Of a stretch of 64,000 nucleotides of DNA, positions 1 through 64,000 are shown one piece after another. Location: the NCBI GenBank assembly GCA_947568835.1, contig OX387612.1:9114001-9178000 (forward strand), read 5' to 3'. The position numbers and the translations under genes were made by a program. Origin of the DNA: Protonemura montana. Taxonomy: Eukaryota > Arthropoda > Insecta > Plecoptera > Nemouridae. Each line of letters starts with the position of its first letter. Positions within the stretch are counted from its first letter, which is position 1. A model generated the notes under the pieces. That model was given only the letters and a program-made list of their open reading frames with translations, did not search any database and had not been told where the DNA came from.

Positions 1-455
1 TCACCAGATATCGCTGTCGTAGCAATACCCGTGTATTGCAACACCATCGGCGCTAATATCAGCTTTGGCAACGAAAAAGACTATTTTGAAATATTTTTAG
101 TATAAATAGTCATGAAAAATATGTCTCTGCAGTATTACAAGTTAGTTTGTCGGTATATTTTTGGTTGTGGTCAAGAGAAGGGAAAGGGAGGGAAAGGGAG
201 GGAGGGGGAGCGAATGCATTGGTCAAAGAATAGGAAAAATTAAAACTATAATACATATATTCTCTCGGCGGGTTTCGCTGAAGTTTTAGTACAAACTGAA
301 TAAACCAGAAAAGTGCACAGCATTTAGCGATGATTAAAACTATATAATAATATCGTAAAGAAAATTAAATCTAAATAGTAAATTTTAATTCAACCAACAG
401 ACCCATATTCATTTCACATAGGCTATGTGTATGAAGACACCGCTATTAGGAAGAA
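1..455. other. AT-rich non-coding flank
   Basis: No gene is visible. A purine-only run of GGGA/GGGAGG repeats lies near 177-209. The rest is AT-rich unique-looking sequence leading into the foldback element that follows. Confidence 0.5.
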
Positions 456-968
456 ATCTGATTTAAATTGCAAACGCTTGCAATACGCGGGGTATTTTAT
501 TATTTTCAACACTAGAACCGTCTCAAAAATTGATGCCCAAACGCGGACTCGAACCCCGATCTCCACCTATCGCGGGTGTTGCTCTGAACCATTGAGCTAC
601 TTGGACACTGGCTTTTTGAGACGATTCTAGTGTATTTGATGAGAATGACAGATCTCCAAGAAGTAGAACCACGAGGCTGTGAATACTCACAGTCACTCTG
701 ATTCTAGTGACGCTATATCACGTCACAACCTGTCAAACTCGAATAACTCCAATTTGACGTTGGATTCGTTGCTGTATAAGCATAAAATCTTATTTAAATT
801 GCAAACGCCAGTGTCCAAATAGCTCAATGGTTCAGAGCAACACCCGCGTTAGGTGGACATCGGGGTTCGAGTCCGCGTTTGGGCATCAATTTTTGAGAAA
901 GTTGTAGTGTTGTTAATAATAAAATACCCCGGGCATTGCAAGCGTTTGCAATTTAAATCAGAATTAAG
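456..968. mobile_element. Foldback element with two tRNA-like segments in opposite orientation
   Basis: The ends are inverted copies of each other: TCTGATTTAAATTGCAAACG near 459 pairs with its complement ending near 964. Inside are two tRNA-like segments, minus near 530-610 and plus near 810-885. Each has a D-arm (TAGCTCAATGGTTCAGAGC), a T-arm with the loop TTCGAGT, and acceptor halves GTCCAAA/TTTGGGC. The same ends recur at about ten other places in the window, so this is a dispersed family. T33 of the anticodon loop is missing, so these are not judged to be working tRNA genes. The mobility class is inferred. Confidence 0.7.
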
Positions 969-1103
969 ATTTAAGTAATTTATTTAAGTTCTTATTTTTC
1001 AATACATTTAATTTCATGTAAATAAACTGATCAATTCACAAAGAATTCAAATGCAAGATCATAATTTCCTGTTTAATTTTCAAGCTCCCCGGTGAAGACT
1101 AGC

Positions 1104-1109
1104 TTTATT
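1104..1109 (-). terminator. Candidate polyadenylation signal of the small secreted-peptide gene
   Basis: TTTATT on the plus strand reads AATAAA on the minus strand, about 135 nt downstream of the stop codon of the 1245-1864 gene. Position and orientation fit; use is not demonstrated. Confidence 0.45.
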
Positions 1110-1244
1110 TTGCATTCTAAAGTATGTATTCAAAGTCCACCAGGCTGTGGCAAGGTCAGCCCAACAAGTAATGATGCCCGGCAAGGTAGGTACATGTCTG
1201 ACAATTGAGATAACTGCGGTCATGATATTATGACCTCAGATACG

Positions 1245-1864
1245 CTAGAGTAAGCCGGCCAATGTCAAATGTTTGGTAACAACATTCCAGAAGCTATCAA
1301 AAATCAGCCCGAGTTGTCTGTCAGCGCGGTCAGGATCGAATTCTGTGTGATCCGCGCCGGTGTTCTGCAGCGCTGCGATCTGCGGAAACAAATCGAACTG
1401 AATTCAAACTAAAATAGCCGTTAGAGTAATTTCAAAAGGAAGCTGCAGTTTAGCCAGTGAGAGAAAATACCACTTACACTAATGGCAAAAATTATTACTC
1501 AAGAGGGCTTCTAGACGTTGAGCGGTTGGTACGTACTCTCACAGGACAAGATTTTTTTAGTCAGCTGTGAACCAGTTCCGTTCATCGATTAGTTCTGTCT
1601 GCTTTTCTCTAGAAAAGCACTCCGCCTCCAGAGTTGGTGTAAGTTAGTGGGGGATCTTTTAAAACTGGCACTACAAACTTGTTAATTTTAATAACTTAAG
1701 AACTCTATTTTGCCCTAAGAAGACGAGTGCTAAACTGAATAGTGGACACAAGTAAATGTTAATTATTTTTTGCTTACCTCTGTCGTTGAATTGTCTTCGA
1801 TGGCAGCAGCGATGTCACAGGCCATTAATGCCAAAGTGAGAGTTAAAAAGACAAAAATCTTCAT
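1245..1864 (-). CDS. Small secreted peptide, two exons, unknown family
   Basis: Exon 1 is 1778-1864 (29 codons) and exon 2 is 1245-1379 (44 codons plus TAG); the joined product has 73 residues. Exon 1 begins MKIFVFLTLTLALMACDIAA, a textbook signal peptide with a Lys after Met and a hydrophobic core, likely cleaved near AAA-IED. The donor is GAG|GTAAGC and the acceptor TTTGTTTCCGCAG; both meet in phase 0 and the frame stays open to the stop. The mature part starts acidic (EDNSTTE, then FDPDRADR) and ends in an amphipathic, Trp-containing stretch (LIFDSFWNVVTKHLTLAGLL). It has only the one early Cys, so disulphides are unlikely. An AATAAA follows 135 nt after the stop. I do not recognise the family; a secreted peptide hormone or host-defence peptide is possible. 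It may lie in a long intron of, or downstream of, the minus-strand nuclear receptor. Exon pairing is inferred from splice signals and phase only. Confidence 0.62.
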
Positions 1865-2251
1865 AATTTGAGTCGAGTATTCAATTGGAGCAGATAATCC
1901 AGAAGAGTCGGAATTCACGTGGCTTCTATTTCCCATTTACACGCTGTCCCCAACGCGAGAACACAATAGCACGTATACTCTAAAAAAACCCTTATCAACA
2001 TTTCTCAGACTTGAGTGTCAGGTTTGAAACGGGTTCTGCACTAAACAAAAGATGTTCACTGTGTATACTTAAAAAAAATACTTAGATGTGTTTTCCTTTA
2101 TAATTCGGTTGATTTCATGTCGAAGACACGCATACAACACGTGTTTGTTTAGTTTACTGAAAGACAACATTTTAGAAATGTCACGCTTCATTTTTATTTG
2201 ACAAAAGTGTTAGGCAAACGTCTGCAGTCCGTTGATTTCATGATGCTTATA

Positions 2252-2691
2252 CCGTTGAGTGTAGGTTATGGGTAGAGAAACAACGTCAATGTTAAATCTC
2301 TGCGTGAAAAATGCCTACCTTACCGACAAAAATGCAGAGTACCGGAACGTCACGTTAAGTGGAGCCACTGTCGTATGAAATTTCATTTCGATATTTATCG
2401 TAGGTTACTCGCTTTTTAATATCGTTACATGTATATCAATCGTTGAGGCACAGATATGTCTATCTGTGGTTGAGGTAAACATTAATGGAGATTTTTTAAG
2501 CATGAAAAGTCTCAAAAGCGAGTTAACCTACGAGAAATATCGAAATTAAAATTCATACGACAGTGGCTCCACTTAACGTGATGTTCCGGTACTCTTCATT
2601 TTTGTCGGTAAGGTAGTCATTTGGTGGCCAGCTTTCAAGTAGAGACTGTAACATTGACGTTGTTTCTCTACCTATAACCTACACACAACGG
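2252..2691. mobile_element. Palindromic DNA transposon (copy 1), 5-bp target duplication
   Basis: 440-bp element whose two halves are inverted copies (CCGTTGAGTGTAGG... and ...CTACACACAACGG). It is flanked by the direct repeat TTATA at 2247-2251 and 2692-2696. Two further copies at 51218-51642 and 52856-53270 have different 5-bp duplications. It encodes no protein, so it is a non-autonomous element needing a transposase from elsewhere. Confidence 0.82.
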
Positions 2692-2929
2692 TTATACCAA
2701 CAACTGGCAAGTAAAACACTGGGCGATATTTGTCAATATTTCTGACTACCGTACACTCACCTGGTCCCGTTTGCTGAGAGTCTGGAAGGGAGCCAAGCAC
2801 CGAACCCAACGGACGGCCATGAACAGCAAACGAGCTGTCGTCTCCTGGGCAAAGAAAAGTAAGATGGTTATAGATCAGGATTCCTAAGATCCAGGGTTGA
2901 TACCAAATGAGGGTATCGTTTGATTGGTT

Positions 2930-3288
2930 ATTGAGGTTTAACGACGCACTGTTTTGACAACTGGCCCTGCGGCACTGATCTAATGGCGTCGGTAAATGAG
3001 CGGATGATTATGAACCTAACCTAGCCTAGAAGGGAGAAGGGGAAACCCGGTGCCGGCACGTAGCGTACTCCTGTCGAAGAGCACCAAGGGGACCACCGGC
3101 TTAACGTCCCTTCCGAAGGACGGTACAACGCGAACAACAGGATTCCTCCACAAATCCATGCTATCGAGAGGTTGATAAGCAAGGCGAGTGAAGTTGCTGT
3201 ACTTACTTTCATCCCTCCAACCTCTCTCCCGAACAGAACTGGTCATGTGTATGACGGTCACCCATCCAATACCTGACCCTGCGCAGTG
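2930..3288 (-). mobile_element. 5S-headed SINE, minus orientation
   Basis: Near full-length copy read on the minus strand. The tail complement (TTTAACGACGCACTG) is at 2937, the body at 3020-3230 and the end of the 5S-like head near 3288. The family consensus runs: 5S-like head (GATCACCGAAGTTAAGCA, then GGATGGGTGACC), GACCAGTTCTGTTCGGGAG, the body with GGACGTTAAGCCGGTGG, CTAGGCTAGGTTAGG, a TCATCATC run, and the tail CAGTGCGTCGTTAAAC. Confidence 0.8.
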
Positions 3289-3719
3289 TAATTTTTTTTA
3301 AAATAATGTCAGCTCTTTTATACTCATAGTTATGTCGCTGATTAATGATAAATGTATTCATGGTCACCCATATTCAGCAAGATTTATCAATTTTGTTCTC
3401 TCAATAGATACCAAACGATGCTTTCATTTAGTTAACCTGCTGAAGGCAACAATTCCAAAAAAATCTGTTTACTTTATTAAAAATAAAACACACATCAGTT
3501 TGCCTGTGCCACCAGAAAACGGACTTAAGAAAACAAAAAAAAAAACTTTAACATTGCCTAAGTTAAGCAACATTGCTCTATATAAAAACTCGGATGGGTG
3601 ACCACACGACCAATCTCAAACCGTCTCACACTCAGCTCGCATGCTATTGGCTGAAAGATCGAACCGGCGCGGTGTCAAAGAGTCAGCCAACGGCTTACTG
3701 TTGAGTCCTTCAGGACTAG
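3289..3719. other. Unassigned AT-rich stretch ending in a 5S-like fragment
   Basis: A plus-strand reading frame (3332-3601) of 89 codons is open but looks like no known family. Its end overlaps a short 5S-like SINE-head fragment (AGTTAAGCAACATTG, GGATGGGTGACCA) near 3560-3605. I judge it non-coding. Confidence 0.4.
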
Positions 3720-4030
3720 TTTGACAATGACGTCACTGACATCTTTCTCTTTTAGTCAAATGTGTTTTCTTTATCAAGTCCCTGATACACAGCCACTTGA
3801 ATTTCTTTACTTGTAACCCGCCTTTTCTCTCCAAACTAATTACGTCATTGGATGACTTCTGTTTTTCTCTTGACGTCATTGGTTGACTTCCTGCCTTGGT
3901 GACTTGCTGGCTTGACGCCTGCGCAATGCTAGCTCCGCCCACGACAGCGAAAAGCGGCCACGTGATTGGTTAGCTATTTGACCGGGGACAAATCGATAAC
4001 GAGCTCGGGATTGGCTAGTTTGTTGTCTTT
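3720..4030. promoter_or_regulatory. Cluster of CRE, CCAAT and E-box motifs without a recognised gene
   Basis: TGACGTCA-type sites occur at about 3727 (ATGACGTCACTG), 3841 (TTACGTCATTGG) and 3873 (TGACGTCATTGG). Inverted CCAAT boxes (ATTGG) occur in ACGTCATTGG twice, GTGATTGGTTAG and GGATTGGCTAG. CCACGTGATTGG joins an E-box to a CCAAT box. Such clustering is typical of housekeeping promoters, but no first exon was found nearby. A 69-codon minus frame overlaps and is not convincing. Confidence 0.4.
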
Positions 4031-4099
4031 GTGACGTTGGTTAGATGGGGAAGAAAGGGGTTGGATGGCAATGACGCACTAAATATTTAAATTTAATTG

Positions 4100-4475
4100 T
4101 TAAAAGCACTGAACGGTTTGGCGTATTAGAAACACAGGTCCTCGTGAGATCACCAAAGTTAAGCAACACTACGCTGGGTCAGGTATTGGATGGATCACCA
4201 TTGAACGGTTGGGCGTGTTGGAAACACCGGTTCTCGTGAGATCACCGAAGTTAAACAACACTGCGCTGGGTCAGGTATTGGATGGGTGATCACTGAACGG
4301 TTTGGCGTGTTGGAAACACCGGTCCTCGTTAGATCACCAAAGTTAAGCAACACTGCGCTGGGTCAGGTATTGGATGGGTGATCACTGAACGGTTTGGCGT
4401 GTTGGAAACACCGGTTCCCGTGAGATCACCGAAGTTAAGCAATACTGCACTGGGTCAGGTATTGGATGGATGCCC
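4100..4475 (+). repeat. Tandem 5S rRNA-like SINE heads, four units of about 95 bp
   Basis: Each unit reads CTGAACGGTTTGGCGTG, GGAAACACCGGTCCTCGTG, AGATCACCGAAGTTAAGC, CACTGCGCTGGGTCAGG and TATTGGATGGGTGACC or a close variant. The GATCACCGAAGTTAAGCA and GGATGGGTGACC blocks match the internal promoter region of 5S rRNA genes. Only the head of the SINE is repeated; the body is absent. Confidence 0.8.
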
Positions 4476-4905
4476 CCCAGGTTTACTTTCGAGACAGAGA
4501 TGCGCGTTTGTAACTCTCGTAATCCAATTACGAGGGCTAAAAGGGAGAGAGGTAATCTCAAGAAAGTTTCTGCCTACCTGCAGTACTTCCCAGGTCGGCG
4601 ACAAAGTCAACGAAGGCGGCGGTAGGCAGCCCTGGATCTCCATTTTCCAGGAAACCTCCTAAATAAATCAGAAGATTCTTTTGATGAATACACCTTTAAT
4701 TATTTTCTATTGCGTCATTCCATTGCAACGAAACTTGGCTAAAAGAGCGCCGTGTTATCAAACGCTAAAAACCTTATTAAGGGGTTTGAATCGCCTCCAC
4801 CATCTTTATCTGGGGGATCCAGGGAATAAATCATATAATTTATTCTTTATCTGGGTTGATAAAAATCGTTGCAGCAACTAAAAAAAATTTCCTTTACTGC
4901 ACATT
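4476..4905. other. Unassigned spacer
   Basis: Unique-looking sequence between the 5S-like tandem and the 86-bp array. Short open frames on both strands show no family resemblance. Confidence 0.4.
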
Positions 4906-4910
4906 TTCCG

Positions 4911-5385
4911 GCTCTAGGTCAGGGTACCTGCTTAGTGCTATGGTGGTGCAAGTTAGTACGGTGCTACTGACAGTAACACCAGGGTTACGAATCACCGCTC
5001 TAGGTCGGGGTTACTGCTTGGTGCTATGGTGGTGCTAGTTAGCACGGTGTGCTACTGACAGTAATACCAGGGTTACGAATCACCGCTCTAGGTCGGGGTT
5101 ACTGCTTGGTGCTATGGTGGTGCTAGTTAGCACGGTGCTACTGACAGTAATACCAGGGCTATGAATCACCGCTCTAGGTCGGGGTTACTGCTTGGTGCTA
5201 TGGTGGTGCTAGTTAGCACGGTGCTACTGACAGTAATACCAGGGTTACGAATCACCGCTCTAGGTCGGGGTCACTGCTTGGTGCTATGGTGGTGCTAGTT
5301 AGCACGGTGCTACTGGCAGTAATACCAGGGTTACGAATCACCGCTCTAGGTCGGGGTTACTGCTTGGTGCTATTGTGATGCTCGT
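4911..5385. repeat. 86-bp tandem array, about 5.5 copies
   Basis: The start of GCTCTAGGTCGGGG recurs at about 4997, 5085, 5171, 5257 and 5343. The unit includes TTACTGCTTGGTGCTATGG, TGGTGCTAGTTAGCACGG and ACTGACAGTAATACC. The CCGCTCTAGGTCGGGGTTA core is shared with the 70-bp array at 19805-20095. Confidence 0.88.
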
Positions 5386-5706
5386 TGGCACTGTTCTGTT
5401 GTCATACTATTTTATAAAAAGACTACTTAAGCAACTACCACTGATTAAAAGGTTTTTGCCACAAACCTGTTGCGCTGGTTGCATCTTTGTGGGCGTGGTC
5501 TGTCCCATATCGCCCACGCCGTTGCCAGGGGTGACTATAAGTGGGCGTGTCGGAACCAGCTGTTGACTTGATGACGTCACCGAAATGTTGCCAGGTCGAA
5601 ACAGCGACGCCGCATGTTTTGGTTTGCGAGGCCCACGCTCGTGCTGGACTGCTAAATAACAGGGTTGCCAGATTGATCGATTTGTGGTTTGTAGCTTCGT
5701 AGCACT

Positions 5707-5745
5707 GGGTTTGTAGCACTAGCTACAGAGCCAGTGCTACAAACC
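5707..5745. repeat. Short perfect inverted repeat
   Basis: GGTTTGTAGCACT (5708-5720) and its exact complement AGTGCTACAAACC (5733-5745) surround a 12-nt loop. Further partial copies of TAGCAC lie on both sides. Function unknown. Confidence 0.6.
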
Positions 5746-5835
5746 GTGTAGCACAAACCAGTGGTTTATTTGTATGAAAAAGGTGGGTACACTCTCAATT
5801 GAATTCAGGTGCTGTTCTAGATCGTGTGTTTTCTT

Positions 5836-5861
5836 GGGGTGGGGGGGGGGGGGGGGGGGGG
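5836..5861 (+). repeat. Poly-G tract
   Basis: A G run interrupted by one T (GGGGT followed by 21 G). Similar tracts occur near 12867, 28037, 29452, 30229 and 48309. They can form quadruplexes and are prone to length error in assembly. Confidence 0.8.
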
Positions 5862-6344
5862 CTTGGGGAGATGGAAGCTGTGCCAAAAGGCGAAAAACAT
5901 TTAAACAATTACTATACTCTCGCTATGCTTTGTCGGCGCTGCTTGACAAAGGCTAGCGTTGCCTGAGCTTAGCTAAGCTTAGCCTTGCTATCGCTTTGCG
6001 TAGCCATAATTATGAGCCAGCGTATTTGGCATTTATTTTTCAGAATGATAAGATTCTGTGAATGTACCTACGTTCTGCTGAATGCCATTTCCAAATAAAA
6101 ATGTCACCAACACGTGTAAATAACGTGTGTTTTTTTTTTATTTAAATGTAGAGTAGACCAAACTTTTCCTGGAATGAGTGATCGACGTACACTATTGCAA
6201 GATAAGGTGGATACGCGGCGCGTACGTGCGCGTTCCCCCTAAATAACCACTTGCACAAAACGTGACACTGGGCTAGGTTAGGTTAGGTTATTCGACGAGT
6301 TCAGTTCGGAAGTGAGGTTAAAGGGAAACGTATCTGTTAGATTA

Positions 6345-6855
6345 TTTATTTGTGGTGTTTAACGACGCACTGTTTTGACATCTGGTCATACGGCACTGGT
6401 CTTATGGCGTCGGTAAATGAGTGGATGATGATGAACCTAACCTAGCCTAGAAGGGAAGAGGGGATATCCGTAGTCGGCACGTAGCCTTCTCCTGTCGAAG
6501 AGCACCAAAGGGACCACCGGCTTAACGTCCCTTCCGAAGGACGGTACAACGTGAACAACAGGATTCGTTCACAAATCCATGCTGCCGAGAGGTTGATAAG
6601 CAAGGCGAGTGAAGTTGCTGTACTAACTTTCATCCCTCCAACTTCTCTCCCGAACAGAACTGGTCATGTGTGTGATGGTCACCCATCCTATACCTGTCTC
6701 AGCGCAGTGTTGCTTAACATTCATCCCTCCAACCTCTCTCCCAAACAGAACTGGTCATGTGTATGATGGTCACCCATCCAATACCTGACTCAGCGCAGTG
6801 TTGCTTAACTTCGGTGATCTCACGAGGACCAGTGTTTCCAACACGACAAACCATT
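6345..6855 (-). mobile_element. 5S-headed SINE, minus orientation, head partly duplicated
   Basis: The tail complement (GTGTTTAACGACGCACTG) lies near 6355, then the body, then two successive GACCAGTTCTG/head segments (6650-6715 and 6740-6855) ending in the complement of GGTCCTCGTGAGATCACC. The head duplication resembles that at 10088-10665 and 13915-14455. Confidence 0.75.
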
Positions 6856-6859
6856 CTGT

Positions 6860-7570
6860 TACGCATCTCTTTCAACTATGGACAACACCGTGAATCTCAA
6901 CATAGAGGGATGGGATCTTTAGAAGAATTTAAAAAATATTTTTTTTTTGGTAATTTGAGATCTCAAATGGTGTCAGGTTAAGAAAGGAGTTCCAGGCTGA
7001 AGAATATAGCTCGGAGCCAAAATAATCGATCTTAAAATGCATATCAGAGAATATCAAATACATTGATATTTGATGTCTTTAGATAGCGCATACACATTAG
7101 CGCTATCGTAGCATGCTTAAACAAGAATACCTTAAGCTGTTCATCGACTCCATGTGACCCTTGGGAAGTGTCACGACAGATCGTTGTTCATCACCCTGCC
7201 TCTGCCCGTACGATACCACATCGCCGCATCCAATGACGTCATGAGAACCACACCAACTGTCGGCTACAGCAAGCCGTGATGCCAGCGACTGCGTTGGGGT
7301 GAGGTGCCACCCCTAGTTGGGCTAGGCGCAGGGGGGGCTGACAAATTGATCGCTCCAACAAGCCGTGGGGGCACATCGATTAAGCCGTGGAACACAAAGG
7401 AACACGTTGATGGCCTGCTTGTGATAGCAAGGGTCTGGTGTGGGTGGTTGGGAATTCTGCTACATGGTAACACAGACATTGGGATCCAGCTAGTTTCTAG
7501 CCAGTCATCCTTCCAGGATACGGCATCATCAGCCTGTCATTCTTCAGGAGCAAATAGACTATTGCTGCAA
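6860..7570. other. Unassigned region, GC-richer second half
   Basis: 6860-7135 is AT-rich. 7140-7560 is GC-richer with open frames on both strands (for example 7264-7479 minus and 7304-7576 plus), but none shows a family signature or convincing splice context. Confidence 0.35.
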
Positions 7571-7571
7571 G

Positions 7572-8235
7572 GATAGCGCCAACACAGTGTGTCAAAGGGA
7601 CAAGGCTAAGCGGTGGCCGGTCCTTGGTGCTGTTGGACAGGAGCAGCCAACACAGTGTGTCAAAGTTACAAAGCTAAGCGGTGGCCGGTCCTTGGTGCTG
7701 TTGGACAGGAGCCGCCAACACAGTGTGTCAAAGGGACAAGGCTAAGCGGTGGCCGGTCCTTGGTGCTGTTGGACAGGAGCAGCCAACACAGTGTGTCAAA
7801 GAGACAAGGCTAAGCGGTGGCCGGTCCTTGGTGCTGTTGGACAGGAGCAGCCAACACAGTGTGTCAAACGGATAAGGCTAAGCGGTGGCCGGTCCTTGGT
7901 GCTGTTGGACAGGAGCAGCCAACACAGTGTGTCAAAGGGACAAGGCTAAGCGGTGGCCGGTCCTTGGTGCTGTTGGACAGGAGCAGCCAACACAGTGTGT
8001 CAACGGGATAAGGCTAAGCGGTGGCCGGTCCTTGGTGCTGTTGGACAGGAGCAGCCAACACAGTGTGTCAAAGGGACAAGGCTTAGCGGTGGCCGGTCCT
8101 TGGTGCTGTTGGACAGGAGCAGCCAACACAGTGTGTCAAAGGGACAAGGCCAAGCGGTGGCCGGTCCTTGGTGCTATTGGACAGGAGCAGACTGCGTGCT
8201 AGCACCGGGTTCACCCTAGGCTCCCTGCTAGGCTA
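7572..8235 (+). repeat. 68-bp satellite, array A, ending in SINE sequence
   Basis: About nine copies of CCAACACAGTGTGTCAAAGG, GACAAGGCTAAGCGGTGG, CCGGTCCTTGGTGCTGTTGG and ACAGGAGCAG. The last unit runs on into TGCGTGCTAGCACCGGGTT and CCCTGCTAGGCT, which is the continuation of the 5S-headed SINE body. The overlapping open frames are a by-product of a stop-poor unit. Confidence 0.9.
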
Positions 8236-8880
8236 TTCAGCCTTAGTGCCGGTCTCGCGTGTGGTTCATGATTGGAATCGTTCAATATCCCGTCAGCTGT
8301 TGATATATGGACATCTATGTGGCCGAGCCTGCAAGGCATTGTGTAGGTGGGGTGAGGTAGCGTAGGTGGGGGATGGTTCAGAGCGGTGAGGTTGGCCTGG
8401 TTTGGGGAGACTAAACCTGTATCTGATTGGTGTCAATATATTGACAGTCTGGTAAACTAGCCCTGAATAACTTCTCTAACGGTTTTCCTATACGTGAACC
8501 ATTCCAAGACATTAGATGTCTTAAAAATGTGCCCTTGTCGGTTTTTGGAGACGTTTTTTGGTTTTTGGATACCGGTTCGCAGTTCGCAGCTGTTTTTCTA
8601 ACCGTTTCTGTGCTTATTAGATTTTTAACCTTTATCACGGATCCATTTCTAGCCCGCACCTGTGTCCCGAACTTCTTGCATAAAACATTTATGCAATGTT
8701 TGACATTCATTGAGCATCACAAAAATACGCTTACAGTAAATATTTTGATTCCGATAGCGCAGCACGTTAACCAAAGCAACATTTCAGGTTTTTTAAAATG
8801 AAAACTCTTCGCCATTTTCGCGTCAATGGAGGTGCCGCGCGTTCCAATTGAATTTTAGCGACTACTATAATTAATTTTAG
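8236..8880. other. Unassigned region with a 99-codon open frame
   Basis: A minus frame (8411-8710) of 99 codons is Lys-rich with no recognised motif; a plus frame overlaps it. No SINE or array sequence is seen. A decayed mobile-element or gene fragment is possible. Confidence 0.25.
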
Positions 8881-9045
8881 ATGAAATCTTATTTAAATTG
8901 CAAACGCTTGCAATGCGCGGGGTATTTTATTATTAACAACACTATAACCGTCTCAAAAATTGATGCCCAAACGGTGACATCCCAAACGGGCATCAATTAT
9001 TGAGACGGTTTCAGTGTTCACATTAATAAAATACGAAATTCATTT
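8881..9045. mobile_element. Foldback element, internally deleted hairpin form
   Basis: Starts GAAATCTTATTTAAATTGC and AAACGCTTGCAATGCGCGG, then CCGTCTCAAAAATTGATGCC, followed by the inverted complement (GGGCATCAATTATTGAGACG). The tRNA-like centre present in other copies is missing. Confidence 0.7.
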
Positions 9046-9077
9046 TCAGACGCATCTTATAAATAACCACGCCAAGC

Positions 9078-9130
9078 CAAGTCGACAGCCAAGCCGACAT
9101 CCAAGCCGACATCCAAGCCGACATCCAAGC
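9078..9130 (+). repeat. Short 15-bp direct repeats
   Basis: GCCGACATCCAA is repeated three to four times in tandem. Confidence 0.7.
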
Positions 9131-9209
9131 TCATTTTCCCGAAATTATAACCCATAGCTGGTTCAAATATCGCAGATGGTAGTGAATGCAGTGAATTGAA
9201 AAATAGCCC

Positions 9210-9895
9210 AAGTCCTCTACATGTCCATGCAGTCCACCTAGGCTTCTTTCCAGCGGCGTGATGGGTGTTGTAACGCGGTCAGACAGGGCGGTAGTTTGAG
9301 GCTACATGTCCATGCAGTCCACCTAGGCTTCTTTCCAGCGGCGTGATGGGTGTTGTCACACGGTCAGACAGGGTGGTAGTTTGAGGCTACATGTCCATGC
9401 AGTCCACCTAGGCTCCTTTCCAGCGGGGTGATGGGTGATGTAACACGGTCAGACAGGGTGGTAGTTTGAGGCTACAAGTCCATGCAGTCCACCTAGGCTG
9501 CTTTCCAGCGGCGTGATGGATGTTGTAACACGGTCAGACAGGGTGGTAGTTTGAGGCTACATGTCCATGAAGTCCACCTAGGCTTCTTTCCAGCGGCGTG
9601 ATGGATGTTGTAACACGGTCAGACAGGGTGGTAGTTTGAGGCTACATGTCCATGCAGTCCACCTAGGCTCCTTTATATGGGCGTGATGGGTGTTGTCACA
9701 CGGTCAGACAGGGTGGTAGTTTGAGGCTACATGTCCATGCAGTCCACCTAGGCTTCTTTCCAGCGGCGTGATGGGTGTTGTAACACGGTCAGACAGGGTG
9801 GTAGTTTGAGGCTACATGTCCATGCAGTCCACCTAGGCTTCTTTCCAGGGGCGTGATGGGTGTTGTAACACGGTCAGACAGGGTGGTAGTTTGAG
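9210..9895. repeat. 85-bp tandem array, eight copies
   Basis: The unit contains ACATGTCCATGCAGTCCACC, TAGGCTTCTTTCCAGCGGCG, TGATGGGTGTTGTAACACGG and TCAGACAGGGTGGTAGTTTG. Copies start near 9218, 9303, 9388, 9473, 9558, 9643, 9728 and 9813 and differ at a few sites. Confidence 0.9.
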
Positions 9896-10087
9896 GGGTG
9901 TCTTCTCACGTGATAGATAGATCATGGCTGGATGTCACCAGCTAAATAGAATCACACCAACAAAGAGCAAACAGCTGACACGTTCCCAGCGCCTTCTAGC
10001 CTCCCGTCGCCTTCACTCGGCTACGCTCGGCTACGCTCGGCTCGCCAGTCAAACGAAGACAGTGGCGTCCTGCTGTTTATTCTTTCT

Positions 10088-10665
10088 TCGTTTGGCGTGT
10101 TGGAAATACTGGTTCTCATGAGATCACCGAAGTTAAGCAAAACTGCGCTGGGTCAGGTATTGGATGGGTGACCATCATACACATGATCAGTTCTGTTCGG
10201 TAGAGAGGTTGGAGGGTTGAAAGTTAAGCAACACTGCACTGGGTCAGGTATAGGATGGGTGACCATCATACACATGACCAGTTCTGTTCGGGAGAGAGGT
10301 TAAAGGGAAGAAAGTTGAGTAACACTGCGCTGGGTCAGGTATTGGATGGGTGACCATCATACACATGACCAGTTCTGTTCGGGAGAGAGTTTGGAGGGAT
10401 AAAAGTTAAGCAACACTGCTCTGAGTCAGGTATTAGATGGGTGACCATCATACACATGACCAGTTCTGTTCGGGAGAGAGGTTGGAGGGATAAAAGTTAG
10501 TACAGCAACTTCACTCGCCTTGCTTATCAACCTCTCGACAGCATGGATTTGTGGAGGAATCCTGTTGTTCGCGTTGTACCGTCTTTCGGAAGGGACCTTA
10601 AGCCAGTGGTCTCCTTTGTGAAGCGCTTAACTTCGGTGATCTTAGGAGAACTAACATGGCCGCCA
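10088..10665 (+). mobile_element. 5S-headed SINE with about four tandem head units
   Basis: After TTTGGCGTGTTGGAAATACTGG, given here in two parts TTTGGCGTGTTGG and AAATACTGG, the segment AAGTTAAGCA to GTTCGGGAGAGAGGTTGG is repeated about four times at a spacing near 100 bp. One body follows (CTTGCTTATCAACCTCTCG, GTACCGTCTTTCGGAAGG). The copy is truncated after AAGCCAGTGGTCTCC. Confidence 0.82.
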
Positions 10666-10739
10666 CTGGCGCTAAAAGATGCTCCTGACATATTATCGAC
10701 CTAGAGTCGTCTGGGTAGGTAGTCACACGCGTCATTAGC

Positions 10740-11935
10740 CTTGCCCTACCTTTTCTTGCCTTGCCTTGCCTTTCCTTGTCTTGCCTTGCCTTGCCTTGCC
10801 TTGCCCTACCTTTTCTTGCCTTGCCTTGCCCTGCCTTTCCTTGCCTTGCTTTGCCTTGCCTTGCCCTACCTTTCCTTGCCTTGCTTTGACTTGCCTTGCC
10901 TTGCCCTGCCTTTCCTTGCCTTGCCTTGCCCTGCCTTTCCTTGCCTTGCCTTGCCCTACCTTTTCTTGCCTTGCCTTGCCTTGCCTTGCCTTTCCTTGCC
11001 TTGCCTTGCCCTGCCTTTCCTTGCCTTGCCTTGCCCTGCCTTTCCTTGCCTTGCTTTGACTTGCCTTGCCTTGCCCTGCCTTTCCTTGCCTTGCTTTGAC
11101 TTGCCTTGCCTTGCCCTGCCTTTCCTTGCCTTGCTTTGACTTGCCTTGCCTTGACTTGCCTTGCCTTGCCTTGCCTTGCTTTGCCTTGCCCTGCCTTGCC
11201 TTACCTTTCCTTGCCTTGCCTTGCCTTGCCATGCCTTGCCCTGCCTTTCCTTGCCTTGCCTTGCCTTGCCTTGCCTTGCCTTGCCTTGCCTTGCCTTGCT
11301 TTGCCTTGCCTTGCCTTGCCTTGCCTTGCCTTGCCTTGCCTTGCCTTGCCTTGCCTTGCCTTGCCTTGCCTTGCCTTGCCTTGCCTTGCCTTGCCTTGCC
11401 TTGCCATGCCTTGCCTTGCCTTGCCTTGCCTTGCCTTGCCTTGCCTTCTTGCCTTGCCTTGCCTTTCCCTGCCTTTCCTTGCCTTGCTTTGCCTTGCCTT
11501 GCCTTGCCTTGCCTTGCCTTGCCTTGCCTTGCCTTGCCTTGCCTTGCCTTGCCTTGCCTTGCCTTGCCTTGCTTTGCCTTGCCTTGCCTTGCTTTGCCTT
11601 GCCCTGCCTTGCCTTACCTTTCCTTTCCTTGCCTTGCCTTGCCTTGCCTTGCCTTACCTTGCCTTGCCTTGCCTTGCCTTGCCTTGCCTTGCCTTGCCTT
11701 GCCTTGCCTTGCCTTGCTTTGCCTTGCCTTGCCTTGCTTTGCCTTGCCCTGCCTTGCCTTACCTTTCCTTGCCTTGCCTTGCCTTGCCTTGCCTTGCCTT
11801 ACCTTGCCTTGCCTTGCCTTGCCTTGCCTTGCCTTGCCTTGCCTTGCCTTGCCTTGCCTTGCCTTGCCTTGCCTTGCCTTGCCTTGCCTTGCCTTGCCTT
11901 GCCTTGCCTTGCCTTGCCTTGCCTTGTCTCGCCTT
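10740..11935. repeat. Pentanucleotide satellite (CCTTG)n, about 1.2 kb
   Basis: About 240 copies of TTGCC/CCTTG. Variants (TTTCC, CTACC, TTGAC) cluster in the first half, and the run is nearly pure from about 11240 on. No phase contains a stop codon on either strand, which makes long Leu/Ala/Pro/Cys frames (plus) and Arg/Gln/Gly/Lys frames (minus). These frames are not evidence of protein. Confidence 0.95.
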
Positions 11936-12240
11936 TAAATATTTTTGTTTTTGACCTTTTTTTTAAAAAAAGAACCATTGAGTATGACGCTAAGAATAAT
12001 GGACACACATGATCGTGTTTAAAATGCGATATTCTGGAGATATCTACTGTTTTGGGGACAACGATCCTAAACAACTTCAAATGACATAGAAACAGCTAAA
12101 GGCGGTGATTGCGTGTTTGCCACGCGTAACCGATTTTCCAGCCGATTGATGTGAATACACGAACTAAAGTTAAAACAACAAAGTTTCGAGACGAACTTTG
12201 TCATTTGCCACCAGAGGCAGGGTGTGCGCAGTGCGCAGTG
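11936..12240. other. Unassigned spacer
   Basis: Unique-looking sequence between the pentamer array and the candidate exon that follows. No feature recognised. Confidence 0.4.
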
Positions 12241-12485
12241 CTAGCAGCAAATGAAAGGCAAACGCAGGTGGCCGGCCATTGGCTGCCTGACTCCAGCTAC
12301 TGAAATCGAGTAGGCGGAGTCAGGGACAGTGGGAGAGGGGGTGCAGGGCGACGAGGTCATAAAGGTCGTGGCTTTGCACGTTTTGTGGCTGTAGGGGAGG
12401 GGATTTGTGGCATCTCTAGAATGCTTTTCGTGGAGATGTGGAGTTACTAGAGGTGGTGGTTGAAGGGGGAGGAGGCCAGTTGAAG
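12241..12485 (-). CDS. Candidate 3' terminal exon, phase-compatible with the NR2E-like receptor
   Basis: Minus-strand sequence begins at the acceptor CTTACAG|CTTCAACTGG. The receptor DBD exon ends with one base of a codon (GAC G|GTAAGT); joining gives GCT (Ala) and an 81-codon frame rich in Pro, Ser, Thr and His with a C/G-biased third position, ending in TAG. Against it: relatives continue after MNKDA with a VQHERGPR-type extension, absent here; there is no strong polypyrimidine tract and no nearby AATAAA. It could be an alternative terminal exon of a DBD-only isoform, or chance. Confidence 0.2.
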
Positions 12486-13289
12486 CTGTAAGCTTGGATT
12501 TTGTAAAAATATTAAATTTTGCTTTTATGTCGTGACCCATTCACTTGAAAATTACTGTAAGGGTTTTTTTCTTGCTGATCCCACTCGTGGCACCAATTGT
12601 AGTGACATTTATTTTAGACCCCACACTGCGGCACCAATTGTAGTGTTTATTTTAATCCACTCTTACGCAAGAGCCGTTCTGTAAAATGGATACCGTTAGG
12701 TGTAAAAGTGTACCTTAACGGTCAGATTGTTGCCACCGATGGTAAAGATTAACAAAATCTATTCCACATTTTACGATGATCGGAACACAATTTCCCAGCT
12801 GATGCAAGTTGGGCTTGAATTTGCCAGTTCGAAACCCTTTCGTCCAAGTCAAACAACAAGGAGAGGGGGGGGGGGGTTCCTTTCTCACCCTCCCACCAAG
12901 GGATGTCATCGAGTTGAGCCACCCAAAATGTCCCCCCACTCCACACTCGCGCCACACAACTAGCTAAGTGCCTGCAGCGGCTGGCAAAAATTCAAAGGAG
13001 CACAACTCAATCAAGCTTCCAAGCTTTTAACGAAAAGTTTTGCAAGTTTTTAACAATCCTTCAGAGGGGATAAAACGCCTGGGGAAATGGTTTATGAAAT
13101 TGAGAGGAAAATGCCTTTTCTTGGCTCTGAGATAAGACGAAGATCTGAACAAACTTTGTAGAGGTTCGGTCTCGTGACGTAGCAAAACGTGGTGGTTTTG
13201 CCAATAGAATTTACTCTGACAATGTCAGTAAAGTGTATTTGGAAAATAAGTTTTGGCTAATCAGCTAGTATAAGCTAAGGCCGGACCGC
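12486..13289. other. Unassigned intron-like sequence
   Basis: Contains a doubled GGCACCAATTGTAGTG (near 12590 and 12632) and a poly-G tract near 12867. Short open frames on both strands at 12715-12963 are not convincing. Confidence 0.35.
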
Positions 13290-13545
13290 TTTTTATTATT
13301 TTGAACACTATAACCGTCTCAAAAATTGATCCACAAACGGGGACTTGAACCCCGATCTCCACCTGTCACGATTGTTCCTCGAACCCATTGAGCTACTTGG
13401 ACACTGGCTTTTTGAGACAATTTTAGTGAATTTGATGAGATTTATTGATTTTTGCATCAATATTCGAGACGATTAAAGTGTTTATAATAATAAAATACCC
13501 CGCGCATTGCAAGCGTTTGCAATTTAAATAAGATTTCATTAAAAG
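13290..13545. mobile_element. tRNA-like foldback element
   Basis: Minus-strand tRNA-like segment near 13330-13405 (GGGACTTGAACCCCGATC, CCATTGAGCTACTTGGACAC) followed by the family end GCGCATTGCAAGCGTTTGC, AATTTAAATAAGATTTCA. It lies just downstream of the receptor's second zinc-finger exon. Confidence 0.7.
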
Positions 13546-13635
13546 GCCGGACCGTTGTTGCTGTTGGGCAGAGGCAGGCTAAACGTGCCCGGATGCACCA
13601 TTAGGTTCACTCTCAGCTCCCTTCTAGGCACTTAC

Positions 13636-16158
13636 CGTCTTTGTTCATCGCTGCCAGGAAGCACTTGTGCAGCCGGCACGCTCTGCACTGATTCCGATGT
13701 GTTTTGTCGATGGGGCAACGCCCTTTAGACTCGCCGGCAGCCTTGCAGGTGTAAACACGATTTCGATGGATACTACGTTTGAAGAAACCGGAGCATCCTG
13801 GGGGAAAAAGATGGCCACCGATTATTAACTGGAAAAGAAAAGAAAAGAAGAAAAGAAAGAAAAGAAAGACGCAAAAAATGCATAGAAGATCTTAATAATA
13901 TATCCAATCTCTACCTTAAACGCAAACAACAGGATTCCTCCACAAATCCGTGCTGTCGAGAGGTTGATAAGCAATGCGAGTGAAGTTGCTGTACTAACTG
14001 TCATCCCTCCAACCTCTCTCCCAAACAGAACTGGTCATTTGTATGATGGTCACCCATCCAATACCTGACCCAGCGCAGTGGTGCTAAACTTTCTTCCTTC
14101 CAACCTCTCTCCCGAACAGAACTGGTCATGTGTATGATGGTCATCCATCCAATACCTGACTCAGCGTAGTGTTTCTAAACTTTCTTCCTTCCAACCTCTC
14201 TGCCGAACAGAACTGGTCATGTGTATGATGGTCATCAATCCAATACAAGACCCAGCAAGTGTTGCTTAACTTTCATCCCTCCAACCTCTCTCCCGAACAG
14301 AACTGGTCATGTGTATGATGGTCACCCAACCATGAACCAATACCTGACCCAGCGCAGTGTTGCTTAACTTTCATCCCTCCAACCTCTCTCCCGAACAGAA
14401 CTGGTCATGTGTATGATGGTCACCCAACCAATACCTGACTCAGCGCAGTGTTGCTTAACATGTTTTATTGTAACTTTGATTGTGAATGAAAAGGGTACTC
14501 ACCATCACAGCTGTAGATGCCGTAGTGTTTTCCAGAGCTTCGGTCCCCACACACCTTGCAGGGGATATCTAGCAGTCGGTCGCCTGGAAGGAAATCCAAG
14601 ACGGTAAAGACATCTTAAGAAAAGAAGTGTTATTATAGTCTACCTCTAAAGCTCACGAGCATCAATTTTTCTAATAATATGACCATTAATTGTTTATGGA
14701 ACATGTGTTCAGTCAGAATTGTTTGATTAGGCTGCGTTGTCGAATGTTTTGCTTTGTGTTGCGATTATATTTGTATTTAATTTAATTGTTTGATTGTTGT
14801 GTTTAACGACGCACTGTTTTGACAACGGTTCATGTGGCACTGGTCTAATGGCGTCGGTGAATGAGTCGGTGAACAGAGCCTAGAAGAGAAGTGGTGAAAT
14901 TCGTTGCCGGCACTTATAACCTACTCCTGTCGAATAAACTTAATTTAAACAAGGGCTGAAGATCACATTAATTTTTAATGATTTTCTGCTATTTTGAAAG
15001 TTTAAAAAGAAGATAATTACATCAAATTCTGAAAAATAATTAATCAAGAAATTTATATTCAAATCAAATGTGGTATAATTCAAGAAGGCGCTGTTCTGTC
15101 ACGTCAAACAAAATGCATTTTGTGGCTGTTAATATTTTCTTCTTGTGCGAATCTCCGCTTAACATTTGAACTAGGATAAATAAAAGTTCAAACTTTTAAC
15201 TTCTCATCAAATTAAAAGAAAATAGTCCAAAAAAAAACCGTAACCTAATTCTATATCACAAAATAAATCCCCTTTGATTAAATTTCTGTATTTCTTTATT
15301 TTGTTTCACGTGTTTTGCCTGAATTTACTTGCTTGCCGTTTGAAAAATATCAATGATTTAGAGAATATCGAACCTTGACTCGAAGACCGAATTTAAACTA
15401 AGTTTAGCCGGATGCTGGTGATATATTTTCCTATTCTAAAGATGCAAGACATGATGGCTATCGCATATTATGAGATTAGGTTATCTTTCCACTGGAAAAA
15501 AAGGTACAGAATCGAATCCCGGGGCTTATTGTTGAAAGAACTAAGCGGATTTCTACACGAATTTCCAAAAATAAGTGGTGAACGAGCGTTAAAAATTAAA
15601 AGTACGTGCGAAAATTTTCAAAACTAAACGAATTATTGTGTAAATCACTGATATTTTAAGAAAAGTCAGCTATTTTGATGGAAAATGTAAAATTTGGATT
15701 TATTTTTCTACCAACGGCATGAGTTTTTTTTGTACAGGTCACCAATAAAAACCTAAAAATGAAAAAATTTGAATGTAAATAAAATTAAAAAATGTACAAT
15801 TTTTACATATAATTTTATAATAAGTATAATTTATTTAAAAACTACAGTAAAATTCATCTTCACTGACTAATGTTTTAGGACACCATGCCCATGATTATAA
15901 AATTCAGTGGAAAAACTCGCCAAAAGTAATTGCAGTGAAATCCAAAAAAGCCAAAATAAACACCAAAATAACCGAAATTTTAACAAACAGATAAAATCAC
16001 ATCTAGGTTCAATAAAAACATGCCAACTTTATGTTGAAATCCAAATTTCCTTTGCCTCACTTTTCACCTCCAACAAACAGCAACGCTCCTCCCACAACAC
16101 AACAACAGGCACACACACACATCACAGGCACCAGAATACACTTCCTACCTGTCCCCAT
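13636..16158 (-). CDS. Nuclear receptor, NR2E2/dissatisfaction-like (DNA-binding domain; 3' part not found)
   Basis: Three phase-matched exons: 16149-16158 (ATG GGG ACA G), 14503-14583 and 13636-13797; 84 codons in all. The product starts [17 protein letters not shown]. Finger 1 uses Cys 12, 15, 29 and 32; finger 2 uses Cys 48, 58, 68 and 71. The P-box CDGCSGFF, with Asp and Ser where most receptors have Glu and Lys, and [11 protein letters not shown] mark the NR2E group. Nine residues separate the first two Cys of finger 2, against five in most receptors, which together with [13 protein letters not shown] and KRSIHRNR points to the NR2E2 (Drosophila dsf) branch. The protein should bind DNA in the nucleus as a transcription regulator. 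The short start is chosen because it gives the N-terminus I recall for dsf; the frame is open further upstream. The hinge and ligand-binding domain were not found and are probably beyond the left edge or in unrecognised exons. A 54-bp satellite begins about 155 bp upstream of the ATG. Confidence 0.85.
13823..13872. repeat. GAAAA/GAAA microsatellite in receptor intron 2
   Basis: Repeats of AAAAG and AAAGA, a simple-sequence tract about 25 bp upstream (on the minus strand) of the acceptor of the third exon; the intervening bases still give a CCCCCAG acceptor. Confidence 0.75.
13915..14455 (-). mobile_element. 5S-headed SINE with about five tandem head units, in receptor intron 2
   Basis: Body complement at 13915-14040, then repeats of CCAACCTCTCTCCCGAACAG, AACTGGTCATGTGTATGATG, GTCACCCA and ATACCTGACCCAGCG at a spacing near 95-100 bp. 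It fills most of the intron between the two zinc-finger exons. Confidence 0.8.
14584..16148. other. Receptor intron 1, with SINE tail fragment
   Basis: A truncated SINE tail on the minus strand (GTTTAACGACGCACTG to CTACTCCTGTCG) lies at 14800-14940. The rest is AT-rich with no convincing exon; a 71-codon plus frame at 15412-15627 has no recognised motif. Confidence 0.5.
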
Positions 16159-16313
16159 CACGACGCCGACGCTGCTAGCTAGACGTCGCTTTGCTAACTG
16201 CCGCCTGTTGCTCTCTAGGTCCACCCAGATCCAACATCCAGCATCCCCCACATTCACCATGGGAGCCACCATCTGCCTGGGATGCTCACGTTTTCACAAC
16301 GACTGCGTTTGCG

Positions 16314-19300
16314 TACAAAGTCTAGCCTGTGAGAGAAGATACCAGCACAAGGACTGTCCCCAGCATTGCTACAGTCTAGCCCGTGAGAGAAGATACCAGC
16401 ACAAGGACTGTCCCCTGCATTGCTACAGTCTAGCCTGTGAGAGAAGATACCAGCTCAGGGACTGTCCCCAGCATTGCTACAGTCTAGCCCGTGAGAGAAG
16501 ATACCAGCACAAGGACTGTCCCCTGCATTGCTACAGTCTAGCCCGTGAGAGAAGATACCAGCACAAGGACTGTCCCCTGCATTGCTACAGCATAGCCCGT
16601 GAGAGAAGATACCAGCACAAGGACTGTCCCAGCATTGCTACAGTCTAGCCCGTGAGAGAAGATACCAGCACAAGGACTGTCCCCAGCATTGCTACAGTCT
16701 AGCCCGTGAGAGAAGATACCAGCACAAGGGCTGTCCCCTGTATTGCTACAGTCTAGCTCGTGAGAGAAGATACCAGCACAAGGACTGTCCCAGCATTGCT
16801 ACAGTCTAGCCCGTGAGAGAAGATACCAGCACAAGGACTGTCCCCAGCATTGCTACAGTCTAGCTCGTGAGAATAGATACCAGCACAAGGACTGTCTCAG
16901 CATTGCTACAGTCTAGCCCGTGAGAGAAGATACCAGCACAAGGACTGTCCCCAGCATTGCTACAGTCTAGCCCGTGAGAGAAGATACCAGCACAAGGGCT
17001 GTCCCCTGTATTGCTACAGTCTAGCCCGTGAGAGAAGATACCAGCACAAGGACTGTCCCCAGCATTGCTACAGTCTAGCCCGTGAGAGAAGATACCAGCA
17101 CAAGGACTGTCCCCTGCAGTGCTACAGCATAGCCCGTGAGAGAAGATACCAGCACAAGGACTGTCCCAGCATTGCTACAGTCTAGCCCGTGAGAGAAGAT
17201 ACCAGCACAAGGACTGTCCCCAGCATTGCTACAGTCTAGCCCGTGAGAGAAGATACCAGCACAAGGACTGTCCTCAGCATTGCTACAGGCTAGCCCGTGA
17301 GAGAAGATACCAGAACAAGGACTGTCACCTGCATTGTTACAGTCTAGCCCGTGAGAGAAGATACCAGCACAAGGACTGTCCCCTGCATTGTTACAGTCTA
17401 GCTCGTGAGAGAAGATACCAGCACAAGGACTGTCTCAGCATTGCTACAGTCTAGCCCGTGAGAGAAGATACCAGCACAAGGACTGTCCCCAGCATTGCTA
17501 CAGTCTAGCCCGTGAGAGAAGATACCAGCACAAGGGCTGTCCCCTGTATAGCTACAGTCTAGCCCGTGAGAGAAGATACCAGCACAAGGACTGTCCCCAG
17601 CATTGCTACAGTCTAGCCCGTGAGAGAAGATACCAGCACAAGGACTGTCCTCAGCATTGCTACAGGCTAGCCCGTGAGAGAAGATACCAGCACAAGGGCT
17701 GTCACCTGCATTGCTACAGTCTAGCCTGTGAGAGAAGATACCAGCACAAGGACTGTCCCCTGCATTGCTACAGTCTAGCCTGTGAGAGAAGATACCAGCA
17801 CAAGGACTGTCCCCTGCATTGCTACAGCATAGCCCGTGAGAGAAGATACCAGCACAAGGACTGTCCCAGCATTGCTACAGTCTAGCCCGTGAGAGAAGAT
17901 ACCAGCACAAGGACTGTCCCCAGCATTGCTACAGTCTAGCCCGTGAGAGAAGATACCAGCACAAGGACTGTCCTCAGCATTGCTACAGGCTAGCCCGTGA
18001 GAGAAGATACCAGAACAAGGACTGTCACCTGCATTGTTACAGTCTAGCCCGTGAGAGAAGATACCAGCACAAGGACTGTCCCCTGCATTGTTACAGTCTA
18101 GCCCGTGAGAGAAGATACCAGCACAAGGACTGTCCCCAGCATTGCTACAGTCTAGCCCGAGAGAGAAGATACCAGCACAAGGACTGTCCCCTGCATTGCT
18201 ACAGTCTAGCCCGTGAGAGAAGATACCAGCACAAGGACTGTCCCCAGCATTGCTACAGTCTAGCCCGTGAGAGAAGATACCAGCACAAGGACTGTCCTCA
18301 GCATTGCTACAGGCTAGCCCGTGAGAGAAGATACCAGAACAAGGACTGTCACCTGCATTGTTACAGTCTAGCCCGTGAGAGAAGATACCAGCACAAGGAC
18401 TGTCCCCTGCATTGTTACAGTCTAGCTCGTGAGAGAAGATACCAGCACAAGGACTGTCTCAGCATTGCTACAGTCTAGCCCGTGAGAGAAGATACCAGCA
18501 CAAGGACTGTCCCCAGCATTGCTACAGTCTAGCCCGTGAGAGAAGATACCAGCACAAGGGCTGTCCCCTGTATTGCTACAGTCTAGCCCGTGAGAGAAGA
18601 TACCAGCACAAGGACTGTCCCCAGCATTGCTACAGTCTAGCCCGTGAGAGAAGATACCAGCACAAGGACTGTCCTCAGCATTGCTACAGGCTAGCCCGTG
18701 AGAGAAGATACCAGCACAAGGGCTGTCACCTGCATTGCTACAGTCTAGCCTGTGAGAGAAGATACCAGCACAAGGACTGTCCCCTGCATTGCTACAGTCT
18801 AGCCTGTGAGAGAAGATACCAGCTCAGGGACTGTCCCCAGCATTGCTACAGTCTAGCCCGTGAGAGAAGATACCAGCACAAGGACTGTCCCCTGCATTGC
18901 TACAGTCTAGCCCGTGAGAGAAGATACCAGCACAAGGACTGTCCCCTGCATTGCTACAGCATAGCCCGTGAGAGAAGATACCAGCACAAGGACTGTCCCA
19001 GCATTGCTACAGTCTAGCCCGTGAGAGAAGATACCAGCACAAGGACTGTCCCCAGCATTGCTACAGTCTAGCCCGTGAGAGAAGATACCAGCACAAGGAC
19101 TGTCCTCAGCATTGCTACAGGCTAGCCCGTGAGAGAAGATACCAGAACAAGGACTGTCACCTGCATTGTTACAGTCTAGCCCGTGAGAGAAGATACCAGC
19201 ACAAGGACTGTCCCCTGCATTGTTACAGTCTAGCCCGTGAGAGAAGATACCAGCACAAGGACTGTCCCCAGCATTGCTACAGTCTAGCCCGAGAGAGAAG

Positions 19301-19665
19301 ATACCAGCACAAGGACTGTCCCCTGCATTGCTACAGTCTAGCCCGTGAGAGAAGATACCAGCACAAGGACTGTCCCCTGTATTGCTACAGTCTAGTCCGT
19401 GAGAGAAGATACCAGCACCAGGACTGTCCCCTGCATTGCTACAGTCTAGCCCGTGAGAGAAGATACCAGCAGAAGGACTGTCCCCTGCATTGCTACAGTC
19501 TAGCCCGTGAGAGAAGATAACAGCACAAGGACTGTCCCCAGCATTGCTACAGTCTAGCCCGTGAGAGAAGATACCAGCACAAGGAATGTCCCCTGCATTG
19601 CTACAGTCTAGCCCGTGAGAGAAGATACCAGCACAAGGAATGTCCCCTGCATTGCTGCAATCGTT
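16314..19665. repeat. 54-bp satellite, about 62 copies
   Basis: The unit contains TAGCCCGTGAGAGAAGATAC, CAGCACAAGGACTGTCCCC and AGCATTGCTACAGTC. Variants recur in blocks: for example, the set with GTCCTCAGCATTG, ACAGGCTAGCCC, CAGAACAAGGAC and TGTCACCTGCATTG appears near 17271, 17978, 18295 and 19108, which is higher-order structure. Several units lack one C (53 bp). In one plus frame 54 bp gives an 18-residue repeat (with RERRYQHKDCP), kept open only until the first 53-bp unit near 16625. Confidence 0.95.
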
Positions 19666-19804
19666 TGCTTTAGCCTCACTGCACTGCGATGATCAACTGA
19701 AAACCAGTGTGCCTTCTTGATAATGCTACCGTCGTAGCACCTCCGTAATACCGGTTGCTAGCGGTGCTGAAATCAACCAACTCTAGCGTTGTTGAAAAGT
19801 GTCT

Positions 19805-20095
19805 CTCTAGGTCGGGGTTATTTAATACCACCGGTCGTATTATGTAGCACCATGGTAGCACCGCCAAATGACCGCTCTAGGTCGTGGTTATATAATACTA
19901 CCAGTCATATTATGTAGCACCATGCCAGCACCACCAAATGACCGCTCTAGGTCGGGGTTATTTAATACCACCGGTCGTATTATTTAGCACCACGGTAGCA
20001 CCACCAAATGACCGCTCTAGGTCGTGGTTATATAATACCACCGGTCGTATTATGTAGCACCATGGCAGCACCGCCAAATGGACGCTTTAAGTAAA
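19805..20095. repeat. 70-bp tandem array, four copies
   Basis: GCTCTAGGTCG recurs near 19804, 19873, 19943 and 20013. The unit continues GGTTATTTAATACCACCGG, TCGTATTATGTAGCACCATG and GTAGCACCGCCAAATGA. The first part matches the 86-bp array at 4911-5385. Confidence 0.88.
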
Positions 20096-20439
20096 ACCCA
20101 AGTATGATACCGCCGCATTATCGTAGAGTGGTGCTCCTTCTCCAATGAAAGGAAATAAGTTGCTTGAGCGGCCGTAAGAAAAGTAAACGTTGGAAGAATA
20201 CTGCCTCCCCGATATCCTATATTTTGCGGTATGGCAGCAAGCTGTTCGACCGACAATCGATCGTCTGGGCCGCGTGGGATTCGCCAGGTGTACCGCCCCC
20301 TATGCCCTGCTATAAGGTTAGAAAGCCTGTCACTTATACATGAGCATCATAAGAACATAGAAACATACCTATTGACCTACTACATGCCTGTACCGGGTTT
20401 TACTTCGGCTTCCTGTCAGGTCGGGCTAGCTTTAGCATC

Positions 20440-20905
20440 TAGAAGAGAAGAGAAAAAAAATCGGTGCCGGCATGTAGCCTACTCCTGTCGAAGAGCATCA
20501 AGGGGACCACCGGCTTAACTTGTCTTCCTAAGGATGGTACAACTCAAACAACAGGATTCCTCCACAAATCCGTGCTGTCGTGAGGTTGATAAGCAAGGCG
20601 AGTGAAGTTGCTGTACTAACTTTCATCCCTCCAACCTATCTCCCGAACAGAACTGGTCATGTGTATGATGGTCAACCATCCAATACCTGACTCAGCGCAG
20701 TGTTGCTTAACTTTCATCCCTTCAACCTCTCTCCCGAACAAAACTGGTTATGTGTATAATGGTCAGCCATCCAATACCTGACTCAGCGCAGTGTTGCTTA
20801 ACTTTCATCCCTCCAACCTCTCTCCCGCACAAAACTGGCTATGTGTATAATGGTCAACCATCCAATACCTGACTCAGCGCAGTGTTGCTTAACTTTGATA
20901 ATATC
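20440..20905 (-). mobile_element. 5S-headed SINE, minus orientation, with tandem heads
   Basis: Body complement (CGGTGCCGGCATGTAGCC) near 20460, then three head segments with AACTGGTCATGTGTATGATG variants. 20200-20440 just before it is unassigned. Confidence 0.78.
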
Positions 20906-21464
20906 ACACGGGCTTCAAACAACATTCGCCAATAAGACTACGCTGTAGAAGGCTGTGTATTGGCCATTTTTGCTCGTGATTTTTTTCCTGGAAATAAATT
21001 GAAATGTAAACCATCAAGTGAATCTAGCTAAATGTTAAAGACGGTTCAACTGCTTTAAGGAAGTGCTTCACCACAGGTTACTAAATATGCAAAGCGTAAC
21101 CGGAAACCATCATCAACCCAAGGCGTGACACCAATGATACCAGATTATATCACAGATCAACGATCAGAGCCCCCTTTACAGCCAGTGCCCTCTAAATGAC
21201 GTCGATCCGAGCGCAGTGAAGCCTAACTAAGCCACAAGCCGACTCGTAGCGCTGGCATCGCGCATCAAGAAGGCGGTGGGAATCTGCCAGCTGCTGGATT
21301 CCACCGCGACGCGATCTCACCGCCCCCTATACGGGGGCCTCGCAATTAGCCGAGCCTGGTGTGAACATGGCCACCTGGTGCTGCCATCGCCTGGAACGAT
21401 TTCAATGGGGGGACGAGGGCACTGTACGTAAAGGGAGAGATGAACTGCAGGATATTACCATCCT
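20906..21464. other. Unassigned; GC-rich island at about 21120-21460
   Basis: 21120-21460 is GC-rich and unique-looking, with a plus frame of about 70 codons (near CGCATCAAGAAGGCGGTGG). There is no good acceptor or donor and no recognised motif. It may be an exon of an unknown gene, a regulatory island or a repeat boundary. Confidence 0.3.
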
Positions 21465-22735
21465 GCAGGAGCAATGGTGAAGTCTGTCAGTTAGAATGGC
21501 CGAACACACAGCTGTCTTGCAACATTAACCCATAAGAACAATGGTGAAGTCCACCAGTTAGAATGGCCGACCATACAGTTGTCTTGAAACATTAACCCTT
21601 AAGAGCAATGGTGAAGTCCACCAGTTAGAATGGCCGAACACACAGCTTACTTGCAACATTTACCCATAAGAGCAATGGTGAAGTCCACCAGTTAGAATGG
21701 CCGAACACACAGCTGGCTTGCAACATTAACCTATAATAGCAATGGTGAAGTCCACCAGTTAGAATGGCCGAACACACAGCTGGCTTGCAACATTAACCCA
21801 TAAGAGCAATGGTGAAGTCCACCATTTAAAATGGCCGAACACACAGCTGGCTTGCAACATTAACCTATAATAGCAATGGTGAAGTCCACCAGTAAGAATG
21901 GCCGAACACACAGCTTACTTGCAACATTAACCCATAAGAACAATGGTGAAGTCTGTCAAGTTAGAATGGCCGACCACACAGCTGTCTTGCAACATTAACC
22001 CATAAGAGCAATGGCAAAGTCAACCAGTTTAAATGGCCGAACACACAGCTTACTTGCAACATTAACCTATAAGAACAATGGTGAAGTCTGTCAAGTTAGA
22101 ATGGCCGACCACACAGCTGTCTTGCAACATTAACCCATAAGAGCAATGGTGAAGTCCACCATTTAAAATGGCCGAACACACAGCTTACTTGCAACATTAA
22201 CCTATAAGAACAATGGTGAAGTCCACATGTTAGAATGGCCGACCACACAGCTGTCTTGCAACATTAACCCATAAGAGCAATGATGAAGTCCACCAGTTAG
22301 AATGGCCGACCACACAGCTGTCTTGCAACATTAACCCATAAGAGCAATGGTGAAGTCCACCAGTTAGAATGGCCGACCACACAGCTGTCTTGCAACATTT
22401 ACCCATAAGAGCAATGGTGAAGTCCACCAGTTAGAATGGCCGACCACACAGCTGTCTTGCAACATTAACCCATAAGAGCAATGGTGAAGTCCACCAGTTA
22501 GAATGCCCGACCACACAGCTGTCTTGCAACATTAACCCATAAGAGCAATGGTGAAGTCCACCAGTTAGAATGGCCGATCACACAGCTGTCTTGCAACATT
22601 TACCCATAAGAGCAATGGTGAAGTCCACCAGTTAGAATGGCCGATCACACAGCTGTCTTGCAACATTAACCTACAAGAGCAATGGTGAAGTCCACCATTT
22701 AAAATGGCCGAACACACAGCTTTTTTGCATGATCT
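21465..22735. repeat. 67-bp tandem array, about 19 copies
   Basis: The unit contains GAGCAATGGTGAAGTCCACC, AGTTAGAATGGCCGACCACA, CAGCTGTCTTGCAACATTAA and CCCATAA. Variants (AACACACAGCTTACTTGC; CATTTAAAATGG; GTCTGTCAAGTTAG) recur as alternating blocks in the first two thirds; the last third is more uniform. Confidence 0.93.
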
Positions 22736-23104
22736 GAGTTACAAAATTAAAATCGTGGAATACTGTTCTAGTATTTTTTCCAACAGTTAATTCCCAACTT
22801 CTACCACAAGTTTCTCTGTGATTCGGCTGAGATCCACTCCATGAATGTAGGCGGCTCTCTATCCGCGACCGAGAATCCGACGAGCTTTGGCGCTTACTCG
22901 CTTTCTGCTGCAAGGCTTTACGCAGGCGCCGACATCACACACACCTAGGACGCCTAGACCTTTAAGATATTCGCGCCTCGTTCTGAATGTGGGAATAAAC
23001 CATAACATTACCTCAGAATATTTACAACAATGCGAAATAAAGTTCAGTAAATTTTCAATTGTCTTCTTACATGAATTTCAGATAATTTAATAACGATGAA
23101 AGCT
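22736..23104. other. Unassigned spacer
   Basis: No gene recognised. A GC-richer stretch near 22790-22960 contains short open frames on both strands without family features. Confidence 0.4.
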
Positions 23105-23815
23105 CAACGGTAATTAGGAGGTATCTAATGACGTCGGTGATAGAGAGGATGATGATGAAGATGATGATAAACATAACCTAGCCTAGAAGTTAGGAGGGGA
23201 AACCCGGTGTTGGCACGTAGCCTACTCCTGTCGAAGAGCACCAAGGGAACCACCGGTTTAACGTCCCTTCCGAAGAACGGTACAACGCGAACAACAGGAT
23301 TCCTCCACAAATTCATGCTGTCGAGAGGTTGATAAGCAAGGCGAGTGAAGTTGCTGTACTAACTTTCATCCCTCCAGCCTCTCTCCCTAACAGAACTGGT
23401 CATGTGTATGATGGTCATCCATCCAATACCTGACCCAGCGCAGTGTTGCTTAACTTTCATCCCTCCAGCCTCTCTCCCGAACAGAACTGGTCATGTGTAT
23501 GATAGTCACCCATCCAATACCTGACCCAGCGCAGTGTTGCTGAACTTTCATCCCTCCAACCTCTCTCCCGTACAGAACTGGTCATGTGTATGATAGTCAC
23601 CCATCCAATACCTGACCCAGCGCAGTGTTGCTTAACTTTCATCCCTCCAACCTCTCGAATGAACAGCACTGGTCATGTGTATGATGGTCACCCATCCAAT
23701 ACCTGACCCAGCGCAGTGTTGCTTAACTTTCATCCCTCCAATCTCTCTCCCGAACAGAACTGGTCATGTGTATGATGGTCACACATCCAATTCCTGACAC
23801 AGCGCAGAACCTGAA
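23105..23815 (-). mobile_element. 5S-headed SINE with about five tandem heads, minus orientation
   Basis: Near-complete body (GATGATGATGAAG, CCTAGCCTAGAAG, CGTCCCTTCCGAAG) followed by repeated units of TTTCATCCCTCCAACCTCTC, AGAACTGGTCATGTGTATGA and CCTGACCCAGCGCAGTG at a spacing near 93 bp. Confidence 0.82.
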
Positions 23816-24429
23816 ATTCTAGCACTTCATATTTAACTTTCATCTTAATTTGTTCATAAGAGAAAGAAAGTCTAAAAAAAGGATCCGTTGCTTTTGCATT
23901 TGGCATCCGACTCCAAGAAAGCGTCGACCTAGGCCTCTTTTATTGCTCGAAAGCCGATGAGGCAGATCAATCCTTCCCCACTCCCCCTCACGCCATTTAA
24001 CCCAGGCACTGGGATCAACGCAGCCGTGGCCGATGACGGTGCAAATCGAGCTCGGGATTAAGAGATCAAGTCAGGGATGCTGCGAGCACGTGTACACACT
24101 CTCAGAGGCAGTGAGTTGACTCGAAATGGAGAATAGAGATCACTTTATTCGAAAGAATGGTTAAGACTAGAGCTTGATCTAAATTAAATTAATATTTGAG
24201 GCTCCTGCCAGTAACTAGATTTAAAAAAAAAAGACAATATATCGATACTGAACATTAAATTCTAGAGTTAAAACCTATTTTCACGGTCTGATAATTAAAC
24301 ATAACCTCAAACAGTAAATAACATTGATATAAGTACACTCAAGTTTTGCTAATAAAGCGCAAATAATATTGTTCGGCTCAACCATGGCTTTCCAAACGTT
24401 TCAAAGCTTCAAGCAACCCTTCAAGCAAC
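23816..24429. other. Unassigned spacer
   Basis: Mostly AT-rich; no exon, tRNA or repeat recognised, apart from a start of the 50-bp motif (TTCAAGCAACC doubled) at 24410-24430. Confidence 0.4.
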
Positions 24430-26910
24430 CATGATGTTGTCCAGCTCAAGACATGGTTTGCCAAACGAGGCTTGCAGTCCATGCTGTTGTCCAGCTCAAG
24501 GCATGGCTTGCCAAACAAAGCTTGCAGTCCATGCTGTTGTCCAGCTCAAGACATGGCTTGCCAAACAAAGCTTGCAGTACATGCTGTTGTCCAGCTCAAG
24601 ACATGGCTTGCCGAACAAAGCTTGCAGTCCATGCTGTTGTCCAGCTCAAGGCATGGCTTGCCAAACAAAGCTTACAGTCCATGCTGTTGTCCAGCTCAAG
24701 ATATGGCTTGGCAAACAAAGCTTGCAGTCCATGCTGTTGTCCAGCTCAAGACATGGCTTGCCAAACAAAGCTTGCAGTCCATGCTGTTGTCCAGCTCAAG
24801 ACATGGCTTGCCAAACAAAGCTTGCAGTCCATGCTGTTGTCCAGCTCAAGACATGGCTTGCCAAACAAAGCTTGCAGCCCATGCTGTTGTCCAGCTCAAG
24901 ACATGGCTTGCCAAACAAAGCTTGCAGTCCATGCTGTTGTCCAGCTCAAGACATGGCTTGCTAAACAAAGCTTGCAGTCCATGCTGTTGTCCAGCTCAAT
25001 ACATGGCTTGCCAAACAAAGCTTGCAGTCCATGCTGTTGTCCAGCTCAAGACATGGCTTGCTAAACGAGGCTTGCAGTCCATGCTGTTGTCCAGCTCAAG
25101 ACATGGCTTGCCAAACAAAGCTTGCAGTCCATGCTGTTGTCCAGCTCAAGACATGGCTTGCCAAACAAAGCTTGCAGCCCATGCTGTTGTCCAGCTCAAG
25201 ACATGGCTTGCCAAACAAAGCTTGCAGTCCATGCTGTAGTCCAGCTCAAGACATGGCTTGCTAAACGAGGCTTGCAGTCCATGCTGTTGTCCAGCTCAAG
25301 ACATGGCTTGCCAAACAAAGCTTGCAGTCCATGCTGTTGTCCAGCTCAAGACATGGCTTGCCGAACAAAGCTTGCAGTCCATGCTGTTGTTCAGCTCAAG
25401 ACATGGCTTGCTAAACGAGGCTTGCAGTCCATGCTGTTGTCCAGCTCAAGACATGGCTTGCCAAACAAAGCTTGCAGTCCATGCTGTTGTCCAGCTCAAG
25501 ACATGGCTTGCCAAACAAAGCTTGCAGCCCATGCTGTTGTCCAGCTCAAGACATGGCTTGCCAAACAGAGCTTGCAGTCCATGCTGTAGTCCAGCTCAAG
25601 ACATGGCTTGCCAAACGAAGCTTGCAGTCCATGCTGTTGTCTAGCTCAAGGCATGGCTTGCCAAAACGAGGCTTGCAGTCCATGCTGTTGTCCAGCTCAA
25701 GACATGGCTTGCCAAACAAAGCTTGCAGTCCATGCTGTTGTCCAGCTCAAGGCATGGCTTGCCAAACAAAGCTTGCAGTCCATGCTGTAGTCCAGCTCAA
25801 GACATGGCTTGCCAAACAAAGCTTGCAGTCCATGCTGTTGTCCAGCTCAATGCATGGCTTGGCAAACAAAGCTTGCAGTCCATGCTGTTGTCCAGCTCAA
25901 GACATGGCTTGCCAAACAAAGCTTGCATTCCATGCTGTTGTCCAGCTCAAGACATGGCTTGCCAAACAAAGATTGCAGTCCATGCTGTTGTCCAGCTAAA
26001 GACATGGCTTGCCAAACAAAGCTTGCAGTCTATGCTGTTGTCCAGCTCAAGGCATGGCTTGCCAAACAAAGCTAAAGTCCATGCTGTTGTCCAGCTAAAG
26101 ACATGGCTTGCCAAACAAAGCTTGCAGTCCATGCTGTTGTCCAGCTCAAGGCATGGCTTGCCAAACAAAGCTTGCAGTCCATGCTGTAGTCCAGCTCAAG
26201 ACATGGCTTGCCAAACAAAGCTTGCAGTCCATGCTGTTGTCCAGCTCAATGCATGGCTTGGCAAACAAAGCTTGCAGTCCATGCTGTTGTCCAGCTCAAG
26301 ACATGGCTTGCCAAACAAAGCTTGCAGTCCATGCTGTTGTCCAGCTCAAGACATGGATTGCCAAACAAAGATTGCAGTCCATGCTGTTGTCCAGCTAAAG
26401 ACATGGCTTGCCAAACAAAGCTTGCAGTCTATGCTGTTGTCTAGCTTAAGACATGGCTTGCCAAACAAAGCTTGCAGCCCATGCTGTTGTCCAGCTCAAG
26501 ACATGGCTTGCCAAACAAAGCTTGCAGCCCATGCTGTTGTCCAGCTCAAGACATGGCTTGCCAAACAAAGCTTGCAGTCGATGCTATTGTCCAGCTCAAG
26601 ACATGGCTTGCCAATTAAAGCTTGCAGTCCACGCTGTTGTCCAGCTCAAAACATGGCTTGCCAAACAAAGCTTGCAGCCCATGCTGTTGTCCAGCTCAAG
26701 ACATGGCTTGCCAAACAAAGCTTGCAGCTCATGCTGTTGTCCAGCTCAAGACATAGCTTGCCAAACAAAGCTTGCAGTCTACGCTATTGTCCAGCTCAAG
26801 ACATGGCTTGCCAAACAAAGCTTGCAGTCCACGCTGTTGTCCAGCTCAAGACATGGCTTGCCAAACAAAGCTTGCAGTCCACGCTGTTGTCCAGCTCAAG
26901 ACATGGTTCC
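24430..26910. repeat. 50-bp satellite, about 50 copies
   Basis: The unit contains CCATGCTGTTGTCCAGCTCA, AGACATGGCTTGCCAAACAA and AGCTTGCAGT. The consensus has no stop in any forward phase, so all three frames are open for hundreds of codons and repeat every 50 residues (150 bp). The longest runs 25723-27042, through the array end. No splice or start context suggests translation. A one-base insertion near 25665 and a short deletion near 26072 shift the phase. Confidence 0.95.
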
Positions 26911-27390
26911 CTTTGTCTCTGGCCGATGACGCAGTTTGAAACACGGCTTGGTGGGTTTTGTATGACACTAAGCCGAACGACAAGCGATCAAGGTCCAGGC
27001 TTGAGATGGCGTGACGTCACCTGTTATCTTCCCACGGGATAAAGTCGGTGAATGGTCACCCTAGACCGGGAAGAACGGTGGAGATATGAACCAGGATCTT
27101 TTGGATTGATTTTAGAAAACTGGAACTGGAGTTATTCAAGAAAGTCACTTTGTTAATTGGGCATAAGAGTAATGTTGTTTTTACGAGAGTCTTATGAAAG
27201 TACCCTTAATTACTATTTAGGTATAGCTCGAATTTTGCTGAGCAAACGAGCCAGCAACACGTGGTAACGGAAGGTGCCACCCGATGGCGCTTGCTGCCGT
27301 TATTTCATTACAAACCTTAATATAATTTAATAATTTTTATAATAATTAATTTTATTTAATAATAATAATAAATTTATGTGGTTCTTTTGT
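26911..27390. other. Unassigned spacer
   Basis: Just past the array, 26910-27060 is GC-rich and non-repetitive, with no recognised gene. 27300-27380 is AT-rich with AATAATAAT simple sequence. Confidence 0.4.
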
Positions 27391-27500
27391 TATCGGAAAA
27401 TTGTCAGGACTGCTCAAACCTCTGAAGAAGTAGCTAGTACATGTTGCGAAACGTCGGGAAATTTAGTAGCCCTTTACTTAGCATTCAAAACCCAGTTCAA
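27391..27500 (+). mobile_element. Dispersed element with hammerhead-like core (copy 1)
   Basis: Contains CTGAAGA, a possible five-pair stem GTAGC/GTTGC closing TAGTACAT, then GAAAC, followed by GTCGGGAAATTTAGTAGC and CTTTACTTAGCATTCAAAAC. CTGANGA, stem II and GAAA is the conserved order of hammerhead ribozymes. Copies lie at 46674-46860 and 63690-63870. Stem I and stem III pairing is not clear, so activity is uncertain. Confidence 0.45.
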
Positions 27501-27721
27501 ATAGTTTTTGTTAAAATAAATGTATATCAATCACTGATAATCTGTATCTAGACTTACATGCGAGTAGTCTGCGAGAAGTAACGAAATTAAATTATATAAA
27601 TATTAAAAAGCCGGTGACTCCATTTAGTAGCGAAAATTATAATTCTCTGTCAAAATAGGCTCAATTTGACGCGAGGGCAGTTTAACATTAGCGCTGGATC
27701 CAAGAAAAACTAACCCCAAAC

Positions 27722-27892
27722 ATTTTATTATTATGAACACTATATACAACCGTCTCAAAAATTGATGCCCAAACGAGGACAAAATTGATGTTTCCGTTTA
27801 AGCATCAACTTTTGAGACGGTTATAGTGTTCATAATAATAAAATACCCCGCGCATTGCAAGCGTTTGAAATTTAAAAAAGATTTCAATTAAC
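27722..27892. mobile_element. Foldback element, hairpin form
   Basis: AACCGTCTCAAAAATTGATG on the left pairs with the complement CATCAACTTTTGAGACGGTT on the right around a short centre. The outer right end is GCGCATTGCAAGCGTTTG. The tRNA-like centre is deleted. Confidence 0.7.
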
Positions 27893-28327
27893 CCTAAAAA
27901 CTTTGCTACTGCAGTTCGGCCCAGGTCTATCATCAACAAGACAGGAGCTACTGGCTCCGTTACCAGTAGCAACTTAATGGCGCCTCCCTTCCCACACCCC
28001 TTACTGAAGACATGATGTAGGTCGTTGCCATGTTGGAGGGGGGTGGGGGGGGGGGGGATAAGGGGGTAATTGAGTTAGCTGTCACCAGGTGCGCTAGTTC
28101 TCACCAAGCAAAATTAGATACACTCTGATTTGACTAAGATGTCTCGGCGATTTGGTTGATTCTCAAAGATATTCTACAAAGACACAGTTAGGACTTGCTT
28201 TTTTAAAATACCAGCTCGAACCATGATGACGTTCAACAATAGCAGGCCGCGGTCAGGCACCTGATTAATCTTGGGTTTCCCGTCATGTTAGGGTAGCGAC
28301 AAATAATAATATACTAGTGCCATGAGG
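27893..28327. other. Unassigned spacer with poly-G tract
   Basis: No gene recognised. A poly-G tract lies near 28037-28058. Confidence 0.4.
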
Positions 28328-29185
28328 ACAGTGCCAACACAGTGTGTCAAAGGGACAAGGCTAAGCGGTGGCCGGTCCTTGGTGCTGTTGGACAGGAGCA
28401 GCCATAACAGTGTGTCAAAGGGACAAGGCTAAGCGGTGGCCGGTCCTTGGTGCTGTTGGACAGGAGCAGCCATCACAGTGTGTCAAAGGGACAAGGCTAA
28501 GCGGTGGCCGGTCCTTGGTGCTGTTGGACAGGAGCAGCCATCACAGTGTGTCAAAGGGACAAAGCTAAGCGGTGGCCGGTCCTTGGTGCTGTTAGACAGG
28601 AGCAGCCAACACAGTGTGTCAAAGGGACAAGGCTAAGTGGTGGCCGGTCCTTAGTGCTGTTGGACAGGAGCAGCCAACACAATGTTAAAGGGATGAGGCT
28701 AAGTGGTGGCCGGTCCTTGTTGCTGTTGGACAGAAGCAGCCAACACAGTGTGTCAAAGAGACAAGGCTAAGCGGTGGCCGGTCCTTGGTGCTGTTGGACA
28801 GGAGCAGCCAACACAGTGTGTCAAAGGGACAAGGCTAAGCGGTGGCCGGTCCTTGGAGCTGTTGGACAGGAGCAGCCAACACAGAGTGTCAAAGTGACAA
28901 GGCTAAGCGGTGGCCGGTCCTTGGTGCTGTTGGACAGGAGCAGCCAACACAGTGTGTCAAAGTGACAAGGCTAAGCGGTGGTCGGTCCTTGGTGCTGTTG
29001 GACAGGATCAGCCAACACAGTGTGTCAAAGGTACAATGCTAAGCGGTGGCCGGTCCTTGGTGCTGTTGGACAGGAGCAGCCAACACAGTGTGTCAAAGAG
29101 ACAAGACCAAGCGATGGCCGGTTCTTGGAGCTGTTGGACAGGAGCAGGCTGTTTGCCGGCGCCGGGTTCACCCTCAACTGGCAAA
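28328..29185 (+). repeat. 68-bp satellite, array B, ending in SINE sequence
   Basis: About twelve copies of the unit of array A. The last unit is followed by GGAGCAGGCTGTTTGCCGG and CGCCGGGTTCACCCTC, again the continuation of the SINE body, as in array A. One unit near 28680 is a few bases short. Confidence 0.9.
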
Positions 29186-30394
29186 ACCATACCTTGTTAA
29201 CTGTCAGGTTTAAATTTACAGATGATTTTTGTTTAACAAAAACTGTGGCCACAAATGTCGCTCTAATACTGTACAAACTGTACTGCTATCTCTCTCATTC
29301 TCTCTGTGGCCGCTTTTACGGGCAAAGGGTGGTTGGAACGGGCGAGGCTGGGGTTGGGTGGGTGGTTCGGGGAAGCTACAGTGTAACAAGCCAGCGGTGG
29401 GTGATTCCAGCGCCGCCGTGTTTTCGATTCATCACGACACGGGCGGTGGGAGGGGGGGGGATGCGATGCGCTGTTTTTTTTAGATCACCTGCAAATGTTT
29501 CGACTCGATGTAGTATTGGTGGTACAGTCGTCTTCGAGACGTCGTGTTTTCTTTTTGAAGTCGCTGGATTTTAAGATTATTATAGCCAAGCTCTTTGGGG
29601 AAAAGATGCAAATTATGCGAAGTGAATATTTGCTTGCCATTTAGAATCAAGAAATATTTAATTGGTGCTGTTAATTTAGTTTTTATCCTAGATCTTTAAA
29701 TTCAATGCTATTACACTAAATTACTCGTCCGCCATGTTGTGTTTTTTTAGCCGACACCTTTTCAAACTTTCGACATCTGTGTTTCTCGTCTATAATGTTC
29801 GTAGCACCGTGATGGGTCGTTTTATGCCAAATCAACAAACACAAAATATGTAAACCTAACCAAATTTTAACTTTAAAAACTGTAAGCAAATAAACAGAGC
29901 ATGCGTAGGACAAAAAAAAACCGGCCACCGCTCGTCGGGTGCTTTGCCAACAGAGCTATCCGGGCACACAGGTTTCATCTTCGCAGGATGGGATCAGGGA
30001 CCCCTTTAAGCATAAACAATCATTAACAATTAATAATACAAATAAAAATCCTTAATATTTCAGAGAAATGCTTTATATACTTTCTATATTTTAAAAATGT
30101 TTACCAATTTATTTTAATAATTTATCCCTAAAAATCTGTTCTGAAGACCAGTTTTCCATCGACACCCGAGCATACTGCAACAACTCTGTTGCGCATGCCC
30201 CTAGGGATGGTGGTGTCAGGGGAAAGGGAGTGGGGGGGGGGGGATGAGAAAAGCCAGGTGGAGTCGACGCCACCGACGTCGCCTAGTTACCACACCCCTC
30301 CCCTCCACCAACCCCCTCTCAGTCACCGGGGCACAACCACTCAAACGAGGCACGAGATTTTCATTCCCCGTTCGGAAATCAAATTTAGATTGCA
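29186..30394. other. Unassigned region with tRNA-like fragment and poly-G tracts
   Basis: 29300-29470 is GC-rich. 29930-29985 resembles the D-arm half of a tRNA on the minus strand (complement of AACAGAGCTATCCGGGCAC). An NRF1-like TGCGCATGC lies near 30191, followed by a poly-G run. Frames seen here have no recognised family. Confidence 0.35.
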
Positions 30395-31415
30395 AAAGCT
30401 TCGAGCATCGCTCATCAACCTCTCGACAGCATGGATTTGTGGAGAAATCCTGTTGTTCGCGTTGTACCGTCCTTCGGAAGGGACGTTAAGCTAATGTCCT
30501 TCTTCGACTGGACTTGAGTCTGCGTGCCAAGACCGGGATTACCCCCGGTTGCCTGCCAGGCCAAACTAGGTTCACTATTACCCTGTCATTCACCGACAGC
30601 CAATAAACCAGTGCCACAGGAGCAGCCAACACAGTGTGTCAAAGTGACAAGGCCAAGCGGTGGCCGGTCCTTGGTGCTGTTGGACTGGAGCAGCCAACAC
30701 AGTGTGTCAAAGTGACAAGGCTAAGCGGTGGCCGGTCCTTGGTGCTGTTGGACAGGAGCAGCCAACACAGTGTGTCAAAGTGACAATGCTAAGCGGTGGC
30801 CGGTCCTTGGTGCTGTTGGACAGGAGCAGCCAACACAGTGTGTCAAAGGGACAAGGCTAAGCGGTGGCCGGTCCTTGGTGCTGTTGGACAGGAGCAGTCA
30901 ACACAGTGTGTCAAAGTGACAAGGCTAAGCGGTGGTCGGTCCTTGGTGCTGTTGGACAGGAGCAGCCAACACAGTGTGTCAAAGGGACAAGGCTAAGTGG
31001 TAGCCGGTCCTTGGTGCTGTTGGGCAGGAGCAGCCAACACAGTGTGTCAAAGTGACAAGGCTAAGCGGTGGCCGGTCCTTGGTGCTGTTGGACAGGAGCA
31101 GCCAACACAGTGTGTCAAAGAGACAAGGCTAAGCGGTGGCCGGTCCTTGGTGCTGTTGGACAGGAGCAGCCAACACAGTGTGGCAAAGTGACAAGGCTAA
31201 GCGGTGGCCGGTCCTTGGTGCTGTTGGACAGGAGCAGCCAACACAGTGTGTCAAAGGGACAAGGCTAAGCGGTGGCCGGTCCTTGGTGCTGTTGGACAGG
31301 AGCAGCCAACACAGTGTGTCAAAGAGACAAGGCTAAGCGGTGTCTGGTCCTGACAGGCCAGGTTAGCTTTATCTTCAGGCGATCATTCACCGATAGTCAA
31401 TAGACCCGCTATAAA
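30395..31415 (+). repeat. SINE body fragment and 68-bp satellite, array C
   Basis: A SINE body piece (TCATCAACCTCTCGACAGC, ACCGTCCTTCGGAAGG) lies at 30408-30490 and SINE-tail-like sequence (CATTCACCGACAGCCAATAA, ACCAGTGCCACAGG) at 30588-30620. About eleven 68-bp units follow (30620-31340), then another SINE-tail-like stretch (GGCCAGGTTAGC, CATTCACCGATAGTC). The array thus sits inside SINE-derived sequence. Confidence 0.85.
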
Positions 31416-32199
31416 ATCTTTGGATAAAATTCACTCAAAAATGGCAAGCAAAAAATTCAACAAACACATGTAGCGAGTTATAGTGTTGCTGAACTGGACG
31501 TTTTTGCACCGTACGCCACTGCAGGGGTTAAAGTGTTTGCCCGCCAGATTGCGATGTTGAGTCTTGCCCCTGCTCGGGACGTGCCGTGCCACTAGTGGCA
31601 GGGATTTGAAGCAGCAACATCCATAGGATTACCAGCATGTATTCGCGGTCAGTTGGTTGGAACCAAAGTTGCGATTTTGTATCTAAAGAGGACAGTTCGC
31701 TCTTGGATGTTTGTGTGGTCTAAGATGCGCAGTGAAAGTCTTGACCTCCAAACGAAAAATTGACTGGCAGACCTAGAATTTCCAGAAAGTATGACAGAAG
31801 AGGGATATTCTTGTATATTTGTTAATAACTCTAGATGCATGGTCCGCTACAACTCTCGGTTTCTGACCGTTGAGTGTAAAGCTTACATACCCTGACCCCT
31901 GTCGGGGGTTAAAAACACTATTAAAGAGGAAACTGAAAGTACGGACTTACTCAAAGAGATAATCTTATTCGTGATAAGGAGTTAGGGGAGTCCTAAATCG
32001 TACGCAGTTCTAGTTAATATACACCTTTATTATTATTTTTTACTTGGTGTACTAATACGACACATATTAGATAGTGATTCATTTGTTGACAACATAGTTC
32101 AATTTTTGAGAGTATAACGGTGGTATTCGGTAGTATGTTTTTGAGACAGGCGCATACTGCTAGTTTGACGTCACTGCATTAATCGCTTGTGATTGGTTG
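31416..32199. other. Intergenic spacer upstream of the J-protein gene
   Basis: No repeat of the main families and no convincing exon. AT-rich from about 31900. Confidence 0.4.
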
Positions 32200-32285
32200 A
32201 AAAGTGTCGGTGTTAAAATGGCTCCACTACGGTCGGGCTTAGAGTAGTGTTTATTAATTAAATCAACATAATTAGAAAATAAGTA
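32200..32285 (+). promoter_or_regulatory. Likely promoter/5'UTR of the DNAJB12/14-like gene
   Basis: Contains AAAATGGCTCC (a YY1-like ATGGC element, common at start sites of animal housekeeping genes) about 70 bp upstream of the ATG. An in-frame TAA at 32280-32282 limits the protein N-terminus. No TATA box is evident. Confidence 0.35.
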
Positions 32286-35200
32286 ATGATGGATGGGAAT
32301 AAAGACGAAGCTGACAGGTGTATTGAATATGCAGAAAAGTTTGTGACTGAAGGAAACTTTGACAAAGCCGAGAAATTTCTTCAAAAAGCGGAGAGATTGT
32401 TTCCTTCACAGCGAGCGAAAGGTAGGCTTGTCATTCTAACCTGTGTCCAACGTCATGGAACCATTTCACATGACTATTGCCTCATCTGTGTGCCTTTGCG
32501 ATTAAGCTGCAAACATTACTAACTGCTCTTAAAAAATGTTTAATCTTCTTTTTTTTCTGCAGACCTTCTCGAAGTTGTTGGCCTGAATGCAACGACAGCT
32601 TCTGAATCCGAAGAAAATGTTCGGAAACGAAGACCGCAAGCTTCATCGCCTACAGGTAATCTTAATGACTGTGTTACACTCTCAATCAAAAGCCGCAATT
32701 AATAACCATCTCTGATAACTAGATGATTATCTGAGTGACTGTTTCTAGGTCAATTTTTAATACACATCATAGGGCCAATGTAGGTAGGTAATGGAACTTC
32801 ATCATTGCCAACTGAAATGCTTGCGTTTAGACTAAAGTGCTTCAGAATGAAAGCATATCCTAAGGGTTTTTGCAATGTTTGGAATCTCAAATCATGTTAC
32901 TGTTTTTTTTTAATACTGCTGTCACATGAAAGGTAAATATGTATGAGGATTGCAAAAAACTGTAAGTTCTAAAGAAGTACCCATTTTTTCAAATCCTTTC
33001 TGTCCTTAAGATTCCCACAGCTACCTACGCAGCTGTAAAAATAGCCAGTGTTAGATCAAGTACAGCTTGGATAAGAAATTAATGTTGAAAGAAACTTCGA
33101 CTTGAACAATTCTTGTTAATTAACTTAACTAGTCTCTATACCGAACAGTTTGATGTGTTGGAAACACCAGTTCGTTAGATCACCCAAGTCAAGCAACACT
33201 GCGCTGAGTCAGGTACTGGATGGGTGACCATCATACACATGACCAGTTCTGTTTGGGAGAGAGGTTGGAGGAATGAAAATCAGTACAGCAACTTCACTCG
33301 CCTTGCCTATCAATCTCTCGACAGCATGGATTTGTGGAGGAATCCTGATGTTCGCATTGTACCGTCCTTCGGAAGGAACGTTAAGCCGGTGGTCCCCTTG
33401 GTCTTCGATAGGAGTTGGCTATGTGCCAGCACTGGGTTACTTCTCCTTTCTAGGCTAGATTAGGTTCATCATCATCTACTCAATCACCGACGCCATTAGA
33501 CCAGTACCACACGGCCAGATGTCAAAACAGTGCGTCGTTAAACACCACAAATCAATCAATCAACTAGTCTATGAAACCAAATTCTCAGAAACTTGAGGCC
33601 TGACATTTCTTTGCAATCTTGGTTCTGGTAAAATTGCAACTATCATACAGTATTTTGTGAATAGGAACGTCAAATATGTAGAAGAGCTAATTCTTAAGTT
33701 CTGCTTCCCCTGATATGTATGTCATTCAGGAGTAACGACTGTTGTGACAAATGAATCCATTTCACAGAAAAATTGTTGATATTTTTCAAAGAATACCAAG
33801 AAATTTCAAAGAGTTGTCGTGTTTGCAGCGACCCGTAAAGAAGCACCGGCGCCGCCACCAGAAAAGGAGTACAGTTCCGAACACCTGGCGGCCGTGCGAA
33901 GGATCAAGACTTGCAAGGATTACTATGAAATCTTGGGGGTCAGCAAGGATGCGACAGACAGCGACTTGAAGAAAGCGTACAAGAAACTGGCGCTGCAACT
34001 TCATCCAGACAAGAACACTTGTCCTGGATCAGGAGAAGCATTTAAAGGTTTGTACATTATTCTGTATCTATGATTAAAATGGTCTTGTAACGAGTTTCTG
34101 CTGGTGGCCAGTCCTTGGTGCTGTTGGACATGAGCAGCCAACACAGTGTGTCAAAGGGACAAGGCTAAGCGGTGGCTGGTCCTTGGTGCTGTTGGACATG
34201 AGCAGCCAACAAAGTGTGTCAAAGGAACAAGGCTAAGCGGTGGCCGGTCCTTGGTGCTGTTGGACAGGAGCAGCCTACACAGTGTGTCAAAGGGACAAGG
34301 CTAAGCGGTGCCCATTCCTTGGTGTTGTTGGACAGGAGCAGCCAACACAGTGTGTCAAAGGGACAAGGCTAAGCGGTGGCCAGTCCTTGATGCTGTTGGA
34401 CAGGAGCAGCCAACACAGTGTGTCAAAGGGACAAGGCTAAGCGGTGGTCGGTCCTTGGTGCTGTTGGACAGAAGCAGCCAACACAGTGTGTCAAAGTGAC
34501 AAGGCTAAGCGGTGGGCGGTCCTTAGTGCTGTTGGACAGGAGCAGCCAACACAGTGTGTCAAAGGAACAAGGCTAAGCGATGGCCGGCCCTTGGTGCTGT
34601 TGGACAGGAGCAGCCGACACAGTGTGTCAAAGGAACAAGGCTAAGCGGTGGCCGGTCCTTGGTGCTGTCGAAGGGAACTAGTCTGTTTGCTGGGTTTCAA
34701 TTTTATCTCAAATCCCTTAAGCCTCTCATTAAACCTAACCTCATTGTATTTTTGGTGTGCTTGGTTACAGCGATTGGCAATGCGGTGGCCGTACTCACAG
34801 ACCCGGAGAAGAGGAAGCAGTACGACGTGTACGGCTCGGACGAAGACAGGATGAGCAACGCGCATTCGAGGCACAGTCACACTCGTCAACACAACTACAC
34901 AAGAGGTTTCGAGGGTATGTGCCACGTCGTAATGCATCGTTGGTAGCTTAGCTGGTTTTTGTATCTTAAGATTTTTAAAACATGAGAATTTACTGTGGTG
35001 AAGAAGGAAAGAGAGAGAAAGGAATTGGCGTAGCGTGGTGCTCTTGTTGAGAAGTAAGTAGAGATCTCAAGAATTCAGGCGTCGAGTTGAGTTGGCCGTT
35101 GTTATTGCTTGAGAAGTACCAGTGAAACGGTTAACAATCGGTCAGAACTTCTTTAACGATAAAATTGGCAACTCGTTGAAATTGTGGAATTTCTGAAAAT

Positions 35201-38200
35201 TTCTCAATAAGTGCTGCATTTTGCCACGCCAATTTATTTCTCCGGTAAGTTGCGCTCCCTCTCTCTTAACTTCTTCACAGCGACAAATATCCAGTTATTT
35301 GGCACCATATTCACATTATTTAACATATATAAGAAAGTTGAGGTATAGAGGGACCAGTCCTGTTAATATGAAACGTTAAATAGGGAATCAACCCCAACTC
35401 TACTCGTCATATAAAAAACTGTAAGTAAATTGTAATGCAACATTGGACAACGCCGTCAAATCAAAAAATTCTAACAGCCGACATGTTTCAGATCGGTCAT
35501 TCCATGTGAAATAGGAGCACTTAAAATTAATTTTGATCATGTCAAAGTTGGTCCTATTTGACACGGAATTACCCAGTTGCAAACATTCATTCTTACAGAT
35601 GCATGTACTGAAACTTGTAGAACTTCACCAAGATTTGATTTTGTGGTATTTCGTTGGTATTTTGACGAATGGAGAAAATGTTAAGGCATGGAGTAAAGGA
35701 ATGGAATGGAGAAAGAGAGCGCAGGAATTCTCATCAGAACACATGGGCATTCAAATATTTAATCAGCTCCCCGACATAGATTAAACATGCTCCATCAACA
35801 AAGCTAAAAACAGTATTAATCGATATAGTTTGCTATAATGTAAATGAATTTGTATTATAATACCGTTTAAAAAAAGTATTTTAGTTGTGCATTATAGAGA
35901 CAAACTGTGAAATCAATTGAAATTAGGATTAGGAAATTTTATCATTTGCAATTTTAATTATTTTAAAATATATGTCTGTATGCCGGCATGTTTTGTATGG
36001 AATGTTTTTTATGACTATAAGCAATATTATTATTATTATAGTAATTTAAGAGATCACTTTATAACTCTAAAATTTTGTTTAAATTGTGATAAATTGTGAT
36101 AATTTGTGATTTGAACGTGACTGAAAAGATTGGGTTGTTTTATGCTGTTTACAGCGGACATCACGGCAGAGGAGCTGTTCAACATGTTCTTCGGCGGCGG
36201 CTTGCCCAACCAGAACGTGTACATGCGGAGAGGAGGGCGTTGGCAACGTGCCACTGAAACTCATGCGGGGTCCACTCAGGGACAGGGACAGCGGGAGCAA
36301 GCCAGGTAAGAGGGAGAGCATCGACCTTAACGGAATGGATACCCTTGTAATTACAGACCAATCTCTTTTTTTTTTATTATTAATAAGATTTCATCCTAAT
36401 ACAGACCAATCTCGATTGGTCGCAATAAAAAAAAGAAAAAAAATCGGCTTTTTAACTTTTCAATTTTGTGACAATTTCAGGTATCATCAGTAGAGCCAAG
36501 ATTTTATGGTGTTATGATTTCGATAATTTCGTGGTAAGCTTTTTGGATTTCGGTGTTATGGCGGTGTTATGGAAAAAGTACAGAATTTCATGTCTATAGC
36601 AGATTTCAGACATAGGTGACGAAAAAAGAACGTACGCGTTTTTAGCATTAGTTTTATAGAAATTTTAGTGCTAATTATTTAAATTTTAGCGTTTATAGCT
36701 TTATAGAAAAAAAGAGCTTTTGCGATCTACATTCAAAAGGAATAAAGATTTAGGGTAAGCACTGGGATCTCTAATATAGAAGTGATCAATAATAATTACA
36801 ATAAAGCAAATATTTAGTGTAGGTCCTCAACATCAGTATTTGTAAGGGACTTGGAACAAAATTAATAGCACATATAAATATTTTACATAAATGCCACCAT
36901 GAAATACATTGTATGGCAGCATGAGTGACACCTACCACTTGTTAAAACTTAACATTGAACAAGTTTCAATGGTAGCTTCCTTCATTCTTGTTCCTTTGTC
37001 AGTCACCACAAGGTTTTATTGACTAAAAAACCTCTCTGCATCAACACTGTTCACAGGGGCTCAAATAGTTTGCTAAGTCAGAACTGCAAATGAGGGGTTT
37101 GAGATTTTTATGTCCATTAGAATTTGAATTAGACCCACTGCCTGGTACTAACAACATACTTTGCAAGATTGTCTTTTTTCTCCCAGACAAGTCTGGTGTT
37201 CCAGATTCCACACATCAAAATAGATCCATCACTCACAAAGAGTTGCTTTGCTTGATCCTCAAAAGTCAAAGATTTATTACACCCCATTGAAATTTGAAAT
37301 CCCAGCTAATCTCTATATAGACTGAATGCATGTGATGCTGGTGCTCACATGGCAAGGAGGGGAAGATTCAGCCAACCAATGGCAATGGTTTCCTACTGCA
37401 AACATTTTGCCCCACTACTTCTACCCCCTAAGCTTAGGAATGTTGACAGCATTTGATGAGAAACAGACCTGAATATGACAAATCCATGGAAATGTGTGTT
37501 TATAGAGATAAAATAAACATTTTTGCATGGAAATAAGTGGCTATTTCGCAAAATACACGTATTTCAGAGAAATAGCTTCATTATCTCTCAATTTAGCATA
37601 AAAAAAAATGTGTTATTTTGTTTGTTTATATATTTTCCGTGAAATATGATTTGATAAAAATGAAAAAAATAACAGATTATCTGAAATTTAAGATAATTGG
37701 ATGGGAAAAGGCTCATTTCGCGATGATTTCGCGGGAAATAGTTGATTTTGGTGTTATGGATGATTTTTCGTGAATTTCGCGTTTTGTCGCGATGAGCTTC
37801 TTACATATTTGAGATGGGAATTCAATGAATCGCACTCATTTGTAAGAATAACAAGAGATAAGAACAATTCGCGATTTCGCGCATCACCATATAATCGTGG
37901 CTCTAATCATCAGATCAGTTTTAATAAAATTTCCTGAATTTTCTTCAAAGATTTGTTATTTAAAACGTGTTTGTCTCATTTTAACTGTTAAGTTACATAC
38001 CAGTTAACAGCCTTGTTCATCTAAATTCTAAACCCAACTGAAATTACGTTCGCACATCCCAAGCGCAAAACTTGCTGTCTCACCTTAAGATGACGGAGCA
38101 ATTTTAATTTTTTCTATTTATTCTTGACATTGTTTATTTCCTATGTAAATTTCACAAAAAAAACTTCCAATCCACCCAAACGTCAAGAAACAATGTCCTT

Positions 38201-40674
38201 GGGACTGCAAACCCTTCACAGAAGAGCAAACATTAAAAAAAACCCACAAAAACCTACACTAACCTAACTTTCCTGACGTCTTCATCCGTAGCGGCTACAC
38301 GGTGCTGCTGCAGATGCTGCCGATTCTATTGCTGATCGTGCTCTCGATGATGTCCAGCTTCTTCATCTCCGACCCAGTCTACAGCCTTCACACATCGTCG
38401 TGAGTACCACGTCCGTTGCAAGAGTGGAACCCGTACATTTTGTTATGTTTGTTAACTTTGTTATTAAAGGTGTGTAAAGTGAGTCTTGCGTTATTATTTT
38501 TTTAATCTTACCTTGGTTGAAATCGGAATGTGGCGTCAAGCAGCTGGATATTTGTTCGAGTGAAGAAGGAAAGTGAGAGCAACTTACCGGAGAAGAAAAT
38601 TGGCTACAATTAATCGATTAATTCCATGTGGTTTCAGCTTTGACATTTTAATTAGTAAAAGCCTTGGCTTTAATCTTGAACTATCATCTTCAATCTTACT
38701 CTTCTCTACTGAAATATTATGGTTATCACATCAAGGGTGTGGCTTAACATATTGATCTTTTTAAGGATCTTTTTCCATTGCAAAGTAAATTCAATTTTTT
38801 AATTGCTTTTTGTTAGTTCTAAAATCCTGACACTTTTCGTTCTTTTTCCAGCATTTCAACCACTGATCTCAAATAACCTGGATAGAGCATAGGATCCAGC
38901 CAGCTGATCTCAAATAACCTGGATAGAGCATAGCATTCAGTCAGCTGATCTCAAATAACCTGGATAGAGCATAGGATCCAGTCAGCTGATCTCAAATAAC
39001 CTGGATAGAGCATAGGATCCAGCCAGCTGATCTCAGATAACCTGGATAGAGCATAGGATCCAGCTAGCTGATCTCAAATAACCTGGATAGAGCATAGGAT
39101 CCAGTCAGCTGATCTCAAATAACCTGGATAAAGCATAGGATCCAGCTAGCTGATCTCAAATAACCTGGATAGAGCATAGGATCCAGTCAGCTGATCTCAA
39201 ATAACCTGGATACATCATAGGATCCAGCCAGCTGATCTCAAATAACCTGGATAGAGCATAGGATCCAGCCAGCTGATCTCAAATAACCTGGACAGAGCAT
39301 AGGATCCAGCCAGCTGATCTCAAATAACCTGGATAGAACATAGGATCCAGCCAGCTGATCTCAATTGGAGTCAAGCAATCAATTTCTGGCAACTGCTTGG
39401 AGTCCCTAAATCTTAGGTGTCCCTATGATTTAAATGCTGATTTTAGAGTTTTTGAAACACGTTTCAACCAGTTTTTACTATAAAATTGGTGAAAACTACG
39501 AAAAATACCGATGAAGACACTCAGAATAGCTCGGGTGCTTTGAGAGAACTCAAAATAGGGAATTTTAGGATGGCGTCCATGGCTTCAAAGTCTCTCTAAT
39601 GCAACTGCTATCCAGGTTATTTGAATGCAGTGTTTTGAACGTACGTTGCCTCGTTGTTTTTCCAGCAAGTTCCCGGTAATGCGGAAGTCTCTCAACCTGA
39701 AGGTGCCATACTACGTCAAGGAGAACTTCCACTCGGAGTACCAAGGCAGCTTACGCAGGCTCGAGATTTCCGTCGAAGAGGAATACGTGACCAACTTGAG
39801 ACACGCGTGCTATCGAGAAAAGAACTACCGTGAGCAGTCGACATTTACGAGTTTTGTTCATTCGTTTATTTTGAGCAAGGATAGGCATCGAGAATCAAAA
39901 TAATTTCTCCCCAAGCAATATAGATATTTTTTAAATTATTTTAGCTGGTATGCACCCTGGTTTAAAACTTGTTCGATGACGTCATGCTCTCCACCGGGTT
40001 TGCACCAGCTCCGAGCGAGAGCGCTCACACCCGAACATGTGATCACTAGCTGTCGGTGCATTAATTTACTTTCCAATTGCATCCTCGAAATTCTTCGAGC
40101 AAGAAAAGTGCAATGGAAGTTAGGCTTGTGATGATAATCCTAATCTACTTTAAAGAAAAAAGCATAAGCCTGATGCTGGCACGTAGCCTACTCTTATCGA
40201 AGAGCACCAAGGCGACCACTGGCTTAACGTTCCTTCCGAAGGACGGTACAACTCGAACAACAGGATTCCTCCACAAATCCATGCTGTTGAGAGGTTGATA
40301 AGCAAGGCGAGTGAAGTTGCTGTACTAACTTTCATCTCTCCAACTTCTCAACCAAAAATATGTACAAGTATAATGGTTACTCATCCAATATCTGCCCCAG
40401 CGAAGTGTTGCTTAAATTCGTTGATCTCACAAGAACTGGCGTTTGCAACAAGCCGAAAGTTGCGATTGAAAAATTCTTATTGTTTATCGAATCGATAATC
40501 TAAATCTTAGCATGTTGAGTTTCCCCTCCTGTTCACGGCCTTCTTGTCTCCATTGCAGGCGAGACGATGGTTTGGAAGGCGCGAAACTTTGGCGACCGGG
40601 AACTGTTCCAGAAGGCGCAGAACATCCGGATGCCTTCGTGCGACGTTCTCAACGAACTCCATTCGCACGGATAA
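32286..40674 (+). CDS. DnaJ homolog subfamily B member 12/14-like, ER-membrane co-chaperone
   Basis: Eight phase-matched exons: 32286-32421, 32563-32655, 33829-34047, 34771-34914, 36155-36305, 38292-38399, 39666-39829 and 40559-40674; about 375 residues (one more if the first of two Mets is used), the usual family length. The N-terminus ([23 protein letters not shown]) matches the DNAJB12/14 opening. The J domain spans roughly 106-168 with HPD at 134-136 and [24 protein letters not shown] follows, then one membrane segment (about 250-271, [16 protein letters not shown]), then the C-terminal DUF1977 region ([32 protein letters not shown]). The family recruits Hsp70 at the ER surface for folding and degradation of membrane proteins. 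Val at 154 stands where relatives have Tyr (NAYAVL). An in-frame stop precedes the start. All introns carry GT/AG. Confidence 0.93.
33127..33570 (+). mobile_element. Complete 5S-headed SINE with target-site duplication (intron 2 of the J-protein gene)
   Basis: AACTAGTCT flanks the element at 33127-33135 and 33562-33570. Within it are the 5S-like head (GTTAGATCACCCAAGTC, GGATGGGTGACC), the body, the CTAGGCTAGATTAGGTTC junction, a TCATCATC run, CAGTGCGTCGTTAAACACC and a short (AATC)n tail. This copy defines the full length, about 425 bp, and shows integration with a 9-bp duplication as expected for LINE-driven SINEs. Confidence 0.88.
34098..34672 (+). repeat. 68-bp satellite, array D, inside intron 3 of the J-protein gene
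   Basis: About 8.5 copies of the unit of arrays A-C. The intron is 34048-34770 (723 bp), so about four fifths of it is satellite. Splice signals lie just outside the array and are intact. Confidence 0.9.
35215..35300. repeat. Dispersed intronic repeat, also at 38535-38605 and 41575-41650 (inverted)
   Basis: CCAATTTATTTCTCCGGTAA, GTTGCGCTCC, CTTCTTCACAGCGAC and AAATATCCAG at this site match the complement of 38535-38605 (CTGGATATTTGTTCGAGTG, AAGAAGGAAAG, AACTTACCGGAGAAGAAAAT). More diverged relatives are at 41090-41140 and 41575-41650, and perhaps near 35000. Confidence 0.6.
35471..35590. repeat. Dispersed repeat with imperfect inverted halves
   Basis: CATTCCATGTGAAATAGGAG on the left and TTGGTCCTATTTGACACGG on the right are near complements. 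The same motif (CATTCCATGTCAAATAGGAC) occurs at 48908 in a kinase-gene intron. Confidence 0.5.
36930..37270 (-). pseudogene. Decayed hAT-type transposase/CGGBP1-like fragment
   Basis: On the minus strand, 37130-37266 reads as a BED-finger-like stretch ([20 protein letters not shown], then EKKDNLAKY). One zinc-binding Cys is replaced by Trp and the His positions are lost. About 100 bp on, 36930-37050 reads as a hAT dimerisation motif ([11 protein letters not shown], a stop, then [17 protein letters not shown]). The middle of a normal transposase is missing, so this is an internally deleted relic. It is antisense in intron 5 (36306-38291) of the J-protein gene. Confidence 0.6.
38863..39365. repeat. 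41-bp tandem array, about twelve copies, in intron 6 of the J-protein gene
   Basis: The unit contains CTGATCTCAAATAACCTGG and ATAGAGCATAGGATCCAGTC. A single AACCTGGATAGCAG-like trace recurs near 39610 just before exon 7. Not seen elsewhere in the window. Confidence 0.92.
39955..40110 (+). repeat. Promoter-like dispersed repeat, copy 1
   Basis: Shares with 42175-42330 the blocks AACTTGTTCGATGACGTCAT, GCTCCGAGCGAGAGCGCTC, ACATGTGATCACTAGCTGTC and TTGCATCCTCGAAATTCTTC. It contains a full CRE (TGACGTCA). It lies in intron 7 of the J-protein gene. Confidence 0.6.
40170..40460 (-). mobile_element. 5S-headed SINE, truncated, minus orientation
   Basis: Body complement (GGCACGTAGCCTACTC, CGAAGGACGGTACAAC, CAAATCCATGCTGTTGAGAG) and a degenerate head end. 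The tail is missing. Located in intron 7 of the J-protein gene. Confidence 0.7.
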
Positions 40675-42172
40675 ACAAAACATCTTCGTTCTCGTCGCTG
40701 AAACCTGAACACAAAAGAAAACAATGTTCAAAACAACGTAGTTTATTGCAGCGGGGTGGCGATTTCGGAGATCTGGTGACTTTTAGGATTGTGCGACGAA
40801 TTTTGTTTTGAAAAGCGGAGCCAAAAGACCTGAAGAAATCAATCTAAAGACGACCTGCCGAAAAGGGTAAGAACAACTCTGGTTTGTGAATGTCTCATTC
40901 CCCGATCTAGTCTGTTTTAAATGGTAATAATATTCTACTGCACTTGTTCTTGGGGATGAGAGAGAAAGGAACCCAAAGTACCGAGTTTGAAAACACTGTT
41001 GTGTAACATTTTGTCTGAGTCGCCTTGCTCACATGATTCTTTTACTCATTGTGAACTCCAGAGAAACATTCTACAAATATCGCATCCATCGCAGCCAGCT
41101 TTTCGACTGCGGTAAGTTGCGTTCCTTTTTCCATCTTTGCCAAAACTAAGCAAGTCTTTCGAAGAACTCACAGTTACTACTTTCCCTGTCAAGAAATCTT
41201 ATGTGTAAATGGAAAAGTGTTAAAAATAAAAGCCAACTAGAAAGGATTTGATACAAGATGTCATAAGTCAGGTTCTATTTTCATAAAATATGCGATGAAA
41301 ATCTGCCAGGTCTCTTAACGTGTAATCTCTTGTTCGTTTTATAAAATTTTACTGTGACCGTTTTCCTTTTCTTTATCTTTTCGTGGAATATTTGTTGTTT
41401 AGTATACTTGTACTACTGTTTAAAACAGGCTTAAGAATGGGGAGTATCGAAAGATTAGAAGCTGTCCCTGTTTTTAGTCATAAGCCGGTTTCAAAACTAT
41501 CCACAAAGTCTTGAGTTGCCTATGGATATAAGTTTTGGAACCTTGGGTTGTATGCAGAATGGAAATAGCTTGCCAAGTAGCTGGATGTATGTTGAGGTGA
41601 AGAACAGAAGAGCGAAGGAGCGCATCTTACTGGCAACAGAAAATTGGCATCTCTACGCTGCGAAAACTTATGTTTACAGTGGAATGTGAAAATGTGTTGG
41701 GGAATCCTAAGAAATCACTTGTTTATGTAGTTCTTTACAAGTATCAAGCAGTGACAATTGACGGAGAGATATCTTCGCAGCAGAACGTACACACTCAGTT
41801 AATTGAAATATTTTCTTGCAAAATAATCGTATCTCGGAGCTTGCCAGGAAACTAGAGTTTTCATCTGCCTTGAGCGTTAAAGCATTAATCGATACTTTCA
41901 CTTTGTATTTTGCCATTCTCCTTACTATTTAACGCTTGACTTTAAGAAAAACCATTAAATAAGAACGACAAAAATTTGTTTTATCATGAAGGGTTAGTCT
42001 CATGACAGGTTGTTCATTAAGAATATTTCATTTTTGCCAGTTCGAGAGTTCTTTTATATTGCACTAAATAGTAAACCACTTGATTATTAATTTCTTATTG
42101 CAGGAACATTGTACAGTAACAGTGAAGCCCTGTTTGCCAGTTTTGTTATCTAATTGCATTTTTGACTGCCCT
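40675..42172. other. 3' flank of the J-protein gene and intergenic spacer
   Basis: The 3'UTR probably extends to about 41250. Diverged copies of the dispersed repeat of 35215-35300 lie at 41090-41140 and 41575-41650. No further gene recognised. Confidence 0.45.
41226..41231 (+). terminator. Candidate polyadenylation signal of the J-protein gene
   Basis: AATAAA about 550 nt downstream of the TAA stop at 40672-40674, in an AT-rich context; the first canonical signal I find on this strand. Confidence 0.4.
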
Positions 42173-42174
42173 GC

Positions 42175-42330
42175 ACCGGGGCAGGTTTGAAACTTGTTCG
42201 ATAACGTCATGATCTTCCCAATGTTTGCACCCGCTCCGAGCGAGAGCGCTCCCACCCAAACACGTGATCACTAGCTGTCAGTGCATTCATTTGTTTTCCA
42301 ATTGCACTGTCGAAATTCTTGGAGCAAAAA
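42175..42330 (+). repeat. Promoter-like dispersed repeat, copy 2
   Basis: Diverged copy of 39955-40110 (CTTGTTCGATAACGTCATG, GCTCCGAGCGAGAGCGCTC, ACGTGATCACTAGCTGTC). Its CRE is mutated to AACGTCAT; an E-box CACGTG is present. Confidence 0.6.
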
Positions 42331-42372
42331 ATGCGCACTGGAAGTGACCAAAGAGCGAGAAACTCTGCTAAC

Positions 42373-42495
42373 CGAACACGTGAAAGTTGCACTGGGACAG
42401 AGTCACATGCCCAGTCGAACACGTGAAAGTTGCACTGGGGCGGAGTCACATGCTCAGTCGAACACGTGAAAGTTGCACTGGGGCAGAGTAGCCTG
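42373..42495. repeat. 43-bp minisatellite carrying a CACGTG E-box in each unit
   Basis: Three copies (starting near 42373, 42416 and 42459) of CGAACACGTGAAAGTTGC, ACTGGGGCAGAGTCACATGC, CCAGT. It lies in the space between the J-protein gene and the kinase gene. Confidence 0.8.
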
Positions 42496-43200
42496 TCGAA
42501 TATGCCACGAGATAGTTACAAGATTGGCAAAAGGAAAGTTCAGTTAAAATGAAAAAGGGCTTTCTGTGTTTATATTATGGGAACAAAGGCGTGAATTTGA
42601 TCCAAATTTTAGTGCGAAACCGGTGAAATTGGTACCCCGCAACAAGAAGCGGGCTTAAACACGTTTTCAATGTGTACAATTTAGTAGCGTTTGGATATGA
42701 GAAGCATTGTAAGATTAGGACACGGATATTGAAAGATGAAACAAACTCAGTCATTATTTATTCATTGAAACTAGCTGAATTGTTGTTTAATGTTTAAGTC
42801 TTTGAAAATGAATTTATTTCCTACAAATATGTATTTATTGTTATTGTTGTATTTTATTTGATATTCAATTGGTATGAGTGTACTATGGTTGTAGCAATTT
42901 TAGTTTAAAGGTGTACATATGCTGTTATTTTCCACAGTTACTTCATAAACTAGTGCACCATTATTATTTGTAAACATTGTAATAAGCTGTGTATAAGCGA
43001 CAAAATACGAAATAAAACTATGATAATGGTAAATACCAAGAACAGAACAGCAAAGTTTCTGTTCTGCCTGCTGTCGGTGAATTTAGTAAAATAAATAAGA
43101 TGGAAATTTTCAAACAATGAACCTAAAGTCACTGCATGTACTGGTATGATAACTGATGAGATTGCAAGTTTCAATACAACTTCCATTTTTGATAATCAAG
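42496..43200. other. Intergenic spacer
   Basis: AT-rich unique-looking sequence; no gene or repeat recognised. Confidence 0.45.
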
Positions 43201-43370
43201 AGTAAGTGGCGGGCGAGTTTGATATCTCTGACAGCTGCTGATAATTTCCGATTCCTGTCACTGACGTTAAGCAATTCGCCATCTTAGATTCTTCAAAGGG
43301 GGCGTTTCGCTAAACGAGCGAGAGCTGTCTTTCGATTGCTAGATTGTGTAACTATTAATTTATTTAAAAA
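43201..43370 (+). promoter_or_regulatory. Likely promoter region of the AAK1/BMP2K-like gene
   Basis: GC-richer than its surroundings and about 400-550 bp before the start codon. Contains TCGCCATCTTAG (a YY1-like GCCATCTT element typical of animal start sites) and GGGGGCG. No TATA box at a clear position. Confidence 0.35.
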
Positions 43371-43406
43371 ATGAAGAAACGTAGATTATTCGCGAGTTTT
43401 AAGTGA
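43371..43406 (+). other. Possible upstream open reading frame
   Basis: An ATG followed by 10 further codons and TGA (MKKRRLFASFK), upstream of the kinase start. If transcription starts before it, it could reduce translation of the kinase. The transcript start is unknown. Confidence 0.2.
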
Positions 43407-43752
43407 TCGTGAAAACTATCACCGTATCTATTAATTTACTAAGGCGATCTCTATTAGGCTTGAATAGTATTTTTGCAAAGCCAAGCATTGAATCGGTGTC
43501 AACTTCTAAACCGCTAGGCCTATGCAACTACGAAAGGCCTAATCATTTTTATCGCAAAATTAGAGTAGTACTTGATAACAGTTATACGTTCCTCTCTACT
43601 CTTAGCACTATATTGATATCAATAAATCGTTACCAGCATCTGCCAGCAACTTAACAGAATACCTAGAATAGATTTTGATGGCCCACACCTGAGCAAAGAA
43701 CTTCATAATTGATTTTAAATATAGTATATTAGTGTGATAACACAGCTTAATA

Positions 43753-63269
<19,517 letters not shown>

Positions 63270-64000
63270 GTGGGGCATTAATCCACCGGTTTATCGGCTA
63301 GTAAATTAGTTCATGTCATTGTCCATCGTTGACGCTTGTAACCACTTGACTTGACGCTTGGGAAAAATACTTCTGAGTACACAGTAATACAAGAAAATTC
63401 AGAACCAATTCTTATTTCTTGCCCAATCGGGGCTCTGACTGTTTACTGGAGATTGGTGAACGCAATTTTATTTGTGATAGAGATGAGCGTAGCTTTTAAT
63501 TGCTAGTAAATTTAAAGTGTTGTCATTTTGACGTCTATTAGATTTCGACAAGAGATATTGGAGTGCGTCTGAAGGCACAATCAATGAAAAATGGGTGAAA
63601 ACCACTGTGAAAACTGAAAAGACAAAAATAAGAATTGACCCAAATATAGCCACACAAATGGTGATAACAATGTGTCAAGAAGAGGTTATTTTGTTATTGG
63701 AAAATTGTCAGGACTGCTCTAACCCTTGATAAAGTAACAGGTACAAGTTACAAAACGTTGGGAAATTTAGTTGTTCTTTACTTAGCATTCAAAACCCAGT
63801 TGAAATAGCTTTTGTCAAAACTAGTGCTAAGGTTACATCAAGTAGACATGAGTCTAAAAACAATCAAGAGGTACTAACTTTAATCTTCAGAAATGCATGC
63901 GCTACACATTTTGAAAGTTTGGGTAGAGATTCCGCTCGCCGAATTCTTATCAATCAACATGCTAGTATTCAACTGTCTTCGCGTTAAATGGCCGCCAAAG
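63270..64000. other. Start of kinase intron 12, with hammerhead-like element copy 3
   Basis: 63690-63870 matches copies 1 and 2 (GGAAAATTGTCAGGACTGCT, TTTACTTAGCATTCAAAACC), but the core is altered (TTGATAA and CAAAACGTT), so this copy is probably inactive. The last 20 bases resemble an arm of the palindromic transposon (ATGGCCGCCAAA). Confidence 0.5.

Follow-up and report, generated by a model that had tools for sequence, protein, structure and literature searches.

In Drosophila, circles and ectopic conversion have dispersed the euchromatic 1.688 and Rsp-like satellites. Satellites and variable-number tandem repeats (VNTRs) that derive from SINEs include Hy/Pol III of Hydromantes, Satellite 1 of Xenopus and a B1-derived VNTR of the mouse, according to the section of PMC9659126 that treats them. 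SVA/LAVA elements are given as hominoid-specific in the corresponding part of PMC4432496, and introners are reported, in the portion of PMC9860276 that covers their distribution, from two groups only among animals and land plants, both of them animal.

Here we analyse a 68-bp tandem repeat that forms four arrays in the window, by which we mean the whole 64-kb stretch of DNA under study, and that recurs at dozens of places, introns among them, in a genome of 258.5 Mb in 34 contigs. Among the matches listed by a search of open-licence PubMed Central articles, none concerned the 68-bp unit or a two-piece 5S-SINE satellite, which is weak evidence of absence. SINE-derived satellites are already known; the point that we consider new is the pattern in which the arrays appear younger than the sequence that flanks them.

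The 68-bp unit and its parent SINE

TRF finds one 68-bp unit, in a common orientation throughout the window, in array A (7578..8190, + strand; 9.0 copies, 95% matches), array B (28333..29147, +; 12.0 copies), array C (30616..31351, +; 10.8 copies) and array D (34103..34668, +; 8.3 copies). Array A, which is entry L001 of the genome-wide set, shows 2.0% mismatch to the unit in a wraparound alignment. The longest run of the unit, as judged from overlapping matches among the best 40 of 882 candidates, extends for about 3.3 kb on contig C13; classical satellite DNA, by comparison, consists of very long and typically heterochromatic arrays. The hits scored in the three genome searches lie mostly on contigs C12-C15, which may reflect a chromosomal bias or the searches themselves. 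Other arrays of medium size share the window according to TRF, at 16319-19656 (54-bp unit), 24429-26906 (50 bp), 21469-22729 (67 bp), 9217-9896 (85 bp) and 4911-5391 (86 bp), as does a GCCTT pentamer array of 240 copies at 10738-11935.

The parent element carries a 5S rRNA-like head, the feature by which a 5S-derived SINE is recognised, and we take it to be of the SINE3 type. SINEs of that type are mobilised by LINEs, and their marks are a 3' end in common with a partner LINE and target-site duplications. Across the whole window Rfam returns 5S and tRNA matches and no other families at gathering score, and eight 5S matches above that score mark such heads. The near-complete copy that serves as the family reference for this element, SINE-A (44960..45390, +), comprises a 5S-like head (Rfam 5S, 55.6 bits), a body and a 3' end. 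A second copy, of the 3' part (49018..49337, +), is among the 17 copies from which a 320-bp consensus of the SINE 3' region was built. The window also holds tRNA-like copies on both strands (532-607, 812-887, 48191-48263, 50527-50599, 50606-50678 and 53610-53685); ARAGORN assigns Ser and Thr to four of the tRNA-like copies, and tRNA-derived repeats are possible.

Comparison with the SINE consensus confirms, at the level of sequence alignment, that the 68-bp unit fuses about 50 bp of SINE body and about 18 bp of SINE 3' end, two pieces that are not adjacent in the parent. The body part scores 26 against the consensus, with a maximum of 17.5 over 500 shuffles, and the segment F, a stretch of about 110 bp that borders the arrays and was initially written by eye, scores 65 (maximum of 500 shuffles, 25.5). 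When body, F and tail are placed in linear order, the resulting unit+F sequence aligns with the SINE consensus from end to end at a score of 96, which none of 500 shuffles reached (maximum 24), and 75.5% of the alignment columns are identical, gaps included. The unit is therefore a fusion of the SINE 3' end to mid-body from which the intervening segment F is absent. The tail part alone scores 10, a chance-level value reached by 85 of 500 shuffles, and is assigned to the SINE tail because it is contiguous with F.

The preliminary description had proposed a unit assembled from two separate pieces of a SINE, to be given up if identity to the SINE were no better than chance. Its body piece holds on its own score, its tail piece does not and stands only through contiguity with F. 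Homology of the monomer to a SINE beyond chance, which defines a SINE-derived tandem repeat, was found for unit+F and for the body; chance similarity is ruled out by the shuffles, the tail piece alone excepted. The SINE and unit motifs quoted in that description are present as well, with 46 and 7 matches at no more than three mismatches, array units included, where shuffles lead one to expect 0.00.

Other parts of the SINE are also found in tandem. Within SINE-A copies, a 91-bp segment containing the 5S-derived head is itself present two to five times in tandem (TRF: 6624-6809, 10130-10499, 13995-14459, 20617-20896 and 23360-23807). On contig C4, near 25.377 Mb, a locus fetched via F1 (the SINE segment that continues the body) contains a 46-bp tandem array derived from F1 itself (L019:1355-1761; 8.8 copies, 94% matches). 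Taken with the 68-bp tail-body arrays, these head and F1 arrays indicate that one SINE has yielded tandem repeats from at least three of its parts. A separate 52-bp array at L019:167-846 (13.1 copies) has a unit that looks tRNA-like by eye.

SINE edges and the relative age of the arrays

Three genome searches, in which the best 40 of 882, all 21 of 21 and the best 40 of 41 candidates were scored, yielded 65 loci, and ten with no array longer than 60 bp were dropped (L013, L019, L023, L030-L035 and L064). With the window counted in, there were 63 array hits, which represent 56 distinct entries; two of these entries are the two units of the single locus L048. By origin, 46 entries lie in flank-fetched loci, seven in array-fetched loci and three in the window, and four sit in loci fetched by their left flank but differ from the array searched. 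Because 46 of the 56 are in flank-fetched loci, the rate of SINE edges among them is not an unbiased one. Edge scores are read against shuffled flanks given the same choice of offsets (108 per side), with maxima of 13.5 on the left and 16 on the right; real sequence taken at least 700 bp away scores above these maxima in 3 of 40 cases on the left and 1 of 43 on the right.

Within the window, array A is preceded by F2, the body-to-tail part of the SINE (7524..7577, +), which is strongly decayed, with 14/56 mismatches, and which other loci match as far as the array and into it. To its right the SINE body continues as F1 (8191..8235, +), and the two edges score 36 and 35. Array B runs into F1 on the right (29148..29175, +; score 23), and its left flank looks weaker yet lies above the null (25.5). 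At array C the SINE body passes through F into the array on the left (30410..30615, +; score 135), and SINE tail-side sequence follows on the right (31352..31406, +; score 19.5). Array D (scores 0 and 4.5) shows no SINE above the null at either edge, and neither does L006. Most readable array edges in the genome-wide set run into SINE, as is characteristic of SINE-derived repeats. The preliminary description had A and B running out into the SINE body, which is what their right edges show, and their left edges proved to be SINE-tail-like too; it had also placed SINE-tail-like sequence beside C, where we find it on the right, with SINE on both sides.

Genome-wide alignment of array edges with the SINE, a check that the same description had suggested, places SINE above the shuffle maximum on the left in 46 of the 54 entries readable there and on the right in 42 of 54, out of 56 entries in all. 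That description was to be given up if arrays elsewhere lacked SINE at their edges, and most of the edges examined do have it. On the side that had played no part in the search, loci found by their right flank have SINE at 10 of 13 left edges, and those found by their left flank have it at 22 of 30 right edges. Array-found loci, array A being one of the seven, have SINE at four left and five right edges, and window arrays B-D at two of three on each side. The locus architecture can be written F-[unit]n-F, with outer ends that are ragged on both sides.

Across 43 arrays of at least 300 bp, mean mismatch to a single genome-wide consensus is 3.7%. The majority base is that of the global consensus at all positions in 31 of these arrays and at all but one in the other 12, nine of which differ at a single common site. 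The flanks are more diverged, at 11.7% for alignable F2 (35 loci) and 12.5% for alignable F1 (36 loci). Monomers at these loci differ by 3.4%, a figure that is biased low by its restriction to exact 68-bp monomers and stands at 3.7% unfiltered; a paired Wilcoxon test of flanks against monomers gives 4.5e-7 for F2 and 5.8e-11 for F1. Flank and array divergence show no significant correlation (rho -0.10, 0.26). Over a broader sample of 44 left flanks, column variation averages 18% and affects all but one of 56 columns; this is an upper figure, since truncated copies align poorly at the far end, where six of the ten columns with more than 25% variation lie. Such variation looks like decay rather than subfamilies. 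In arrays of at least eight units, divergence amounts to 8.4% for the terminal half-unit on the right and 4.5% for that on the left, compared with about 3% in the interior.

Judged by these divergence values, the arrays seem younger than the SINE remnants around them. A control that is only partly clean is provided by five SINE-A copies with the 91-bp head array, in which the array is 3.8-5.7% diverged and the body 3.9-10.7%, the body being more diverged in three of the five, by 1.7-2.3 times. Some difference between array and body therefore arises without 68-bp seeding. The contrast between 68-bp arrays and their flanks, about 3.4 times, exceeds that of the control, and the 68-bp arrays also have their consensus in common; part of the contrast may be general. 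Divergence levels are unequal among the 43 arrays (chi2 156, df 42); the idea that longer arrays are younger did not reach significance (rho -0.21, p 0.17).

Variation within the unit is concentrated. Unit columns are unevenly variable, by 9.4 times the binomial value, and, site 21 aside, variation in any one column affects at most 10.2% of 450 monomers. Position 21 coincides with the fusion point and is a possible mutational hotspot; it reads G in 251 monomers, T in 153, A in 44 and C in 2. At least two of its alleles, each present at least twice, occur in 26 of the 43 arrays, where they are intermixed along the array; neighbouring units are alike in 265 of 445 cases, against 261.5 expected.

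Arrays in introns

Candidate exon pairs were identified through their splice motifs and open frames, and a subset chosen by eye was submitted to Pfam; an amino-acid coding score of the flanking ORFs did not serve as a cut-off, and ranking, splice-pair reading and Pfam took its place. In 7 of 10 joined exon pairs a domain above the Pfam cut-off spans the junction: kinase at L012, SIS at L014, fascin at L045, ADAMTS at L055, malate/lactate dehydrogenase at L052, MBF2, an arthropod family, at L038, and DnaJ at array D of the window. The intron of this last gene (34048..34770, +) contains array D, and the DnaJ domain runs over the spliced junction. At L053 a Fringe domain crosses the junction below the cut-off, the pairs at L060 and L056 returned no Pfam domain, and the joined L060 exons were without a match in the PDB. 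Ten exons were read on a single side only, with two above the Pfam cut-off (Ras at L044 and Arrestin_C at L040), three below it (L021, L046 and L020) and five others without a match.

Both ends could be called for 11 introns, including that of a second L055 array; in eight of the ten submitted to Pfam a domain crosses the junction, L053 being the one of these eight below the cut-off. Once the element is set aside, these introns retain 30, 37, 59, 60, 64, 65, 71, 85, 106, 157 and 237 bp. Insertion of arrays into short introns explains most of the intron data, and some introns may have an introner-like origin. Putative donors read GTGAGTTC beside F-derived sequence in the left flanks of L012, L020, L047 and L065, a hint of a shared 5' end; the L047 and L065 exons have no confirmed Pfam match.

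Origin and spread of the unit

Both fusion points, tail-to-body and body-to-tail, are common to all 43 arrays of at least 300 bp, so that one founding rearrangement suffices, and the birth of the unit looks, from these shared junctions, like one ancestral event. Un-amplified forms survive as a single unit in the order F-unit-F at L044 (decayed) and L050 and as unit-F-unit-F at L048, and at L010 a 5S-like head is followed by body, F, five units and F. The preliminary description had suggested that the satellite was born from a rearranged or dimeric SINE and that SINE dimers with a tail-to-body junction should be sought. Such dimers exist at L044, L050 and L048, and the suggestion is borne out by a unit that runs from 3' end to body and by flanks that represent the intervening SINE in register.

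We propose that, in a SINE dimer or tandem, the 3' end of one copy came to be joined to the mid-body of the next. This would give a repeat of about 178 bp (unit plus F), from which F could then have been lost between short similar stretches, GGACAGGAGCAG in the body and GGGACAGC in the tail, and the loss would leave the 68-bp chimeric unit, ready for tandem growth. We infer this path from dimer through F loss to tandem growth; the step-like forms themselves are observed. Subsequently, multi-unit blocks from a common pool may have been copied into older SINE-dimer seeds, some of them intronic, by extrachromosomal circles, break-induced copying or ectopic conversion via unit homology. Copying of this kind would be expected to preserve the likeness of dispersed arrays even as the SINE at their edges decays. 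Local neutral turnover should have given each array its own consensus, and without turnover the monomers should equal the flanks in age; the arrays show neither pattern, and our reading is that of a common pool. On balance, then, we think that the arrays probably consist of a SINE-dimer-born unit of which pooled blocks were copied onto older SINE-dimer seeds, the copying being the step that we infer. A further extension strikes us as unlikely, namely that a SINE-born minisatellite exists as a roaming population, homogenised genome-wide, whose multi-unit blocks time and again re-colonise old genic SINE-dimer footprints and which in some genes builds whole introns and splice sites; if true, it would represent an intron-building satellite in an animal.

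Other origins can account for parts of these data. In an SVA-like, VNTR-composite retrotransposon, a head-F-[unit]n-F transcript from a 5S-type promoter would have been inserted whole. A sense 5S-like head does lie 52-182 bp upstream of the array at L010, L011, L026 and L052, with none in sense downstream within 182 bp; a SINE-like 3' end can be made out by eye past the right flank of L042, L048 and L050; and SINE-A itself has the 91-bp internal VNTR. Yet the upstream head within 182 bp at L004 is antisense, upstream heads at all distances divide into 16 sense and 19 antisense, and arrays at 3.4% divergence between flanks at 11.7-12.5% do not look like parts co-inserted at the same age. The ends of array loci are also ragged on both sides, and no signal of target-site duplication emerges at 52 loci, where the mean shared word is 4.63 versus 4.44 and 28 of 300 shuffles reach the observed value, decayed ends weakening this test. 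We consider such a cassette doubtful. Sense insertions of an introner-like SINE/satellite composite, with splice sites supplied by the element, would instead have created the host introns. The small non-element content of the 11 introns (30-237 bp, with just 30 and 37 bp in two) speaks for this, as does the position of the element 0, 7, 9 and 9 bp from the acceptor in L062, L044, L040 and L056 and 2 and 4 bp from the donor in L045 and L020; F1, moreover, resembles a pyrimidine tract plus CAG. However, seven of the 11 introns hold the element in sense and four in antisense, the residues of 59-106 bp match ordinary short introns (those at array D and L052 amount to 157 and 237 bp), and the exons lack a Pfam match at L062 and L056, while one at L020 falls below the cut-off. 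An introner-like origin of these introns seems to us rather improbable.

Birth and amplification independently at each SINE dimer would fit flanks that are local SINE copies and the existence of un-amplified dimers, but it has very little probability in our estimation. It is disfavoured by a consensus that 31 of the 43 arrays match exactly and the other 12 miss by a single difference, and by a three-allele site common to the arrays. The unit also appears younger than its flank, and arrays younger than the adjoining SINE would not have grown independently at each locus. Purifying selection might instead hold the unit constant, for instance if its DNA or RNA serves as a binding motif; array interiors that are more conserved than the flanks, together with uneven column variation, accord with this. 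Low divergence extends over nearly the whole unit, though, with no free positions at flank level, and right terminal half-units decay, and we give selection scant credence as the explanation.

This family offers a measurable case in which dispersed arrays remain similar as their own edges decay. One genome retains likely steps from SINE to satellite, in the form of the parent, the un-amplified dimer and the amplified array. Concerted evolution of dispersed tandem repeats, whether by circles, conversion or transposition, becomes testable here, as the age of each array can be set against that of the SINE on either side.

The 68-bp family shares with the Drosophila 1.688/Rsp-like satellites its dispersed short arrays at sites with unit homology, and it differs in that its presumed landing sites are SINE-dimer footprints. 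Its monomer comes from a SINE, as do those of Hy/Pol III, Xenopus Satellite 1 and the mouse B1 VNTR in the section of PMC9659126 that describes them. Unlike those repeats, to the extent of that section, the 68-bp unit fuses two SINE parts and has the skipped segment flanking its arrays, which are short and dispersed, and its parent SINE is 5S-headed. Dispersed, short, satellite-like arrays with constant flanking modules are likewise found in the Cg_HINE Helentrons of the Pacific oyster, as portrayed in part of PMC7492417, whereas the flanks of the 68-bp arrays are SINE and their ends ragged. Helentrons and HINEs are typified by subTIRs and a 3' palindrome. Like introners, in the passages of PMC9860276 that characterise them, the 68-bp arrays place repeat copies in introns, some of them up to the splice sites; unlike introners as portrayed there, they occur in both gene orientations and are of SINE origin. 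Finally, SVA/LAVA resembles the 68-bp loci in that SINE-related parts surround a VNTR, within what the pertinent part of PMC4432496 relates. The 68-bp loci differ from that account in having neither a target-site duplication signal nor a constant 3' end, and in an array that appears younger than its flanks.
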